DNA of 64,000 nucleotides from Jiangella sp. DSM 45060 (GTDB lineage Bacteria > Actinomycetota > Actinomycetes > Jiangellales > Jiangellaceae). Where the stretch lies: assembly GCF_900105175.1 (NCBI RefSeq), contig NZ_LT629771.1, positions 7,150,622 to 7,214,621 on the forward strand, read 5' to 3'. Positions 1-64,000 of this stretch are shown piece after piece. The translations under genes were made by a program, and so were the position numbers. Below the pieces are notes generated by a model. That model did not search any database. It saw only the letters and a program-made list of their open reading frames with translations, and had not been told where the DNA came from. The stretch's first letter is position 1; every line of letters starts with the position of its first letter.

Positions 1-1721
1 CCGCCGCGCTCGGCCAGCCGCCCGTCGTCGAGGACGAGGATCTGGTCGGCGTCGGCGATGGTGTGCAGCCGGTGCGCGATGACGAGGACGGTCTTGCCGA
101 CGGCGAGCGTGGCCAGCGCGTCCTGGACGGCGGCCTCGCTGTCGGGATCGAGCGCGGCGGTCGCCTCGTCCAGCACGACGATCGGCGCGCCGGACAGGAT
201 CGCCCGCGCGATCGTCAGCCGCTGCCGCTCGCCGCCGGACAGACTGCCGCCGCCCGCGTCGAGCAGCGTGTCGTAGCCGCTGGGCAGCCGCTCGATGACG
301 TCGTGGACGTGCGCGGCGACGGCGGCCGCGCGGACCTCGGCGTCGCTCGCCCCGGGCCGGCCGATGCGGATGTTCTCGGCGACGCTGTCGCGCAGCAGCG
401 CGACGTCCTGGAACACCAGCGACATCGACGCCAGCAGCTCGGCGGACGGGATCGAGCGCACGTCGGCGCCGCCGACGCGCACCGCGCCGTCGCTCACGTC
501 GTAGAACCGCGGCAGCAGCGAGGCCAGCGTCGTCTTGCCCGCGCCGGACGGGCCGACGATCGCCGTGACCGTGCCCGGCCGGCACACCGCGCTGACGCCG
601 TCGACCGCGTTCGTCACGCCGTCGTAGGAGAAGCGGACGCGGTCGAACTCGACGCCGTGGCCGTCCGGCCGGCGCGGGTGGGCCGGCTCCGGCAGCGGTG
701 CCCGGGCCAGCAGCCGCTCGATGTTGGCCGCGCCCATGCGGCCCTTGCGCACGCCCTGCATGGCCGTCACGGCCGGGAGGATCGAGTTCGGCAGCCCGAT
801 CGCGACGACGAGGAACGCGACGAGGTCAGCGCCGGCGAGCGTCCCGCGGTCGACGAAGGCCAGCCCGGCCGCCGTCACGACGGTGAGGACGGCCAGCTCG
901 GAGCCGAACAGCCGCGACGCCGCCGAGCTGTGCCGCACCTCGGCGACCCACGCCGCGAACGCCTGGGTGTGCTCGTCCACCGCGTCGTCGAAGCGGCGCA
1001 GCACACGCCCGCCGGTGCCGAACGTCTTGACCACCTGGATGCCGTCGGCGTACTCGATGCTGGCGGCGCTGATGCGCTGGTCGGCGGCGATCAGCCGGTT
1101 CATGTGCGTCGTCATCGAGCGCATGGAGACGCGGTAGAAGATCGCCATCAGGGCGAGCACGCCCAGCACGATCAGCGCCATCCGCGGGTCGACCACGAAC
1201 AGGTAGGCGCTCGCGACCGTCATCACCGTGACCGCGCCGGTCAGCTGCCCCAGCGCGTGCGCGATGACCTCGTGCATCTCCTCGAGGTCGCCGGTCATCG
1301 CCCGCTTGACCTGGCCCGAGCCCGCGGCGCGGAACCAGCCCAGCGGCAGCGCGCCGAGGTGGCGGACGATCCGCCCGCGCAGCTCGTGCAGGATCGCGGC
1401 GTCGGCGTAGTGGCCGATCCGGGACGACTGCACGAGCAGCACCAGCCACAGGCCGGCGCCCGCCGCGCCGATGCCGACCCACGTCCAGATCGCCCGCCGC
1501 GCCCCGTCGGGGTCGTCGAGCAGCACCCGCGCGATCTCGGCGACGGCGATGTAGGGCACGATGCCGGCCGCGGAGCTCAGGGCCGAGAGGATCGCACAGG
1601 CGATGAGATGGCCCCTGATCGGCGCGAGCAGCCGGGCCAGCGCTCCCGGCTTCGCGAGGCCGGCGACGGGATCCGCGGCGGTGTGGGCGGCCGTCGCGGG
1701 CGCACGGGTGTCGGCGGTCAT
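1..1721 (-). CDS. ABC exporter, fused permease-ATPase (C-terminus beyond left edge)
   Basis: This minus-strand frame runs from an ATG at 1721 off the left edge without a stop, giving about 573 residues. The first ~320 residues form an ABC type-1 exporter membrane domain. The ATPase follows: Walker A GPSGAGKTT near 530-560, signature LSGGERQR near 220-245, Walker B VVLDEATAALD near 160-190, and the H-loop IAHRLHT near 60-75. An AGGAGG lies 9 nt before the ATG, and an iron-box-like sequence lies just upstream. Half-transporters of this class (YbtP/YbtQ, IrtA/IrtB) move siderophores and usually work as pairs, so a partner may lie to the left. A siderophore role is inferred from the iron box, not from substrate-specific residues. 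Confidence 0.9.
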   Translation of the reverse strand, partial: MTADTRAPATAAHTAADPVAGLAKPGALARLLAPIRGHLIACAILSALSSAAGIVPYIAVAEIARVLLDDPDGARRAIWTWVGIGAAGAGLWLVLLVQSSRIGHYADAAILHELRGRIVRHLGALPLGWFRAAGSGQVKRAMTGDLEEMHEVIAHALGQLTGAVTVMTVASAYLFVVDPRMALIVLGVLALMAIFYRVSMRSMTTHMNRLIAADQRISAASIEYADGIQVVKTFGTGGRVLRRFDDAVDEHTQAFAAWVAEVRHSSAASRLFGSELAVLTVVTAAGLAFVDRGTLAGADLVAFLVVAIGLPNSILPAVTAMQGVRKGRMGAANIERLLARAPLPEPAHPRRPDGHGVEFDRVRFSYDGVTNAVDGVSAVCRPGTVTAIVGPSGAGKTTLASLLPRFYDVSDGAVRVGGADVRSIPSAELLASMSLVFQDVALLRDSVAENIRIGRPGASDAEVRAAAVAAHVHDVIERLPSGYDTLLDAGGGSLSGGERQRLTIARAILSGAPIVVLDEATAALDPDSEAAVQDALATLAVGKTVLVIAHRLHTIADADQILVLDDGRLAERG

Positions 1722-1738
1722 CGAACTGGTCCTCCTGG

Positions 1739-1757
1739 GAAGGTATGCCTAACCTCA
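1739..1757. promoter_or_regulatory. DtxR/IdeR-type iron box before the ABC exporter
   Basis: The 19-bp sequence GAAGGTATGCCTAACCTCA matches the consensus TTAGGTTAGGCTAACCTAA at 13 positions, including the whole CTAACCT half. It lies 17 nt upstream of the exporter start, over the likely promoter. A metal-loaded DtxR/IdeR repressor would shut the gene down when iron is plentiful. A much better copy (16/19) precedes the siderophore operon at 47050. Confidence 0.6.
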
Positions 1758-1765
1758 CGCAGCAT

Positions 1766-1779
1766 CTTGAGTCTTCAAG
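1766..1779. promoter_or_regulatory. Short dyad upstream of merR
   Basis: CTTGA-gtct-TCAAG is a 5-bp-arm dyad that ends 8 nt before the MerR start codon, in the 66-bp gap shared with the exporter. MerR proteins bind dyads in their own or divergent promoters, so this is a candidate autoregulatory site. The arms are short, and chance occurrence cannot be excluded. Confidence 0.35.
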
Positions 1780-1787
1780 GTGAGTTG

Positions 1788-2360
1788 ATGTCAACTGGAC
1801 CGATGAGCGTCTCGATCGGCCAGGCCGCCGCCCGCTTCGGCCTCGCGCCGTCCACCCTGCGGTGGTGGGAGTCCCAGGGCGTGCTGCGCGCGCCGTCGCG
1901 GCGCAACGGCCGGCGCGCCTACACCGAGACAGACCTGCGCCGCATCGGCCTCGCCTACCTGTGCTGCGTCACCGGTGCGATGCCGCTCGACCAGGCCGCC
2001 GTCGTCACGTCGGCGAGCCGGAACCAGGACTGGCAGGAGGCCGTGCAGCGCCATGCCGACGTCGTCGCGGAGCGCATCGAGCGGCTGCGCCGGGCCCAGG
2101 CGTACCTGCTGCACCTGCTCCGGTGCCCCGACGACGACATCGTCCGCGACTGCCCCTACCTCGACGACGAACTGCGCCGCCACGTCCCGGCTAGCCGTGA
2201 CGAAACGCGTGGCGAAACAGCTGCGGCCTCAGGCCGCCAGTGCTTCGTCTGCGGGGAGCCGCTCACGCAACCCGCCCGCGGCCGGCCCCGCCGGTACTGC
2301 TCGCCCGCCTGCCGGCAGCGGCGCTACCGCGCGTCGGGCGGCAGCACCTGGGGGCCGTAG
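1788..2360 (+). CDS. MerR-family regulator with C-terminal CxxC zinc-ribbon-like tail
   Basis: The protein has 190 residues from an ATG with AAGGTGAG about 6 nt upstream. An N-terminal MerR helix-turn-helix (SIGQAAARFGLAPSTLRWWE, about residues 8-27) is followed by a helical linker. A C-terminal tail carries CxxC (CFVCG) and CxxxC (YCSPAC) pairs, the latter in the GRPRRYCSPACRQRRYR context often appended to actinobacterial regulators. The open frame extends far upstream to position 63, but that part is antisense to the exporter. The gene is divergent from the exporter and may control it. The effector is unknown; the cysteines could bind metal. Its 3' end overlaps the convergent LysR gene by 37 bp. 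Confidence 0.85.
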   Translation: MSTGPMSVSIGQAAARFGLAPSTLRWWESQGVLRAPSRRNGRRAYTETDLRRIGLAYLCCVTGAMPLDQAAVVTSASRNQDWQEAVQRHADVVAERIERLRRAQAYLLHLLRCPDDDIVRDCPYLDDELRRHVPASRDETRGETAAASGRQCFVCGEPLTQPARGRPRRYCSPACRQRRYRASGGSTWGP

Positions 2361-3223
2361 CGCTCGGCGCAGAACCCGCGCAGCCGGGCGGCGAACGACC
2401 CGAGGGTGGGTGAGGCGTGGTGGCTGGGCCGCCAGGCGGCCCAGAGGTGGATGCGCAACGCGGCGCCCTTGTGCAGGATCTCCAGCGGGTGCAGGCCGAA
2501 CCGGGGGTCGTCGGTGACGACGGCGGCGCCGCGGCCGGCGGCGGCGAGGGCCTGGGCGACCTGGGCGTTGGAGGTCTCGACGGCCGACTCGAGGGCGAGC
2601 CCGGCCTGGTGCAGCGCGCCGTCGAGGATCTGCCGGGTCTTGAGGTGCGGCGGCAGCACGACGACCGGCATCGCCGCCAGCTCGTCCAGGGTGACGCCCG
2701 GGCGGCCGGACCACGGGTGGTCGGCGCGAACGTAGGCGAACACCGGCAGGACGGCGATGGCCGTGCGGGCCAGCTCGCGGTGCGGCCGCTCGGTGACGAT
2801 GACGAGGTCGACGCCGCGGTCGAGGGCGGCGTAGGCGTCGTCGGGTCCGGACTCGATGACCGTCGGGACGGGGTCGTCGTCGCGGAGGGTGGCGAGGAAC
2901 GGCGCCAGCACGTCGGTCAGCGTGGTGGTCGGCGCGGCCAGCGCGATGTGGCCGAGCCGCCCGGCGGCCAGCTCGGCCGCCGCCTGCTTCGCGTGCTCGG
3001 CCCGCACCAGCAGGTCGCGCGCGATCGGCAGGAACTCGCGGCCGGCCGCGCTCAGCACCAACCGGCCCCGGACCCGGGCGAACAGGTCGGCGCCCAGCTC
3101 GCGTTCGAGCTGGCGCAGCTGCCGCGAGAGCGCCGGCTGGGTCAGGTGCAGCTCGGCCGCCGCGCCGCTCGCGGTGCCGACGTCGGCTGTGGCGACGAAG
3201 TAACGCAGTACCCGGAGCTCCAT
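2324..3223 (-). CDS. LysR-family transcriptional regulator
   Basis: The protein has 299 residues, a normal LTTR length. The N-terminal winged helix-turn-helix is clear (ASGAAAELHLTQPALSRQLR, about residues 18-37), followed by a periplasmic-binding-like effector domain. The ATG has GAGGGG upstream. It is transcribed away from gabT across an 87-bp gap that holds ATGC/GCAT dyads of the LysR T-N11-A type. Divergent placement makes it the likely activator of the gabT-gabD-aldehyde dehydrogenase-amine oxidase operon. The inducer is not known; GABA or a polyamine would fit. Confidence 0.93.
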   Translation of the reverse strand: MELRVLRYFVATADVGTASGAAAELHLTQPALSRQLRQLERELGADLFARVRGRLVLSAAGREFLPIARDLLVRAEHAKQAAAELAAGRLGHIALAAPTTTLTDVLAPFLATLRDDDPVPTVIESGPDDAYAALDRGVDLVIVTERPHRELARTAIAVLPVFAYVRADHPWSGRPGVTLDELAAMPVVVLPPHLKTRQILDGALHQAGLALESAVETSNAQVAQALAAAGRGAAVVTDDPRFGLHPLEILHKGAALRIHLWAAWRPSHHASPTLGSFAARLRGFCAERYGPQVLPPDAR

Positions 3224-3237
3224 CGCACCCCTCAGAC

Positions 3238-3252
3238 ATGCTCAGCAGGCAT
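3238..3252. promoter_or_regulatory. Candidate LysR operator (T-N11-A dyad)
   Basis: ATGC-tcagcag-GCAT has the T-N11-A geometry typical of LysR-type sites. A second ATGC (3261) and GCAT (3281) pair follows within the same lysR-gabT gap. Two related half-site pairs would suit the recognition and activation sites of a tetrameric regulator. Confidence 0.4.
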
Positions 3253-3310
3253 AGGTCGTCATGCTATCGGGTATTGGACGGCATGAAGTGGCGGACCTCA
3301 CGATGGGCCC

Positions 3311-4630
3311 ATGCCGCTGACCCAGATCCGGAAGGTCGTGACGGCCATCCCCGGCCCGCGATCCGTCGCGTTGATGACCCGCAAGGCCCAGGCGGTCGCG
3401 CCCGGCGTGGCCACGACGATGCCCGTCTTCGCCGTCGAGGCGGCCGGCGGCATCGTGCGCGACGCCGACGACAACCAGCTCATCGACCTCGGGTCGGGCA
3501 TCGCCGTGACGACGGTCGGCGTCAGCGCGCCGCGGGTGGTCGAGGCCGTCGCCGCGCAGGCCGCCGCGTTCACCCACACCTGCTTCATGGTGACGCCGTA
3601 CGAGGCGTACGTGCAGGTCGCCGAGGCCCTGAACCGGCTGACCCCGGGCGAGCACGAGAAGCGCACCGTGCTGTTCAACTCCGGCGCCGAGGCGGTCGAG
3701 AACGCCGTCAAGATCGCCCGCACCTACACCGGCAAGCAGGCCGTCGTCGTGTTCGACCACGCCTACCACGGCCGCACCAACCTCACGATGGCCATGACGG
3801 CCAAGTCGGCGCCGTACAAGAACGGCTTCGGCCCGTTCGCGCCCGAGGTGTACCGGGCGCCGCTGTCCTACCCGTACCGCGACGGCGGCACCGACGGCGC
3901 CGCGGCCGCGCGGCGGGCGATCGACGTCATCGAGACGCAGGTCCGCGCCGAGAACCTGGCCGCCGTCGTCATCGAGCCGATCCAGGGCGAGGGCGGGTTC
4001 ATCGTCCCGGCGCCGGGCTTCCTCGCGGCGCTGGCCGAGTGGTGCGGCGCGAACGGCGTGGTCTTCGTGGCCGACGAGGTGCAGTCCGGCCTCGCCCGCA
4101 CCGGCGCCATGTACGCGTGCGAGCACGAGGACGTCGTCCCGGACCTCGTCGTGACGGCGAAGGGCGTCGCCGACGGGCTGCCGCTGTCGGCCGTCACCGG
4201 GCGCGCGGAGATCATGGACGCCCCCAAGGGCGGCGGCCTGGGCGGCACCTACGGCGGCAACCCGCTGGCCTGCGCGGCCGCGCTCGCCACCATCGCCACC
4301 ATCGAGGCCGACGGGCTGATCGAGCGGGCCCGGAAGATCGGCGCGGTGCTCCGCGACCGGCTGGAGGGCCTGGCCGCCACCGACCCGCGCATCGGCGACG
4401 TCCGTGGGCGCGGCGCGATGATGGCGGTCGAGCTGGTCGGCCCGGACGGCGCGCCGGACGCGGCGCTGGCCCGGGCCGTGGCCGCCGGCTGCCACGCCCG
4501 CGGCGTCATCGTGCTGACCTGCGGCACCTACGGCAACGTGCTGCGGCTGTTGCCGCCGCTGGTGATCGACGACGAGCTGCTGCACGACGGACTGGACGTG
4601 CTCGAAGAGGCCCTGGGAGGCCGGCCGTGA
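3311..4630 (+). CDS. gabT: 4-aminobutyrate aminotransferase
   Basis: The 439-residue class III PLP aminotransferase moves the amino group of GABA to 2-oxoglutarate, giving succinate semialdehyde. The start (MPLTQIRKVVTAIPGPRS) resembles other actinobacterial GabT starts. Conserved stretches include FNSGAEAVENAVKIAR, YHGRTN, ADEVQSG and the PLP-lysine region VVTAKGVADGLPLSAVTGR. It opens a four-gene run: GTGA overlap with gabD, then an aldehyde dehydrogenase and a copper amine oxidase. The start codon has only a weak ribosome site. Confidence 0.95.
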   Translation: MPLTQIRKVVTAIPGPRSVALMTRKAQAVAPGVATTMPVFAVEAAGGIVRDADDNQLIDLGSGIAVTTVGVSAPRVVEAVAAQAAAFTHTCFMVTPYEAYVQVAEALNRLTPGEHEKRTVLFNSGAEAVENAVKIARTYTGKQAVVVFDHAYHGRTNLTMAMTAKSAPYKNGFGPFAPEVYRAPLSYPYRDGGTDGAAAARRAIDVIETQVRAENLAAVVIEPIQGEGGFIVPAPGFLAALAEWCGANGVVFVADEVQSGLARTGAMYACEHEDVVPDLVVTAKGVADGLPLSAVTGRAEIMDAPKGGGLGGTYGGNPLACAAALATIATIEADGLIERARKIGAVLRDRLEGLAATDPRIGDVRGRGAMMAVELVGPDGAPDAALARAVAAGCHARGVIVLTCGTYGNVLRLLPPLVIDDELLHDGLDVLEEALGGRP

Positions 4631-6108
4631 CCACCCTGACGACGGACGGCCTGGCCGCCCACCTGGACCAGCTCGACCCGGCCAACGGCGTCTTCGTCGG
4701 GGGCCGCTGGCGGCCCGCGGCGGCCACCTTCGCCGTCGACGACCCCGCTACCGGTGACGTGCTGGCCGCCGTCAGCGACGCGACAGTGCGGGACGCCGCC
4801 GACGCGGTGACCGCCGCGGCCGCGGCCGCGCCCGGCTGGCGGCGCACGGCGCCCCGGCGGCGGGCGGAGGCGCTGCGCCGCGCCTACGAGCTGATGACGG
4901 CCGACGCGGACCGGCTGACGATGCTGATCGCGGCCGAGAACGGCAAGTCGCTGGCCGACGCGGCCGGCGAGGTCACGTACGCCGCCGAGTTCTTCCGCTG
5001 GTTCTCCGAGGAGACGGCCCGGACGTCGGGCAGCTACGGCGAGTCGCCGGCCGGCGACACCCGCATCGTCGTGACGCACCGGCCGGTAGGCGTCGCCGCG
5101 CTGGTCACGCCGTGGAACTTCCCCGCGGCGATGGCCACCCGCAAGATCGCGCCCGCGCTCGCGGCCGGGTGCACGGTCGTGCTCAAGCCCGCGTCGCAGA
5201 CCCCGCTGACGGCGCTCGCCATCGCCCGCATCCTGGCCGACGCCGGCGTCCCCGACGGCGTCGTGAACGTGGTCCCGACGACGGACTCCCGCGGCGTCGT
5301 CGCGGCGTGGCTGGCCGACCCGCGGGTCCGCAAGATCTCCTTCACCGGCTCGACCGAGGTCGGGCGGGCGCTGCTCAAGCAGGCCGCGGACCGGGTGGTG
5401 AACTCGTCGATGGAGCTGGGCGGGAACGCGCCGTTCATCGTCACCGCGGACGCCGACCTCGACGAGGCGGTCGCCGGCGCGATGGTGGCGAAGTTCCGCA
5501 ACGGCGGCCAGGCCTGCACGGCCGCCAACCGGTTCTACGTCCACGAGCAGGTGGCCGACGCGTTCGTCGCGAAGCTCGGCGCGGCCGTCGAAGCCCTGAC
5601 CGTCGGCCCGGCCACGACCGGCGCGCAGATCGGCCCGCTCATCTCCGCCACCGCGGTCGCCGACGTGCGGGCGCTGGTCGACGCGGCTGTCGCCGGTGGC
5701 GCGACGGTGACCCATCGGGCCACCGTGCCCGCGGGGCTGACCGGGCACTTCGTCGCCCCGGTCGTGCTGCGTGACGTGCCGCCGGACTCGCCGGTCGTCA
5801 CCGAGGAGATCTTCGGGCCGGTCGCCCCGGTCGTGACCTGGCGACACGAGGACGAGCTGCTGGGCATGGTGAACGGCAGCGAGTATGGTCTGGCCGCCTA
5901 CGTCTACGCCGGTGACCTGCGGCGGGCGCTGCGCCTCGCCGAGGCCGTCGACGCGGGCATGGTCGGCGTGGGCCGCGGGCTGGTCTCCGACCCGGCGGCG
6001 CCGTTCGGCGGCGTGAAGCAGAGCGGGCTCGGCCGGGAGGGCGCCCGGCAGGGCCTGGAGGAGTTCACCGAGACCCAGTACTTCAGCATCGGATGGAGCG
6101 GCGCATGA
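4627..6108 (+). CDS. gabD: NAD(P)-dependent succinate-semialdehyde dehydrogenase
   Basis: The 493-residue protein starts at a GTG that overlaps the gabT stop (GTGA), indicating translational coupling; the open frame upstream of it is antisense or out of frame. It is an aldehyde dehydrogenase with the catalytic glutamate in MELGGNAP (near residue 262) and nucleophilic cysteine in GGQACTA (near 297), plus the EEIFGPV motif. SSADH oxidises succinate semialdehyde from GabT to succinate, which enters the TCA cycle. Residues alone cannot decide NAD versus NADP use. Confidence 0.92.
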   Translation: MTTLTTDGLAAHLDQLDPANGVFVGGRWRPAAATFAVDDPATGDVLAAVSDATVRDAADAVTAAAAAAPGWRRTAPRRRAEALRRAYELMTADADRLTMLIAAENGKSLADAAGEVTYAAEFFRWFSEETARTSGSYGESPAGDTRIVVTHRPVGVAALVTPWNFPAAMATRKIAPALAAGCTVVLKPASQTPLTALAIARILADAGVPDGVVNVVPTTDSRGVVAAWLADPRVRKISFTGSTEVGRALLKQAADRVVNSSMELGGNAPFIVTADADLDEAVAGAMVAKFRNGGQACTAANRFYVHEQVADAFVAKLGAAVEALTVGPATTGAQIGPLISATAVADVRALVDAAVAGGATVTHRATVPAGLTGHFVAPVVLRDVPPDSPVVTEEIFGPVAPVVTWRHEDELLGMVNGSEYGLAAYVYAGDLRRALRLAEAVDAGMVGVGRGLVSDPAAPFGGVKQSGLGREGARQGLEEFTETQYFSIGWSGA

Positions 6109-7538
6109 CCACGGTCCAGAACTTCGTCGGCGGCGAGTCGGCGCCGGCCGCGTCGGGCGCGACGATGCCCCTGGTCGATCCGTCCACCGGTGAGACCTAC
6201 GGCGAGGCGCCGCTGTCCGGCGAGGCCGACGTCGCCGCCGCCTACGAGGCGGCGGCGAAGGCGTTCACCGGGTGGCGGCGCAGCACGCCGGCCGAGCGGC
6301 AGAAGGCGCTGCTCGGCATCGCCGACGAGGTCGAGCGGCACGCCGACGAGCTGGTGGCGGCCGAGGGCCGCGACACCGGCAAGCCGGCGCACCTCACGGC
6401 GGCGGAGGAGATCCCGCCGATGGCCGACCAGCTGCGCTTCTTCGCCGGTGCGGCCCGTGTCCTCGAGGGCCGGTCCGCGGGGGAGTACCTGGCGGGTCAC
6501 ACCTCGTGGGTGCGCCGCGAGCCGATCGGCGTGATCGGCCAGGTGACGCCGTGGAACTACCCGATGATGATGGCCGTCTGGAAGTTCGCCCCGGCCATCG
6601 CGGCGGGCAACACGGTGGTGCTCAAGCCGAGCGACACCACGCCGGTGACGACGGTGCTGCTGGCCGAGCTGGCCGCGCGGCACCTGCCGCCGGGCGTGCT
6701 GAACGTCGTCGCGGGCGACCGGAGCACCGGCGCGGCCGTCGTCGCCCATCCGGCGGCGCAGATGGTCTCGATCACCGGCTCGGTCGCGGCCGGGCGCGCG
6801 GTGGCGGCCGGCGCCGGCGAACGGCTGCAGCGCACGCACCTGGAGCTGGGCGGCAAGGCGCCGGTCATCGTCTTCCCCGACGCCGACCTCGCGGCCGCCG
6901 CCGCGACCATCGCCGAGGCCGGCTACTTCAACGCCGGCCAGGACTGCACCGCCGCCACCCGCGTGCTCGTCCACGAGTCCGCGGCCGCCGACTTCACCGC
7001 GGCGCTGACCGACCAGGCGGCCCAGGCGCGGACCACGTACGGCGCGCGGCCCGGCGACGAGGACGCCTGGATCCCGCCGGTGAACAACGCCCAGCAGCTC
7101 GACCGCGTCCTCGGCGCCATCGCCCGGACGCCGGACCACGCCACCGTGACCACCGGCGGCGCCCGCCAGGGCAGCACCGGTTTCTACGTCGAGCCGACCG
7201 TCATCGCCGGCCTGCGCCAGGACGACTGGCTCACCCAGCACGAGATCTTCGGCCCGGTCATCACGGTTCAGACCTTCCGCACCGAGGACGAGGCCGTCGA
7301 GCTGGCCAACGGCGTCGAGTACGGCCTGGCCTCCTCGGTGTGGACGGCGAACGTGCAGGTGGCGCTGCGGGTGTCGGCCGAGCTGGACTTCGGCTGCGTG
7401 TGGATCAACACCCACATCCCGCTGGTCGCGGAGATGCCGCACGGCGGCTTCAAGTCGTCCGGCCACGGCAAGGACCTGTCGGTCTACGGTCTCGAGGACT
7501 ACACCCGCATCAAGCACGTCATGGCGTCGCTGGGCTGA
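6105..7538 (+). CDS. Aldehyde dehydrogenase, probably gamma-aminobutyraldehyde dehydrogenase
   Basis: The 477-residue protein starts at an ATG overlapping the gabD stop (ATGA), with GGAG 6 nt upstream. An in-frame ATG at 6093 lies deeper inside gabD and is less likely. The catalytic glutamate is in ELGGKAP (near residue 246) and the cysteine in NAGQDCTAATR (near 279). The GQDC form and overall sequence resemble PatD/PuuC-type aminobutyraldehyde dehydrogenases. Between gabD and an amine oxidase, conversion of 4-aminobutanal to GABA is the most economical role. Betaine aldehyde is an alternative substrate. Confidence 0.85.
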   Translation: MTTVQNFVGGESAPAASGATMPLVDPSTGETYGEAPLSGEADVAAAYEAAAKAFTGWRRSTPAERQKALLGIADEVERHADELVAAEGRDTGKPAHLTAAEEIPPMADQLRFFAGAARVLEGRSAGEYLAGHTSWVRREPIGVIGQVTPWNYPMMMAVWKFAPAIAAGNTVVLKPSDTTPVTTVLLAELAARHLPPGVLNVVAGDRSTGAAVVAHPAAQMVSITGSVAAGRAVAAGAGERLQRTHLELGGKAPVIVFPDADLAAAAATIAEAGYFNAGQDCTAATRVLVHESAAADFTAALTDQAAQARTTYGARPGDEDAWIPPVNNAQQLDRVLGAIARTPDHATVTTGGARQGSTGFYVEPTVIAGLRQDDWLTQHEIFGPVITVQTFRTEDEAVELANGVEYGLASSVWTANVQVALRVSAELDFGCVWINTHIPLVAEMPHGGFKSSGHGKDLSVYGLEDYTRIKHVMASLG

Positions 7539-7542
7539 CACT

Positions 7543-9474
7543 GTGAGTGTGCACCCGCTGGATCCGTTGACGGCGGACGAGATCGACCTCGTCCGGGAGC
7601 TGCTGACGTCGGCGCACGGCGTCGGCGCGGGCTGGCGGTACGCGTCGATCGAGACCGTCGAGCCGGCCAAGGCCGACCTGGCGGCGTACGCGGACGGCGG
7701 GCCGCTGCCGCCCCGGCGCGCCGAGGTGGTCTGCTTCCGGCGCCGCGACGGCGAGACGCACCGCGCGCGGGTGGACCTGTCCGCCGCGGCCGTCGAGTCG
7801 TTCGAGCCGGTGCCCGGTGTGCAGCCGAACTTCACCATCGACGAGTGGGAGGAGTGCGACCACATGCTCCGCCACCACCCCGACGTGGTGGCGGCGCTGG
7901 CCGGGCGCGGCATCACCGACCTGTCGGCGGTGTTCATCGACACCTGGACGTACGGCGGCGCGCTGGTGCCCGACGCGTACGCCGGGCGCCGGCTGGGCTG
8001 GTCGGACGTGTGGGTGCGGCGGGTGGCCGGCGGCAACCCGTACGCGGGCCCCGTCAACGGGCTGCACTTCGTCGTCGACGTCGGCGCGATGGAGCTGCTG
8101 GAGATCGAGGACACCTACGCGGTGCCGCGACCGGAGATCATGGGCGAGTACCGCCCGCACCTGCTGCCCGAGGCGTTGCGCGGCCACCGCCCGCCGCGCG
8201 CGCCGCTCGAGGTGACCCAGCCCGGCGGCCCGGGGTTCAGCGTCGACGGGCACGAGGTCAGCTGGCAGAACTGGCGGCTGCGCATCGGGTTCAACCACCG
8301 CGAAGGGCTGACGCTGCACCAGGTCGGCTACACCGACGCCGGCCGGGAACGGCCGATCGCGCACAAGCTCTCGTTCGCCGAGATGATGGTCCCGTACCGC
8401 GATCCCGGCGTCGACCACTACCGCCGCACCGCCTTCGACATCGGCGAGTGGGGCCTGGGCTTCCTCACCCAGTCGCTGCGACTGGGCTGCGACTGCCTGG
8501 GCGAGATCCGCTACCTCGACGCGACGATGCACGACTCGACCGGCCGGCCGTACACCATCGCGAACGCGATCTGCCTGCACGAGGAGGACTCCGCCGTCGG
8601 CTGGAAGCACGTCGACCACGACGGCGCCGCGGAGGTGCGGCGGCAGCGGCGGTTCGTGGTGTCCTTCCACGTCACCGTCGCCAACTACGAGTACCTGACG
8701 TACTGGCGGTTCTACGAGGACGGCAGCATCGAGTGCGAGGTGCGGGCGACCGGGATCATGGTGGTCTCGCACCTCCCCGAGGGCGCCGCCCATCCGCACG
8801 GGACGCTCGTCGACACCCGCACGTACGCGCCGGTCCACCAGCACTTCGTCGTCGCCCGGCTGGACCTCGACGTCGACGGGACGGACAACACGGTGGTGCG
8901 CTCGGAGACGGTGACCGACCCGATCGGCCCGGCGAACCCGTACGGCCTCGGCGTCCGGCAGGTGAAGGCGCCGATCGTCGTCGAAGGGCCGGACGACTAC
9001 GCCTGGGAGACCCAGCGCGCGTGGTCGGTGGTCAACCCGGACTCGCTCAACGCGCACGGCACGCCCGTCGGGTACAAGCTGGTCCCCGGCGCGGCCATCC
9101 CGTCGTTCTTCGACCCCGCCTCGCCGGTGTTCCAGCGGGCCGAGGTGGTCGGCCACACCGTCTGGGTCACCCCGCACGACCCGGACCAGCGCTGGCCGGC
9201 CGGCGAGTTCGTCAACCAGGGCGGTCCCGGCATGGGCATGCCGCAGTGGGTGGCGGCGCGACGCGCGACGGACCGCACCGACGTGGTGCTGTGGTACGTG
9301 TTCGGCATCCACCACATCCCGCGCCCCGAGGACTGGCCGGTGATGCCGGTGGACACGATCTCGTTCTGGCTCAAGCCGTCGGGGTTCTTCGACCGCAACC
9401 CCGCGCTGGACGTCGAGCCGCACCCGGCGCCGCATTGTCACGCACCGGTCACACCGCCCCCCACGAGTACGTGA
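7543..9474 (+). CDS. Copper-containing primary-amine oxidase
   Basis: The 643-residue protein matches the usual length of bacterial copper amine oxidases. The tyrosine that becomes topaquinone is in TVANYEY (Tyr near residue 382). The catalytic base is in AFDIGEWGLG (Asp near 299). Copper ligands are the VHQHF pair and a later histidine in GIHHIPRPEDWPVMP. It oxidises primary amines to aldehyde, ammonia and hydrogen peroxide. The neighbouring genes point to putrescine giving 4-aminobutanal. The GTG start follows the previous stop by 4 nt. No signal peptide is seen. Its 3' end overlaps the convergent Lrp gene. Confidence 0.93.
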   Translation: MSVHPLDPLTADEIDLVRELLTSAHGVGAGWRYASIETVEPAKADLAAYADGGPLPPRRAEVVCFRRRDGETHRARVDLSAAAVESFEPVPGVQPNFTIDEWEECDHMLRHHPDVVAALAGRGITDLSAVFIDTWTYGGALVPDAYAGRRLGWSDVWVRRVAGGNPYAGPVNGLHFVVDVGAMELLEIEDTYAVPRPEIMGEYRPHLLPEALRGHRPPRAPLEVTQPGGPGFSVDGHEVSWQNWRLRIGFNHREGLTLHQVGYTDAGRERPIAHKLSFAEMMVPYRDPGVDHYRRTAFDIGEWGLGFLTQSLRLGCDCLGEIRYLDATMHDSTGRPYTIANAICLHEEDSAVGWKHVDHDGAAEVRRQRRFVVSFHVTVANYEYLTYWRFYEDGSIECEVRATGIMVVSHLPEGAAHPHGTLVDTRTYAPVHQHFVVARLDLDVDGTDNTVVRSETVTDPIGPANPYGLGVRQVKAPIVVEGPDDYAWETQRAWSVVNPDSLNAHGTPVGYKLVPGAAIPSFFDPASPVFQRAEVVGHTVWVTPHDPDQRWPAGEFVNQGGPGMGMPQWVAARRATDRTDVVLWYVFGIHHIPRPEDWPVMPVDTISFWLKPSGFFDRNPALDVEPHPAPHCHAPVTPPPTST

Positions 9475-9922
9475 CCTTCTCGATCTTCAGGTAGGTGAAC
9501 AGCTCGGTGCTGCGCACCCCGGGCGTGCGGCGGATGACGTCGTTGAGGATGCGCAGCAGCTCGCCCGGGTCGCGGCCGAGGACCTCGATGAGGATGTCGT
9601 AGCGCCCGGCCGACAGCACCACGTAGACGACCTCCTCGACCGCCGCCAGCGCCGACGCGACCTCCTGGAGGTCGCCGTCGACGTTGATGCCGATCATGGC
9701 CTGGACGTCGAAGCCCATCTTGAGCGGCTCGGAGACGGCCACCACCTCGATGGCGCCGCTGTCGATGAGGCGCTGGACGCGTTGCCGGGCGGCCGCGCGG
9801 GAGAGGCCCACCTGGGGGCCCAGCTTCGAGTAGGCGATGCGTCCGTCGACCTGGAGGACGCGGATGATCGCCTTGTCGATCTCGTCGAGTTCGACCTGCT
9901 GCGGACGCGATCCGTTGACCAC
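9449..9922 (-). CDS. Lrp/AsnC-family transcriptional regulator
   Basis: The 157-residue protein begins at a GTG with AGGGAGG 6 nt upstream; the open frame continues further, but no better start is seen. An N-terminal HTH (LDEIDKAIIRVLQVDGRIAY, then LGPQVGLSRAAARQRVQRL) is followed by the RAM ligand-binding domain. It sits between the amine oxidase operon (convergent, 26-bp overlap) and the divergently transcribed 18-kb amidase/transporter locus, so it may regulate either or both in response to an amino acid or amine. Confidence 0.92.
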   Translation of the reverse strand: MVNGSRPQQVELDEIDKAIIRVLQVDGRIAYSKLGPQVGLSRAAARQRVQRLIDSGAIEVVAVSEPLKMGFDVQAMIGINVDGDLQEVASALAAVEEVVYVVLSAGRYDILIEVLGRDPGELLRILNDVIRRTPGVRSTELFTYLKIEKVTYSWGAV

Positions 9923-10195
9923 GACGGCCTCCCTGAGTGGACGTTCTGCAGGGGCAATCCAATCGCACGGAATCGGCCCGCGCAACCGAACAATGCGCTC
10001 GCGGAAAGGTGGCCTCACTGACGATATGCACGTACTTGCTGATACAGCAGGCAGATCAAAACGCTCTCGAAACGTTGAAGAATCAATCCAATGAATCGTG
10101 AACCAAGATCTAGCCGTCAAAAAGCTTGTCACGCTCTGATCTGAGCGCCATACTGATGGCTCGTTCGAGTTTGCCGGTACCGACAGGAGACTGAC
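9923..10195. other. Regulatory gap between lrp and the amidase locus
   Basis: The gap is about 270 bp and visibly lower in GC than its surroundings. I see no credible gene in it. It must hold the Lrp promoter and the promoter of the large rightward locus; the best candidate for the latter is at 10126-10154. Lrp sites are too degenerate to call by eye. Confidence 0.5.
10126..10154 (+). promoter_or_regulatory. Candidate promoter of the amidase locus
   Basis: TTGTCA, a 17-nt spacer and CATACT resemble sigma-70-type -35 and -10 elements. The site lies about 40 nt before the leader GTG at 10196 and would drive the long co-directional run to 28.3 kb. It is assigned by pattern only. Confidence 0.4.
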
Positions 10196-10228
10196 GTGTC
10201 CGAGCCGTTGAAGCCGAACCATGAGTGA
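10196..10228 (+). CDS. Possible 10-codon leader peptide overlapping the amidase start
   Basis: GTG at 10196 has an AGGAGA ribosome site close upstream and encodes MSEPLKPNHE. Its stop (TGA at 10226-10228) lies just inside the amidase, whose ATG is at 10221. The amidase ATG has no ribosome site of its own, so translation of this leader may deliver ribosomes to it. It may also be nothing more than a misread start region. Confidence 0.35.
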   Translation: MSEPLKPNHE

Positions 10229-11666
10229 CATCGCCGCATTGGATGCCGTCGGACAGGCCGAGCTGGTCCGTTCCGGCGACGTGACCCCACACGACCTGCT
10301 CGACGCGGCGATCAAGCGCATCGAGCAGGTCAACCCGCAGGTCAACGCCGTCATCACCACGATGTACGACGAGGCCGCGGCACAGATCGAGGCAGGACTG
10401 CCGGACGGCCCGTTCACCGGGGTGCCGTTCCTGCTCAAGGACGGCGGCGCCGTCGGGTACGCCGGCACCCGGCTGACGTCCGGCAGCCGCTACCTGCTCG
10501 ACAACGTCTCCGCCGAGGACGGGCCGCTCACCCGCAGGTACCGGGCGGCCGGGCTGGTCTGCTCCGGCAAGACCAACCTGCCGGAGTTCGGCCTGCAGCC
10601 GACCACCGAGCCGGAGGCGTTCGGCCCGACCCGCAACCCGTGGAACCCCGCGCTGACGGCCGGCGGGTCCAGCGGCGGCGCGGCCGCCGCGGTCGCGACC
10701 CGCATGGTGCCGATGGCCAACGCCAGCGACAGCGGCGGGTCCATCCGCATCCCGGCGTCGTGCTGCGGCGTCTTCGGCATGAAGCCGACGCGGCTGCGCA
10801 TCGCGTCCGCGCGCCGGCACCTCGGCGTCTCCATGCGCATGGCGTTCCTCAGCGAGAACTCCATCACGGTGTCGGTGCGCGACTCCGCGGCGCTGCTGGA
10901 CGCCACCGCCGGGCCGGCGCCCGGCGATCCGTTCATCGCGCCGCGGCCGGAGCGGCCGTACCTCGAGGAGGTGTCCCGCGACCCGGGCCGGCTGCGGATC
11001 GTCGTCAGCCGCCGCTCGCCGATGGGCACGCCGCTCGACGCCGACACGCTGGCCGCCGTCGACGACGCCGCCCGGCTGTGCGAGAGCCTGGGCCACATCG
11101 TCGAGGAGGGCGTGCCCACCCTCGACGTCGGCGGCCTGTCCGGCCCGTTCGCCGCCGTGTCGGCCGGCGGGCTGGCCTGGGACATCGCCCGGCTGGAGCG
11201 CTCGACCGGCAAGCCGGCCGTCGAGGAGCTGTTCGAGCCGGCCACCTGGGAACTGATCCAGCGCGGCCGGTCCACGACCACCTCCGTCAGCGACTTCATG
11301 GACGCGCTGGCCGAGCTGCAGACGCTGTGCGACGACCTGGCCGCGTTCCAGGCGCCGTACGACGTGTGGCTCACCCCGACCACGGGCAGCACGCCGCCGC
11401 CGCTGGGCACGTTCGCGTCGACGGCCGACGACCCCACCCGCGGCATGCGTGCGTCGGCCGGCTTCGTCGCCTTCACGTCGCTCATCAACGTCAGCGGCCA
11501 GCCGGCCATGACCGTGCCGCTGTACTGGACCGACGACGGCGTGCCGATCGGCGCGCACTTCGTGGGGCCCTACGGCGACGAGGGGATGCTGTTCCGCCTC
11601 GCCGCGCAACTCGAGCGGGCCCGCCCGTGGGCCGGCCGTATCCCGCCACTCGGCGTCGCCGCCTGA
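10221..11666 (+). CDS. Amidase (amidase-signature family)
   Basis: The 481-residue enzyme has the complete amidase-signature triad: lysine in FLLKDGG (residue 73), the cis-serine in GGSSGGAAAAVA (about 150) and the nucleophilic serine in the SDSGGSIRIPAS stretch. The family hydrolyses amides to acid and ammonia, and specificity cannot be read from sequence. It heads a co-directional locus with an alpha/beta hydrolase, a Liv-type transporter and Hyu proteins, so it probably deamidates the imported compound or an intermediate. It appears cytoplasmic. Confidence 0.93.
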   Translation: MSDIAALDAVGQAELVRSGDVTPHDLLDAAIKRIEQVNPQVNAVITTMYDEAAAQIEAGLPDGPFTGVPFLLKDGGAVGYAGTRLTSGSRYLLDNVSAEDGPLTRRYRAAGLVCSGKTNLPEFGLQPTTEPEAFGPTRNPWNPALTAGGSSGGAAAAVATRMVPMANASDSGGSIRIPASCCGVFGMKPTRLRIASARRHLGVSMRMAFLSENSITVSVRDSAALLDATAGPAPGDPFIAPRPERPYLEEVSRDPGRLRIVVSRRSPMGTPLDADTLAAVDDAARLCESLGHIVEEGVPTLDVGGLSGPFAAVSAGGLAWDIARLERSTGKPAVEELFEPATWELIQRGRSTTTSVSDFMDALAELQTLCDDLAAFQAPYDVWLTPTTGSTPPPLGTFASTADDPTRGMRASAGFVAFTSLINVSGQPAMTVPLYWTDDGVPIGAHFVGPYGDEGMLFRLAAQLERARPWAGRIPPLGVAA

Positions 11667-11711
11667 AGCACCGGCGACCCCGTCGACATCACCGACGAGT
11701 AGGAGCGCCCG

Positions 11712-12947
11712 ATGACCACCGCCGTACCCTCCGTCAACCCGCTCTTCCCGGGCCAGCACTGGACCTCGCACCAGTTCATCGCCGACGAGGTGATGGACGA
11801 CCAGTTCAAGCACCACCTCGGCATGATGCTCTTCGGCATGTCCGACCTCGGCGAATGCCTGGAGGTGGCCCGCTCCATCGCCGTCGACGACGAGGAGAGC
11901 TGGATCCAGGCCTGGACGCCGATGGCGCGGGCCCTGCAGGACCGCGCCGAGTCCGCCGAGGCCGCCGGCCGCACCGTCACCGCGGCCGACTGTCACCTGC
12001 GCGCGTCGACCTACTGGCGCGCCTCGCTCATGCACTTCGGCCCGCCCGACGACCCGCGGATGGCCGAGCACGCCCGCCGCAGCTACCAGCACTACGACCG
12101 CTACCTGGAGCTCAGCGGCTACCCGGGCGAGTACCTCGCCATCCCGTACGAGGGCTCGTCCCTGCCGTCCTACCTCTACCGCAGCCCGGTCGCGGACCCG
12201 TCGGCGCCGCTGCTGATCTTCTTCCAGGGCCGCGACGCCTGGCCCGAGGACACCCGGTGGGTGTACGACGGCGCGATCCGCCGCGGCATCCACTGCCTGG
12301 CCGTCCAGTGTCCCGGCCAGGGCCTGGCGCTGCGGCTCAACGGGCTGCCGTTCCGGCCCGACTGGGAGAACGTCGTGACGCCGATCGTCGACGTCGCGGT
12401 CGGCCTCGACGGCGTCGACGCGGACCGGATCGCGCTGATGGGCCTGAGCTTCGGCGGCTACCTGGCGCCGCGGGCAGCGGCGTACGAGAAGCGGCTGAAG
12501 CTCTGCATCGCCGACCCCGGCGTCCTCAGCTGGTGGGCCAGCATCAGCGCGGGCCTGCCCCCGTCGCTGATGGAGGCCTACGGCGAGGGCCCGGAGGTCT
12601 TCAACGCCGCCGCGGCGGCCATCGCGGAGCAGTCGTCGACGGCCGGCTGGTTCCTGCGCGACTCGTGCTGGAAGCACGGCGTCGACACGCCGTACGCGCT
12701 GATGAAGGAGTTCGAGGCCTGCGACCTCACCGACGTCGCCAAGCTCATCGAGTGCGAGACGCTCGTGATGGACGGCGTCGACGAACGCTTCTCCACCGGT
12801 CAGGCCGAGCAGCTCTACGAGGCGCTCGAGTGCCCCAAGGAGCTGATGCTCTTCGGCACCGAGTCGACCGCTCAACTGCACTGCCAGAACGGCGCCACCG
12901 CCACTGCTGCCGAGCACCTCTTCGACTGGCTGGCCGACCGCCTGTAG
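11712..12947 (+). CDS. Alpha/beta hydrolase, dihydroxypseudooxynicotine hydrolase/Ayg1-like
   Basis: The 411-residue protein has an N-terminal helical domain of about 150 residues before the hydrolase core. The nucleophile is in GLSFGGYLAPRAA, the acid is probably in MDGVDERF, and the histidine is in LHCQNGATATAAEHLFDWL. The HCQ-type histidine motif and the helical cap are typical of 2,6-dihydroxypseudooxynicotine hydrolase and fungal Ayg1, which cleave C-C bonds. The ATG has AGGAG 5-6 nt upstream. C-C or ester cleavage of a catabolic intermediate is inferred. Confidence 0.85.
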   Translation: MTTAVPSVNPLFPGQHWTSHQFIADEVMDDQFKHHLGMMLFGMSDLGECLEVARSIAVDDEESWIQAWTPMARALQDRAESAEAAGRTVTAADCHLRASTYWRASLMHFGPPDDPRMAEHARRSYQHYDRYLELSGYPGEYLAIPYEGSSLPSYLYRSPVADPSAPLLIFFQGRDAWPEDTRWVYDGAIRRGIHCLAVQCPGQGLALRLNGLPFRPDWENVVTPIVDVAVGLDGVDADRIALMGLSFGGYLAPRAAAYEKRLKLCIADPGVLSWWASISAGLPPSLMEAYGEGPEVFNAAAAAIAEQSSTAGWFLRDSCWKHGVDTPYALMKEFEACDLTDVAKLIECETLVMDGVDERFSTGQAEQLYEALECPKELMLFGTESTAQLHCQNGATATAAEHLFDWLADRL

Positions 12948-12976
12948 CGGGCGCCCTCATCTACGGAGAGTCCCTC

Positions 12977-14470
12977 ATGCGTTCTGACGGATTACGAGCC
13001 TGCGCGCTCGCTCTTGGATGTCTGATCGTGGCCGGCGGCTGTTCGGGCGTCGTCCGCAGCACCGACGACGACCCCGCCGCCGCACCGACCTCGTCGGCGC
13101 CGGGCGTCGCCGAGTCGTTCGACAGCCGGTTCACCGGCACTGAGGCGTTCTGCACCGCGGACACCGGCGACCACCAGCCGGAGGAGGTCGAGCCGGGCAT
13201 CACCGCCGACTCGGTGGTCCTGACGAACGTGCGGCTGCGGCTGGAGGACCTCGTGGAGGTCGGCTTCGCCGAGGACGTCGGCGACACCGCCGACCAGGTC
13301 GAGACGTTCGTGCGCATCGTCAACGAGGAGTGCGGCGGCATCAACGGGCGCCTGATCGAGCTGAACACCGTCGAGGTCGCGGTGCCCGGGTTCGGCGCCA
13401 CCGATCCGCAGGTCGAGGCCCAGCAGGTGTGCACGCAGATCGCGAAGGACCAGCACGCCCTCGGCGCCTTCTCCTTCACCGGGGTCGGGAACCCGCTGGC
13501 CGGGTGCCTCACCGGGCCCAACGACGTCATCTACGTGACGACGTACGACCTCGGCGCGCAGGACTTCGACGCCGCCGACGGCATGCTGTTCTCGGTCAAC
13601 CACTCGCCGGCCGACATCCTCACCTACGCCGCGAGGGAGCTGGCCGGCGAGCTCGAGGGCCGGCCGATCGGCGTCGTCTACACCGACACCGAACCGAACC
13701 CGCAGGTCGTCCAGGAAGGCCTGGTCGCCGAGCTGGAACGGCTCGGCCTCGACGTCGCCCGCGTCGACGCCATCGGCTGCGACGCCGGCAACTGCACCGA
13801 CGGCCTGATCGAGTCGGTGCAGGGCATGCGCGCCGACGGCGTCGAGGTGGTGTTCCCGCTGCTCGACACCATCACCATGCCCACGTACCTGGGCGAGATG
13901 GTCACGCAGGGCTTCCAGCCCGGCGACGTCGAGTTCGTGAACACCAGCTTCCAGGCCCAGGACAGCGAGCTGGTCACCGGCAAGATCGTCCAGTTCGCCG
14001 GCGAGGCCGCGGCCGCGCTCTACAACGGCGCCACGATCGTCTCGGGCAGCCGGGCCGGCGAGCACCGCCTCGACGACTTCGTCCCCGACCCGTTCGTCGA
14101 GATGTGCAACAGCGTCTACGCCGAGTACAGCGACGTGATCGACGCGCCGTACGACCTGCTCGACGACGCCGACAACCTGCGGGCGAGCAACGTGGCCTCC
14201 AGCTGTTCGGGGATCCGGCTGTTCGCCCGGGCGATCGAGGCGGCCGGTGCGAACCCGACCCGGCAGGACGTCGCGGCCGTCCTGGCCGGCTTCGGCGACT
14301 TCGACCACGGCGAGTCGCTGCCGGCGAGCTTCGGCCCCGGCAAACCGACCGGCCCCGACGCGATCGTGATCGAGCGGTTCCACTATCCGTGCCCGGCGGA
14401 GTTCGGCAGCGCCTCACCGCACTGCATCGTGCCCGAGACCGACTTCCTCCCGCTGCCGGCCGATGACTGA
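12977..14470 (+). CDS. Liv-type ABC transporter substrate-binding lipoprotein
   Basis: The 497-residue protein starts at an ATG with GGAGAG upstream; the much longer open frame to the left is out of frame with the hydrolase and is not a gene. A signal peptide ends in a slightly weak lipobox (IVAGGC, cysteine near residue 22), followed by an acidic, Ser/Pro/Ala-rich linker. The rest has the layout of type-1 periplasmic binding proteins used by branched-chain amino acid/amide importers. It would be tethered outside the membrane and feed the fused Liv proteins downstream. The next gene overlaps its end by 8 bp. Confidence 0.88.
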   Translation: MRSDGLRACALALGCLIVAGGCSGVVRSTDDDPAAAPTSSAPGVAESFDSRFTGTEAFCTADTGDHQPEEVEPGITADSVVLTNVRLRLEDLVEVGFAEDVGDTADQVETFVRIVNEECGGINGRLIELNTVEVAVPGFGATDPQVEAQQVCTQIAKDQHALGAFSFTGVGNPLAGCLTGPNDVIYVTTYDLGAQDFDAADGMLFSVNHSPADILTYAARELAGELEGRPIGVVYTDTEPNPQVVQEGLVAELERLGLDVARVDAIGCDAGNCTDGLIESVQGMRADGVEVVFPLLDTITMPTYLGEMVTQGFQPGDVEFVNTSFQAQDSELVTGKIVQFAGEAAAALYNGATIVSGSRAGEHRLDDFVPDPFVEMCNSVYAEYSDVIDAPYDLLDDADNLRASNVASSCSGIRLFARAIEAAGANPTRQDVAAVLAGFGDFDHGESLPASFGPGKPTGPDAIVIERFHYPCPAEFGSASPHCIVPETDFLPLPADD

Positions 14471-16687
14471 GCCGGCGGATCCGGGCGGGCCGCGGACCGC
14501 GACGCTGACCGCGGCGGTCCTGGCGGAGGAGTCGCGGCGGCAGGAGGCGCAGAGCCAGCGGTCCGAGCCGCTGGTGCTGCCCGACGAGCTGCTGCCGGCG
14601 GTCGGCGCCGCAGAGCTGTCGGTACGCGAGACGCTGCGCCGCGGCGGCTGGGCGATCGTGACGCTGGCCGTGCTGCTCGTGGTCATCGAGCAGCTCAGCC
14701 GCGAGACCACGAACGTGCTCGCGCCGGACATCCGCGCCTACTTCGGGCTGTCCGACACCGGGCTGATGGCGCTGGCCAGCTTCGGCGGCATCGCGCTGGT
14801 GCTCGGCGCGGTGCCGATGGCGTGGCTGGCCGACCGCGTGCCGCGCAAGTACGTCGTGGCCGGCTCCGCCGGTGGCGCGGCGATCTGCCTGGTCGGTGCG
14901 GCCCTGGCGGGCAACACGTTCCAGCTGTTCCTCGCCTACTCGGGCATCGGGCTCGCCGCCGCCTACTCCACGCCGGTGTTCGGCTCGCTCATCTCCGACG
15001 GCTATCCGCTGGAGGGCCGCGGGCGGATCTTCTCGCTGCACGCGATGGCGACGCCGCTGGGCCTGGCGCTCGGGCCGTTCACCGCCGGGAGCATCGCCAC
15101 CTTGGCCGGCGGCGCTGAGGGCTGGCGGTGGGCGTACCTCGCCCTGGCCGTGCCGGTCGCGGTGCTGGCGATCGCAGCGCTGGTGTTCCTGCGCGAGCCG
15201 GTGCGCGGACGGTACGAGCAGGAGACGGTCACCGGCGAGGTGCTGGACCAGAGCGATCGCGGCGGCGAGCTGCCGATCACCATCGGGACGGCGTTCGCCC
15301 GGATGAAGAAGATCAAGACCTTCTACTTCATGTGCCTCGGCATCGGCGCGCTCGGGCTCGCCCTCATCACCGTCCCGCTGCAGCTGACGCTGTTGCTGCG
15401 GGACGAGTACGGGTACGGCGCCTTCACCCGCGGCTGGATCCTGTCGCTCTGCCAGATCCCGTCGATCGTCGCCATGCTGATCGCCGGCCGGCGCTTCGAC
15501 CGGATGTACCGGGTCGACCCCGCCCGCACGATGCGGGTGGCGGGCTTCGCCATCGTCGCCTACGGCGTGCTGACGCTGGTCGCGCTGCGGCTGCAGCAGC
15601 CGGCGCTGCTGCTGGTCTGCTACGCGCTGGCGACCGCGTTCACCGGCATGGCGCTGGTGGCGATCAACCCGCTGGTGGCCTCCGTCGCGCCGTACCGGCT
15701 GCGGGCCCAGGCGTTCGCCATCGTGCCGATCTTCACGTTCCTGATGGGCGGCTTCCTCGGCGCGCTGGTGGTGGGCGCCATCTCCGACGCGCACGGCCAG
15801 CGGGTCGCGCTGACCATCGCGGTGCCGGTGTCGACGGTCGCCGGCGGCTACCTGTTCCACCGCGGCGCCCGCTACCTGCGTCAGGACATCTCACGGGCGG
15901 TCGAGGAGCTGCTGGAGGAACAGGAGGAGCGCCGCCGGATCGCCGCCGACCCGCAGGGCACCCCGGTGCTGCAGGTGCGCAACCTGGACTTCAGCTACGG
16001 CACGGTGCAGGTGCTGTTCGGCATCGACCTGGAGGTGGCGCGCGGCGAGGTGCTGGCGCTGCTCGGCACGAACGGCGCCGGCAAGTCGAGCCTGTTGCGG
16101 GTCATCAGCGGGCTGGGCATCCCCGACCGCGGTGTCATCCGGCTCAACGGGCGGTCGCTCACCTACGCCGAGGCGGAGCTGCGCTTCCGCGCCGGGGTCG
16201 TGCAGCTGCGCGGCGGCGCGGGCGTCTTCCCCGAGCTGACGGTGACGGAGAACCTGCGGACCGCGCTGCTCACCACCGACCTGTCACCGGCGGAGGCGAA
16301 GGACCGGGTCGACCGCGCCCTCGGCCGGTTCCCGGCGCTGGCCGACGCCCGGCAGTGCCGCGCCTGCGACCTGTCCGGCGGGCAGCAGCAGATGGTCGCG
16401 CTGGCGATGACGCTGGTGCACGAGCCCGAGCTGCTGATCATCGACGAGCTGTCGCTCGGGCTGGCGCCGGTCGTGGTGCAGGAGCTGCTCGCCGTCGTCG
16501 AGGAGCTCAAGCGCGAGGGCACGACGATGATCATCGTCGAGCAGTCGCTCAACCTCGCGCTCTCCTTCGCCGACCGCGCCGTCTTCATGGAGAAGGGGCG
16601 GATCATGTTCGAGGGCTCGGCCGCCGAACTGGCCGGCCGCGACGACCTCGTCAGAGCCGTGTTCCTCGGCGAGACGCGGGGGTCGCG

Positions 16688-16691
<4 letters not shown>
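14463..16691 (+). CDS. MFS transporter fused to LivF-type ABC ATPase
   Basis: The 742-residue protein joins two transporter classes in one continuous frame. Residues about 60-475 form a complete 12-helix-like MFS domain with motif A (AWLADRVPRK). Residues about 501-742 are a LivF-like ATPase: Walker A LLGTNGAGKSS near 535, signature LSGGQQQM near 637, Walker B LLIIDELSLGLAP near 657. It lies between the binding lipoprotein and the LivHMG fusion, with overlaps at both ends, so the ATPase half should energise that importer. The MFS half could be a second route for the substrate, an exporter or a scaffold. No frameshift or internal start is evident. Confidence 0.92.
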
Positions 16692-19546
<2,855 letters not shown>

Positions 19547-19556
19547 AAGGGAGCTC

Positions 19557-20315
19557 ATGACGTCCGAAAACCCCTTCGGGTTGACCGGGAGAGTCTCCGT
19601 CGTGACCGGTGCCAGCTCGGGCATCGGCGCCGAGATCGCACGTGCCCTCGGAGCGGCCGGCAGCGCCGTCGTGCTGGTCGGCCGGTCCCCGGACCGGCTG
19701 GCCGCGGCCGCCGAGGCGGTCGCCGCCACCGGCGCGCCGACCGCCACCGTCGCCGTCGACCTCTGCCAGGACGACGCGCCGGACGCGATCGTCGCGCAGG
19801 CGCTGGCCGCCTTCGGCCGGATCGACGTCCTCGTCCACTCCGCCGGGATCTACGCCCAGGCGTCGCTGGCCGACACCGGCGACGACCTCCTCGACGAGCA
19901 CTGGGCGACGAACGTGCGCGCGCCGTACCGGCTCACCCGGTCGGTCACCCCGCACCTCGGGTCCGGCGGGTCGATCGTCTTCGTGTCGTCGATGTCCGGG
20001 CACGTCGGCTCGCCCAACGACTCGGCCTACTGCCTGTCCAAGGGGGCCATCGAACTGCTGGTCAAGGCGCTCGCGACGGAGCTGGCGCCGGCCGGCGTGC
20101 GGGTCAACGCGGTGGCACCGGGCAACGTCCACACGCCGATGAACCGCGACCTCATCACGCCGGAGGTGGAGAAGGAGATCCTCGCGATGACGCCGGCCGG
20201 GCGCATCGGCGAGGTGGGCGACATCAGCCCGGCCGTGGTGTACCTGGCGTCGGCGGCGTCCGGCTACGTGACCGGCGTCAGCCTGCTCGTCGACGGCGGG
20301 GTGGTGGCGCAGTGA
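19557..20315 (+). CDS. Short-chain dehydrogenase/reductase
   Basis: The 252-residue protein has all classical SDR motifs: TGASSGIG for the cofactor, VHSAG (NAG equivalent), the catalytic serine in VSSMSGHVG, and YCLSK (Tyr near residue 158, Lys 162). An AAGGGAG ribosome site precedes the ATG. It should interconvert an alcohol and a ketone on a pathway intermediate using NAD(P). Its stop overlaps the next start (GTGA), so the two are translated together. The substrate is unknown. Confidence 0.93.
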   Translation: MTSENPFGLTGRVSVVTGASSGIGAEIARALGAAGSAVVLVGRSPDRLAAAAEAVAATGAPTATVAVDLCQDDAPDAIVAQALAAFGRIDVLVHSAGIYAQASLADTGDDLLDEHWATNVRAPYRLTRSVTPHLGSGGSIVFVSSMSGHVGSPNDSAYCLSKGAIELLVKALATELAPAGVRVNAVAPGNVHTPMNRDLITPEVEKEILAMTPAGRIGEVGDISPAVVYLASAASGYVTGVSLLVDGGVVAQ

Positions 20316-21565
20316 CCACGTTCCCGGGCGGCCTCACCGCCGCCGAGCTCGACGCGCGGCTGGCCCGGCTGGAGCGGGTGTCCCGGTTCCCGGAGATGCC
20401 CCGCAACCTGTTCGACGAGGGCCCGCACCTGGTCTCCGCACCCGAACTGCCGTGGGGCGACGAGATCCGGGAGCTCTCGGTCCAGGCCTACGCCCGGTTC
20501 CTGCATGGCGAGACCTGGATCACCGGCGGCGGCGCCCGCGAGATGGAGGCCGAGATCGTCGGCTGGATGGGCGGGCTGCTCGGCGCGCCCGACGCCGCCG
20601 GCTTCATCAGCTCCGGCGGTTCGGAGTCCAACATGTGCGCGATCCTGACCGCGAAGCAGCTGTCCGGCCGCCGCGGCGGCAGCGTCGTCTTCCCGGACAA
20701 CGGGCACTACTCGCTGTACAAGCTCTGCCGGATGTTCGACCTCGACGCGATCGCCGTCCCGGCGCCGGACAGCGGGCTGCACCACGTCGACCCCGAGGCG
20801 ATCGAGGCGGCGATCCGTCCAGACACCATCGCTCTGATCGCGACCGCCGGCACGTGGGCGTACGGCAGCATCGACCCGATCGAGGCGATCGGCGAGATCG
20901 CCCAGCGGCGCGGCCTCTACTTCCACGTCGACGCGGCCTTCGGCGGCTACATCCTGCCGTTCCTGGAGCGGTCCGGGTACGACCCGGCGATCGAGCCGTG
21001 GGACTTCCGCGTCCCCGGCGTCTGCTCGATCAGCGCCGACCTGCACAAGAACGGCATGGCGCCGCCGCCGGCCGGGTCGCTGTTCTTCCGCGACGCGTCG
21101 CTGCTGGCCGCGGCGAAGGAGATCTGCCCACCCAACGGGACGATGTCCGGCACCCGCGGCACCGGCCCCATCGCCGGCGCCTGGACGATGGCGACGCTGC
21201 TCGGCGAGGCCGGTTACACGGCGGTGTCGCTGAAGTCGATGGCGCTGCGCGACGAGCTGATCGACGGCGTGCGCGGGATCCCCGGCCTCGACGTCTACCC
21301 GGGCTCGCAGATCAACATCGCGCTGATCCACTCGCCCGCCCTCGACCTGCGGCCGGTGGTCGAGGAGATCCGCCGCCGCGGCTGGATGTTCGCCGCCCGG
21401 CAGGTCCCGGCGCCGGTCGGCATCGTCGTCGTGCCGATGCCGCACAACGAGGGCCAGACCTCGCGGTTCCTCGCCGACCTGCGCGCGGCGATGGAACTGG
21501 CGGTGCCGCTGACCCCGGAGGTCACGGCGGCGGAGCAGGAGAAGGTGTCCAGCTATGGCTTCTGA
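20312..21565 (+). CDS. PLP-dependent group II decarboxylase/lyase-like enzyme
   Basis: The 417-residue PLP fold-type I protein resembles glutamate/tyrosine decarboxylases and sphingosine-1-phosphate lyase. The PLP lysine is in SADLHKNGMAPPPAG (near residue 246), and SGGSESNMCAI and the HVDAAFGGY aspartate are conserved. Family members decarboxylate amino acids or cleave amino-alcohols. It overlaps the SDR (GTGA) and hyuA. In this locus it might produce or consume an amine such as beta-alanine, but that is a guess. Confidence 0.88.
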   Translation: MTTFPGGLTAAELDARLARLERVSRFPEMPRNLFDEGPHLVSAPELPWGDEIRELSVQAYARFLHGETWITGGGAREMEAEIVGWMGGLLGAPDAAGFISSGGSESNMCAILTAKQLSGRRGGSVVFPDNGHYSLYKLCRMFDLDAIAVPAPDSGLHHVDPEAIEAAIRPDTIALIATAGTWAYGSIDPIEAIGEIAQRRGLYFHVDAAFGGYILPFLERSGYDPAIEPWDFRVPGVCSISADLHKNGMAPPPAGSLFFRDASLLAAAKEICPPNGTMSGTRGTGPIAGAWTMATLLGEAGYTAVSLKSMALRDELIDGVRGIPGLDVYPGSQINIALIHSPALDLRPVVEEIRRRGWMFAARQVPAPVGIVVVPMPHNEGQTSRFLADLRAAMELAVPLTPEVTAAEQEKVSSYGF

Positions 21566-23666
21566 GCGGGAGCTGCGGGTGTCGGTCGACATCGGCGGGA
21601 CGTTCACCGACCTCGTCGTCGAGGAGGCCGACCGGTTGCGGCTGTACAAGTCGCCGACGGTCCCCGACGACCCGGTGCGCGGCATCCTCGACGTGTTGTC
21701 CGTCGCGGCCGCCGCCGACGGGCAGTCGCTGACCGACTTCGTCGGCCGGGTCGGCACGTTCGTGCACGCCACGACGCGCGGGCTGAACGCGGTGCTGACC
21801 GGCAACGCCGCCCGCACCGCCTTCCTCACCACCCGCGGCCACCCGGACGTGCTGCTGCTGCGCGAGGGCGGCCGCCGCGACCCGTTCGACTTCACCGTGC
21901 CGTTCCCCGAGCCGTACGTGCCGCGGTCGCTGACCTTCGAGGTGCCCGGGCGCATCTTGTCGACGGGCGAGATCCTGGAGCCGGTCGACCTCGACGCCGT
22001 GCGGGCGCTGTGCGCGCGGCTGGCCGCCCTGGAGGTCGAGGCGGTGGCGGTGTGCCTGCTGTGGTCGACGGTGAACGCCGCGCACGAGCTGGCCGTCGGC
22101 GCCGTCCTCGACGAGGCACTGCCCGGGGTGCCGTACTCGCTGTCGCACACGCTCAACCCGTCGCTGCGGGAGTACCGGCGCGCCTCGTCGACGGCGATCG
22201 ACGCGTCGCTCAAGCCGCTGATGGCCACCTACATCGGCGCGCTGACCACGAAGCTGCGCGACGCCGGGCTGACCGGACGGATCCTCATGGTGACGTCGAT
22301 GGGCGGGGTGGTCGACGTCGCCGACGCCGCGGCCGCGCCGATCCTCACCCTCAACTCCGGGCCGTCGATGGCTCCGGTCGCGGGCCGGGCCTACGCCCGG
22401 TCCGACCTGGGCGCCGACGACGTCATCGTCGCCGACGCGGGCGGCACGACGTACGACGTCACGCTGGTGCGCCGCGGCGAGATCCCGTCCACCCGGTCGG
22501 CCTGGGTCGGCGACGAGGGGACCGGGCACCTGACCGGGCTGCCGTCGATCGACGTGAAGAGCGTCGGCGCCGGCGGCGGCAGCATCGCCTGGGTCGACCC
22601 GGGCGGGCTGCTGCACATCGGCCCGCAGAGCGCCGGCTCGGTGCCCGGGCCGGCCTGCTACGGCCGAGGCGGCCGACGGGCCACCGTCACCGACGCCGCG
22701 CTCGTGCTGGGCTACCTCGACCCGGACGTGTTCTCCGGCGGCGCGCTGCGGCTCGACACCGGCGCGGCGCTGGCCGCCGTGACCGCCGACGTCGCCGTGC
22801 CGCTCGGCCTGGACCCGGTGGCCGCCGCGCACGCCGTCCTCGACCTCACCACCGAGCAGATGGTGCGCGCCATCGAGGAGATCACGCTGCAGCAGGGGAT
22901 CGACCCCGCCGGCGCCGTGCTCGTCGGCGGTGGCGGCGCGGCCGGGCTCAACGCCGTCGCCGTGGCCAAGCGCCTGGGCTGCGACCAGCTGGTGGTGCCG
23001 GCCGTCGGAGCGGCGCTGGCGGCGGCCGGCGCGCTGATGTCCGACCTCACCGCCGTGTACAACGTCACCCTGCCGACGCTGACCACCGCGTTCGACCCGG
23101 ACCGCGTCAACGCCGCCCTGGCCGGGCTGCTGCGGCAGTGCCAGGAGTTCGTCGCGCACGTCGGGCCGGGCGCGTCCGAGCCGTCCGTCACGCTGTTCGC
23201 CGAGGCGCGCTACCCGCAGCAGATCTGGGAGCTGGAGGTGCCGCTGCGGGTCCGATCGTTCCTCTCGTCGCAGGACGTGCGCGACTTCGCCGCCGACTTC
23301 CACGCCACGCACGAGGAGATCCTCGGCGTGACCGATCCCGGCTCGCCGGTCGAGGCGGTCAGCTGGGGCGCCCGGGTCACCGTGCCGCTGCGGCGCGACA
23401 CCGCGGTCCGGGCCCGGCTCGGCGACCCGGCGGTGCCGGCCACCCGCCGTGCCTACGTCCCCGGCCGCGGCCTGATCGAGATCCCGGTCCGCGCCCTGTC
23501 GTCGGTGACGGCCGGCGAGCCGATCCAGGGACCGGTGCTGATCGAGTCGCCGTTCACGACCGTCGTCGTGGCGGACCCCAGCGTCTGCGAGCTCGCGCCG
23601 TCGGGCTCGCTCGTCATCCGGCCCGCGCAGGAGCGCCGGCAGCCGACCCTGACCGAGGTGGCCTGA
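21555..23666 (+). CDS. hyuA: Hydantoinase/oxoprolinase A-type subunit
   Basis: The 703-residue protein is a full HyuA: an N-terminal actin-like domain with the phosphate motif SVDIGGTFTDLVV (residues about 9-21), a second ATPase motif VADAGGTTYDVTLV, and a GGGGAAGLNA glycine loop. HyuA and HyuB together use ATP to open hydantoins, 5-oxoproline, N-methylhydantoin or caprolactam, or to carboxylate ketones. It is followed directly by hyuB. Substrate choice within this family cannot be read by eye. Confidence 0.93.
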   Translation: MASERELRVSVDIGGTFTDLVVEEADRLRLYKSPTVPDDPVRGILDVLSVAAAADGQSLTDFVGRVGTFVHATTRGLNAVLTGNAARTAFLTTRGHPDVLLLREGGRRDPFDFTVPFPEPYVPRSLTFEVPGRILSTGEILEPVDLDAVRALCARLAALEVEAVAVCLLWSTVNAAHELAVGAVLDEALPGVPYSLSHTLNPSLREYRRASSTAIDASLKPLMATYIGALTTKLRDAGLTGRILMVTSMGGVVDVADAAAAPILTLNSGPSMAPVAGRAYARSDLGADDVIVADAGGTTYDVTLVRRGEIPSTRSAWVGDEGTGHLTGLPSIDVKSVGAGGGSIAWVDPGGLLHIGPQSAGSVPGPACYGRGGRRATVTDAALVLGYLDPDVFSGGALRLDTGAALAAVTADVAVPLGLDPVAAAHAVLDLTTEQMVRAIEEITLQQGIDPAGAVLVGGGGAAGLNAVAVAKRLGCDQLVVPAVGAALAAAGALMSDLTAVYNVTLPTLTTAFDPDRVNAALAGLLRQCQEFVAHVGPGASEPSVTLFAEARYPQQIWELEVPLRVRSFLSSQDVRDFAADFHATHEEILGVTDPGSPVEAVSWGARVTVPLRRDTAVRARLGDPAVPATRRAYVPGRGLIEIPVRALSSVTAGEPIQGPVLIESPFTTVVVADPSVCELAPSGSLVIRPAQERRQPTLTEVA

Positions 23667-23667
23667 C

Positions 23668-25449
23668 ATGACCATGACCGCGATCCGCGACGGAGCCAGG
23701 CTGGCGGTGCTGAGCCACCGCTTCGAGGCGATCGTCCGCCGAATGTCGAACACGCTGGCCCGCTCCGGCCGCTCCGGCGTGCTCAACACCGCACGCGACT
23801 TCTCCTGCTGCATCCTCGCCGCCGACGGCAGCGTGCTGATGACCGGGCAGAGCCCGCCGATCCACGTCATGGGCGGTCCGGACCTGCAGGCGAGGTCGAT
23901 GCTCGAGTTCTATCCACAGGTGCGCGCCGGCGACGCGTTTCTCCACAACTCGCCGTATCACGGGAACACCCACGCCGCCGACCACTCCGTGCTGATCCCC
24001 GTCGTCGACCACGACGGCCGGCACCGCTTCACCGTGCTGGCCAAGGCGCACCAGGCCGACTGCGGCAACTCGGTGCCGACCACCTACCTCGCCAGCGCCC
24101 GCGACGTGTACGAGGAGGGCGCGCTGATCTTCCCGGTGGTCCGTGCCCAGCGCGACTACACGGACTGCGAGGACATCCTGCGCATGTGCGAGATGCGCAT
24201 CCGCGTCCCGGACCAGTGGCGCGGCGACTACCTGGCGATCCTCGGCAGTGCCCGGATCGGCGAGCGGGCGCTGCTGCGGCTGGCCGACGAGGTCGGCTGG
24301 GACACGCTGGACGAGTTCGCCGCCGGCTGGCTGGACTACGGCGAGCTGCGCATGGAGGCCGCGATCCGGCAGCTGCCGGCGGGGTCCGCGACCACGACGA
24401 CCGTCCACGACCCGTTCCCCGGCGTGCCGGACGGCATCCCGCTGTCGGTGTCGGTGCAGGTGCGCCCGGACGAGGGCATGATCGAGGTCGACCTGCGCGA
24501 CAACCCCGACTGCGTGCCGTCCGGGCTCAACCTCAGCGAGGCGACGTCGCGGACGGCCGCGCTGATCGGCATCTTCAACAGCATCGACCACACGGTGCCG
24601 CACAACCAGGGCAGCTTCCGGCGGGTCCGGGTGCTGCTGCGGGAAAACTGCGTCGTCGGGATCCCGCGGCACCCGGCCAGCTGCTCCGTCGCGACGACGA
24701 ACCTCTCCAACCGGGTCGGCAACGCCGTCCAGCGCGCCATGGCGGAGATCGGCGACGGCCTCGGCATGGCCGAGGTGGGCAGCGGGATGTCGCCGTCGGA
24801 GGCGGTCGTGTCCGGGATCGACCGGCGCGACCAGCACGGTCCGTTCGTCAACCAGATCTTCACCGGCCCCAACGGCGGCGCCGGCGCCCCGGCGGCCGAC
24901 GGCTGGCTGACCATGAGCGACCTCGGCAGTGGCGGGACGCTGCTGCTGGACAGCGTCGAGATCGACGAGCTGAAGCAGCCGATCGTCATCCACCGCCGGC
25001 ACATCGACCCCGACACCGAGGGCGCCGGCCGGTTCCGCGGCGCGCCGTCACTGCACGTCGAGTACGGGCCGGTCGGCACCCACCTGGAGGCCGTCTACGC
25101 CAACGACGGCTCGATCAACCCGATGATGGGCGCCGGCGGCGGGCAGCCCGGCGCGCCGTCGGCCCAGTTCAAGCGGGGCCGCGACGGCGTGCTCACGGCG
25201 CTGGACATCTGCGGGCCGGTGACCATCCAGGAGGGCGAGCGGCTGGTGGCCCGGACCAGTGGCGGGGGCGGCTACGGCGATCCGGTCTCCCGCGATCCGC
25301 ACCGCGTCGCCCGCGACGTCCGCGAGGGCTGGGTCAGCCGGGACCGCGCGCTCGCCGTCTACCGCGTCGAGCTCGACGACGCCGGCGACGTCGACACGGA
25401 AGGCACCGCCCGGCTGCGGGCCGGCGTCACGATCGGAGCGCAGTCATGA
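23668..25449 (+). CDS. hyuB: Hydantoinase/oxoprolinase B-type subunit
   Basis: The 593-residue protein is the partner of HyuA. Typical HyuB features include DFSCCILAADGSVLMTGQ, the metal-binding region LHNSPYHGNTHAADHSV (HxxxH-type histidines) and the C-terminal glycine-rich RTSGGGGYGDP. It starts 1 nt after the hyuA stop and ends with an ATGA overlap onto the aminotransferase, so production should be strictly coupled. The pair probably opens an amide or lactam ring with ATP. Confidence 0.93.
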   Translation: MTMTAIRDGARLAVLSHRFEAIVRRMSNTLARSGRSGVLNTARDFSCCILAADGSVLMTGQSPPIHVMGGPDLQARSMLEFYPQVRAGDAFLHNSPYHGNTHAADHSVLIPVVDHDGRHRFTVLAKAHQADCGNSVPTTYLASARDVYEEGALIFPVVRAQRDYTDCEDILRMCEMRIRVPDQWRGDYLAILGSARIGERALLRLADEVGWDTLDEFAAGWLDYGELRMEAAIRQLPAGSATTTTVHDPFPGVPDGIPLSVSVQVRPDEGMIEVDLRDNPDCVPSGLNLSEATSRTAALIGIFNSIDHTVPHNQGSFRRVRVLLRENCVVGIPRHPASCSVATTNLSNRVGNAVQRAMAEIGDGLGMAEVGSGMSPSEAVVSGIDRRDQHGPFVNQIFTGPNGGAGAPAADGWLTMSDLGSGGTLLLDSVEIDELKQPIVIHRRHIDPDTEGAGRFRGAPSLHVEYGPVGTHLEAVYANDGSINPMMGAGGGQPGAPSAQFKRGRDGVLTALDICGPVTIQEGERLVARTSGGGGYGDPVSRDPHRVARDVREGWVSRDRALAVYRVELDDAGDVDTEGTARLRAGVTIGAQS

Positions 25450-26816
25450 CCAGCACCCTGCACACCGTCGACCGCGTCCGGCTGGACCGGCTGCTGACGG
25501 AGGAGCGCGCGAGCTTCGCCGAGCGCAATCCGCGGTCGCGAGCGGCACACGGCCGCGGCCGGCACCTGCTGACCGGGGTGCCGATGACCTGGATGGCCAA
25601 GACGGCGGCCGGGTTCCCGCTCTACCTCGACCGCGCCCGCGGCGCCCGCCTGTGGGACGTCGACGGCCACGAGCTGGTGGACTTCTGCCTGGGCGACACC
25701 GGCGCGATGGCCGGCCACTCGCCGCCGGCGACCGTCGCGGCGGTGGCCGCCCGGTTCGGCGAGCAGGGCGGCGCCACCACCATGATGCCGACCGAGGACG
25801 CCGCCGCCGTCGCCGACGAGCTGACCCGCCGGTTCGGCCTGACGCAGTGGAGCTTCGCGCTCACTGCGACCGACGCGAACCGCTGGGCGCTGCGGCTGGC
25901 CCGCGCCGTCACCGGGCGGCCGCGCGTGCTCGTCATGAGCTTCAGCTACCACGGCAGCGTCGACGAGTCGTTCATCGTCACCGGCGCCGACGGGCCGCGG
26001 CCGCGGCCGGGCAACGTCGGCGCCCCGTTCGACGTCACGCGCACCAGCCGGGTGGTCGAGTTCAACGACGTGTCCGCGCTGGAGCGCGAGCTGGCCGCCG
26101 GCGACGTCGCCGCCGTCCTGATGGAACCGGCGATGACCAACATGGGCATCGTGCTGCCGGAGCCGGGGTACCTCGCCGCCGTCCGGGAGCTGACCCGGGC
26201 GACCGGCACGTTGCTGATCAACGACGAGACGCACACCGTCTCGGCCGGGCCGGGCGGCTGCACACGGGCCTGGCAGCTGGAACCGGACATCCTCACCATC
26301 GGCAAGGCCATCGCCGGCGGTGTCCCGATCGGCGCGTTCGGGCTGTCCGCCGCGTTCGCGGAGAACCTGCTGGCCCGTGGCGACCTCGACCTCGTCGACA
26401 CCGGAGGCGTCGGCGGGACGCTGGCCGGCAACGCGCTGTCGCTCGCGGCGGCGCGGGCGACGCTGGAATCGTCGCTGACCGAGGAGGCGTACGGGCGGAT
26501 GATCGCGCTGGCCGCGCACTACACCGCGGGGGTGCAGGGGTTGATCGACGAGTTCGCGCTGCCGTGGGTGGTGACCCAGCTGGGCGCCCGCTCGGAGTAC
26601 CGGTTCATGTCGCCGGGACCGCGCAACGGCACCGAGTCCTACGGGTCGACCGACGTCGAGCTCGAGGACTACCTGCACCTCTACCTGCTCAACCGGGGCA
26701 TCATGCTGACGCCGTTCCACAACATGGCGTTGATGTGCCCGGCGACCACCGAGGACGACGTCGAGCTGCATCTGCGGGTGCTGGCCGGCGCGGTCCGGAC
26801 TCTGGCCGGAGGCTGA
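25446..26816 (+). CDS. Class III aminotransferase (glutamate-1-semialdehyde aminomutase-like)
   Basis: The 456-residue PLP enzyme starts at the ATGA overlap with hyuB; the long upstream frame is not coding. The PLP lysine is in TIGKAIAGGVPIGAFG, with NDETHTVSAGPGG and the phosphate-binding region TATDANRWALRLAR, a variant of the usual SGTEA motif. It resembles the aspartate-aminotransferase-family/GSAM-like proteins that accompany Hyu genes. A transamination giving a semialdehyde for the downstream dehydrogenase fits the order. Confidence 0.9.
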   Translation: MTSTLHTVDRVRLDRLLTEERASFAERNPRSRAAHGRGRHLLTGVPMTWMAKTAAGFPLYLDRARGARLWDVDGHELVDFCLGDTGAMAGHSPPATVAAVAARFGEQGGATTMMPTEDAAAVADELTRRFGLTQWSFALTATDANRWALRLARAVTGRPRVLVMSFSYHGSVDESFIVTGADGPRPRPGNVGAPFDVTRTSRVVEFNDVSALERELAAGDVAAVLMEPAMTNMGIVLPEPGYLAAVRELTRATGTLLINDETHTVSAGPGGCTRAWQLEPDILTIGKAIAGGVPIGAFGLSAAFAENLLARGDLDLVDTGGVGGTLAGNALSLAAARATLESSLTEEAYGRMIALAAHYTAGVQGLIDEFALPWVVTQLGARSEYRFMSPGPRNGTESYGSTDVELEDYLHLYLLNRGIMLTPFHNMALMCPATTEDDVELHLRVLAGAVRTLAGG

Positions 26817-26819
26817 GCC

Positions 26820-28313
26820 GTGACGTACGAGCACTGGATCGACGGTGGTGCCGTCCCCGGCACCGGTGACCGGTTCGGGGAGGTGTTCGATCCCGCCTTG
26901 GGTGTCGCTCGGCGGCGGGTGCGGCTGGCGGCCGCATCGGACGTCGACGCGGCGGTGCGGGTGGCCCGCGCGGCGGCCGGGCCCTGGGCGCAGACGTCGG
27001 TGACGGCGCGGTCCCGGATCATGTTCGCGTTCCGGGAGCTGCTGGTCCGGCACGAGGACGAGCTGGCCGCCGTCATCTCCTCCGAGCACGGCAAGACCCT
27101 CGACGACGCACGCGGGGAGGTGGTGCGCGGCCGGGAGGTGGTGGAGTTCGCCTGCGGGATCCCGAGCCTGCTCAAGGGCGCGTTCAGCGACCAGGTCTCC
27201 CGCGGCGTCGACTCGCACTCGTTCCGCCAGCCGCTCGGCGTCGTCGCCGGCATCACCCCGTTCAACTTCCCGGTGATGGTGCCGCTGTGGATGCATCCGC
27301 TCGCGATCGCGTGCGGCAACGCCTTCGTGCTCAAGCCGTCCGAGCGGGTGCCCGGCGCGTCCGACCTGGTCGCGCGGCTGTACCAGCGGGCGGGGCTGCC
27401 CGACGGCGTGTTCAACGTGGTGCACGGCGACAAGGTGGCCGTCGACGCGCTGCTGGACCACCCCGGTGTCGACGCGGTGTCGTTCGTGGGCTCGACGCCG
27501 ATCGCCCGGTACGTCCACGCCGCCGCGTCGCGGGCCGGGAAGCGCGTGCAGGCGCTCGGCGGCGCGAAGAACCACGCCGTCGTGCTCCCCGACGCGGACC
27601 TCGACTTCGCCGCCGATCACATCGTGGCCGCCGGGTACGGGTCGGCCGGCCAGCGGTGCATGGCGATCTCGGCCGTCGTGGCCGTGGGTTCGGCCGCCGA
27701 CGACCTCGTCCCGCGGCTCCGCGAACGGACCCTGCGCATCGCCGTCGGCCCCGGGACCGCTCCGGGCGTCGAGATGGGGCCGGTCGTCACGGCCGCCGCC
27801 CGCTCCCGCATCGCCGACGCCGTCGAGCAGGGAGCCAAGGACGGCGCCCAGGTCGTCGTCGACGGCCGTGACCTCGTCGTCGCCGGCCACGAGGAGGGCT
27901 TCTTCATCGGACCGACCCTCCTCGACCACGTCTCGTCCTCGATGGACGTCTATCGGGACGAGATCTTCGGCCCCGTTCTCACCGTCCTGCGGGTCCCGAC
28001 GCTCGACGCGGCGATCGACCTGATCAACGCCAACCCGTACGGCAACGGGACCGCCGTCTTCACCTCGTCCGGCGGTGTCGCGCGCGAGTTCCAGCGCCGG
28101 GTGGAGGTCGGCATGATCGGCGTGAACGTGCCCGTCCCGGTCCCCATGGCGTTCCATTCCTTCGGCGGCTGGAAGCAGTCCCTCTTCGGCGACCATCACA
28201 TCCACGGCCCCGAGGGGGTGGCGTTCTACACGCGCGCGAAGGTGGTGACCACACGCTGGCCGCAGCTCCGCGAGGCGCCGGCCGCGCCTCTCGCCTTCCC
28301 GACGGTCAGCTGA
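26820..28313 (+). CDS. mmsA: CoA-acylating methylmalonate-semialdehyde dehydrogenase
   Basis: The 497-residue aldehyde dehydrogenase has the features of the MmsA/IolA branch: [20 protein letters not shown], the [14 protein letters not shown] segment in place of ELGGK, and catalytic cysteine in [10 protein letters not shown] (residue 280). This branch turns malonate or methylmalonate semialdehyde into acetyl- or propionyl-CoA and CO2. Starting 3 nt after the aminotransferase stop with GTG, it is the likely last step of the locus. A beta-amino acid passing through the aminotransferase would give exactly its substrate. Confidence 0.92.
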
Positions 28314-28746
28314 GCTGCTCGAACAGCGACACGACGATCCCCTCGGGTCCACGGACGTACGCCATGCGGACGCTGCCCGCGTACTCGCCGATACCGGCCA
28401 CGAGCCCATACCCGTCCGCCCCCACCGCGTCGACGGCCGCCTGGAGGTCCCCGACCTCGAACGACACGTTGCGCAGCCCCAGCTCGTTGGCCATCGCCGC
28501 CGGTGATCCCGGCACGTGGTCGGGCGTGACGAAGCTCGACAGCTCCAGCCGCGGTCCACCGTTGGGCACCCGCAGCATCGTGATCTCGCAGCGCGCGTCG
28601 GGGATGCCGCACACGGCCTCCACGAACTCGCCCTCGACGGATCCGGTGCCCTCGACCTCGAGCCCCAGCCGCACGAAGAACTCCGTCACCGTCTTCATGT
28701 CCGCGACGGTGATGCCGATGTGGTCGAAACGCCGTACGTGTGTCAT
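28306..28746 (-). CDS. VOC-family (glyoxalase-like) protein
   Basis: The 146-residue protein has one vicinal-oxygen-chelate module pair ([11 protein letters not shown] at the start, SSFVTPDHV centrally, [14 protein letters not shown] later). An ATG nine bases upstream (28755) sits directly on the AGGAGG, so the ATG at 28746, 9 nt from that site, is the better start. It overlaps mmsA tail to tail by 8 bp. Such proteins include methylmalonyl-CoA epimerases and dioxygenases. Epimerase would be a tempting partner for mmsA, but it is on the opposite strand. Confidence 0.88.
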
Positions 28747-28835
28747 CGCTGCCATCCTCCTGTTTCGGTGGTTGTAACCCAGGGACGGAGCCGCCTTCCG
28801 ATTCTCGACATCCCGCTCCCGTAGGGTTCTCGCTC

Positions 28836-29255
28836 ATGACGCAGGGCCTCAAGAGGACCCTCATCGTCCTCCCGATCTCTCTCCTCCTGCTCGCCGGTTG
28901 CGGAGACGACGACGGCGGCGTCCGACCTGACCCCGGCCGACGGTGCGCAGCGGGACCGGGCCGGCGTGCCGGCCTGCGTGTGGGACAGCCTCGACCGGTC
29001 GATCGCCGTCGCGGTCGACTTCGCCTACGACCTCGGCCCGATCGAGGACGGTGACATGGACGTCGAGGAGATGAACGGACGCCCGGTCCAGGTCGCCTAC
29101 GACTCCGAGATGACCTGCCTGTACTCCTTCACCGTCGACGACCAGACGAAGGTCGACGTCATCGTCGAAGACCTCGGCGCCCCGCTGTAACCCCCGGCGA
29201 ACCCTGCGACGCCGGACGCCCCGCCCTCGACGACGTCATGGAGGCGATCGGCTGA
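28836..29255 (+). pseudogene. Frameshifted lipoprotein gene, DUF3558-like
   Basis: An ATG at 28836 encodes a signal peptide and lipobox (ISLLLLAGC, then GDDDGG). Right after this, the sensible reading jumps one frame: from 28921 it reads SDLTPADGAQRDRAGVPACV and on to a TAA at 29188. Past that stop, the original frame resumes with PPGEPCDAGRPALDDVMEAI and ends at 29253. So one extra base near 28905-28920 and one missing base near 29180-29200 break a single ~140-residue gene. The two-cysteine layout with a late PCD motif resembles DUF3558 lipoproteins of actinomycetes. Sequencing error in GC runs is the alternative. Confidence 0.6.
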
Positions 29256-29283
29256 CGTTGACAGCCCGCGTCACCGTGGCCGT

Positions 29284-29289
29284 TAGGGT
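29284..29289 (+). promoter_or_regulatory. -10 element, leaderless start of LLM oxidoreductase
   Basis: TAGGGT is followed by 6 nt and then the GTG at 29296, which has no ribosome site. TTGACA at 29258-29263 could serve as a -35, but its 20-nt spacer is long. Transcription starting at the GTG gives a leaderless mRNA, common in actinomycetes. Confidence 0.5.
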
Positions 29290-29295
29290 CCGATT

Positions 29296-30204
29296 GTGAG
29301 GTTCGGTGCGCATCTGCCGCTGATCGACTTCGACGGTTCGGGGATCGCCTCGTTGGCCGGCTACGTGGATGCTGCGCGCGAGGCGGGGTTCAGCGCGATC
29401 AGCGCCAATGACCATCTGGTGTTCCAGAGACCGTGGCTGGACGGGATCGTCGCGCTGTCCAGCGTCGTGGATCGCAGCGCCGACCTGACCTTGGCGACGA
29501 CCGTGGCTCTGCCGGTGGTGCGCGGGCCGGTGGCGCTGGCCAAGGCTGCCGCGGCGTTGGACGCCCTGTCCGGTGGTCGTTTCGTGCTCGGTGTCGGTCC
29601 GGGATCCTCGGCCGCCGACTACGACGCGGCCGGGGTGCCGTTCGAGGAGCGGTGGCCGCGGTTCGACGACGCGGTCCGGGTGCTGCGCGCCTCGCTCACC
29701 CACGATCCCGCACCGGCTGCGGAGCGCTTCTACGTCACACCCGCCCTGGAACCCCGGCCGGCCCGGCCGGTCCCGATCTGGATCGGCAGTTGGGGCTCGG
29801 CGGCCGGGCTTCGCCGGGTGGCCCGCCTGGGCGATGGCTGGCTTGCGTCGGCATACAACACGACACCCGGCCAGATCTCCGCCGGCCGCGACCTCCTGCA
29901 CCAGGCCCTGGCATCGGCCGGGCGAGACACCAGCCCCTTCCCGATCGCCCTTGCGACCATGTGGACCTACCTGACCGATTCCGCGGCCGAGTCGCGGACG
30001 AGACTCGACGCCCTGGCTCGGATGCTCGGCCGGGACCCGGCCGCCCTCGCCGACCAGGTGCTCATCGGGCCCGCCGACGTGTGCGCCGCAAAGCTGGCTC
30101 GCTACGCCGACGCCGGCGTCGACGAGGTCTTCATCTGGCCGGTCGCCGACCCGATCGCCCAACTCCGCCGCTTCGGGACGTCGGTCATCCCGCACCTGAG
30201 CTGA
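29296..30204 (+). CDS. Luciferase-like (LLM) flavin/F420-dependent oxidoreductase
   Basis: The 302-residue TIM-barrel protein matches the LLM class: RFGAHLPLIDFDG at the N-terminus, SANDHLVFQRPW, and the conserved SGGRFVLGVGPG loop. Members use FMNH2 or F420 to oxidise or reduce small molecules. The GTG start appears leaderless. A second, different LLM protein is encoded at 30974, so this short segment has two such enzymes. Substrate unknown. Confidence 0.9.
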   Translation: MRFGAHLPLIDFDGSGIASLAGYVDAAREAGFSAISANDHLVFQRPWLDGIVALSSVVDRSADLTLATTVALPVVRGPVALAKAAAALDALSGGRFVLGVGPGSSAADYDAAGVPFEERWPRFDDAVRVLRASLTHDPAPAAERFYVTPALEPRPARPVPIWIGSWGSAAGLRRVARLGDGWLASAYNTTPGQISAGRDLLHQALASAGRDTSPFPIALATMWTYLTDSAAESRTRLDALARMLGRDPAALADQVLIGPADVCAAKLARYADAGVDEVFIWPVADPIAQLRRFGTSVIPHLS

Positions 30205-30276
30205 CTCCCGCGCGCGGGGCATCCGGTCACCCTCGGGAGGGATGTGCGCTGCGTTGCCGATGTGGAGGGTTGAGGC

Positions 30277-30879
30277 ATGAGCACGATCTCGCCCGACCCT
30301 CCGGTCCGCTCCCTCGCGCCATGGTGGCGGTCGCTCCACGAACCCGTCGCGGGGGTGTCGGTGTGGACTCGCCGTGCAGCTCTGGCAATCCCGCTCGTGG
30401 TATTGCCCTCGAGCATCTGGCGGATCGTCACCGTCGTGTTCCTCCCTCTGCCGGACGGTATGACAACCGCCGAGGCCCGCGGAGACCTGCCGACGTGGCT
30501 TCCCCTCGAGGTCTACGTCCTCCTCCTCTCGGTGGTGTCGGAGGGACTGGCGCTGCTGTGTGTCGGATTGATCGCGAGGTGGGGGGAGGTGTGGCCGCGG
30601 TGGGTCCCCGTCCTGCGCGGCCGGCGGATCCCTGTTCCGGTGGCACTGGTGCCGGCCCTGCTCGGAGCGACGATCCTGACCGCCTTGTGGGGATGGGTCG
30701 GCGTGTCGTTCTTGCTGGGCCGGAACGTCCAGGGCGAGCGGCTCGCGGACGGCTCGCCTCTGCAGCTCGACAGCATCGACGGCGTCGTCGTGTTCGTCTG
30801 CTACGCCCCGCTCATGCTGTGGGGACCGCTGCTGTTCGCCGTCGCGTTGGCCTACTGGCGGCGACGCAGCGACACCTGA
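30277..30879 (+). CDS. Hypothetical membrane protein, four helices
   Basis: The 200-residue protein has four hydrophobic segments: about residues 28-50 (AALAIPLVVLPSSIWRIVTV), 75-98, 120-142 and 170-192. No family is recognised. A GGAGG lies upstream of the ATG. It falls between two LLM oxidoreductase genes on the same strand but is separated from both by gaps of 70-95 bp, so an operon is uncertain. Both ends are probably cytoplasmic given the flanking charges. Confidence 0.75.
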   Translation: MSTISPDPPVRSLAPWWRSLHEPVAGVSVWTRRAALAIPLVVLPSSIWRIVTVVFLPLPDGMTTAEARGDLPTWLPLEVYVLLLSVVSEGLALLCVGLIARWGEVWPRWVPVLRGRRIPVPVALVPALLGATILTALWGWVGVSFLLGRNVQGERLADGSPLQLDSIDGVVVFVCYAPLMLWGPLLFAVALAYWRRRSDT

Positions 30880-30907
30880 GCTCAACGACCGTCATCCGCT
30901 CGATGAG

Positions 30908-30935
30908 TTGGGACCTGCTCGGCAGTCAATAGGGT
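30908..30935 (+). promoter_or_regulatory. Candidate promoter of second LLM gene
   Basis: TTGGGA, a 16-nt spacer and TAGGGT lie 38 nt upstream of the ATG at 30974, which has its own GAGAGGA ribosome site. The arrangement is a normal leadered promoter. Pattern only. Confidence 0.4.
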
Positions 30936-30973
30936 GACAGCCGCACGCACATCGACCCGAGAGGACCGCGACG

Positions 30974-31804
30974 ATGACAGACGATGAGGCGACCGGCGGA
31001 GAAAGGAGCTTTCGATTCGGTGTTGTTGCCCCGTTCGGAGGTGATCTGCCGGCGTGGCGAGACCAGGTGCGCCGTATTGCCGACAGCGGCTTCTCGACAC
31101 TCCTGATGCCCGACGTTCAGCGGTGGCAGCCAGCGCCCGGTCCCACGCTGGCTGTCGCGGCGACTCTCGCCGATCTGCGGGTCGGTGCGTGGGTGTATGC
31201 CTCTCCACTGCGCACGCCCCAGAACCTGGCCTGGGAGGCACACTCCCTGTCGGTGCTCACCGAAGGTCGCTTCGAGATGGGCATCGGCACCGGCAGGCCT
31301 GGAATCGAGGACGAACTGCGCGAGTTGGGCCTTCCGGCGGTGACACCGGGCCAGCGCTTGTCTCAGGTGCGCGACACTGTCACGTCGCTCAGAGAACTCG
31401 ACGGCCCCGACCTCCATACACCGGTGGTGATGGCCGTGCGTGGCCCGAAGGCCCAAGCACTGGCGGCCGATCTGGCGGATACGGTCACGTTCGTCACGAT
31501 GCCAGGCGACGCTCGGGCCGAGATCATGCGAATGGCCGCCGAGTTTCGCGCACTCCGAGACCTTGAACTGGCATGCCACGTGGCGGTGGTCGGCGACGCC
31601 GTCTCCCCGTTCATGACGCATCCAGCCACGGACCCTGCCGCGTTGCGCGCAGCGGACTCGCTGTTGGTGCTTCCGAGTGACCCGGCGGCAGCCACTGAAG
31701 AGATCCTGCGACGACGTGAGGAGGGCGGCTTCTCATACTTCGTCGTCGGCGCGAACGCCGCTGATGCGCTCGCTCCTGTCGTCGCCGAGCTGACCGGACA
31801 TTGA
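30974..31804 (+). CDS. Second luciferase-like (LLM) oxidoreductase
   Basis: The 276-residue protein is an LLM barrel (FRFGVVAPFGGDLPAWRDQV, SVLTEGRFEMGIGTGRPG, and C-terminal GGFSYFVVGANAADALAPVV). It is closer to the short F420-type subfamily than to its neighbour at 29296. GC appears lower here than in the surrounding DNA. The alpha/beta-hydrolase-fold gene follows without a gap, so the two are probably co-transcribed. Confidence 0.88.
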   Translation: MTDDEATGGERSFRFGVVAPFGGDLPAWRDQVRRIADSGFSTLLMPDVQRWQPAPGPTLAVAATLADLRVGAWVYASPLRTPQNLAWEAHSLSVLTEGRFEMGIGTGRPGIEDELRELGLPAVTPGQRLSQVRDTVTSLRELDGPDLHTPVVMAVRGPKAQALAADLADTVTFVTMPGDARAEIMRMAAEFRALRDLELACHVAVVGDAVSPFMTHPATDPAALRAADSLLVLPSDPAAATEEILRRREEGGFSYFVVGANAADALAPVVAELTGH

Positions 31805-31818
31805 CCGGTGACCGAACG

Positions 31819-32661
31819 ATGACCACCATCAACGCCAATGAGGTCGCCCTGGGCGTCGAGTCCTTCGGTGATGACGACGCGCCACTCGTTCTGCTCGTGG
31901 GCGGGACGACGATGCTCTCCTGGCCCGACGCGCTGTGCGAGCACCTCGCCGCCGGTGGGCGGCGCGTGGTGCGCTACGACCTGCGCGACAGCGGCGAGTC
32001 GACGACGGCGGACCCGGCGGCCCCCGCCTACACCCTGCGCGACCTCTCCGCTGACGCGGCGGCCCTTGTCGACGCGCTCGGCGGCGGGCCCGCGCACCTG
32101 GCGGGCATCGGCGTCGGCGGAATGGTCGCCCAGGTCGCGGCGCTCGACCATCCCGGCGCGTTCTCGGCGCTGACCCTGGTCGGCACTCGCGCGGTCGCTC
32201 CGGGCAAGCCCGACGCTGATCTCCCCGACCACGACAAGGCGACGATGAATCGTCTGTTCGCGCGTCCGATGCCCGATTGGACCGACCGTGAGGCAGTGGC
32301 GGAGTTCGCGGCCGCCGGCGCGGAGGACCTCGGCGACGACCCCGACACCGCACGCGCGATCGCGGCGCGCATCTGGGACCGCACACCCGGGACCTCACCC
32401 CCGACCCACCTGGCCAACCAGCTCGGCATGGTCTTCGCCAGCCTCGACTGCGAACCCCGCTGGCGCGAGCGGCTACCCGAGATCGAGGTTCCCAGGCTCG
32501 TCGTCCACGGCCGCCGGGATCTGTTCTTCCCCGTTGGCAACGGGGAAGCGATCGCGCGCGAGATTCCCGGGGCGCGGCTGCTCGTCCTCGAGGACGCTGC
32601 CACGGCGATTCCCGATGCGGCGACCGGTGAGGTCGCGGAGGCAATGCTCAAGCTGGGATAG
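31819..32661 (+). CDS. Alpha/beta-hydrolase-fold protein lacking Ser and His of the triad
   Basis: The 280-residue protein is a RdmC/aclacinomycin-methylesterase-like hydrolase by overall sequence (LVGGTTMLSWPDALCEHLAA, RYDLRDSGEST, LVVHGRRDLFFP). The nucleophile elbow, normally GxSxGG, reads GIGVGGMVAQ, so serine is replaced by glycine (codon GGC near 32110). The C-terminal histidine region, usually GxGHxxP, reads EDAATAIPDA. The aspartate in GRRD remains. It is therefore probably not a hydrolase. A TTG at 31801 overlapping the previous stop is an alternative start, but the ATG is preferred. Confidence 0.85.
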   Translation: MTTINANEVALGVESFGDDDAPLVLLVGGTTMLSWPDALCEHLAAGGRRVVRYDLRDSGESTTADPAAPAYTLRDLSADAAALVDALGGGPAHLAGIGVGGMVAQVAALDHPGAFSALTLVGTRAVAPGKPDADLPDHDKATMNRLFARPMPDWTDREAVAEFAAAGAEDLGDDPDTARAIAARIWDRTPGTSPPTHLANQLGMVFASLDCEPRWRERLPEIEVPRLVVHGRRDLFFPVGNGEAIAREIPGARLLVLEDAATAIPDAATGEVAEAMLKLG

Positions 32662-32883
32662 AGGACTGAGTGGTGGCTCCGCCAGTCGTCAAGGTGATCC
32701 TTCCCACGCGACAACGCTGGGAACAACGACGGACATCGGGTAGTTTCAGGTACTGGCGACAGCCTTTCGGGGCTCTCGCTGGGCGGCGGGCCGTGGTAAC
32801 CCCGGGTCCCACTTATAGCCGCTACGAGCGGCCGTTGCGCCGAGAGGCGTTCCCGGCCCGGCGCCCGAACCATCCCTCTTCCG
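32662..32883. other. Intergenic stretch with no recognised gene
   Basis: About 220 bp lie between the convergent hydrolase-fold gene and the metallopeptidase. No convincing ORF, RNA or strong terminator hairpin is visible. Base composition is mixed, with short AT-richer patches near 32700-32760. Confidence 0.5.
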
Positions 32884-33234
32884 TCACGACCAGCCGAGCT
32901 CGTGCAGCCGCTCGTCGTCGATACCGAAATGATGCGCCACCTCGTGCACGACCGTGATCAGCACCTCTTCGACGGCATCGTCGGGGGTGTCGCAGATGCG
33001 CAGGATCGGCAGCCGGAACAGCCTGATGGTGTCGGGCAGCACGCCGGTGTACCACTCGCCGCGCTCGGTCAGCGGGGTGCCCTCGTACAGCCCCAGCACG
33101 TCGGGGACGTCGTCGGGAGCCTCGTCCTCAATGAGGATCACCACGTTGTCCATCATCTGGGCCAGCTCCGGCGGGATCTCGTCGATCGCCTCGGACACCA
33201 GCCGTTCGAACTCCGCCTCGGTCAGCTCCAGCAC
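32884..33234 (-). CDS. Small zincin-type metallopeptidase-family protein
   Basis: The 116-residue protein ends in HEVAHHFGIDDERLHELGW, the hallmark of the Zincin_1 (DUF1025) family: HExxH supplies two zinc ligands, with a further acidic residue following. Length and motif position are normal for this actinobacterial family. No signal peptide is present, so it is cytoplasmic. The physiological substrate is not known for the family. It is divergent from the metallophosphoesterase gene across about 75 bp. Confidence 0.92.
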   Translation of the reverse strand: MLELTEAEFERLVSEAIDEIPPELAQMMDNVVILIEDEAPDDVPDVLGLYEGTPLTERGEWYTGVLPDTIRLFRLPILRICDTPDDAVEEVLITVVHEVAHHFGIDDERLHELGWS

Positions 33235-33308
33235 GGCACCAGTCTCGCCTGCCGGAGCGGTGCGCGCCGATCGCGGGGGCGGAAATGTGTTACCAACGAG
33301 GCGTGGAC

Positions 33309-34832
33309 GTGGTGACGGAGACGAGCCCGCCGGGCGAACCGGCGCAGCGCCGGGCGTGGCGCGACTATACGCGCCCGGCGACCTGGCCGTCGTGGCTGCG
33401 CCGGACGTTCACGCTGCTCAGCCCGGCCGTGCTGGCGCTCGCCGGCGCCTGGGTGGCGCTGGTCATCGCCGGCACCACGCAGACCTACGTCGGGCCGCTG
33501 GCCATCGACGTCGCGTTCCGGCCGACGCTGACCGGCGAGTCCGTCATCCATCTCGACCCCGTGGGCGCCGTCGTCCTCGACACCCATTCGGGGCCGGTCA
33601 CGCTGGACATCTCCGTGCGGCAGGTCGACCTCGACGGCCTCAACGGCTACGTCGCCGACCCGTACTCGCTGTCGACCCTCGACGACGAGATCGCCGCCGG
33701 CATCCAGGACGTCCTCGTCGACGCCGCGATCCGGGCCGCGCTCACCGCGCTCATCGGCGGCACGCTGGCGGCGGCGCTGGTGCTGCGGTCGGTGCGGCGG
33801 ACGGCGCTGGCGGCCGGCGTGGCGGCCGGCGCGGTGCTCGGCAGCTACGGGATGGTCGCGCTGACGTACGACTCCGACGCCGTGCGCGAGCCCGCGTACA
33901 CCGGCCCGTTGGCCGCCGCGCCGCAGCTGATCGGCAACGCCGAGGACATCGCGAACAACTTCGACGCCTACGCCGACCAGCTGGCTGGCTTCGTCGCCAA
34001 CGTCGCCGCCGTCTACGACACCACGCTCAACCTGCAGACGTTCCAGCCCAACGACGACACCATCCGCGTCCTGCACGTGTCCGACCTGCACCTCAACCCG
34101 GCGGCGTGGGACATCATCGGCGCGGTGGCCGACCAGTACTCCGTCGATGCCATCGTCGACAGCGGCGACATCGTCGACCAAGGCACGCCGCTCGAGAACT
34201 CCTACGTGCGCCCCATCGCCGACCTCGGCCGGCCCTACGTCTTCGCCAAGGGCAACCACGACTCCGTGGCCACCGCGGCCGCCGTCGCCGCCGCACCCAA
34301 CGCCGTCGTCCTGAACGGCGAGCCGGTCGAGGTGGCCGGGCTGCGCTTCATCGGCGCGCCGGACCCGCGGTTCACGCCGGACAAGTCCGTCCGCGGCGTT
34401 CCCGACGAGGTGCTGCGCGAGGGCAGCGAGGAGTTCGCCGACGCAGCCGCCGACGTCGACCCGCCACCCGACGTCATCGTCTACCACGACCCCAGCAACG
34501 CCGAGCTGTTCGACGGCATCGCCCCGCTGGTGCTGTCCGGCCACGCCCACAAACGCGACACCTACGTCCTCGACGACGGCACGCGGGTCATGGTCCAGGG
34601 CTCCACCGGCGGCGCCGGACTGCGCGGCCTACGTGACGAAGATCCCACTCCGGTCGCGCTGTCGGTGCTCTACTTCAATCCGGAGACGAAAGAGCTGGTC
34701 GCGTGGGACGACCTCACCCTCGGCGGCCTCGGCCAGACCAGCGCCGAGATCGACCGCCACCAGGCCGACGAGGACAACGGCGCAGCCCAGGGTCCGGAGG
34801 ACCCGTCCCCAGCTCCCGATTTGGAGAACTGA
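33309..34832 (+). CDS. Membrane-anchored metallophosphoesterase
   Basis: The protein has about 507 residues. Hydrophobic segments near residues 30-55, 140-160 and 165-190 anchor it, and the catalytic domain follows. All calcineurin-like metal motifs are present: SDLHLNP (DxH), DSGDIVDQG (GDxxD), KGNHDS (GNHD) and SGHAHKRD (GHxH). Starts at 33303 or 33285 are possible; GTG 33309 has the best distance (7 nt) from GAGG. The phosphoester substrate is unknown. A tRNA gene follows 66 bp downstream. Confidence 0.9.
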   Translation: MVTETSPPGEPAQRRAWRDYTRPATWPSWLRRTFTLLSPAVLALAGAWVALVIAGTTQTYVGPLAIDVAFRPTLTGESVIHLDPVGAVVLDTHSGPVTLDISVRQVDLDGLNGYVADPYSLSTLDDEIAAGIQDVLVDAAIRAALTALIGGTLAAALVLRSVRRTALAAGVAAGAVLGSYGMVALTYDSDAVREPAYTGPLAAAPQLIGNAEDIANNFDAYADQLAGFVANVAAVYDTTLNLQTFQPNDDTIRVLHVSDLHLNPAAWDIIGAVADQYSVDAIVDSGDIVDQGTPLENSYVRPIADLGRPYVFAKGNHDSVATAAAVAAAPNAVVLNGEPVEVAGLRFIGAPDPRFTPDKSVRGVPDEVLREGSEEFADAAADVDPPPDVIVYHDPSNAELFDGIAPLVLSGHAHKRDTYVLDDGTRVMVQGSTGGAGLRGLRDEDPTPVALSVLYFNPETKELVAWDDLTLGGLGQTSAEIDRHQADEDNGAAQGPEDPSPAPDLEN

Positions 34833-34898
34833 GCGGGCCACCCCTATGCTTTCAACGTCCCGAACGGCGACGAGCCATGGGCCATGTCGTCAGATCTG

Positions 34899-34971
34899 GT
34901 CCCCATCGTCTAGCGGCCTAGGACTCCGCCCTTTCAAGGCGGCAACGCGGGTTCGAATCCCGTTGGGGATG
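34899..34971 (+). tRNA. tRNA-Glu (anticodon TTC)
   Basis: The 73-nt cloverleaf is complete: acceptor GTCCCCA/TGGGGAT, anticodon stem CCGCC/GGCGG enclosing CTTTCAA (anticodon TTC), and T-loop TTCGAAT. The first acceptor pair is a G-T wobble. CCA is not encoded. It precedes tRNA-Asp by about 40 bp. Confidence 0.96.
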
Positions 34972-35012
34972 CGGTACCCGTTCCGGCGGGGTGAGTAAGG
35001 CAGTACAAGCAA

Positions 35013-35090
35013 GGTCCTGTGGAGCAGCTCGGAGTGCTCGCCGCCCTGTCAAGGCGGAGGTCGCGGGTTCAAGTCCCGTCAGGACCGCCA
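35013..35090 (+). tRNA. tRNA-Asp (anticodon GTC), CCA encoded
   Basis: The acceptor stem GGTCCTG/CAGGACC, anticodon stem CCGCC/GGCGG around CTGTCAA (anticodon GTC), and T-loop TTCAAGT are all intact. The CCA tail is encoded at 35088-35090. A strong hairpin terminator begins 10 nt later. Confidence 0.96.
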
Positions 35091-35100
35091 GCAACACACC

Positions 35101-35131
35101 ACAGCTCAGAGGCCATCCTCTGAGCTGTTTC
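35101..35131 (+). terminator. Intrinsic-type terminator after the tRNA pair
   Basis: A perfect 12-bp stem (ACAGCTCAGAGG / CCTCTGAGCTGT) closes a CCAT loop and runs into TTT. It ends the tRNA-Glu/tRNA-Asp transcript. Confidence 0.9.
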
Positions 35132-35174
35132 ATGTCCGGACCCGGTCTTGGCGCGGAGGACGGGGCGGGGCGCG

Positions 35175-35408
35175 ATGGAACGCGTCGCGTATGAGTCCAT
35201 GACGGGCCGTGATGGTGGCGCATCGCTGGGTGACCACGATGCCCCGCCTCCATGCCCCGCCTGCGGTGCAGGACCAGAGCAATCAACGGACCCAACCTCT
35301 ATGTCCCGCAGCGTCTGTTATTGCGGGCATCCGCGCTTTCACGACCACATGATCACAGCCGCGGGCGCAGCCGAACCCGGTGGCAACGAGGCGGCGGCAG
35401 CCGGGTAG
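35175..35408 (+). CDS. Doubtful small Cys/His protein
   Basis: The frame encodes about 77 residues from ATG 35175 (an upstream start at 35148 is also open). It holds CPACG and CYCGHPRFHDH, which could form a zinc site. Codon third positions are less GC-rich than in neighbouring genes, and there is no clear ribosome site. It may be a real small protein or a chance frame in a gene-poor region. Confidence 0.3.
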   Translation: MERVAYESMTGRDGGASLGDHDAPPPCPACGAGPEQSTDPTSMSRSVCYCGHPRFHDHMITAAGAAEPGGNEAAAAG

Positions 35409-35506
35409 ACCCGGCTCGAGAACCACGGCACGACAGTCGACCGTCGCGGACTGCTGGATTGAGCATCAAGGGGGCGCGTGGCCCGTCGTGGGTGGGTGAG
35501 TGCTCT

Positions 35507-35559
35507 TCGGGCGTGGTGACACCAGCGCCAACAGTTGGCCCTGATGTCACCACGCCCGA
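35507..35559. repeat. Long inverted repeat with nested palindrome
   Basis: Perfect 15-bp arms (TCGGGCGTGGTGACA and its complement at 35545-35559) flank a second palindrome, GCCAAC-a-GTTGGC (35527-35539). It lies about 100 bp beyond the end of the minus-strand FetB-like gene. No T-run follows on either strand. It could be a terminator, a protein-binding site or the end of a small mobile repeat. Confidence 0.75.
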
Positions 35560-35660
35560 CGACAAGTCCCGGCGCCCGAGCGGTCACCAGGTGGTGGCGG
35601 CCTCGACGATTGCCGACGAGGGCGGCGAAAGCGGGCGTGCTCCCCGGGCCAGCGGCCGGC

Positions 35661-36404
35661 TCACGGCCGGACGATCAGGCCGCGGGCGATGAGCTCGATC
35701 GTCAGCGCGACCGCAGCCGTCTCGACCGCCAGCAGGCCGATCAGCACGAACAGCTGCACGGCGCCGGCCTGAATGGGAGCAGCGCCGCCGATGAGCATGC
35801 CGACGAACGCGCCTGGCAGTACGACGAGGCCGACGGTGCGGGTCTGGTCGAGGGCCGGGATCAGCGCGGTCGCCGCCTGCGGACGGGCGATCTCGAGCGC
35901 GGCGTCGCGCGGCAGCAGGCCGACCGAGAGCGCCGCCTCCACCTCGCCGCGGCGCGCGGCCAGCTCGTCCAGGGCCCGCCGCCCGGCCAGCCCGGCCGCC
36001 GTCATGGCGCCGCCGATCAGGATCCCGGCGACGGCGATGACGGCCAGCGGCGTCGTCGGCAGCACGCCCACCGCCAGCAGCGTCGTCACGACCAGCAGCG
36101 GGCCGGCGGCGACCGGGACGACGGCCCAGGCCCAGGACCGGTGCCGGGTCATCCGCCGCCCGGCGGTCAGGGTCGCCGTCGCCAGCATCACCAGCAGGAA
36201 CGCGGCCGTCAGCGGCTCGACCTCGACGACGGCGGCGAGCACAAGAGCGACGACGGCCAGCTGGACGACCGCCCGCAGCGCCGCTGTCACGATGCCGCGG
36301 TCGTACCCGAGCCGGGCGACCGCGCTCACCACGACGGCGGCCACGACCAGGACCGCCATCGCCACGGCCAGGCCCGGCCCGACGGGCAGCAGTGTCGACG
36401 ACAT
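35661..36404 (-). CDS. FetB-like (UPF0014) ABC transporter permease
   Basis: The 247-residue integral membrane protein has the FetB layout: several N-terminal helices, the conserved RAVVQLAVVALVL segment, and ALDQTRTVGLVVLPGAFVGM, the family hallmark. FetAB exports iron and helps resist oxidative stress. The ATPase partner FetA is not adjacent. The ATG at 36404 is preferred to one at 36428, which would overlap the divergent gene. Separation from its ATPase, or a different function, is unresolved. Confidence 0.85.
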   Translation of the reverse strand: MSSTLLPVGPGLAVAMAVLVVAAVVVSAVARLGYDRGIVTAALRAVVQLAVVALVLAAVVEVEPLTAAFLLVMLATATLTAGRRMTRHRSWAWAVVPVAAGPLLVVTTLLAVGVLPTTPLAVIAVAGILIGGAMTAAGLAGRRALDELAARRGEVEAALSVGLLPRDAALEIARPQAATALIPALDQTRTVGLVVLPGAFVGMLIGGAAPIQAGAVQLFVLIGLLAVETAAVALTIELIARGLIVRP

Positions 36405-36414
36405 CTCGTCACCG

Positions 36415-36420
36415 TAGTGT
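36415..36420 (+). promoter_or_regulatory. -10 element, leaderless start of cobalamin adenosyltransferase
   Basis: TAGTGT is followed by 6 nt and the ATG at 36427, with no credible ribosome site between them. This fits leaderless transcription. Confidence 0.5.
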
Positions 36421-36426
36421 GGGGAC

Positions 36427-37053
36427 ATGGTGAGGCTGACGAAGATCTACACGCGCACCGGCGACGACGGCACCACTGGGCTGGGCGACTTCAGCCGCAC
36501 GCGCAAGACCGACTCGCGCCTCGTCGCCTATGCCGACGCCAACGAGGCCAACGCGGCCATCGGTGTGGTGGTCGCGTTGGAGCGGTCCGGCAGCGGGGGC
36601 GGCGGCCTCGGCCCGGACGTGCTCGCCGTCCTGCAGCGGGTGCAGAACGACCTCTTCGACGTCGGCGCCGACCTGTGCGTGCCGCTGAAGGCCGAGTACG
36701 AGTACCCGCCGTTGCGGGTGCAGCCGGCCTGGATCGACGAGCTGGAGGCCGACTGCGACCGCTACAACGCCGAGGTCCCGAAGCTGACGTCGTTCATCCT
36801 GCCCGGTGGCAGCGTCACGGCCGCGCACCTGCACGTGGCGACGACGGTGGTGCGACGCGCCGAGCGGTCGGCGTGGGCGGCGGTCGAGCAGTACGGCACC
36901 GGCGACATCGACGGCGTCAACCCGCTCACCGCGAAGTACCTCAACCGGCTCTCGGACCTGCTGTTCATCCTGTCCCGCTATGCCAACCGCGAGGCGGGCG
37001 ACGTGCTCTGGCAGCCGGGCGGTGGGCGCGCGGAAGCGCCGGATCGGCGTTAG
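36427..37053 (+). CDS. ATP:cob(I)alamin adenosyltransferase, PduO type
   Basis: The 208-residue protein begins MVRLTKIYTRTGDDGTTGLG, the ATP-binding P-loop-like N-terminus of PduO-type adenosyltransferases. It continues with DANEANAAIG and ends with the conserved LNRLSDLLFILSRYANRE helix. It transfers the adenosyl group to cob(I)alamin to make coenzyme B12. Length is normal. No B12 riboswitch is seen upstream. Its stop codon forms part of the -10 element of the next gene. Confidence 0.95.
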   Translation: MVRLTKIYTRTGDDGTTGLGDFSRTRKTDSRLVAYADANEANAAIGVVVALERSGSGGGGLGPDVLAVLQRVQNDLFDVGADLCVPLKAEYEYPPLRVQPAWIDELEADCDRYNAEVPKLTSFILPGGSVTAAHLHVATTVVRRAERSAWAAVEQYGTGDIDGVNPLTAKYLNRLSDLLFILSRYANREAGDVLWQPGGGRAEAPDRR

Positions 37054-37056
37054 CCT
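37051..37056 (+). promoter_or_regulatory. -10 element, leaderless start of MBL-fold gene
   Basis: TAGCCT, whose first three bases are the stop codon of the previous gene, is followed by 7 nt and the ATG at 37064. No ribosome site is present. Confidence 0.45.
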
Positions 37057-37063
37057 CGAGATC

Positions 37064-37693
37064 ATGAGGCTGACGAAGTTCGAGCACTCCTGCGTCCTCG
37101 TCGACGACGGCGCTGCCCGCATCCTCATCGACCCCGGCGGCTTCTCGCACGGCTTCGAGACGCTGACGGGTCTGACGGCGGTGCTGGTCACCCACCAGCA
37201 TCCCGACCACCTCGACGTCGAGCGGCTGCCCGCGCTGCTCGCGGCCAACCCCGGCGCCACCCTGTACACCGACGGCGGCAGCGCGGCCGTCCTGGCCGAG
37301 TCGGGCATCGCCGCCACCGGCGTCCAGCCGGGCGAGCGGCTGCAGGTCGGCACCAGCGTCGACGTGTTCGGCGGCCAGCACGCGGTCATCCACCCCGACG
37401 TGCCGGTCATCCCGAACGTCGCCTACCTGATCGGCGGCCGGTTCCTGCACCCCGGCGACTCCTTCACCATCCCCGACGTCGACGTCGAGATCCTCGGCCT
37501 GCCCACCGCGGCGCCGTGGCTCAAGGCGAGCGAGTCGGCCGACTACCTGCGGGCGCTGACGCCGAACGTCGCGATCCCGATCCACGAGGCTCTGCTGGCC
37601 GTGCCGGGCTTCTTCTACAACCTGTACGAGAAGCTGGCGCCGGAAGAGACGGAGCTGCGTGTCGTGGCTCCCGGCGGCACGTTCGAGGCCTGA
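37064..37693 (+). CDS. MBL-fold metal-dependent hydrolase (UlaG/YtkL-like)
   Basis: The 209-residue protein has the metallo-beta-lactamase metal motif THQHPDHLD (HxHxDH, near residue 45), an aspartate in HPGDSF and a final histidine in PIHEALL. The compact form resembles the UlaG-like subgroup, which includes phosphodiesterases and lactonases. It starts 10 nt after the adenosyltransferase, probably from its own leaderless promoter. Substrate unknown. Confidence 0.9.
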   Translation: MRLTKFEHSCVLVDDGAARILIDPGGFSHGFETLTGLTAVLVTHQHPDHLDVERLPALLAANPGATLYTDGGSAAVLAESGIAATGVQPGERLQVGTSVDVFGGQHAVIHPDVPVIPNVAYLIGGRFLHPGDSFTIPDVDVEILGLPTAAPWLKASESADYLRALTPNVAIPIHEALLAVPGFFYNLYEKLAPEETELRVVAPGGTFEA

Positions 37694-37706
37694 CCCCACG
37701 ACAAGG

Positions 37707-37712
37707 GACAAT
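37707..37712 (+). promoter_or_regulatory. -10 element, leaderless start of the gene at 37719
   Basis: GACAAT, then 6 nt, then the GTG at 37719, with no ribosome site. This is the third such arrangement in a row in this part of the window. Confidence 0.4.
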
Positions 37713-37718
37713 GGAGAC

Positions 37719-38327
37719 GTGACCGAAGGCAGCCACCGACGCCCCCAGCTGCGACCCGACATGCCCGAACTGCTCGGCGACCCCGATCCCGCCGACCGCA
37801 CCGCCGTCGCGCACGCCACCGCTGCCGCCGTCCTGGAGGCCGCCCGCTCCGAACCCGGCGCCGCGCCGCGGCTGCTGGACCTCGCCGACCGCCTCGGCCT
37901 CGACGAGATGGCCGAACTGTGGCGCGGCTCCGGCGCCGACACCCTGCCCGGCACCCTCTGGTCGCTGTACCTGCTGCGCAGCTGGGTGCACCGCAACGGC
38001 GCCGAGGCGGCCCGCGTCTTCGCCGTCGGCGAGCGGGTCGCCGAGGTGTCGACGGCGGTGGCGGGCGTCGCGCACCCACCGGGTCCGGCGGAGGTCGCCG
38101 CCCTCGGTGACGCGGTGCTGACCAGCGCGTTCACCGGCGACTTCGCGGTCGCGCTGGAACGGGCGGCCGCGTTCTGCCGCGTCGTCGCCGCCGGCCGGGC
38201 CCACTCCGCCGACGACATGGCGCACGAGGACGGTCAACGGCAGACGCGGCTGGCGCGGGGGAACCTGCGCATGGCGGAAGAGCTCGAACGCGCTGCGGCG
38301 TTGTGGCGGCGGGACGAGCTTCACTAG
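37719..38327 (+). CDS. Conserved-looking hypothetical protein, helical
   Basis: The 202-residue protein is rich in Ala, Leu, Arg and Glu, and predominantly helical. A recognisable stretch is LLDLADRLGLDEMAELWRGS. I do not recognise a family. It has no signal peptide or membrane segment, and ends convergent with the siderophore operon across a 125-bp gap carrying an inverted repeat. Codon usage is typical of the window, so it is likely real. Confidence 0.78.
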   Translation: MTEGSHRRPQLRPDMPELLGDPDPADRTAVAHATAAAVLEAARSEPGAAPRLLDLADRLGLDEMAELWRGSGADTLPGTLWSLYLLRSWVHRNGAEAARVFAVGERVAEVSTAVAGVAHPPGPAEVAALGDAVLTSAFTGDFAVALERAAAFCRVVAAGRAHSADDMAHEDGQRQTRLARGNLRMAEELERAAALWRRDELH

Positions 38328-38350
38328 GTCGCTGTTTGCGATCCGCGGGT

Positions 38351-38432
38351 GGGAGGGGATGCCGGCCTCCGCCCGCCTCGCTCGTTCCTCGCTCGGACGC
38401 CCGCAGCCTACCCCTGCCGGCGTCCCCCTCCC
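38351..38432. repeat. Imperfect long-arm inverted repeat between convergent genes
   Basis: GGGAGGGGATGCCGGC (38351-38366) pairs imperfectly with GCCGGCGTCCCCCTCCC (38416-38432) across about 49 bp that includes GCCTCGCTCGTTCCTCGCTC. It fills the gap where two convergent transcripts end and may act as a bidirectional terminator. Its form also resembles REP-type intergenic repeats. Confidence 0.55.
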
Positions 38433-38452
38433 GCTCGCACGCTGGGTGCCGC

Positions 38453-40195
38453 CTAGTCCTCGGCGAACGAGGGGGAGAGGGGGTTGGGGACGGTGCCGAC
38501 GGCGGAGATGACGGGGCGTTCGGGGTCGTCGGCGTAGCCGCGTTCGAACAGCCGGAGCCGGTTGAGGCACAGCTTCGGGAACGTCGGCGACTCGAGGTCG
38601 AACAGCGTGAACCGCTCGGCCAGCTCGCCGCGGAACCGGTCCTGGTAGGCCGCCAGCACCGAGCGGGCCGACCCCCAGAACGCCGCCTCGGGCACGTCCA
38701 GCCGGTCGGCGCAGATCTCCGCCAGATACCGGTACACGCAGATCAGCAGCCCGTTCTGCAGGTACTTCCGCAGCGTCTTGCCGTCCAGGACGACGTCGGC
38801 CAGCGCCGAACGCACGGCCGGCGGCAGGCCCGCGTGCTCCGGCAGCGACTCGGAGCAGATCGCGAGGTCGTCGACGAAGTCCTTGACGACCAGCCGCGTC
38901 GGCACGCCGTCACGGTGGACGATCATGCAGTTCTGCCCGTGCGGCGAGAACATCGCGCCGTACTTGTACAGCACGTGCAGCAGCGGCGGCAGCACGGCCG
39001 CGTGCAGCCGCGCCACCCACTCCGCCGCCGGCAGCCCGCTCCGCGCCACCAGCGCCTGCGCGAAGGAGCCGCCGGACGGGTCGACGTGCAGCAGCGCGGC
39101 CAGCGAGACGGCCTGTTCGCCGGGCCGGAGGTACGGCTGCACGGGCTCGCGCCAGATCGCCCCGAGCAGCTCGGTGTACTGGTACGGCACCCCCGGCAGG
39201 CCCGCGTACACCGGGTGCGCGACGCTGACGCCGGCCACCTCGCCGAGCAGGATCAGTCCGGTCTCGCGCAGGAACGCGTCGCCGCCGACGACCGACGACA
39301 GCCAGGACGTCAGCGCCGGCGCGGCCAAGGTGCGCTCGCGCGGGAGCCCGCGGTAGACCGACGTGTTGAGGATGGACAGCGGCAGCTTGAGGTAGCGCCG
39401 GGCCGGGTCGTCGAGGTCGGTCATGGTGCGGATGGCCAGCTGCGGCCGGTACCGCGCCGGACCCTCACCGAGGAACACCAGCTCGCCGCGGGCCAGTTGC
39501 GGCGCGTGCAGCGGCAGGATGCGGTGCTCCCACTGCCACGGGTGCACCGGCACGAACACGCAGGTCGAGGGGTCCAGCCCGCCCAGCTGCGCCCCGGCCC
39601 GCAGCGCCTCGAACGCCGCGTCGCCGACCTGCTCGCGCACCACCTGGTGGTGGTCCGGCCCGACGGCGTCCGCGACGGCCGGCGACGCGGCCAGCCACAG
39701 CAGCCGCACGTCGGCGCGCGCCTCCGGCGGATACGCCGCGAGGTCGCCGGCGCCGAACCCGACCCGGCCCTTGTTCGCGACGATCCACGGATGCCCGGTC
39801 AGCTCGGCCTCGACCAGCACCGGCTCGAGGTCGACGAGCTCGGCCGCCGGCCGGGCGGCCGCCAGCTGCCGCGCGTCCGTCAGCAGGGTCGACGACAGCT
39901 CCGCGACGGCGCCGGCGACGGTGGACGCCTCGGCTCCTGCGGCGCCCAGCACCGCGGTGAACACGGCGGCGGCGTCGGGCAGCGGCCCGCCGCCCTCGAC
40001 CGTCAGCGACGACGGGTCCACCCGCCACCAGCCCAGCGCCCGCCGCGTCGCCCGTCCGGTCAGCGTCGCGCCCGGCAGCGGCACCGACACCGTGCCGGAC
40101 AGCGTCAGGATCTCCTCGTAGCCGAACTCGGTGAGCAGCTTCGCGATCAACTCGCGGTTCGCCCGCTCCCATTGCTGCAGGTCAGGTGCGCTCAT
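38453..40195 (-). CDS. rhbF: NIS siderophore synthetase, IucA/IucC family (RhbF-like)
   Basis: The 580-residue protein is a complete IucA/IucC synthetase with C-terminal FhuF-like region. Landmarks are TGHPWIVANKGRVGFG (the HP-x-x-K-R substrate loop), PVHPWQWEH, IRTMTDL, KLPLSILNTSVYRGLPR, and the ATP-binding end SPHGQNCMIVHRDGVP...VVKDF. Such enzymes join hydroxamate arms to citrate. It is the last gene of the operon and corresponds to RhbF/IucC by position. Its ATG overlaps the monooxygenase stop. The second condensation on citrate is its expected step. Confidence 0.94.
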   Translation of the reverse strand: MSAPDLQQWERANRELIAKLLTEFGYEEILTLSGTVSVPLPGATLTGRATRRALGWWRVDPSSLTVEGGGPLPDAAAVFTAVLGAAGAEASTVAGAVAELSSTLLTDARQLAAARPAAELVDLEPVLVEAELTGHPWIVANKGRVGFGAGDLAAYPPEARADVRLLWLAASPAVADAVGPDHHQVVREQVGDAAFEALRAGAQLGGLDPSTCVFVPVHPWQWEHRILPLHAPQLARGELVFLGEGPARYRPQLAIRTMTDLDDPARRYLKLPLSILNTSVYRGLPRERTLAAPALTSWLSSVVGGDAFLRETGLILLGEVAGVSVAHPVYAGLPGVPYQYTELLGAIWREPVQPYLRPGEQAVSLAALLHVDPSGGSFAQALVARSGLPAAEWVARLHAAVLPPLLHVLYKYGAMFSPHGQNCMIVHRDGVPTRLVVKDFVDDLAICSESLPEHAGLPPAVRSALADVVLDGKTLRKYLQNGLLICVYRYLAEICADRLDVPEAAFWGSARSVLAAYQDRFRGELAERFTLFDLESPTFPKLCLNRLRLFERGYADDPERPVISAVGTVPNPLSPSFAED

Positions 40196-41481
40196 GCGGG
40201 CGGGCCTCCGAAGCTCTGGTAGACGGTGCGGTCGCGGACGGGGTAGACCTCGCGGCCGGCGAGCGCGTTGACGATGACGGAGTTGCGGTGCGCGCCGAGC
40301 CCGAGGTCGGGTGCGCCGACGCCGTGCGTGTGCAGCTCGGCGTTCTGCGCGAACAGCGTCGACGGCGCGCCGGAGGCCAGCGTCAGCCGGTAGTCCAGCG
40401 CGACCTCCGGCCGCCCGGCGTCGTCCAGTGCGACCAGCCCGGACGGCACCGGCAGCGGCGCCGGCTCGTGCCCCGTCCCCAGCACCACGACGTCGGTGTC
40501 GCGGGTGAACGCGCGGTCCTGGTCGCGGTGGTGCCAGCCGAGCCGCCAGCGCCGTCCGGGCAGCGGCGACGGCTCGATCGAGCGCAGCTCGCACGACCCC
40601 GCGTAGACGACCGGCGGGTCGGCGCGGTCGACCGTCGCCTCGTACAGCAGGTCGTAGATGCGTTCGCTGGTCTCGGCCGACAGGCCCTTGTAGAGCAGGT
40701 CCTGGCCGGCCCGGAGCTCGTCCCGGGTCGCCGGTGGCAGACCGTGGAAGTACGCCGTGTACTCGGGCGTGAAGTGCTCGAGCCCGAGCTTGGAGTACTC
40801 CATCGGCAGGAACCCGCGCGACCGCGTGAACCAGTCGACCGTCAGCCCGCCGGGCAGCCCGGCCTCGAGCAGGTCGGCGACGACCTCGCCGGCGCTCTGC
40901 CCGGACCCGACGACGGTGACGGCGGACGCGGTCACCGCCTTCTCGCGGTACGTCAGGTAGTTCTCGGTGTGGAAGACGTCCGCGCCCAGCACCTCGCGGG
41001 CGACGGCGGGGACGGACGGCCGGGTGCCGACGCCGAACACGACGGAGCGGGCCGTGTGCTGCGCGACGGCGCCGCCGGCGGTCTCGACGGTGACCCGCCA
41101 GCCGCCGCCGTCCGGCTCGACCGCCGTGACCCGCGTCCCGAACCGGCACGATGGCAGCGACTCGGCGACCCAGCGGGCGTACGCGTCGTACTCGGCCCGC
41201 GGCACGTGGAACCGCTCGTAGAAGTAGAACCGGTACAGCCGGCCGCGTTCGTGCAGGTAGTTGAGGAAGGACCACGGGCTGGTGGGGTCGGCCAGCGTCA
41301 CGAGGTCGGCCAGGAACGGCACCTGCAGCGTGGTGCCCGGCAGCATGAGGCCGGGGTGCCAGGCGAACCGCGGCGCCGCCTCGAAGAACGCCGCGTCGAC
41401 GTCGCCGACCGGGTCGAGCAGGGCCGCGAGGCCGAGGTTGAACGGCCCCAGCCCGACGCCGATGACGTCGTGGTGCGTCAT
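40192..41481 (-). CDS. rhbE: Amine N-hydroxylase, IucD family (RhbE-like)
   Basis: The 429-residue flavoprotein begins with the FAD motif VIGVGLGPFNLGLAALL. It has the NADPH motif VVGSGQSAGEVVADLL (near residue 190) and the C-terminal LFAQNAELHTHGVGAPDLGL typical of lysine/ornithine N-monooxygenases. In an rhb-type operon, it hydroxylates a terminal amine of 1,3-diaminopropane. ATGA overlaps on both sides show tight coupling with the acetyltransferase and RhbF-like synthetase. Confidence 0.94.
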   Translation of the reverse strand: MTHHDVIGVGLGPFNLGLAALLDPVGDVDAAFFEAAPRFAWHPGLMLPGTTLQVPFLADLVTLADPTSPWSFLNYLHERGRLYRFYFYERFHVPRAEYDAYARWVAESLPSCRFGTRVTAVEPDGGGWRVTVETAGGAVAQHTARSVVFGVGTRPSVPAVAREVLGADVFHTENYLTYREKAVTASAVTVVGSGQSAGEVVADLLEAGLPGGLTVDWFTRSRGFLPMEYSKLGLEHFTPEYTAYFHGLPPATRDELRAGQDLLYKGLSAETSERIYDLLYEATVDRADPPVVYAGSCELRSIEPSPLPGRRWRLGWHHRDQDRAFTRDTDVVVLGTGHEPAPLPVPSGLVALDDAGRPEVALDYRLTLASGAPSTLFAQNAELHTHGVGAPDLGLGAHRNSVIVNALAGREVYPVRDRTVYQSFGGPPA

Positions 41482-42047
41482 GCCAGCACCCCCACCGCGG
41501 CGCGGTCGCCCGGCCAGCGCGCGTCGAACTCCGCCCGCTCACAGGCCAGGACGGCGGCCCGCTTCTCTGGCAGGTCGACCTCGCCCAGCGACGTCAGCCC
41601 GAGCCGGCGGCAGTAGGCCAGCATGCGCCCGTTGCGTACGTCGGGCTCGCAGACGGCGCGCTCGCCGCGGTTCAGCAGCCAGGCCAGCACGGCGCGTCCC
41701 ATCAGCCGCGGCACGCCGGTGCCGAGCATCGACAGCGGCCCGACCAGCAGGTGGAACCCTTGATCGTCCGGGCGTGCGGGGTAGTGGGCGGCGAGGGCGT
41801 CCTCGGCCACGACGTAGGTCTCGACGTAGCCGAACGGGACCCCGCCGGCCGACACCAGCCACGGCCGCAGGTGCGTCAGCCCGGCCAGGTAGGCGTGGAT
41901 CTCCGGTGTCGACACGCCCAGCTGCCACCACGGCACGACGTGCGAGCGGTTCATCCAGTCGTGGATCAGCTCGGTGTCGTCGGACGCCCGGACCGGCGTG
42001 AACGTCAGCTCGGTCGTCGCCCCTGGCAGCGTGACGGACCACGTCAT
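41478..42047 (-). CDS. rhbD: GNAT-type N-acyltransferase of siderophore synthesis (RhbD/IucB-like)
   Basis: The 189-residue protein is an AlcB/IucB-type acetyltransferase: LIHDWMNRSHVVPWWQLG at the N-terminus, FGYVETYVVAEDALAAHY, and QGFHLLVGP before MGRAVLAWLL. It acylates the hydroxylamine made by the neighbouring monooxygenase, giving the hydroxamate that binds iron; acetyl is expected by analogy to RhbD. It starts at an ATG overlapping the stop of the preceding synthetase (ATGA); the long open frame upstream is not coding. Confidence 0.92.
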   Translation of the reverse strand: MTWSVTLPGATTELTFTPVRASDDTELIHDWMNRSHVVPWWQLGVSTPEIHAYLAGLTHLRPWLVSAGGVPFGYVETYVVAEDALAAHYPARPDDQGFHLLVGPLSMLGTGVPRLMGRAVLAWLLNRGERAVCEPDVRNGRMLAYCRRLGLTSLGEVDLPEKRAAVLACERAEFDARWPGDRAAVGVLA

Positions 42048-44179
42048 AAGCCCACCCCCAGCAGCGGGTTCGGCAGCGTCACGTACACCGACTGGGTCGA
42101 GATGTCGCCGACCAGCTCGTCCATGTCGTGCGCCCTCGTCAGCAGGTTGGCCTTGCACGGCCAGCGCTCGTCGTCGAGCAGCCGGTCGAGCAGCGTGGCC
42201 GGGTAGCGCCCGCCGCGCGAGCGTTCCTCCGTCAGCACCCGGCGCAGGTGGCGCAGCAGCACGGTCTCGTCGACGCAGGGACCGAGCGCGTTGACGACGC
42301 CGAGCGTGAGGTTGACGAACAGGTAGTAGACCAGCCGCTCGTCGGCCAGGTCCTCCGGGAAGATCGACTCGGTGACCTCGCCCAGGCCGGGCACGACGGT
42401 GACGAGGTCGTCGTGCGCGGCGGCGCGGTGGAAGTAGCCCTGGCTGTCGCGGTACACGCCGCGCACCGGCCAGCCGTCGGTCAGCTCGACCAGCGTGTTC
42501 TGCTGGTGCGCCTCGAAGCACAGGCCGACGTCGAGGTAGAGCCGGACCAGCGACCGCACCACGACGTCGCAGAACCGGCCGAACCACTCGCGGGCGACGA
42601 CGTGCTCGGCGCGGTGCTCGCGGCCGCTGATGGCCGCGATGATGGCGGCCAGCCGGCTGCTGCCGCCGTAAGGGTGGTCCTGGCAGAGCGTGGTGAGCGC
42701 GCTGACGTCGGAGGGGCCGTGGTGGTTCCAGCGGTTCTCCCGCAGCAGCACCGAGAACCCGTCCAGCGTGGCGCCGTCGCGGGCGACCGTGAGGTAGGCC
42801 GGATCCTGGACGAGGACGAAGTGCGGCGCGGCCTGCCTGGTGTGTTCGCCGATGACGGTGCGTGCCAGCGCCGCCGACTCCACGGCGCGGTCGAGCTCCT
42901 TCGGCAGCATCACCCGCATGGAGTTCGTCACGCGCACGTGCAGGCTGAACTTCAGCTGCCACGGCGCGTCGGCGCGGTACACCGTGCGCACCGACGTGGT
43001 GGGCAGGAACGGTGCGCCCCAGGCGCCGAGGTCGACGACAGCGCCGGTGTCGAACAGGTCCGCGGTGACGGGGTCGGCGGCCAGCCGGTCGGCCTCGTAC
43101 GGGTGCGCCGGGATCAGGACCCGGTCTCCGCCGACGGCGTCGCGGGTCGCTCGCAGGGCGGCGTGGTCGACGGTGGGATCGTCGCGCAGCAGCGCCTCCG
43201 CCAGCTCCGGCGCCGGCGTGTCGAGGGCGCTGCCGTGCCGGACGAGGTCGCGGTCGACGGCCAGCCAGCGCAGCGCGAACCGGCCGCCGGTCTCGGGGGA
43301 GAACCGCAGCCGCTCGACGGCGCCCAGCTCGCCCCTGCTCTTCGGGGTCGGGTGCACCAGGTGCCCGAGCAGCAGCGCCTGCTCGGTCGCGGCGAACGGC
43401 AGCGGCTCGGCCGACCACAGCTGGTCGATCTCGTCCGCCCGGCCGTCGAGATACCCGGCGACCGCGGCGGCGCTGTCGAGGACCCGGGTGAGCAGCGGCT
43501 CGGTACGCAGCGCCGGCAGGGTGTCGGCGAGCAGGACGGCGAGCTGCGCCAACCCGACCGGCCGCGGCTCGGCGTCGGCGAGCTGGAGGAGCGCGGGCAG
43601 TTCCAGCTGGTGCCGGTAGGTCGCCGACACGCGGCGGACGCCGACCAGCAGGCGGGCGTTCCAGCGCGGCAGCGGGATGACGATGCGTGGTCCCGCGTTG
43701 TCGCCGGTCGTCGGGGAGTTTGTCGGTGGCTGACCGTAGAGTGAATGGCCCACCCGGCCGGGAGGGGCCTGCGCACCCGCGGCGTGAGTGTGACCGGTCG
43801 CCGAGCCTGCCGCGTTGCCGGTGCCCACGCCTGCCGCGTAGCCGGTGCTCGCGCCCGTGGCGTCTCTTGGACCTGCTCCTGTGGCGTGGTCGAGCGCGGT
43901 GCTCGTGCCCGCCGGATCGCCGGTCGTCGGGGAGTTTGTCGGTGGCTGACCGTAGAGTGAATGGCCCACCCGGCCGGGAGGGGTTCGCTCCGAGCTCGGC
44001 GACGAAGTCCGCTCCGAAGTCCGCTCCGAGATCGGCCCACCCAGGTCGCCGCCGGCAGGCTCGAACGTCCAGCCCGGCACCTCGCGCAGCCAGCACGCCA
44101 GCAGCGCGTGCGCCGTCGCGTCGTCGGCCGCCTGCGTGGGCGTGGGCGTCGGCGCGGCGGTCTCGAGCAGGCCGGTCAC
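42044..44179 (-). CDS. rhbC: NIS siderophore synthetase, IucA/IucC family (RhbC-like), with repeat insertion
   Basis: The protein has 711 residues from a GTG overlapping the previous stop (GTGA), roughly 100 more than usual. Core motifs are intact: HPTPKSRG, LIPAHPYEADRL, VRTVYRADAPWQLKFSLHV, TNSMRVMLPKEL, ALGPCVDETVLLRHLRRVL. The excess sits at about residues 50-160 as Ser/Thr/Ala/Gly-rich sequence with two identical copies of PPGRVGHSLYGQPPTNSPTT. These are encoded by 67-bp direct repeats, and reading frame is kept. It should perform the first attachment of a hydroxamate arm to citrate. Whether the insertion is tolerated is unknown. Confidence 0.92.
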   Translation of the reverse strand: MTGLLETAAPTPTPTQAADDATAHALLACWLREVPGWTFEPAGGDLGGPISERTSERTSSPSSERTPPGRVGHSLYGQPPTNSPTTGDPAGTSTALDHATGAGPRDATGASTGYAAGVGTGNAAGSATGHTHAAGAQAPPGRVGHSLYGQPPTNSPTTGDNAGPRIVIPLPRWNARLLVGVRRVSATYRHQLELPALLQLADAEPRPVGLAQLAVLLADTLPALRTEPLLTRVLDSAAAVAGYLDGRADEIDQLWSAEPLPFAATEQALLLGHLVHPTPKSRGELGAVERLRFSPETGGRFALRWLAVDRDLVRHGSALDTPAPELAEALLRDDPTVDHAALRATRDAVGGDRVLIPAHPYEADRLAADPVTADLFDTGAVVDLGAWGAPFLPTTSVRTVYRADAPWQLKFSLHVRVTNSMRVMLPKELDRAVESAALARTVIGEHTRQAAPHFVLVQDPAYLTVARDGATLDGFSVLLRENRWNHHGPSDVSALTTLCQDHPYGGSSRLAAIIAAISGREHRAEHVVAREWFGRFCDVVVRSLVRLYLDVGLCFEAHQQNTLVELTDGWPVRGVYRDSQGYFHRAAAHDDLVTVVPGLGEVTESIFPEDLADERLVYYLFVNLTLGVVNALGPCVDETVLLRHLRRVLTEERSRGGRYPATLLDRLLDDERWPCKANLLTRAHDMDELVGDISTQSVYVTLPNPLLGVGL
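43701..43767. repeat. 67-bp direct repeat, copy 1, inside rhbC-like gene
   Basis: It is identical over all 67 bp to 43917-43983, with copies offset by exactly 216 bp (72 codons). It is less GC-rich than its surroundings in the middle and carries CCCGGCCGGG near one end. It encodes the repeated peptide on the minus strand. Confidence 0.97.
43917..43983. repeat. 67-bp direct repeat, copy 2, inside rhbC-like gene
   Basis: This is the second identical copy. The 149 bp between the copies encodes Ala/Thr/Gly-rich sequence with GxGxA-type periodicity. Just beyond it, at 44006-44029, the 12-mer GAAGTCCGCTCC is present twice in tandem, giving SERT repeats in the protein. Confidence 0.97.
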
Positions 44180-45627
44180 GCCGCCACCCCCACGGCGGCC
44201 GACGCCTCGGCGGAGATCGCGGCGAGCAGTGCGGCGACGTCGTCGTGGCTGGTCAGCGGGTTGGTGAAGGTGAGCTTCAGGGCGACGCGGCCGCGGTGAC
44301 GGGTCCGGCCCACGACCGCCCGGCCCGACGCCAGCAGCCGCCGCTGCACGTCGACGTTCAGCTGGTCCAGCAGCGCCTCGTCGACGCCGTCGGGGCGGCA
44401 GCGGAACAGCACGGTCACCGTCTGCGGCGGCGCCACCAGCTCGAGGCCGGGACCGCGGCGGACCGCCTCGCCGGCCATCGCCGCGAGGTCGACCAGGTGC
44501 TCGACCAGCCCGGCCAGCCGCCGCCGGCCGGTGGCCCGCAGCGACACCAGGATCTTCAGCGCGTCGAACCGCCGCGACGTGTCCAGTGACCGGTCGACCA
44601 GGTTGAGGACGTCGTCGTCCTCGGTGCGGTTGAGGTAGTCGGCCGGCTCGCGCACACTGCCCAGCGACGCCGCGGCCCGGACCAGCAGCGCGCTCGCGCC
44701 GATCGGCTGCCACCAGAGCTTGTGCAGGTCGGCGGTGATGGAGTCGGCCCGCTCCAGCCCGGCGACCAGCGGCCGCAGCCGGTCGCTGAGCACCAGCGCC
44801 GACCCGACGGCCGCGTCGACGTGGAACCACGCGCCGCACGCGGCGGCACGGTCGGCCAGCGCGGTCAGAGGGTCGACGGCGCCGGTGTCGGTGGTGCCGG
44901 CGGTCCCGACGACGGCGATCGGCACGCCCCCGGTCTGGCCCAGCTGCGCAAGCGTCCGGTCCAGCGCGGCGACGTCCATGCGGCCGTCGTCGTCCGTGCC
45001 GACGGCGACGACGGCGTCGCGGCCCAGCCCCAGCACGGCGGCGGCCTGCCGGATGCTGACGTGCGCGCCGGCCGACGCGAGGATGCGCCACCGCGCGGCC
45101 CCGGCCGGCAGCCCGTTGACGTTCGCCCCACCGGCGGCGTGGTCGCGGGCGAGCAGCAGCCCGAGCAGGTTGGACGCCGTCCCGCCGGAGGTCAGCACCC
45201 CGGACGCGACCGCCGGCAGCCCGATCAGCGCGGCCAGCCGCCCGACCAGGCGGTCCTCGACGTACGTCGCCATCGGCGCCTGGTCGTAGGAGTCCATCGA
45301 CTGGTTCGTCGCGGCGATCGCCACCTCCGCCGCGGCCGCCGTCAGCAGCGTCGGCGGGTGCAGGTGGGCGGCGCACCACGGGTCGGTGACCCGCGCGCCC
45401 TGCGCGAGCACCGTCCGGCCCACGTCCGCCAGCACCTCGCCGAGCGGCTCGGCGTCGTCCGGCAGGGGCTCGATGGCGGCGGCCGACTCGCGCAGCCGCG
45501 CCGGCCCGGCCGACGGGAACGGGCCACGCTCGTCCGTCGCGGCCAGGACGGCGAGCACCTCGGCGACGGCGTCGCGCAGCGCGTCGTGCGCCGCCGGGCT
45601 GCCGTCGAGGAAGAACGGCGCGCTCAC
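44176..45627 (-). CDS. rhbB: PLP-dependent diaminobutyrate decarboxylase (RhbB-like)
   Basis: The 483-residue group II decarboxylase has the PLP lysine in SITADLHKLWWQPIGAS, substrate/PLP contacts in GVLTSGGTASNLLGLL, AHVSIRQAAAVLGLG and WFHVDAAVGSALVLS. Beside a diaminobutyrate aminotransferase, decarboxylation of L-2,4-diaminobutyrate to 1,3-diaminopropane is the expected step. The GTG start overlaps the aminotransferase stop. Lysine decarboxylase activity is the main alternative, but it would not explain the aminotransferase. Confidence 0.92.
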   Translation of the reverse strand: MSAPFFLDGSPAAHDALRDAVAEVLAVLAATDERGPFPSAGPARLRESAAAIEPLPDDAEPLGEVLADVGRTVLAQGARVTDPWCAAHLHPPTLLTAAAAEVAIAATNQSMDSYDQAPMATYVEDRLVGRLAALIGLPAVASGVLTSGGTASNLLGLLLARDHAAGGANVNGLPAGAARWRILASAGAHVSIRQAAAVLGLGRDAVVAVGTDDDGRMDVAALDRTLAQLGQTGGVPIAVVGTAGTTDTGAVDPLTALADRAAACGAWFHVDAAVGSALVLSDRLRPLVAGLERADSITADLHKLWWQPIGASALLVRAAASLGSVREPADYLNRTEDDDVLNLVDRSLDTSRRFDALKILVSLRATGRRRLAGLVEHLVDLAAMAGEAVRRGPGLELVAPPQTVTVLFRCRPDGVDEALLDQLNVDVQRRLLASGRAVVGRTRHRGRVALKLTFTNPLTSHDDVAALLAAISAEASAAVGVAA

Positions 45628-47012
45628 CGCTCGGACCCGTCGTCGGCGTGGACGGCCCGCAGCGCCGCGCCGAACGCGTCGATCACGCGGTCGATCTCCT
45701 CGTCGGTGATGACCAGCGGCGGCAGGAACCGGACGACGGCGTCGTGCGTGCCGCCGACCTCGACGATGACGCCGCGCTCCAACATCGCGCGCTGGACGCG
45801 GCCGGCCAGCCAGCCGTCCGGTACCGGGACGCCGTCGGCGTCGACCACGCCCGGATCGACCAGCTCGGCGCCGGACATCAGGCCGCGGCCGCGCACGTGC
45901 CCGACCCGCGGGTCGTCCGCGGCGACCGTGAGCAGTCCTTCGGTCAGACGGCGGCCGGCCTCGCGGGCCCGCTGCGCCAGCCCGGCGCGGACCACCTCAC
46001 GGATCGTCGCCGCGCCCGCCGCCAGCGCCAGCGTCTGCCCGCGGAACGTGCCCGCGTGCGCGCCCGGCTGCCAGCCGTCCAGCTCGCCACGGTGGACGAC
46101 GACCGCCAGCGGCAGGCCGCCGCCGATCGCCTTCGACAGCACCAGGACGTCCGGGTCCAGCCCGATCGCGTCGCTGGCCCACAGGTCGCCGGTGCGGCCG
46201 AGCCCCGTCTGCACCTCGTCGGCGATGAGGACGGTGCCGGCGGCCCGGGTGCTGCGCCGGACGGTGGCGGCGAACGTCGCGGGCATGGGGTGCACGCCGC
46301 CCTCGCCCTGCACCGGCTCGGCGATGACGGCGGCCGGCGTCGCGATGCCGCTGAGGTCGTCCGCCAGTGCCCACTCGACCAGGCGGCCGGCCATCGCCGC
46401 GCCGTCCTCCAGGCCGAAGGGCGAGCGGAACGCCGTCGGAAACGGCAGGTGGTGGACATCGGGCAGCAGCGTGCCCAGCGGTTCCTTCACCGCTTTGCGG
46501 CCGGTGAGCGCGAGCGTGCCCTGCGTCATGCCGTGGTAGGCGCCGCCGAACGCGACCAGGCCGGACCGGCCGGTGGCGGTGCGGGCCAGCTTGACCGCCG
46601 CTTCGACGGCGTCGGCGCCGGTCGGGCCGCAGAACAGGATGCGCCCGTCGCGCAGGTGCTCGGGCAGGACGGCGAACAGCTGCTCGACGAACCGGTCCCG
46701 GACCGGCGTCGGCAGGTCCAGCGTGCTCAGCGGCGCATGGTCGTCGAGCACGTCGCGCAGCGCCTGGACGACGACCGGGTGGTGGTGGCCGAGGGCCAGC
46801 GCGCCGGCGCCGGCGAGGCAGTCGAGGTACTCGCGGCCGTGGTGGTCGCGGACGGTGGACCCTTCGGCCGACGCGAGCGCGACGGGCAGCCGACGCGGAT
46901 AGGAGCGGGCGGAGGATTCTCGGCGGCGCTGGCGTTCCAGCAGGTCATCGGCGGTTTCGGCGGTTCCGGTTGCTGGTGGTTCGGCGAGCCTGAGACCCTC
47001 GTGGTACGCCAC
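45624..47012 (-). CDS. rhbA: Diaminobutyrate-2-oxoglutarate aminotransferase (RhbA/Dat-like)
   Basis: The 462-residue class III aminotransferase matches the Dat/RhbA/EctB branch: SYPRRLPVALASAEGSTVRD, CGPTGADAVEAAVKLART, YHGMTQGTLALTG, IADEVQTGLGRTG and PLP lysine in VLVLSKAIGGGLPLAVVV. It makes L-2,4-diaminobutyrate from aspartate semialdehyde and glutamate. The GTG start has AAAGGA about 8 nt upstream. As first gene of the six-gene operon, it lies 38 nt downstream of the iron box. No ectoine genes are near, so a siderophore role is favoured. Confidence 0.94.
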   Translation of the reverse strand: MAYHEGLRLAEPPATGTAETADDLLERQRRRESSARSYPRRLPVALASAEGSTVRDHHGREYLDCLAGAGALALGHHHPVVVQALRDVLDDHAPLSTLDLPTPVRDRFVEQLFAVLPEHLRDGRILFCGPTGADAVEAAVKLARTATGRSGLVAFGGAYHGMTQGTLALTGRKAVKEPLGTLLPDVHHLPFPTAFRSPFGLEDGAAMAGRLVEWALADDLSGIATPAAVIAEPVQGEGGVHPMPATFAATVRRSTRAAGTVLIADEVQTGLGRTGDLWASDAIGLDPDVLVLSKAIGGGLPLAVVVHRGELDGWQPGAHAGTFRGQTLALAAGAATIREVVRAGLAQRAREAGRRLTEGLLTVAADDPRVGHVRGRGLMSGAELVDPGVVDADGVPVPDGWLAGRVQRAMLERGVIVEVGGTHDAVVRFLPPLVITDEEIDRVIDAFGAALRAVHADDGSER

Positions 47013-47049
47013 GGGCGCGGTCCTTTCACGGGGAATGATCGACAGTCAA

Positions 47050-47068
47050 CTAGGTTTGCCTAACCTAA
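47050..47068. promoter_or_regulatory. DtxR/IdeR iron box controlling the siderophore operon
   Basis: CTAGGTTTGCCTAACCTAA matches the 19-bp DtxR/IdeR consensus at 16 positions. It is in the 77-bp gap upstream of the rhbA-like gene. Repression by iron-loaded regulator is the standard logic for siderophore operons in actinomycetes. Confidence 0.88.
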
Positions 47069-47089
47069 CTCAGACTGCAAGCGATCTGG

Positions 47090-47947
47090 TCAGACCCCCG
47101 GGATCGGCGCGACCCCCGGCACCGTCACGTCCTGCGGGTCGTAGGCGATGCAGACGGCGGTCCGCTGCTCCGGCCACCCGTACTCGAGCGGATAGACGTA
47201 GATGTAGCCGACGATCGCGTCGGTGCTGACGGTGCTCGGCGGGTTCGTCCTCATCTCGTCCCGGCAGCGGCGGTCGGTCTCTTGACGCGCCGCCGGCTGC
47301 CCCGGGTAGGCACGGGCCTCGTCGCCGGTCCCGTCGCCGAGCTGGAAGACGGCGTAGATCTCGCCCTCGTGCGGGCCGGTGCACGGCACCACCGGCAGGT
47401 CGGCGGGCCTCGGCAGGTCGTCCGCATCGAGCCCGCTCAGCCCGTCGACGCACTCTCCGTCGGCGCGATCGGCCCACGAGACGCGCTCGCCGTCGTCGCG
47501 CAGGACCTGGGTCGGAGTGCCGCCGAGCACCAGGACGGCCGTCCACACGCCCGCTGCCACCATGCCGACGATGGCGTGCCAGCGGCCGTCCTGCCTCCGC
47601 TCGGCGACCTGGCCGAGCGCGATGACGCCGAAGATCAGCGCCAGCGGGATCAGCGGGAGCAGGCCGCACACCAGCGCGGCGATCGCGAACCCGTTCGTCC
47701 CGGGCGTCCGCTGATCGGGCGTCCACGGCGGCTGGCCGCCGCCCGGTGCGGGGCCGGTTGTCGGGAACGGCCCCTGATGCTGCGGGTACGGCCGGTATGG
47801 GGGGTGCGACCAGTCGGCACGCGAGCCCGCGGCCGCGTCGGACGGTCCCGGTGCGCCGGCTTCGTGGTCAGGCAGCCGGGTCCAGCCGGCGGACGGACCC
47901 CGGCGCGAGCCCTCCTCGGACGACGTCGGCGCGGCGGGCTCGGACAT
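47090..47947 (-). CDS. DUF4190/septum-formation-domain membrane protein
   Basis: The 285-residue protein has a Pro/Gly-rich cytoplasmic N-terminus of about 85 residues, then two helices in a DUF4190 unit (FAIAALVCGLLPLIPLALIF and IVGMVAAGVWTAVLVLGG). Outside is a septum-formation-type domain with four cysteines (GECVDG, VPCTGPHEGEIYAVFQL, DRRCRDE, TAVCIAY). The family occurs widely in actinomycetes; its exact role is not established. It lies upstream of the siderophore operon on the same strand but the iron box separates them. Confidence 0.9.
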   Translation of the reverse strand: MSEPAAPTSSEEGSRRGPSAGWTRLPDHEAGAPGPSDAAAGSRADWSHPPYRPYPQHQGPFPTTGPAPGGGQPPWTPDQRTPGTNGFAIAALVCGLLPLIPLALIFGVIALGQVAERRQDGRWHAIVGMVAAGVWTAVLVLGGTPTQVLRDDGERVSWADRADGECVDGLSGLDADDLPRPADLPVVPCTGPHEGEIYAVFQLGDGTGDEARAYPGQPAARQETDRRCRDEMRTNPPSTVSTDAIVGYIYVYPLEYGWPEQRTAVCIAYDPQDVTVPGVAPIPGV

Positions 47948-47953
47948 GGGGGC

Positions 47954-47959
47954 ACGGTA
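47954..47959 (-). promoter_or_regulatory. -10 element, leaderless start of DUF4190 gene
   Basis: On the minus strand TACCGT is followed by GCCCCC and then the ATG at 47947. There is no ribosome site. Confidence 0.5.
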
Positions 47960-48109
47960 GCGCCGGGCCCGGACTCAACGCGCGCTCGGCTCGGTCGCCA
48001 CGTGACATGCCATACCTCTCGTGCGAAACGTCACAAAACGATAACCTCGGCGGACATCGGTCGATCTTGACTGGTCCTGCCCTGTCGGTCTGCGGAGAGG
48101 AACGCGTTC

Positions 48110-49477
48110 ATGAGACGTACCGGTCACTCCCGTTCGAGTCGTCGCACCGTCATGCTGGCCGCGGCCGCCGTCCTGGCCGTCCCCGCGGCCGCCGTCCCCA
48201 CCGCCGTGGGCGCGGCGTCGCCGTCGGCGTCGTCCACCGCGACCGCCGACCTACCCAGCGGCAACACCGCCTACCGGACGCTGGCCGACTACGAGGCCGA
48301 CCTCGCTGAGCTGGTCGCCGACCACCCCGACCTCGTCAAACCGATCACGCTGCCCTACCCGACGACGTCCGGGCGCACCGTCCGCGGCGTCGAGATCAGC
48401 ACGAACGTCAACGCCGACGACGGCAAGCCCACCTTCGTCGATGTCGGCATGCACCACGGCAACGAGTTCCCGAGCGGCGAGCTGACCATGGAGTTCGCCA
48501 TCGACCTCGTCCAGCGCGCCGCCGCCGGCGACCGTTCGGTGACCCGGCTGCTGGACCGCGCCCGCGTCGTCGTCGTGCCGATCGTCAACGTCGACGGGTT
48601 CGTCCGCGGCCGCCGTCAGACCGACACCAACACCGACATGAACCGCAACTACGGCCTGGGCTGGCTGCCGATCTCCACCGGCGGCGCGGCCGCGTGGTCC
48701 GAGCCGGAGACGCGGAACATCGAGTGGCTGCTGTCGACCCGGCAGGCGACGGTGTTCAACACCCAGCACACCTGCATCCAGGTCGTCCTGTACCCGCCGC
48801 TGCAGCTCGCCGCCGGCCCTGCCCAGGACGTCGACCGGCTGCACGCCCTCGCGTCCGAGGTCGCGTCGATCTATGGCCCGGGCTACAAGGCGCTGCCGTC
48901 GGCGGAGGACTACGAGACGACCGGCGAGGCGATCGACTGGGCCTACTACGCCACCCGCGGGCTCGCGCTCACCACCGAGACGTGCCCCGACGCGGGTGTC
49001 GCGCGGACCTATGAGACGCAGGTGCTCGACGTGTACGACGAGCACCGCGATGCGATGACGACCATGCTCGCGACCGCCGCCGACCCCGCCCAGTACGCCG
49101 TCATCGACGGCAAGGGGCCGAAGGGCGCCGTGCTGCGCATCACCAAGGCGTTCGACATGTACACCAGCCCCTACGCCCAGCCCGACGGCGCCACCCGGCC
49201 GTCGTCGTTCACGACCACGCTGACGTCGGATCTCACGCTCGGGCGGAACGGCAAGTTCGAGTGGGCCGTGAACCCGTCGTACCGGCCGATCCCGGCGTAC
49301 CAGGAAGACGGGATCCACGGGTTCCAGACCGGGTTCTACGAGGAGCCGTGGATCCTGACCTGCGAACGCCCCGACGGCACCGTCCTCCAGACCGTCCCCG
49401 TCAACGTCGACCTCGGCGAGACGGTCACCGTCGACCTCAAGCAGTGCCGCCGCGACTTCCACCGGTCGCGGCCGTAG
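48110..49477 (+). CDS. Secreted M14-family zinc carboxypeptidase
   Basis: The 455-residue protein starts with a basic N-terminus and hydrophobic segment ending near AVPTAVGAA, a Sec signal peptide. The M14 zinc site is present: HHGNEFPSGE (HxxE near residue 115) and a later histidine in FNTQHTC. DMNRNYGLGW is the substrate-binding Asn-Arg region, and TTETCPD supplies the likely catalytic glutamate. It would remove C-terminal residues from peptides outside the cell. GGAGAGGA precedes the ATG at a good distance. Confidence 0.9.
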   Translation: MRRTGHSRSSRRTVMLAAAAVLAVPAAAVPTAVGAASPSASSTATADLPSGNTAYRTLADYEADLAELVADHPDLVKPITLPYPTTSGRTVRGVEISTNVNADDGKPTFVDVGMHHGNEFPSGELTMEFAIDLVQRAAAGDRSVTRLLDRARVVVVPIVNVDGFVRGRRQTDTNTDMNRNYGLGWLPISTGGAAAWSEPETRNIEWLLSTRQATVFNTQHTCIQVVLYPPLQLAAGPAQDVDRLHALASEVASIYGPGYKALPSAEDYETTGEAIDWAYYATRGLALTTETCPDAGVARTYETQVLDVYDEHRDAMTTMLATAADPAQYAVIDGKGPKGAVLRITKAFDMYTSPYAQPDGATRPSSFTTTLTSDLTLGRNGKFEWAVNPSYRPIPAYQEDGIHGFQTGFYEEPWILTCERPDGTVLQTVPVNVDLGETVTVDLKQCRRDFHRSRP

Positions 49478-49497
49478 GTCAGCAGCTTTCGACCCTC

Positions 49498-49539
49498 CGT
49501 GGTCATGGGCCGGCGTGCGAGCGTCGGCCCATGACCACG
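49498..49539. promoter_or_regulatory. Perfect 15-bp inverted repeat enclosing the next start codon
   Basis: CGTGGTCATGGGCCG and its exact complement at 49525-49539 are separated by 12 nt. The ATG of the following gene (49531) lies inside the right arm. In RNA, a strong hairpin would hide the start; in DNA, it is a repressor-style operator. Confidence 0.8.
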
Positions 49540-50424
49540 TTTCCCGTCGTGTTCGAGAGCAACGGCACGCTGCTGGCCGGCCGCGTGCACCGTGCCGGCG
49601 ACGACCTGCTGGAGCGGCAGCCGGCCGTTCTCGTGACCGGCTCCTGGCTGACCGTCAAGGAACAGATGGCCGACCGGTACGCCGCCGAACTGGCCGCCCG
49701 CGGGTACACCGCCATCACGTTCGACTTCGCCGGCTTCGGCGAGAGCGGCGGCGAGCCCCGTCAGTTCGAGCTGCCGAGCCGCAAGATCGCCGACATCGTC
49801 GCGGCCGCCCGGTTCGCCTCGTCGCTGTCGTTCGTCCGGCCCGGCGGCCTCGGCTACGTCGGGGTGTGCGCGAGCGCCCAGTACGCGCTGGCGGCGATCG
49901 GTTCCGGCGCGCCTGTGACGTCGTTCGCCGGCGTCGCCGGCTGGTTCCACGACACCGAGTCGGTCGCCCCGTTCTACGGCGGCCCCGACGGCGTGCGGCT
50001 GCGTCTGGATCGGGCGGCCCTCGCGTTGGAGGAGCTCCGCCGCGACCGCACCGTCGTGACGGTGCCCGCCTATGCCGCCGGGTCCGACCGCGCCGGCATG
50101 TCCCTGGAGATGGACTACTACGCCAACCCGGCCCGCGGCGCCGTGCCGTCCTGGCGCAACGAGATGGCCGAGGCGTCGTGGCTGCCGTGGCTCACGTTCG
50201 ACGGCCTGTCGGCGGCTGACGTCGTGGCAGCACCGACGCTGTTCGTCCACTCGGACGACTGCGTGTTCCCGTCGCACGTCGAGGCGCTGCGGTCGCGGCT
50301 GCGCGGGCCGGTGTCGGTCGCATGGGGTTCGGGGTCGCAGACCGACTTCTACGACCAGCCGGCCCAGGTCGCCTTCGCCGTCGAGGCGTTGGACGCGCAC
50401 TTCGCGAAGACGCTGCCCGCCTGA
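49531..50424 (+). CDS. Alpha/beta hydrolase with cysteine nucleophile elbow (YcjY-like)
   Basis: The 297-residue protein has an alpha/beta-hydrolase core: TGSWLTVKEQMADRYAAELA, FDFAGFGESGG, the elbow GVCASAQYAL with Cys where Ser usually stands, SWRNEMAEASWLPWLTFDG, and LFVHSDDCVFPSH. The final histidine region reads SQTDFYDQP. Cys elbows occur in dienelactone-hydrolase and YcjY-type relatives. The long frame upstream is antisense or out of frame with the carboxypeptidase. There is no clear ribosome site; the start is inside an inverted repeat. Confidence 0.85.
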   Translation: MTTFPVVFESNGTLLAGRVHRAGDDLLERQPAVLVTGSWLTVKEQMADRYAAELAARGYTAITFDFAGFGESGGEPRQFELPSRKIADIVAAARFASSLSFVRPGGLGYVGVCASAQYALAAIGSGAPVTSFAGVAGWFHDTESVAPFYGGPDGVRLRLDRAALALEELRRDRTVVTVPAYAAGSDRAGMSLEMDYYANPARGAVPSWRNEMAEASWLPWLTFDGLSAADVVAAPTLFVHSDDCVFPSHVEALRSRLRGPVSVAWGSGSQTDFYDQPAQVAFAVEALDAHFAKTLPA

Positions 50425-50572
50425 CGGTCCGGCGGCCGGCGATGGCGCGGACGTCGTCGTGGACGCGGCTGCGGCGCCCGCTTTGACAGCCGCTCCGACA
50501 GCCGCTCCGACAGCCTCCGTCCGTGCTGCCAGCCCGGCGCGCCGGAACAGCGGCCGGCCGTCGCTCCGGGGC
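50425..50572. other. Gap with short tandem repeat
   Basis: The 148-bp gap between convergent genes contains GACAGCCGCTCC twice in tandem and then a partial third copy, near 50485-50517. No gene is seen. Confidence 0.6.
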
Positions 50573-51145
50573 TCAGCCGCCGTCGGCGTCGTCAGCGGAA
50601 CCGTGAGCGGCGTAGTAGCGGCGCGACTTGTCGCGGCTGCCGCAGGTGGCCATGCTGCACCAGCGGCGCAGGCCGTTCTTGCTGGTGTCGAGGAACAGCC
50701 AGTGGCACGACGGGCAGTCGCCGAGGCGGTGCAGCGGTCCCCGCGTGAGCAGCCCGATCGCCGACGCCGCGACCTCCCAGATCAGCACCCGCAACGTCTG
50801 CGGCTGCGCCCACGACACCCGGAAGGTCTCGCCGTCGTCGACGAAGCGGCCGCGCGCGATGCCCTCCGTGTGCAGGCCGTGCACCACGTCGAGATCGTCC
50901 GGCGCCGGCCGTTCGCCGTGCGCCAGCGGCTGGAACACCCGGAACACCGTCTCGCGCAGGTCGCGGGCGACCGGGAGCGCGAACCGCAGGCTCGGATCGC
51001 CGTCGACGGGGTGCCCGGCGGCGCGCGCCCACGTCACGACCTCCTGCGGCGACGCCAGCCAGTCGCGCCGGGCGACCGGGCGCGCGTTGACGGTGTTGGC
51101 GAAGTCGAGGCAGAGCGCGTTGCCGACCAGTTCGACGTCGGTCAT
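50573..51145 (-). CDS. CGNR zinc-finger regulator with ABATE domain
   Basis: The 190-residue protein has an N-terminal ABATE (DUF1470) region beginning LVGNALCLDFANTVNARP. It ends in the CGNR zinc finger: CPSCHWLFLDTSKN, then RRWCSMATCGSRDKSRRYY, with four cysteines in place. Such proteins are thought to be DNA-binding regulators. The start appears leaderless: TATTCT on the minus strand, 7 nt, ATG. It is divergent from an MFS transporter, which is its likely target. Confidence 0.93.
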   Translation of the reverse strand: MTDVELVGNALCLDFANTVNARPVARRDWLASPQEVVTWARAAGHPVDGDPSLRFALPVARDLRETVFRVFQPLAHGERPAPDDLDVVHGLHTEGIARGRFVDDGETFRVSWAQPQTLRVLIWEVAASAIGLLTRGPLHRLGDCPSCHWLFLDTSKNGLRRWCSMATCGSRDKSRRYYAAHGSADDADGG

Positions 51146-51152
51146 GCGGCCC

Positions 51153-51158
51153 AGAATA
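51153..51158 (-). promoter_or_regulatory. -10 element, leaderless start of CGNR gene
   Basis: TATTCT (minus strand) is followed by 7 nt and the ATG at 51145 with no ribosome site between. Confidence 0.5.
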
Positions 51159-51177
51159 TCTCACCGTTCATCAGGCG

Positions 51178-51199
51178 TTGACAGGTAAGAACGACCTGT
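51178..51199. promoter_or_regulatory. TTGACA overlapping an ACAGGT-N7-ACCTGT dyad
   Basis: A perfect rightward -35 (TTGACA, 51178-51183) runs into ACAGGT-aagaacg-ACCTGT (51181-51199), a perfect 6-bp dyad in the 81-99 bp gap between divergent CGNR and MFS genes. The layout is that of an operator that controls both promoters, perhaps bound by the CGNR protein. Confidence 0.5.
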
Positions 51200-51244
51200 G
51201 CCAGAACTACAACCAGCAAAACGCCGATGAAGGGTGAGAATCCG

Positions 51245-52519
51245 ATGCGTGCGCTCCCGGTGTCGTTGGGCCGGTCGTTCAACGGGCTGTGGTTCGGCAC
51301 CGGGGCGGCGAATCTCGGCGACGGCATGGCGCTGTTCGTGCTGCCGTTGCTGGCGATCGCCGTCGACGCGTCCGCCGGTGGCGTCGCCGCGGTGACGGCG
51401 GCTCTGACGCTGGCGTGGCCGGTGTTCGGGCTGCACGCGGGCTGGATCGTCGACCGCGTCGACCGGCGGGCGCTGCTGACCACGGTGAACGTGGTGCGCG
51501 GACTGGTGCTGGGCGGGGTGACGGCCGCCTTCCTGACCGACGCGCTGTCGCTGCCGCTGATCCTGGTCGCCGCGGTGCTGCTCGGTGTGGCCGAGACGCT
51601 GGTGGACACCGCGCTGACCTCGACCATCCCACTGGTGGTCGAGCCGGTCGGGCGCAGCCGCGCGAACGCGCGCATCGAGGCGACCATCAACGTGGCGAAC
51701 CAGCTGGCCGGCCCGCCGCTCGCCGGCCTGCTCGCCGGCGCGACGCTGGCCCTGGCCACCGGCGCCAGCGCGGCCCTCTACCTCGTCGCCGTCGCCGGGG
51801 TGCTCATGATGACGCTGCGCCGCCCGCAGCCCGACGCGCCTGCCGAAGCGAGCGCCGTGCCCGCCGGGCGGCGGCGGGGCGAGCTGGTCGCCGGGTTCCG
51901 GTTCCTGTGGCGCCAGCCGGTCGTGCGGATCCTGACGTTGTTCACGGCGGCCATGAACGTCGTCTGGGCGGTGGCGACCGCGCTGCTCGTCGTCTACGTC
52001 GTCGAGCCGGGACCGCTGGGGTTGACGGCCGCGCAGTACGGGCTGCTGCTGACGGCGATGGCGGTCGGCGGGCTGATCGCGTCGGTGCTGGTCGAGCCGC
52101 TGCGCCGGTGGGTCGGCACCACCCGCCTGATGATCGCCGACGCCGTCGGGACGGTGCTGTTCGTGGCGCCGGTCGCGTTCGACGCCGGGATCTGGGCGGT
52201 CGCGGGCGGCGCCGTCGTCGCGGGGGCGGGGTCGAGCATCTGGCGCATCCTCGCGGGCACGATCCGGCAGAACCTGTCGCCGCCGGAGCTGCTCGGCCGC
52301 ATCTACTCGGCGTCGCGGATGATCAGCTGGGGCGTCATCCCGGCGAGCGCCGCCCTGGCCGGCGTCATCGCGGAGGTGTGGGGGCTGCGGACGGCGTTCG
52401 TGGCGGCGACGGCGCTCGGCGTGGCGGTGCTGGCGGCGTTCGTGCCGTTCGCGCTCCGGACCGACCTCGCCGCCGCCGTCCGGGGTCCGGCCGACGACGC
52501 GGTCCCGGCTGCGTCCTAG
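51245..52519 (+). CDS. MFS transporter, efflux-like
   Basis: The 424-residue protein (430 if ATG 51227 is used) has about 12 hydrophobic segments and the layout of the MFS_3/enterobactin-exporter-like group: LWFGTGAANLGDGMALFVLP, DRVDRRALL, WRQPVVRILTLFTAAMN. AAGGGTGAG stands 9 nt before ATG 51245. Drug or metabolite export is typical. It is divergent from the CGNR regulator and overlaps the next convergent small gene by 4 bp. Confidence 0.9.
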   Translation: MRALPVSLGRSFNGLWFGTGAANLGDGMALFVLPLLAIAVDASAGGVAAVTAALTLAWPVFGLHAGWIVDRVDRRALLTTVNVVRGLVLGGVTAAFLTDALSLPLILVAAVLLGVAETLVDTALTSTIPLVVEPVGRSRANARIEATINVANQLAGPPLAGLLAGATLALATGASAALYLVAVAGVLMMTLRRPQPDAPAEASAVPAGRRRGELVAGFRFLWRQPVVRILTLFTAAMNVVWAVATALLVVYVVEPGPLGLTAAQYGLLLTAMAVGGLIASVLVEPLRRWVGTTRLMIADAVGTVLFVAPVAFDAGIWAVAGGAVVAGAGSSIWRILAGTIRQNLSPPELLGRIYSASRMISWGVIPASAALAGVIAEVWGLRTAFVAATALGVAVLAAFVPFALRTDLAAAVRGPADDAVPAAS

Positions 52520-52737
52520 CGGCCCGTCGTCCGGTCCGAGCCGACAACGCGAATGCCGTACTGGTCGATGACGTGCGTGGTGTGGCCGTACTTGTCGGCA
52601 TGTCCCTGGGCCACGTGCTCAGCGCTGCCATAGGAGGAGAACCTGCGGCCGGCCTTCTTGCAGACCGGGCAGAACGCCCGGTACGACGGCGCCGGGCGCG
52701 CGTCAGTGCTCTGGCCCTCAGAGGGCACCGGTCTCAC
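52516..52737 (-). CDS. Small CxxC protein of unknown function
   Basis: The 73-residue frame starts at a GTG preceded by AAGGATCAGGG. It contains FCPVCKKAGRRFSSYGSAEH and a second His-rich run (AQGHADKYGHTTHVID), which together look like a zinc-binding module (CxxC with His pair). No family is recognised. It is tail to tail with the MFS gene. Composition is consistent with coding; small size keeps confidence moderate. Confidence 0.5.
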   Translation of the reverse strand: MRPVPSEGQSTDARPAPSYRAFCPVCKKAGRRFSSYGSAEHVAQGHADKYGHTTHVIDQYGIRVVGSDRTTGR

Positions 52738-52893
52738 CCCTGATCCTTCAACCGAGCCGCGTCCATCGTGTCCCTCCAGTCCTCTCGAACAGCGGGACGA
52801 CCGTTCACCGGTGCCATCGCTCGACGGCCCGGAATGGACGCGGGCGGGCGCCGGCGATCATCGGTGGAGTCAGCCGGCGCGCGCTCCGAAGGC

Positions 52894-54066
52894 CTACTCG
52901 GCGAACGCCGGGTAGAGGCGGGGCGGTGGCGCGCCGGCATCGGGCCAGCGCCGCACCATCGCCTCGGCCAGCTCGGCGGACCAGAGCGCGAGGTCGGGCA
53001 GGGCGCCGGCGCGAGCCGCGAGCCGCCGGAACACCCCGAGCTGCTGCACCAGCTGAGCCCGCCGCCGCCAGCTGTCGTACACCGACTGGTCCGGCCGCGC
53101 GAGGAGTGGAAGGCGGGTCACGCGGCCGGCCAACGCGGCGGCCGCGCCGACCGCGAGCATCTCGTCGTACGCCGGCCACGCGTCGGCCGGCAGCGAACCC
53201 GCCAGCACGCCCCGGTACGCGCGGTCGGCGTCGGCGACGACGCCGGCCGGCAGGATCGACCAGTTCGGGCTGTGGTGCGGAAACGGATAGTGCAGGAACG
53301 AGACGTCGGGGCCGAGATGCCCGTATCGGCTGCCTTCGAAGTCGACCAGCCGCACGCCGTGCTCGGTGACGAGTGCGTTGGTCGGGTTGAGGTCGTCGTG
53401 CACCAGGGCCGCGAAGGCGCCCGGGTCGTCGAGCTGCGAGCGGACGAGCGCGACGTCGGCCCGCGCCGTCCGGGCGTCCGGGAGGCCGAGGTCCGCGCAC
53501 GCCTCCTCGACGACACGCCAGCGGCGGATGCCGCCGATCCCCGTGCTGCCGCCCGTCGTCACGTCGGCCGCGCCGAACTCGGCCAAGGCCGCCTCGTGGT
53601 CGGCGCGGCGCCCCAACGTGCTCGCGTGCAGCCGCCCGACGGCGCGGCCGTACTCCACCATCGCCGCGGCCGCACGGTCCCGGTCGTCCCCGAGGAGCAC
53701 CTGCTCGAGCGTCGGCCACGTCCCGAGGTCGGACTGCACGACGACACCGGCCTCGTCGTCGGCGAGGATCACCCGCGCGGCGACGTCGCTTCGTCCGAGC
53801 GTCCGCAACCCGGCGATCTCGCGCCGCAGGTACGCCGGCCCGCCGTGCCCGTCGCCGTCCACCCGCCTCGTCTTCACGATGACCGTGCGACCCGGGCCGT
53901 CGTCGCCGCCCAGACCGGGCAGCTCCCGATCGAACACCAGCCGCGTCACCGGCGCCCAGGCGTGGCCGACGCCGTCCGCCTCCAGGACGACCGGTCGTCG
54001 CCCGCAGATCGCGGACAACCCGTCCAGCACGACGTCGCGGCGCGCAGGCGTCAGCGGATGATGCAC
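52894..54066 (-). CDS. Aminoglycoside-phosphotransferase-like kinase
   Basis: The 390-residue protein starts at a GTG with GGGAG 7 nt upstream; the open frame continues to 54198 but would overlap the divergent neighbour. APH-type motifs are present: VIVKTR (ATP lysine), the catalytic loop LVHDDLNPTNALV and metal-binding VDFEG. Such kinases phosphorylate antibiotics, choline, sugars or other small alcohols. Nothing nearby identifies the substrate. Confidence 0.88.
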   Translation of the reverse strand: MHHPLTPARRDVVLDGLSAICGRRPVVLEADGVGHAWAPVTRLVFDRELPGLGGDDGPGRTVIVKTRRVDGDGHGGPAYLRREIAGLRTLGRSDVAARVILADDEAGVVVQSDLGTWPTLEQVLLGDDRDRAAAAMVEYGRAVGRLHASTLGRRADHEAALAEFGAADVTTGGSTGIGGIRRWRVVEEACADLGLPDARTARADVALVRSQLDDPGAFAALVHDDLNPTNALVTEHGVRLVDFEGSRYGHLGPDVSFLHYPFPHHSPNWSILPAGVVADADRAYRGVLAGSLPADAWPAYDEMLAVGAAAALAGRVTRLPLLARPDQSVYDSWRRRAQLVQQLGVFRRLAARAGALPDLALWSAELAEAMVRRWPDAGAPPPRLYPAFAE

Positions 54067-54176
54067 GCTCGGGCTCCCAGGGTGCCGACGATGGTCGGTC
54101 CGTAGCGTAACGACGCGGCCCGCGACGCCGGCGTCGTCCGGCCCACACTGTCGGACCCGCGTGCGAGCATGGCCGG

Positions 54177-54872
54177 ATGGACGACACCGCGCGACCACTG
54201 CGCCGGCCCGAGGCGTCGGCCGCCGTCGAGCATCTGGGCTGGCGGTACCTCCTGGCGCGCTTCCACACCGGCGTGGCGGTGGGGTCGCCGGCCGAGGCGG
54301 TCGACGTGACGGCGACGGCCGTCCGCGCGGCGGGTCCGGCGGCCGAGGGTCACCTGCGCGCCGACCTGCGGCCGGGACGCGTGCTGCTCAGCCTGCAGGA
54401 CGCCGCACTGGCGAACGTCACCAGCGTGGACGTCGACGCCGCGGCGCGCATCACGACGGCGCTGCTGGCGGCCGGGCGCGAGGCCGACCCCGCGGTCGGC
54501 GGGCGGCCGCGGTCGGAGCAGGCGCTGGAGCTCGCCATCGACGCGCTGGACATCCCCGCCGTCCGGCCGTTCTGGAAGGCCGTGCTCGCGTACGACGACG
54601 AGCCCGGGCTGGACGGCCCCACGGACGCGCTGGTCGATCCTCTCGGCCAGGGTCCGGCGGTCTGGTTCCAGCAGATGGACGAGCCGCGGCCGCAGCGCAA
54701 CCGCATCCACTTCGACCTCTGCGTCCCGCACGACGAGGCCCGGCGACGGCTCGCAGCGGCGCTCGACGCGGGCGGGCGGCTGGTGAACGACGGGCGCGCG
54801 CCGGCGTTCTGGGTGCTGGCCGACGCCGAGGGGAACGAGATCTGCATCTGCACGTGGCAGGGGCGGGACTGA
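54177..54872 (+). CDS. Pterin-4a-carbinolamine dehydratase-like domain fused to VOC domain
   Basis: The 231-residue protein has two parts. Residues about 18-110 (GWRYLLARFHTGVAVGSPAE, then a repeated helix-strand pattern) resemble the dehydratase fold, but the HHP catalytic motif is not evident. Residues about 118-230 are a VOC/glyoxalase-like domain (FWKAVLAYDDEPG, RNRIHFDLCVPHDEA, FWVLADAEGNEICICTW). Fusions of this kind are known in actinomycetes, without an established role. A leaderless start is possible (GAGCAT, 6 nt, ATG). Confidence 0.82.
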   Translation: MDDTARPLRRPEASAAVEHLGWRYLLARFHTGVAVGSPAEAVDVTATAVRAAGPAAEGHLRADLRPGRVLLSLQDAALANVTSVDVDAAARITTALLAAGREADPAVGGRPRSEQALELAIDALDIPAVRPFWKAVLAYDDEPGLDGPTDALVDPLGQGPAVWFQQMDEPRPQRNRIHFDLCVPHDEARRRLAAALDAGGRLVNDGRAPAFWVLADAEGNEICICTWQGRD

Positions 54873-55093
54873 TGCGATGACGACGCCTTGCTGGTGGGAC
54901 GACGACGGTGCGGCGGCGGTGGCGGGTGTGAGGCGGCCGGTGCGAGGCGGAGTCGGCCGTGGTGCAACGCGCGCTATCGGCCGGTACCCCGAGGTGATGC
55001 GATGACCGTGCTGGGGTTGGTCGGGGTGCCGTCGGGCGTGGCGGCGCGTTGGCCGGTGCACGTGGCAGGGTCGGGGCTGGTGCGATGACGACG
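54849..55093. repeat. Partial duplication around the arginase-like gene start
   Basis: The 37 bp at 54849-54885 recur at 55057-55093 (34 identical), and 61 bp at 54996-55056 recur at 55079-55139 (about 53 identical). Together they show that the junction of the VOC gene end and the arginase-like gene start was copied locally and has since diverged. A 42-codon frame (54877-55005) and a 28-codon frame (55002-55088) lie in the copied DNA. Confidence 0.85.
55002..55088 (+). pseudogene. Truncated copy of the arginase-like N-terminus
   Basis: The frame reads MTVLGLVGVPSGVAARWP, nearly the same as the true gene's MTTLGLVGVPSSVAAHWP, then diverges and stops after 28 codons. Its TGA overlaps the true ATG at 55085 (ATGA), and its own ATG overlaps the stop of a 42-codon frame in the same way. 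It is a duplication remnant that might act as a coupling leader. Confidence 0.7.
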
Positions 55094-55975
55094 CTGGGGT
55101 TGGTCGGGGTGCCGTCGAGTGTGGCGGCGCACTGGCCGGGTCAGGAGCGGGCGCCGGCGGTGCTGCGGGCCGCCGGGCTGGTGGAGCGGCTGCGGCAGTC
55201 CGGCCACGAAGTGCACGATCACGGCGACCGCCCGGTCCGGCGCTGGGCCGCGCACCCGGCGGCCGGTGAGCCGAACAACGTCGGCGGCGTCATCGAGGTG
55301 CTCGACGACGCCCGCGCGGCCGTCGCCGCCGTCATCGAGGCCGGCGAGACACCGGTCGTCGTCGGGGGAGAGTGCACGCTGACCATCGCCGTCATCAGCG
55401 CGTTCGCCGCCGCCGGGCAGGACGTCGGGCTCGTCTACGTCGACGGCGGGCAGGATCTCCAGACGCCGGCCGACCACCCGCACGAACCGATCGCCGACGG
55501 CATGGGCGTCGCGCACCTGCTCGACCTCCCCGGCACCGCGCCCGCGCTGAGCGGCTTCGGTCCGCGCCGTCCGCTGCTCACCGCCGACCAGGTCTGCTTC
55601 TTCGGGTACGCCGACGATGAGGAGGACGTGCACGGGCGGGTGCCCAGCTGGCGCTTCCCCGTCGCGTCGGTCGCGCCCGACCCGCCCGCCGCCGCCCGGC
55701 TCGCGCTCGCCGCCGTCACGTCGGTGACCAGCCGGTTCGTCGTGCACCTCGACGTCGACGTCGTCAACTTCCTCGACCTCCCGGCCGCCGACGTGCCGCA
55801 GTACCGGGGCCTCACGCTGGCCCAGGTGACCAGCGCGGTGACGGTCATGGCGGGCCACCCCGGGTTCGCCGGCCTGGTGCTCACCGAGTTCAACCCCGAC
55901 CACGGCGAACCCGACGGCTCCACGGCCGGGCGACTCGCTGAGGCCGTCGCCGCGGTGTTCAGGCCGGCGCGCTGA
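55085..55975 (+). CDS. Arginase-fold protein lacking both histidine metal ligands
   Basis: The 296-residue protein has the ureohydrolase fold in order: VVVGGECTLTI (normally GGDHS), VYVDGGQDLQTP (normally DAHxDxxTP) and HLDVDVVNFLD (normally SxDxDxxDP). Of the six manganese ligands, the aspartates remain but the first histidine is Cys, as in some divergent relatives, and the second is Gly. It is thus unlikely to be an ordinary arginase or agmatinase. It may bind one metal, use another, or have lost activity. Its 3' end overlaps the convergent MerR gene by 17 bp. Confidence 0.87.
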   Translation: MTTLGLVGVPSSVAAHWPGQERAPAVLRAAGLVERLRQSGHEVHDHGDRPVRRWAAHPAAGEPNNVGGVIEVLDDARAAVAAVIEAGETPVVVGGECTLTIAVISAFAAAGQDVGLVYVDGGQDLQTPADHPHEPIADGMGVAHLLDLPGTAPALSGFGPRRPLLTADQVCFFGYADDEEDVHGRVPSWRFPVASVAPDPPAAARLALAAVTSVTSRFVVHLDVDVVNFLDLPAADVPQYRGLTLAQVTSAVTVMAGHPGFAGLVLTEFNPDHGEPDGSTAGRLAEAVAAVFRPAR

Positions 55976-56714
55976 GCCGCGACTCCACCAGCGCCAGCAC
56001 CCGCCGCTGCGCCTCGTTCAGCACGTCGCCGGTGTACGCCGAGAGCAGCGGCGCCACCGCATCGAGATCGAGCTCGTCGTCGCTCGCGGCCTGGAACTCC
56101 GCCGCGATGGGCGCGACCATCGCCGCGAGGTCGTCGGCCAGCCGCTCGATCTCGGCGTCGTCGCTGCCGGGACCCAGCGCGTCCATGCGCGCGTAGAGCG
56201 TCCGGCTCGCCGCCACGACGTCCGGGGCGGTCATCCGCTCGTACAGCTGGGACAGCCGCGGCAGGTTCTCTTCTCCGACAAGATGCGCGACGAGGATCGT
56301 CTGCTCGCGGTCGATCCGGGCCAGCGTGGCCGGCGCGTCGGCGTCGGCCCACGCCGCGAGGTGCCGGGCCAGCTCGTGCGGTAGGTCGGGCGCGGCGCGG
56401 TCGCGACGCAACTCCGCGACGACGGCCCGGCGTGCCTCCAGCCGCTGGATCTGCCCCGCCAGCTCGTCGTCCAGCTGATCGAGCAGTTCGACGGCGTCGG
56501 CGTCGGGCTGGTCGAGCAGACCCGGCAGCGCGGCCAGCGGGAAGCCGAGCGCCGTCAGCCGCTTGATCCGCAGCACCCGGATGAGGTGGTGCACGTCGTA
56601 CGCGCGGTACCCGTTCGCCTTCCGCGGCGGCTCGTCGAGCACCCCGACCTGGTGGTAGTGCCGCAACGCGCGGACGGTGACGCCGGCCAGCGCGGCCAGC
56701 TCGCTACTGCGCAC
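55959..56714 (-). CDS. MerR-family regulator
   Basis: The 251-residue protein has the MerR HTH (SSELAALAGVTVRALRHYHQ, about residues 3-22, then NGYRAYD), a dimerisation helix and a long C-terminal domain resembling TipA-type ligand domains. The GTG start lies inside the end of the MFS gene (11-bp overlap), so the two are co-translated. It probably responds to a compound carried by that transporter. A MerR-type promoter precedes the pair. Confidence 0.92.
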   Translation of the reverse strand: MRSSELAALAGVTVRALRHYHQVGVLDEPPRKANGYRAYDVHHLIRVLRIKRLTALGFPLAALPGLLDQPDADAVELLDQLDDELAGQIQRLEARRAVVAELRRDRAAPDLPHELARHLAAWADADAPATLARIDREQTILVAHLVGEENLPRLSQLYERMTAPDVVAASRTLYARMDALGPGSDDAEIERLADDLAAMVAPIAAEFQAASDDELDLDAVAPLLSAYTGDVLNEAQRRVLALVESRLSAPA

Positions 56715-57948
56715 TCATGGACACCTCCTCGGACGGCGCGGTCGTGGAATCAACGGTACGCAGCGCCTGTGAACGTAGTGCGACGATCGCCGTCACCAGC
56801 CACACCGCGGCCACCGCGACCGCCGCCACCCGCACGGAGCCGTACTCGGTGAGGACGGCCGCGAGCATGATCCCGGCCGGCGGCGCGGCCGTCGTGACGG
56901 CGTTCTGCGTGCCCATGACGCGGCCGCGGAACGCCTCGGGCACCCGCTCGATCATCAGGACGCCGAGCAGGCTGCCGGACACCCCGCTGAACGCGCCCAC
57001 CAGGAACGCGCCCGCGAACACCGTCCATGGCGCCACGAGGCCGGCGACGACGGCGAACCCGCCGGCCGTCCCGACGGTGCCGATGACCAGCCAGAACCGC
57101 TGCGACGCCCGAGGCCCGGCCACCGCGTACGTCCCGGCGCCGAGCAGCATGCCCGCGGCGATCGCGGTGAGGACGAACCCGACCTGCTCCGGGCGACCGG
57201 CGTCGAGGAAGTACACCGGCAGGACGAGTCCCTGCAGCGCGGCCAGGACGAACACCGACGTGACGGCGATCAGGGTGACGGTCGCGAGGAACCGCGACCC
57301 GGCCAGCACCCGCCAGCCGGCGACGAACTGCCGCCAGGACGAGCCCGCGGGTCCAGCGGCGCTGCAGGCCGCGTCGATGACGCCGACCCGATGCGGGATC
57401 GCCAACGTGATCAGCGCCGCGCCGAGCGACGTCGCCGCCGTCAGCCACAGGACCGTCGACCCGTCGAACAGTGCCATCAGCGTTCCGGCCGCCGCCGGCC
57501 CGGCCAGCAGCGCGACGGCGCCCAGTGCCTCGCGGGCGCCCATGAGCCGCTCCGCGGCGACGCCGCTGTGCCGCACGATCGCCGGCAGCAGCGCGTCGCG
57601 CGCCGTCATCCCCGGCACGTCGCCGAGCGAGCCGATGATCCCGAACAGCACGAACCAGCCCAGCTCCAGCCCGCTGACCGCGTCGACGAGGGGGAGCGCG
57701 GCGACCGCCCCCGCCGAGACCAGGTCCGTGACCACCGACGACGTGCGCCGGTTGATCCGGTCGATCACGACGCCCATGAACAGGCCGGCCAGCACCGCGG
57801 GCACCGCCGTCGCCGCGGCCACCCAGCCGGCGCCGAGCGCGCTGCCGGTGGTCTGCAGCACGATCAGCGGTAGCGCGACGCCGGCGACGGAGTTGCCGAG
57901 CAGGCTCAGCGTGTAGGACGCGAGGTACGCGACCGGGATCAGCCTCAT
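56704..57948 (-). CDS. MFS transporter, efflux-like, paired with MerR regulator
   Basis: The 414-residue protein has about 12 helices and MFS_3-like sequence (VAYLASYTLSLLGNSVAGVA, MGVVIDRINRRTS, RGRVMGTQNAV). GGAGGC precedes the ATG. It is the first gene of a two-gene operon with the MerR regulator. Drug or metabolite efflux induced through MerR is the usual logic for this arrangement. Confidence 0.92.
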   Translation of the reverse strand: MRLIPVAYLASYTLSLLGNSVAGVALPLIVLQTTGSALGAGWVAAATAVPAVLAGLFMGVVIDRINRRTSSVVTDLVSAGAVAALPLVDAVSGLELGWFVLFGIIGSLGDVPGMTARDALLPAIVRHSGVAAERLMGAREALGAVALLAGPAAAGTLMALFDGSTVLWLTAATSLGAALITLAIPHRVGVIDAACSAAGPAGSSWRQFVAGWRVLAGSRFLATVTLIAVTSVFVLAALQGLVLPVYFLDAGRPEQVGFVLTAIAAGMLLGAGTYAVAGPRASQRFWLVIGTVGTAGGFAVVAGLVAPWTVFAGAFLVGAFSGVSGSLLGVLMIERVPEAFRGRVMGTQNAVTTAAPPAGIMLAAVLTEYGSVRVAAVAVAAVWLVTAIVALRSQALRTVDSTTAPSEEVSMSAQ

Positions 57949-57958
57949 GCCTCCAGCG

Positions 57959-57985
57959 AAAACTATGACGTCGCGTCGGGGTCAA
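57959..57985 (-). promoter_or_regulatory. MerR-type promoter/operator of the MFS-MerR operon
   Basis: On the minus strand TTGACC (57985-57980) and TAGTTT (57964-57959) flank a spacer containing the palindrome GACG-cga-CGTC (57967-57977). MerR proteins bind between -35 and -10 and remodel the spacer. The measured spacer here is about 15 nt, so the exact -10 is uncertain. Confidence 0.5.
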
Positions 57986-57989
57986 GCCG

Positions 57990-59492
57990 TCAGCTCGACT
58001 GCGCCGCCACCGCCTGACTGAGCCGGAACTCCTCGGCGTCCGGCTCGGTCCTGAACTCGACGACCGCGATGTTGTGCTCGCGCAGCGCGTCCAGCACCTC
58101 GGCCGGCGTGACGTAGAAGAACTCCCGCCTCGGGTTCATGCGGTTGACCCGGACCTCGGCCAGCTCGCGATGCAGCATCGTCTCGACGCCCACGGCATCG
58201 TCGGAGAAGAACAGCGCGTGCACGTCGAACCGGAACGGCACCGACGCGTCGCCGAGCTCCCGGATGCGGTCCATCGGGTCCAGCCGGCGGGTCATTCCGA
58301 TCTTGACCATGCGCTCGCCGAAGGCACCGACATTGGAGATGACGTAGACGTAGCCTGCGCGGATGTTCGCCGCCCGGTAGTCGACGTCGTCGAGCGCCTT
58401 GTCGACGTCCGTGAGCTTCGCCTGCAGCGCTTCGGCGCCGGCGGTGTCGCCGCGGGCGCGGAGTGCCTCGAGTGCGTTGGCGTAGTGGTCGCGCTCCTTC
58501 TGCAACCGCTCACGTTCCCGGCGCAGCTCGTCCTCGACCTTCTTCTGCTCGCGGAGCTCGGCACGCCGCTCGCGTTCGGCCTCCTTTGCCGCCTTCACGG
58601 CCTCGAGGTGCCGGGCGGCCAGCGCCAGCTCGTCGAGCCGAAGCCTGTGGTAGCGCGCTGCGATGCGCAGGTTGATCATCGTGCCGTTCCTCTCGACCCG
58701 GTCGACGACCTTGGTGAGGCGATTCCGGGCGGTCTCCAGGCCACCGGCCCGCACGGTCTTGATGCAGTTCTCGGCTTCGGCGTTGTAGGCGGCGAGCATC
58801 GTCTTCGACATGTCTTTGACGAACTTGCGCCCCTTGGCGGTGGAGTTGTTGAAGGTGAAGTTCTCGGTCGCGGTGGTCGCCCGGCCCTCTGCGACCAGCT
58901 GCTTGATCTCGAGTCGGAGCGCGGCCAGCTGATTGGCGAGGGCCGCCGACTCCTCTGCGGGGTGCTCGAAGTCGTACAGGCCCAGTTCCTGGACGGCCAC
59001 AGCGCGGCGGGCGTCGACGAGTTCCGCGGCGAGCCGGGTCACCTCGGCGCGCTGGGTCGCCGCCTCGGCTCGCAGCTGCTCGACCTCTCGTCCCGCCTCG
59101 ATTCTCATCCGCTCGACCTCGCTGCGTGTTTCGGTTCGCACGCGCTCGGCTTCGCTCGTCGCCTTGGCCCGCAGGCGTTCGGCCTCGACGAGGCTCATGC
59201 CGCCGAACCGGTCGAGCGCGTTCCTGAGCTCGTCGTTCTCGACCATCAGCTCCTTGGCCCGGGCTCGCGCACCGAAGAACGAGACCTTCTGGTCGGGGCG
59301 CGTTCGTGCGGCCTGCTCCGGATGAGCTGCTGCAGTCTGGAGTGGGGTGGCCGCCGCCGCCTGTGGCGCCGGAACTGCTGCGGGTGCCTCGCGAGGGCGG
59401 GTCGCCTCGGTCCATCGTGCGCCGTCCCACCACCGGTGGATGGATGCGTCAGTGGTGTCGTCGTACCAGCCTGGCGGTGGTGCCTGTGTCAT
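57990..59492 (-). CDS. DUF2510-coiled coil-DUF4041-MUG113 (GIY-YIG-like) protein
   Basis: The 500-residue protein starts with a DUF2510 unit (PPGWYDDTTDASIHRWWDGA), a Pro/Ala linker, and a long heptad-rich coiled coil (residues about 75-165). DUF4041 follows (YDFEHPAEESAALANQL, FNNSTAKGRKFVKDMSKTML), then a second charged coiled coil (about 270-345). The C-terminal domain is T5orf172/MUG113, a GIY-YIG relative: GYVYVISN, VKIGMTRRLDPMDRI, ETMLHREL, REFFYV. DUF4041-MUG113 proteins occur in phages and mobile DNA; function is not established. DUF2510 normally marks membrane or envelope proteins, but no membrane helix is present here. GGGGGGA precedes the ATG. Confidence 0.9.
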   Translation of the reverse strand: MTQAPPPGWYDDTTDASIHRWWDGARWTEATRPREAPAAVPAPQAAAATPLQTAAAHPEQAARTRPDQKVSFFGARARAKELMVENDELRNALDRFGGMSLVEAERLRAKATSEAERVRTETRSEVERMRIEAGREVEQLRAEAATQRAEVTRLAAELVDARRAVAVQELGLYDFEHPAEESAALANQLAALRLEIKQLVAEGRATTATENFTFNNSTAKGRKFVKDMSKTMLAAYNAEAENCIKTVRAGGLETARNRLTKVVDRVERNGTMINLRIAARYHRLRLDELALAARHLEAVKAAKEAERERRAELREQKKVEDELRRERERLQKERDHYANALEALRARGDTAGAEALQAKLTDVDKALDDVDYRAANIRAGYVYVISNVGAFGERMVKIGMTRRLDPMDRIRELGDASVPFRFDVHALFFSDDAVGVETMLHRELAEVRVNRMNPRREFFYVTPAEVLDALREHNIAVVEFRTEPDAEEFRLSQAVAAQSS

Positions 59493-59558
59493 GATCCCCC
59501 CGGGAGACGATGTGTGCCGTCACCGTACTGATCACCCGCGACAGAACCGGAGCCCTGC

Positions 59559-59564
59559 CAGACT
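59559..59564 (+). promoter_or_regulatory. Possible -10 element, leaderless start of PHP gene
   Basis: CAGACT, 6 nt, then GTG at 59571. No ribosome site is seen. The hexamer is weaker than the other examples. Confidence 0.3.
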
Positions 59565-59570
59565 GGGTCC

Positions 59571-60602
59571 GTGACTGCCGATCCCACGCCGGGCGATCTG
59601 ATGCGGCGCATCGCGTTCCTGCTGGAGCGGGCCCGCGAGCCCACCTACCGGGTGCGCGCCTTCCGCACGGCGGCCGCGACCGTCGACGAGGTGGGGATCG
59701 CCGAGTTGGTGGAGCGGGTGGAGGAGGGCACGCTGACCGAGCTGCCCGGCATCGGCAAGGTGACGGCGACGGTCATCAGCGAGGCGCTGGCCGGGGAGGT
59801 CCCGGTGTACCTGCGCCGCCTGGAGGCGACCGGTGGCCGGCCGGTCGCGGAGGGCGGCGCGGAGATCCGGGCGGCGCTGCGCGGCGACCTGCACATGCAT
59901 TCGGACTGGTCGGACGGCGGCAGCCCGATCCCGGAGATGGTCGCGGCCGCCGCCGACCTGGGCCACGAGTACGTCGCGCTCACCGACCACTCGCCGCGGC
60001 TGACCGTCGCGAACGGGCTGTCGGCGCAACGGCTGCGCCAGCAACTCGACGTCGTGGCGGAGCTGAACGACAAGAGTGAGGGAATCCGTGTCCTCACCGG
60101 CATCGAGGTCGACATCAACGAGGACGGCTCACTGGACCAGACCGACGAGCTGCTCGGGCGGCTCGACGTCGTCGTGGCGAGCGTGCACTCGAAGCTGCGC
60201 ATGGCGTCCGACGAGCTGACCGAGCGCATGGTGACGGCCATCGCCAACCCGCACACGGACGTCCTCGGGCACTGCACCGGCCGGCTCATCACGGGCGGGC
60301 GCGGCACCCGGCCGGAGTCGACGTTCGACGCGGAGATCGTGTTCGCCGCGTGCGCGCGGTTCGGCGTCGCCGTCGAGATCAACTCGCGGCCGGAGCGGCT
60401 GGACCCGCCGAAGCGGCTGCTCCGCCTCGCCGTCGAGGCCGGCTGCTCGTTCGCGCTCGACACCGACGCGCACGCGCCCGGCCAGCTGGACTGGCAGCCG
60501 TACGGGTGCGAGCGCGCGGCCGCTTGCGGCGTGCCGATCGAGAAGATCGTCAACACCTGGCCGGTCGATGACCTGTTGGCCTGGACCCGTCGCGGAGGCT
60601 AG
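59571..60602 (+). CDS. Helix-hairpin-helix plus PHP-domain phosphoesterase (PolX-like without polymerase)
   Basis: The 343-residue protein has an N-terminal HhH region (YRVRAFRTAAATVDEV, LTELPGIGKVTATVISEAL, residues about 25-85). A complete PHP domain follows: GDLHMHSDWSDGG, ALTDHSPRL, GIEVDI, ASVHSKL, EINSRPERLD and LDTDAHAP. These are the metal ligands of the PHP nuclease of family X DNA polymerases, but the polymerase domain is absent. It may act in DNA end cleaning or as a histidinol-phosphatase-like enzyme. The lipoprotein gene starts directly after its stop. Confidence 0.9.
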   Translation: MTADPTPGDLMRRIAFLLERAREPTYRVRAFRTAAATVDEVGIAELVERVEEGTLTELPGIGKVTATVISEALAGEVPVYLRRLEATGGRPVAEGGAEIRAALRGDLHMHSDWSDGGSPIPEMVAAAADLGHEYVALTDHSPRLTVANGLSAQRLRQQLDVVAELNDKSEGIRVLTGIEVDINEDGSLDQTDELLGRLDVVVASVHSKLRMASDELTERMVTAIANPHTDVLGHCTGRLITGGRGTRPESTFDAEIVFAACARFGVAVEINSRPERLDPPKRLLRLAVEAGCSFALDTDAHAPGQLDWQPYGCERAAACGVPIEKIVNTWPVDDLLAWTRRGG

Positions 60603-61346
60603 ATGCGCGGAACGATCACGCTCCTCCTGCTCCTCGGGCTCGTGCTGACGGGCTGCTCGGGCGACGAGCGGGACGGCGACGGAGGAGGCGGCCCGACGCC
60701 CACGTCGCCGTACCAGGAGATCGAGTTCACCGGCGGCGACGGCCAGCCGCGGGAGGGGCGTCTCTACGGCCAGGACGACGCACCCGTCGGCGTCGTCCTC
60801 TCGCACATGGGCAGCGACGGCGACAGCTGGGACGACTGGGCGGCAACGGCGCAGGCACTGGCCGAGCGCGGTCACCGCGTCGTGACGTACCAGCGGCTCC
60901 GGCCGCGCTACCAGGTCTGGCAGGAGATCGTCGGCGCCGTGGAGTACCTGCGCGACAACGGCGCCGAGCGGGTGGTCGTCGCCGGCGCGAGCCTCGGCGC
61001 CATGGCGTCGCTGCACGTCGCGCTCGAGCCGGAGCCGCCCACCGACGCCGTCGTCTGGATCGCCGGCCTCCTGCACTCGGACGGCCTGGACTTCGACCAG
61101 GCCACGGTCGCCGGGCTGGCGTGTCCGGCGCTGCTCGTCAGCGGTGACCAGGACTCCTACGGCGGCGCCGATGCCACCGAGCAACTGCACGCCTGGCTGC
61201 CGAGCAGCGAGCTGCTGATCCTGCCGAGCGCGCGCCACGGCACCGACATCCTGGCCGACGGCGGCGCTCCGGCCGAACAACTGGAGGCCGCCGTCCTCGA
61301 CTTCGTGGACACGGTCGCGGCCGCCGAGACGACCACGCCCTGCTGA
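60603..61346 (+). CDS. Lipoprotein with alpha/beta-hydrolase fold
   Basis: The 247-residue protein has a signal peptide with lipobox LVLTGC (cysteine near residue 17) and a Gly/Asp-rich linker. The hydrolase core has the nucleophile in VVAGASLGAMASL (Ser near residue 128), the acid probably in LLVSGDQDSYGG and the histidine in SARHGTDIL. It would act on the outer face of the membrane as an esterase or lipase-like enzyme. The ATG immediately follows the PHP stop, so translation is probably coupled. Confidence 0.88.
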   Translation: MRGTITLLLLLGLVLTGCSGDERDGDGGGGPTPTSPYQEIEFTGGDGQPREGRLYGQDDAPVGVVLSHMGSDGDSWDDWAATAQALAERGHRVVTYQRLRPRYQVWQEIVGAVEYLRDNGAERVVVAGASLGAMASLHVALEPEPPTDAVVWIAGLLHSDGLDFDQATVAGLACPALLVSGDQDSYGGADATEQLHAWLPSSELLILPSARHGTDILADGGAPAEQLEAAVLDFVDTVAAAETTTPC

Positions 61347-61356
61347 CGACGTCGCA

Positions 61357-61395
61357 GTGGTGGTCCGGGGGGACGGCATCCCCCCGGACCACCAC
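61357..61395. terminator. Bidirectional hairpin terminator
   Basis: A perfect 17-bp stem (GTGGTGGTCCGGGGGGA and its complement) with a 5-nt loop lies between the convergent hydrolase and MFS genes. No clear T-run follows, as is often true in high-GC actinomycetes. Confidence 0.85.
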
Positions 61396-61413
61396 GCCAG
61401 CCGCCCGCGGTCA

Positions 61414-62583
61414 TCAGTGCGGGCGGCAAACGGCCAGGGCTCCGGCGGCCAACGCCACCACCGCCATGACGGCGCAGCCCCACAGCGCGGCGACCGGCCC
61501 GTTCGCGTCGACGAGGACGCCGAGCAGGCTGGTCGTGCCGGCTGCGACGCCGACGCTGAGCCCGAGCGCCGTCCCCGCCGCCAGCCCGGCGTGTCGGGGC
61601 AGGCCGTCCTGCGCGACGATGACCAGCGGGTAGAAGACCCCCTCGATCACCAGCCCGATCACGATCAGCACGACGACGGCCAGCAGCGGCCCGGTCAGCG
61701 GCAGCACCGCCGACAGCGGCACCAGCGCGAGCACCGACACCAGCACCACCGGCCGCCGCCCGCGCCGGTCGCCGACCGCGCCGGCCGCGTACGTCCCGAC
61801 GGCGCCGGCCAGCAGCATGCCGGTGACGGCGGCGCTGCCCAGTCCGACGCCGGTGCCGAGCGTCTCGTCGAACCAGACCGGCGCGAAGGCCATCAGCCCG
61901 AACAGCACGCCCGCGGCCGCCGTCGCGCCGAGCGTCGCGAACCCGAACGTGCGCCAGTCGTCGGGCACCTCGACGGAGGCGGCGTCGTCGCCCGGCGTCA
62001 CGAGGTCGGATGGCACGCCGCGGCCCAGCAGCAGCGCGCCGACCAGCGGGATGACGGCGACGGCGCCGGCCGCCTCGATCCCGTACGCGGCGCCGAGCGG
62101 GACGACCAGCGACGGGCCGAGCGCGAAGCCGATGTTGCCGCCGAGCGCGAAGACGCCCAGCGCGGCGCCGGGGCTGGCGGCGGCCGCGGCGCGGGTCGCG
62201 CGGAACGCCTCGGGGTGGAAGATCGCGACGCCGAGGCCGCCGAGCAGCAGCGCGACGGCGATGGCGGCGAACGAGTCGAGCAGGGTCGCGGCCAGCAGCC
62301 CGCCGCCGGTCAGCGCGAGCCCGAGCGGCTGCAGCCACGCCGCCCGGACGCGGTCGCCGACGACGCCGGCCAGCGGCTGCATGACCGACGACGCGAGGCT
62401 GCCGGCCAGCACCAGCAGCCCGGCGTCGGCGTAGGACATGCCGCGCTCGGCGACGAAGAACGGGATCAGCGCGGGGACGGCGGCCTGGAACAGGTCGGCG
62501 CCGGCGTGCGCGACGGTGAGCCGCGCGACCCGGCCGCGGTCGACGTCCTGCCCGGGGATGACCCGCTCGAGCAGGGCCGTCAT
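61414..62583 (-). CDS. MFS transporter (fosmidomycin-resistance-like)
   Basis: The 389-residue protein has about 12 helices and resembles Fsr-type exporters (LTVAHAGADLFQAAVPALIP, AGVVGDRVRAAWL, GLGVAIFHPEAFRATRA). The ATG overlaps the stop of the TetR gene (ATGA), so repressor and pump form one transcript. The open frame further upstream is out of frame with tetR. The exported compound is unknown. Confidence 0.92.
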   Translation of the reverse strand: MTALLERVIPGQDVDRGRVARLTVAHAGADLFQAAVPALIPFFVAERGMSYADAGLLVLAGSLASSVMQPLAGVVGDRVRAAWLQPLGLALTGGGLLAATLLDSFAAIAVALLLGGLGVAIFHPEAFRATRAAAAASPGAALGVFALGGNIGFALGPSLVVPLGAAYGIEAAGAVAVIPLVGALLLGRGVPSDLVTPGDDAASVEVPDDWRTFGFATLGATAAAGVLFGLMAFAPVWFDETLGTGVGLGSAAVTGMLLAGAVGTYAAGAVGDRRGRRPVVLVSVLALVPLSAVLPLTGPLLAVVVLIVIGLVIEGVFYPLVIVAQDGLPRHAGLAAGTALGLSVGVAAGTTSLLGVLVDANGPVAALWGCAVMAVVALAAGALAVCRPH

Positions 62584-63155
62584 GGCAGTAACCCGTGCAG
62601 CGCGAGGTCGAGGACGGCGTCGGTGGCCCGTTTCGCCGACCAGCGGTGTTCGCGGCGCAGGTGGCGATACGTCTCGCACACCTGGACGTAGAGGACGGTG
62701 GCGGTCTCGTCCGGATCGGCGCAGGGGCGCAGCGAGCCGTCCAGCGCGCCGTCACGCAGCAGGCGGACGATCGGCGCGGTGAACTCGGTGCGGGTGAGCG
62801 AGTCGTCGCCCGGGTCGTGGTAGATCGCGTTCAGCGTCGGGTCGTCGAGCCCGGCCATGAGGTCGGCCCGTTCGTCGGTGATCGCGCAGAAGACCTCGAA
62901 CGCCGCGGTCAGCCGGGTGCGGGCGTCGCCGGGGCCGGTGAGAACGGGGAGCAGCCGCTCGCGCTCCTCGCGGGCGAGCTCGTCGCGCAGCGCGACAAGG
63001 ATCGCCGCGCGCGTCTCGCCGCGCCGGTACAGCGTGACGCGGGTGATGCCGGCCTCCTTGGCGATGTCGGCCATCGAGGCGCCGCCCAGCTGCTGCCGCT
63101 CGGCCAGCCGCTTGGCCGCGGCCAGGACGTCCTGAGACACCGTCGATTCACTCAC
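62580..63155 (-). CDS. TetR-family repressor
   Basis: The 191-residue protein has an N-terminal TetR HTH (GGASMADIAKEAGITRVTLY, about residues 24-43) and an all-helical ligand domain. The GTG start directly abuts a perfect 15-bp palindrome that is almost certainly its operator. It is co-translated with the MFS pump downstream. Binding of the pump substrate should relieve repression of both. Confidence 0.94.
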   Translation of the reverse strand: MSESTVSQDVLAAAKRLAERQQLGGASMADIAKEAGITRVTLYRRGETRAAILVALRDELAREERERLLPVLTGPGDARTRLTAAFEVFCAITDERADLMAGLDDPTLNAIYHDPGDDSLTRTEFTAPIVRLLRDGALDGSLRPCADPDETATVLYVQVCETYRHLRREHRWSAKRATDAVLDLALHGLLP

Positions 63156-63170
63156 GATACAAGGTGTATC
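63156..63170. promoter_or_regulatory. TetR operator palindrome
   Basis: GATACA-agg-TGTATC is a perfect palindrome immediately upstream of the tetR GTG. Its position over the promoter or 5' end supports autorepression of the tetR-MFS operon. Confidence 0.75.
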
Positions 63171-63206
63171 ACGGTGCAGCTCAGGACGTCCAGACCGCGC
63201 GGCGGA

Positions 63207-64000
63207 TCAGTCGAGCTGGTAGGCCCGGATCACCTCCTGCTCCAGCCGGGTGCCGTCACCCTGGGCGTCGATGCGCAACGAGACGTGCTCGGCGTCCTTC
63301 GGGTGCCGGACGGTGACGGAGTATTCGTCGTCGCCGGTCGCCCGCACCACCGCGGGCCGCCAGGTGGCGCCGTCGTCGTAGGACACGTCGACCCGCACCC
63401 GCCGGACCGGCGGCGACTCCGCGCCGACCTGCCCGCCGACGGTGAGGTCGAAGCGGAACGTCCGGCCGGACGGCGCCCGGTTCAGCCCGTCCAGCGGCAC
63501 GTCGTACGACGCGAACAGCAGCGGCAGGAACGCGCAGTTCCGGTGTCCGCGGTCGGTGCACGCGTACTGCACGGGCAGGTCGCCGACGCCGGACGCCGGG
63601 GCGGCCGACCGGAACGTCCACGCCGTCGACGACCGCGTCCCGAAGCTCCAGGGCGCGTCCGACCAGGCGTCGATCTCCAGCCGGTACTCCGAGTCCGCCG
63701 GGACCGCGGCGAGCACGCCACGTCCGGTCCGCCGGCTCACCACCAGCTGGTCGTCGCGGTAGAGGCGGGTCGCCGAGTTCTCCCAGCGGGTGTCCCAGGC
63801 GCCGTAGTGGCCGTCGCCGGAGTCGGCGAGGTCCTCGATCCAGAAGAACAGCTCGTCGTCGTCGCGGCAGGCCGGGCACGGGATCGCCATCCGCTCCTGC
63901 TCGAGCACCTCGCGCCGCGGCGTCGGCACGAACGGCGCGCCGAACCAGGTGTCCTCCAGCTCGTCGCCGGGCTCGAGCGTGCGCAGCCGGTCGCGGGCGT
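63207..64000 (-). CDS. C-terminal part of a large protein, probably secreted S8-type peptidase (N-terminus beyond right edge)
   Basis: The frame is open to the right edge; a GTG at 63929 is internal, since reading continues upstream as WFGAPFVPTPRRE. The visible ~264 residues are beta-rich and include four cysteines (CPAC, then YACTDRGHRNC), DLTVGGQVGAES and VDVSYDDGATWRPAVV. This C-terminal layout is familiar from long secreted subtilase-family proteins of actinomycetes, where it forms accessory beta domains. The catalytic domain is not in the window, so the peptidase assignment is an inference. Confidence 0.65.
   Translation of the reverse strand, partial: ARDRLRTLEPGDELEDTWFGAPFVPTPRREVLEQERMAIPCPACRDDDELFFWIEDLADSGDGHYGAWDTRWENSATRLYRDDQLVVSRRTGRGVLAAVPADSEYRLEIDAWSDAPWSFGTRSSTAWTFRSAAPASGVGDLPVQYACTDRGHRNCAFLPLLFASYDVPLDGLNRAPSGRTFRFDLTVGGQVGAESPPVRRVRVDVSYDDGATWRPAVVRATGDDEYSVTVRHPKDAEHVSLRIDAQGDGTRLEQEVIRAYQLD

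What the first reader, a model, noticed from the sequence alone, without database searches (positions are those of the whole stretch)
14463..19546. A Liv-type ABC importer packed into three polypeptides, one of them an MFS-ATPase fusion
The ATPase LivF is fused behind a complete MFS transporter, while LivH, LivM and LivG form one 952-residue chain. Frames are continuous, and the genes overlap (ATGA), so these are real fusions. Joining a secondary carrier to the ATPase of a primary importer is unusual: the MFS half might work on the same substrate, export a product or be scaffolding. The LivG part also has an altered signature (LSTGTRR).
Basis: partly seen in the sequence, partly recalled or inferred. 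Interest (0 to 1): 0.75.

Follow-up and report, generated by a model that had tools for sequence, protein, structure and literature searches.

The report
Permanently fused MFS–ABC import system
In this soil actinobacterium, and in many other Actinomycetota, an ATP-driven nutrient importer has one of its two motor subunits permanently joined to a complete second transporter of a different kind; the join is real and old, but no held paper describes it and its purpose is untested.

Summary
The operon is: lipoprotein binding protein (12977-14470), MFS–LivF (14463-16691, 742 aa), LivH–LivM–LivG (16688-19546, 952 aa).

It is neither an assembly error nor a local oddity. Full-length MFS–LivF proteins occur in 31 of 394 sampled genomes of the class and 19 of 396 of the phylum, with LivH/M/G parts beside them wherever enough sequence was available. 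In 296 Actinomycetota genomes all 38 matches to this MFS subfamily are fused to LivF; none stands alone.

The window's MFS half is not degenerate: 12 predicted helices, motif A, a conserved TM1 acid and purifying selection. It diverges at the rate of LivH and LivM. Related systems order the domains differently (LivHM + MFS–LivF–LivG), and some lack the MFS (LivH–M–F–G in one chain).

The odd LivG signature LSTG[TSL]R marks the whole family, with or without MFS. It implies one consensus and one degenerate ATP site.

Best reading: a HAAT-type importer with a tethered, probably active MFS carrier serving the same catabolic pathway. What the MFS carries, and whether the halves are coupled, is unknown. 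I call it a new variant of a known kind.

The parts
12977..14470 (+). Lipoprotein substrate-binding protein, 497 aa (Peripla_BP_6)
   Evidence: Pfam PF13458 E 3e-13; lipobox-like LIVAGGC at residues 16-22, seen by eye
14463..16691 (+). MFS–LivF fusion, 742 aa
   Evidence: One open frame; MFS_1 and ABC_tran; AlphaFold2 pLDDT 90.1, pTM 0.85
14643..15887 (+). MFS half (residues 61-475), 12 predicted TM helices, Spinster/ACS-like
15888..15962 (+). Helical, Glu-rich linker from TM12 to the ATPase (residues 476-500)
   Evidence: Helix 446-495 continuous in the model; Asp475 in 46 of 46 sequences
15963..16667 (+). LivF ATPase domain (residues 501-735): GTNGAGKS, LSGGQ, IIDELSLG, VEQS
   Evidence: closest solved structure 1ji0, Z 31.7
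16688..19546 (+). LivH–LivM–LivG fusion, 952 aa
   Evidence: AlphaFold2 pLDDT 82, pTM 0.82
16688..17572 (+). LivH permease domain
17657..18637 (+). LivM permease domain
18737..19483 (+). LivG ATPase domain with BCA_ABC_TP_C tail
19184..19204 (+). Altered ABC signature LSTGTRR of LivG
   Evidence: LSTG[TS]R in 54 of 57 LivG domains and LSTG[TSL]R in 22 of 23 more

Best explanation
This is a binding-protein-dependent importer of the hydrophobic amino acid (HAAT, Liv) kind whose LivF subunit carries a whole MFS carrier as a permanent part. The likely unit is one lipoprotein, one LivH–LivM–LivG chain and one MFS–LivF chain; LivF and LivG form the ATPase pair under LivH and LivM. LivG's Walker motifs and switch His face LivF's normal LSGGQ, making the working ATP site. 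LivF's Walker motifs, which lack the His, face LivG's LSTGT, making a degenerate site. The MFS half is a transport-competent, probably ion-coupled carrier held beside the importer by TM12 and its helical linker. It most likely moves a solute of the same catabolic pathway: a second route for the substrate, or release of a product. Shown: the architecture, its conservation, the obligate fusion and the selection on the MFS half. Inferred from homology: the complex and its ATP sites. Guessed: what the MFS carries.
For: Domains and frames. Recurrence: 31 of 394 class genomes and 19 of 396 phylum genomes hold full-length matches. LivH/M/G parts adjoin in every locus with enough flank. Obligate fusion: all 38 MFS-only matches in 296 genomes lie in frames of 737 aa or more; each is shown to carry LivF. 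MFS retained: all-helix model; SPNS1/SPNS2/SLC37A4/DgoT-like fold, Z 38-41 over 373-411 residues. D or E at position 76 in 43 of 46; R128, D179, R186, R414, D475 in all 46. Selection: MFS dN/dS 0.09-0.18 against congeners, below LivH's 0.22-0.32. Median identity MFS 35%, LivH 37%, LivM 42%; distances correlate with LivM at r 0.95. ATP sites: motif tables. A canonical pair in the same genome has LSGGE/LSGGQ, and its LivF also has VEQN. Shared pathway: cluster of amidase, hydrolase, hydantoinase-like A/B, aminotransferase and SDR; several genes persist with the transporter in two Nocardioidaceae.
Against: No transport, ATPase or complex data exist. The TM1 acid lies one turn from the Spinster Asp, and Ser79 is opposite that Asp. 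Three divergent sequences lost the TM1 acid, and several lack the motif A Asp, while cytoplasmic charges stay invariant, which also fits a structural role. MFS-less relatives show that the MFS is not needed for ABC import in every system. Two Nocardioidaceae carry a separate stand-alone MFS in the same cluster, so the fused one need not be the pathway's carrier.
Confidence: 0.5

Rival explanations
1. The MFS half no longer transports. It is a membrane anchor or structural belt that fixes LivF beside LivH–LivM, as extra helices do in some ABC proteins.
For: Charges on the cytoplasmic side and at the TM12 exit (R128, D179, R186, R414, D475) are invariant even where the TM1 acid and motif A Asp are lost. 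The fusion is obligate. The linker helix is continuous.
Against: Twelve helices are much for an anchor. 43 of 46 keep the TM1 acid, and the window keeps motif A. MFS-less relatives have working-looking LivF.
Confidence: 0.25
2. The MFS half is a sensor or regulator: it binds substrate or product and sets the activity of the ATPase, a transceptor-like role.
For: MFS and permease domains diverge together (r 0.91-0.95), as expected if both follow the substrate. Fused regulatory domains on transporters are known (PMC10710835).
Against: In that review the MFS is the regulated part, not the regulator. There is no direct evidence here.
Confidence: 0.15
3. Two unrelated transporters share one chain only for co-expression and equal dosage, without functional coupling.
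For: The fused MFS is never found alone, and the operon genes overlap.
Against: Shuffled architectures keep MFS next to LivF in particular; the pairing with one ATPase is stricter than dosage would require.
Confidence: 0.1

Closest known systems
LivFGHMJ, hydrophobic amino acid uptake transporter (HAAT) family of ABC importers
   Same: Peripla_BP_6 binding protein, two BPD_transp_2 permeases, LivG- and LivF-type ATPases; LivF without the switch His, as in the canonical copy of the same genome
   Different: LivF behind an MFS carrier, H–M–G in one chain, LivG signature LSTGTR instead of LSGGQ
Spinster (SPNS1, SPNS2, bacterial 6e8j) and anion:cation symporter (DgoT) MFS carriers
   Same: Fold of the MFS half (Z 33-41); best PDB sequence match SPNS1, E 4e-15 over the N half; best NCBIfam match D-galactonate transporter, far below its cut-off
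   Different: About 20% identity or less over the whole domain; no Asp at the NxxDR position; C-terminal ABC ATPase
MFS carriers with fused C-terminal domains (CBS, UspA, cyclic-nucleotide-binding), as reviewed in PMC10710835
   Same: Soluble C-terminal domain on an MFS carrier
   Different: Here the added domain is the motor subunit of a second, complete transporter encoded next door
Single-chain LivH–M–F–G systems found here (L083-L087, L090)
   Same: Same LivF/LivG subfamily with LSTGTR, binding protein next to it in L083 and L087
   Different: No MFS domain

Membership tests
HAAT (Liv) ABC importer | Two BPD_transp_2 permease domains | tested here: met
   Two stretches, E 3e-55
HAAT (Liv) ABC importer | One LivG-type and one LivF-type ATPase with Walker A, Walker B and signature | tested here: met
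   Best matches LivG and UrtE/LivF, below the equivalog cut-offs; motifs
HAAT (Liv) ABC importer | Peripla_BP_6 binding protein encoded in the operon | tested here: met
   PF13458, E 3e-13
HAAT (Liv) ABC importer | Consensus LSGGQ-like signature in LivG | tested here: not met
   LSTGTR; usual for Liv systems but, in my judgement, not a defining feature, so membership stands
HAAT (Liv) ABC importer | Uptake of branched-chain or other hydrophobic amino acids or amides | not testable with these tools
   No biochemical data
Major facilitator superfamily | 12-helix MFS fold | tested here: met
   MFS_1 E 2e-44; model and structural matches
Major facilitator superfamily | Motif A (G-x3-D-R-x-x-R-K/R) in loop 2-3 | tested here: met
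   MAWLADRVPRK in the window; D124 and R125 in 35-36 of 46, R128 in 46 of 46
Major facilitator superfamily | Transport activity of its own | not testable with these tools
   Needs an assay
Spinster family | NxxDR in TM1 with the coupling Asp (coupling role from own knowledge) | tested here: not met
   EQLSR aligned to NYMDR of SPNS1

The most novel reading that the evidence does not exclude
The two halves form one coupled machine: ATP binding or hydrolysis at LivF gates or drives the MFS carrier, or the MFS and LivHM pass the same solute in opposite or alternative directions. The result would be a combined primary and secondary transporter.
Probability: 0.2. Interest if true: 0.9.

Novelty: new variant of a known kind. 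Interest (0 to 1): 0.62.

Why it matters
Primary and secondary transporters are treated as separate classes. Here evolution has kept a full MFS carrier joined to the motor of an ABC importer across a phylum, and this MFS subfamily was not found without it. The natural series (MFS–LivF, MFS–LivF–LivG, and MFS-less LivHMFG) gives ready-made comparisons for asking whether an ATPase can gate or energise a secondary carrier. It also offers an importer with one consensus and one degenerate ATP site. Genome annotation by single-domain names probably hides the family.

Tried and rejected
Frameshift, assembly or chance fusion: rejected.

Separate LivF by internal initiation: no convincing start or ribosome-binding site; not excluded by experiment.

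Degenerate MFS: rejected for the window; true only for a few divergent relatives, L035 and L037 most clearly.

LSTGTRR caused by the MFS fusion: rejected, since MFS-less relatives have it too.

One origin of the MFS-less systems: a single clade is neither shown nor rejected (3 changes on the tree, AU p 0.10), so gain and loss of the MFS cannot be ordered.

Conserved neighbours that would name the substrate: only in the closest clade; elsewhere flanking genes vary.

Solved relatives of LivH/LivM by sequence: none found by phmmer; the structural list for LivHMG was filled by ATPase domains, so the permease fold was not tested there.

Plasmids: one full-length relative, in Embleya, without annotation.

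Literature: no held paper describes the fusion. Two papers by Willson and colleagues on domain fusions to MFS carriers are not held and may list it.

Distribution outside Actinomycetota: not testable with the handles on offer. The one other record, a Terriglobia MAG (L050), has loci and matches like those of an Acidimicrobiales record (L052) and is probably misbinned. Not done: complex prediction (length limit).

Full report
What is there. The operon on the + strand holds three transport genes. A lipoprotein binding protein (12977-14470, 497 aa, Peripla_BP_6) is followed by MFS–LivF (14463-16691, 742 aa) and LivH–LivM–LivG (16688-19546, 952 aa). The overlaps are ATGACTGA and ATGA. The finding's coordinates cover the last two; the binding protein makes up the three polypeptides of its title. 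The window lies in a single-contig 7.49-Mb genome. The best named relative is Jiangella muralis, 96% identical in MFS–LivF.

Is the fusion real? Yes. Among 394 genomes of the class, 40 match at E 1e-60 or better; 31 of these cover both MFS and ATPase, the other nine only the ATPase. In the phylum sample the figures are 23 matches and 19 full-length among 396. A scan of named genomes brought in relatives from Nocardioides marmoriginsengisoli, Acidimicrobiia and others. Nearly all frames are open throughout. Only GTGs without a good ribosome-binding site lie near the LivF boundary.

Architecture of the family. Profiles built from these domains show four arrangements. (A) MFS–LivF plus LivH–M–G, as in the window; the commonest. 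(B) LivH–M plus MFS–LivF–LivG (for example L022, L023, L025, L031, L125, L142). (C) LivH–M–F–G in one chain of about 1265 aa without MFS (L083-L087, L090). (D) LivH–M plus LivF–LivG without MFS (L088, L089, L091). The chains have been cut and joined repeatedly, but where the MFS is present it sits directly before LivF.

The fused MFS does not occur alone. A search with only the MFS half in 296 Actinomycetota genomes gave 38 matches. All lie in frames of 737 aa or more. Profile hits on the fetched loci and the full-length matches together show LivF behind every one of them. Some genomes have five copies (G399, G427, G644). The search scores only the best few candidates per genome, so distant stand-alone relatives could be missed. 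In the window's own genome no other MFS gene matches at E 1e-5.

Is the MFS half functional? The AlphaFold2 model has mean pLDDT 90.1 and pTM 0.85, with an all-helical membrane domain and a TM12 helix (446-495) that runs on towards the ATPase. I counted 12 membrane helices from its helix list. VIA-align places the MFS half with SLC37A4, SPNS1, SPNS2 and DgoT (Z 38-41, rmsd 2.9-3.7, 373-411 residues) and the ATPase with 1ji0 (Z 31.7). By sequence the nearest solved MFS is SPNS1 (E 4e-15, N half). An acid at position 76 in TM1 is kept in 43 of 46 sequences; R128, D179, R186, R414 and D475 are invariant. The acid lies one helical turn before the Asp of Spinster's NxxDR, where this protein has Ser79, so coupling as in Spinster is not shown. 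In small-genome relatives (L035, L037) both the TM1 acid and the motif A pair are gone; there the carrier may be dead or altered.

Selection. Against L100 (a congener) and L038 (Jiangella muralis) the MFS domain has dN/dS 0.09 and 0.18, LivH 0.32 and 0.22, LivF 0.01 and 0.08. Over 26 systems with both chains the median identity is 35% for MFS, 37% for LivH, 42% for LivM, 62% for LivF and 61% for LivG, and MFS distances correlate with those of LivM at r 0.95 and LivH at r 0.91. The MFS thus behaves like a third permease domain of the system, not like a relic. Common descent alone also gives high correlations, so this is no proof of contact. Counts at larger distances are saturated and biased by base composition and were not used.

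The ATP sites. LivF has GTNGAGKS, LSGGQ, a DELSLG Walker B and VEQS where other ATPases have the switch His. LivG has a normal Walker A, DEP and EHD but LSTGTR as signature. LSTG[TS]R occurs in 54 of 57 LivG-type domains (the other three have LSGGQR, LSRGER and MSRGDK and sit in chains with no other Liv domain) and LSTG[TSL]R in 22 of 23 more, including MFS-less systems. A canonical pair in the same genome has LSGGE (LivF) and LSGGQ (LivG); its LivF also has VEQN. From the general head-to-tail geometry of ABC ATPases (own knowledge), the pair should have one consensus site (LivG Walker motifs with LivF LSGGQ) and one degenerate site. This is inference.

Context. The genes around the operon encode an amine oxidase, Lrp/AsnC regulator, amidase, alpha/beta hydrolase, SDR, MfnA-like PLP decarboxylase, hydantoinase/caprolactamase-like A and B subunits, class III aminotransferases and a methylmalonate-semialdehyde-type dehydrogenase. 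HyuB, aminotransferase, amidase, hydrolase, binding protein, both fusions and SDR stay together in two Nocardioidaceae at 62-82% identity. This points to import of a cyclic or open amide or a related amino compound. Those two also carry a separate MFS gene of another subfamily. In more distant relatives the neighbours differ, so the family probably serves several substrates.

Interpretation. The best-supported reading is a HAAT-type importer with a tethered MFS carrier that still transports. Scaffold and sensor roles are the main rivals. The invariant cytoplasmic charges, kept even where transport residues are lost, favour a structural link between MFS and the complex in addition to, or instead of, transport. 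Whether the MFS came once and was lost, or was gained more than once, is undecided.

Novelty. Both halves belong to well-known kinds. No paper in the held library describes the combination, but two relevant subscription papers could not be read, and NCBIfam showed no model spanning the fusion among the best hits. I rate it a new variant of a known kind: surprising to transport specialists, experimentally open, and with natural MFS-less controls.

Noticed in passing
L083:4924-8727, L084:5355-9149, L085, L086, L087, L090: A complete importer core LivH–LivM–LivF–LivG in a single chain of about 1265 aa without MFS; in L083 and L087 a Peripla_BP_6 protein is encoded just upstream.
   Followed up: partly
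L035, L036, L037 (genomes of 1.0-1.7 Mb): The MFS domain is strongly diverged; in L035 and L037 the TM1 acid and the motif A Asp-Arg are lost, while cytoplasmic charges remain. A possible natural non-transporting form.
   Followed up: partly
G399, G427, G644: Five MFS–LivF systems in one genome of 2.6-3.3 Mb, so the family has expanded there.
   Followed up: no
window 3311-28313: Catabolic cluster with amine oxidase, amidase, hydantoinase/caprolactamase-like A and B subunits, PLP decarboxylase, class III aminotransferases and two aldehyde dehydrogenases, with an Lrp/AsnC regulator on the opposite strand; substrate unknown.
   Followed up: partly
L039:3135-4589, L040:3316-4698: A separate stand-alone MFS gene of another subfamily inside the same catabolic cluster in two Nocardioidaceae.
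   Followed up: partly
window 29433-30932: Open frame of 499 aa without any Pfam match; may not be a gene.
   Followed up: no
L050: Record named Terriglobia (Acidobacteriota) whose locus gives the same matches as an Acidimicrobiales record (L052); probably misbinned.
   Followed up: partly
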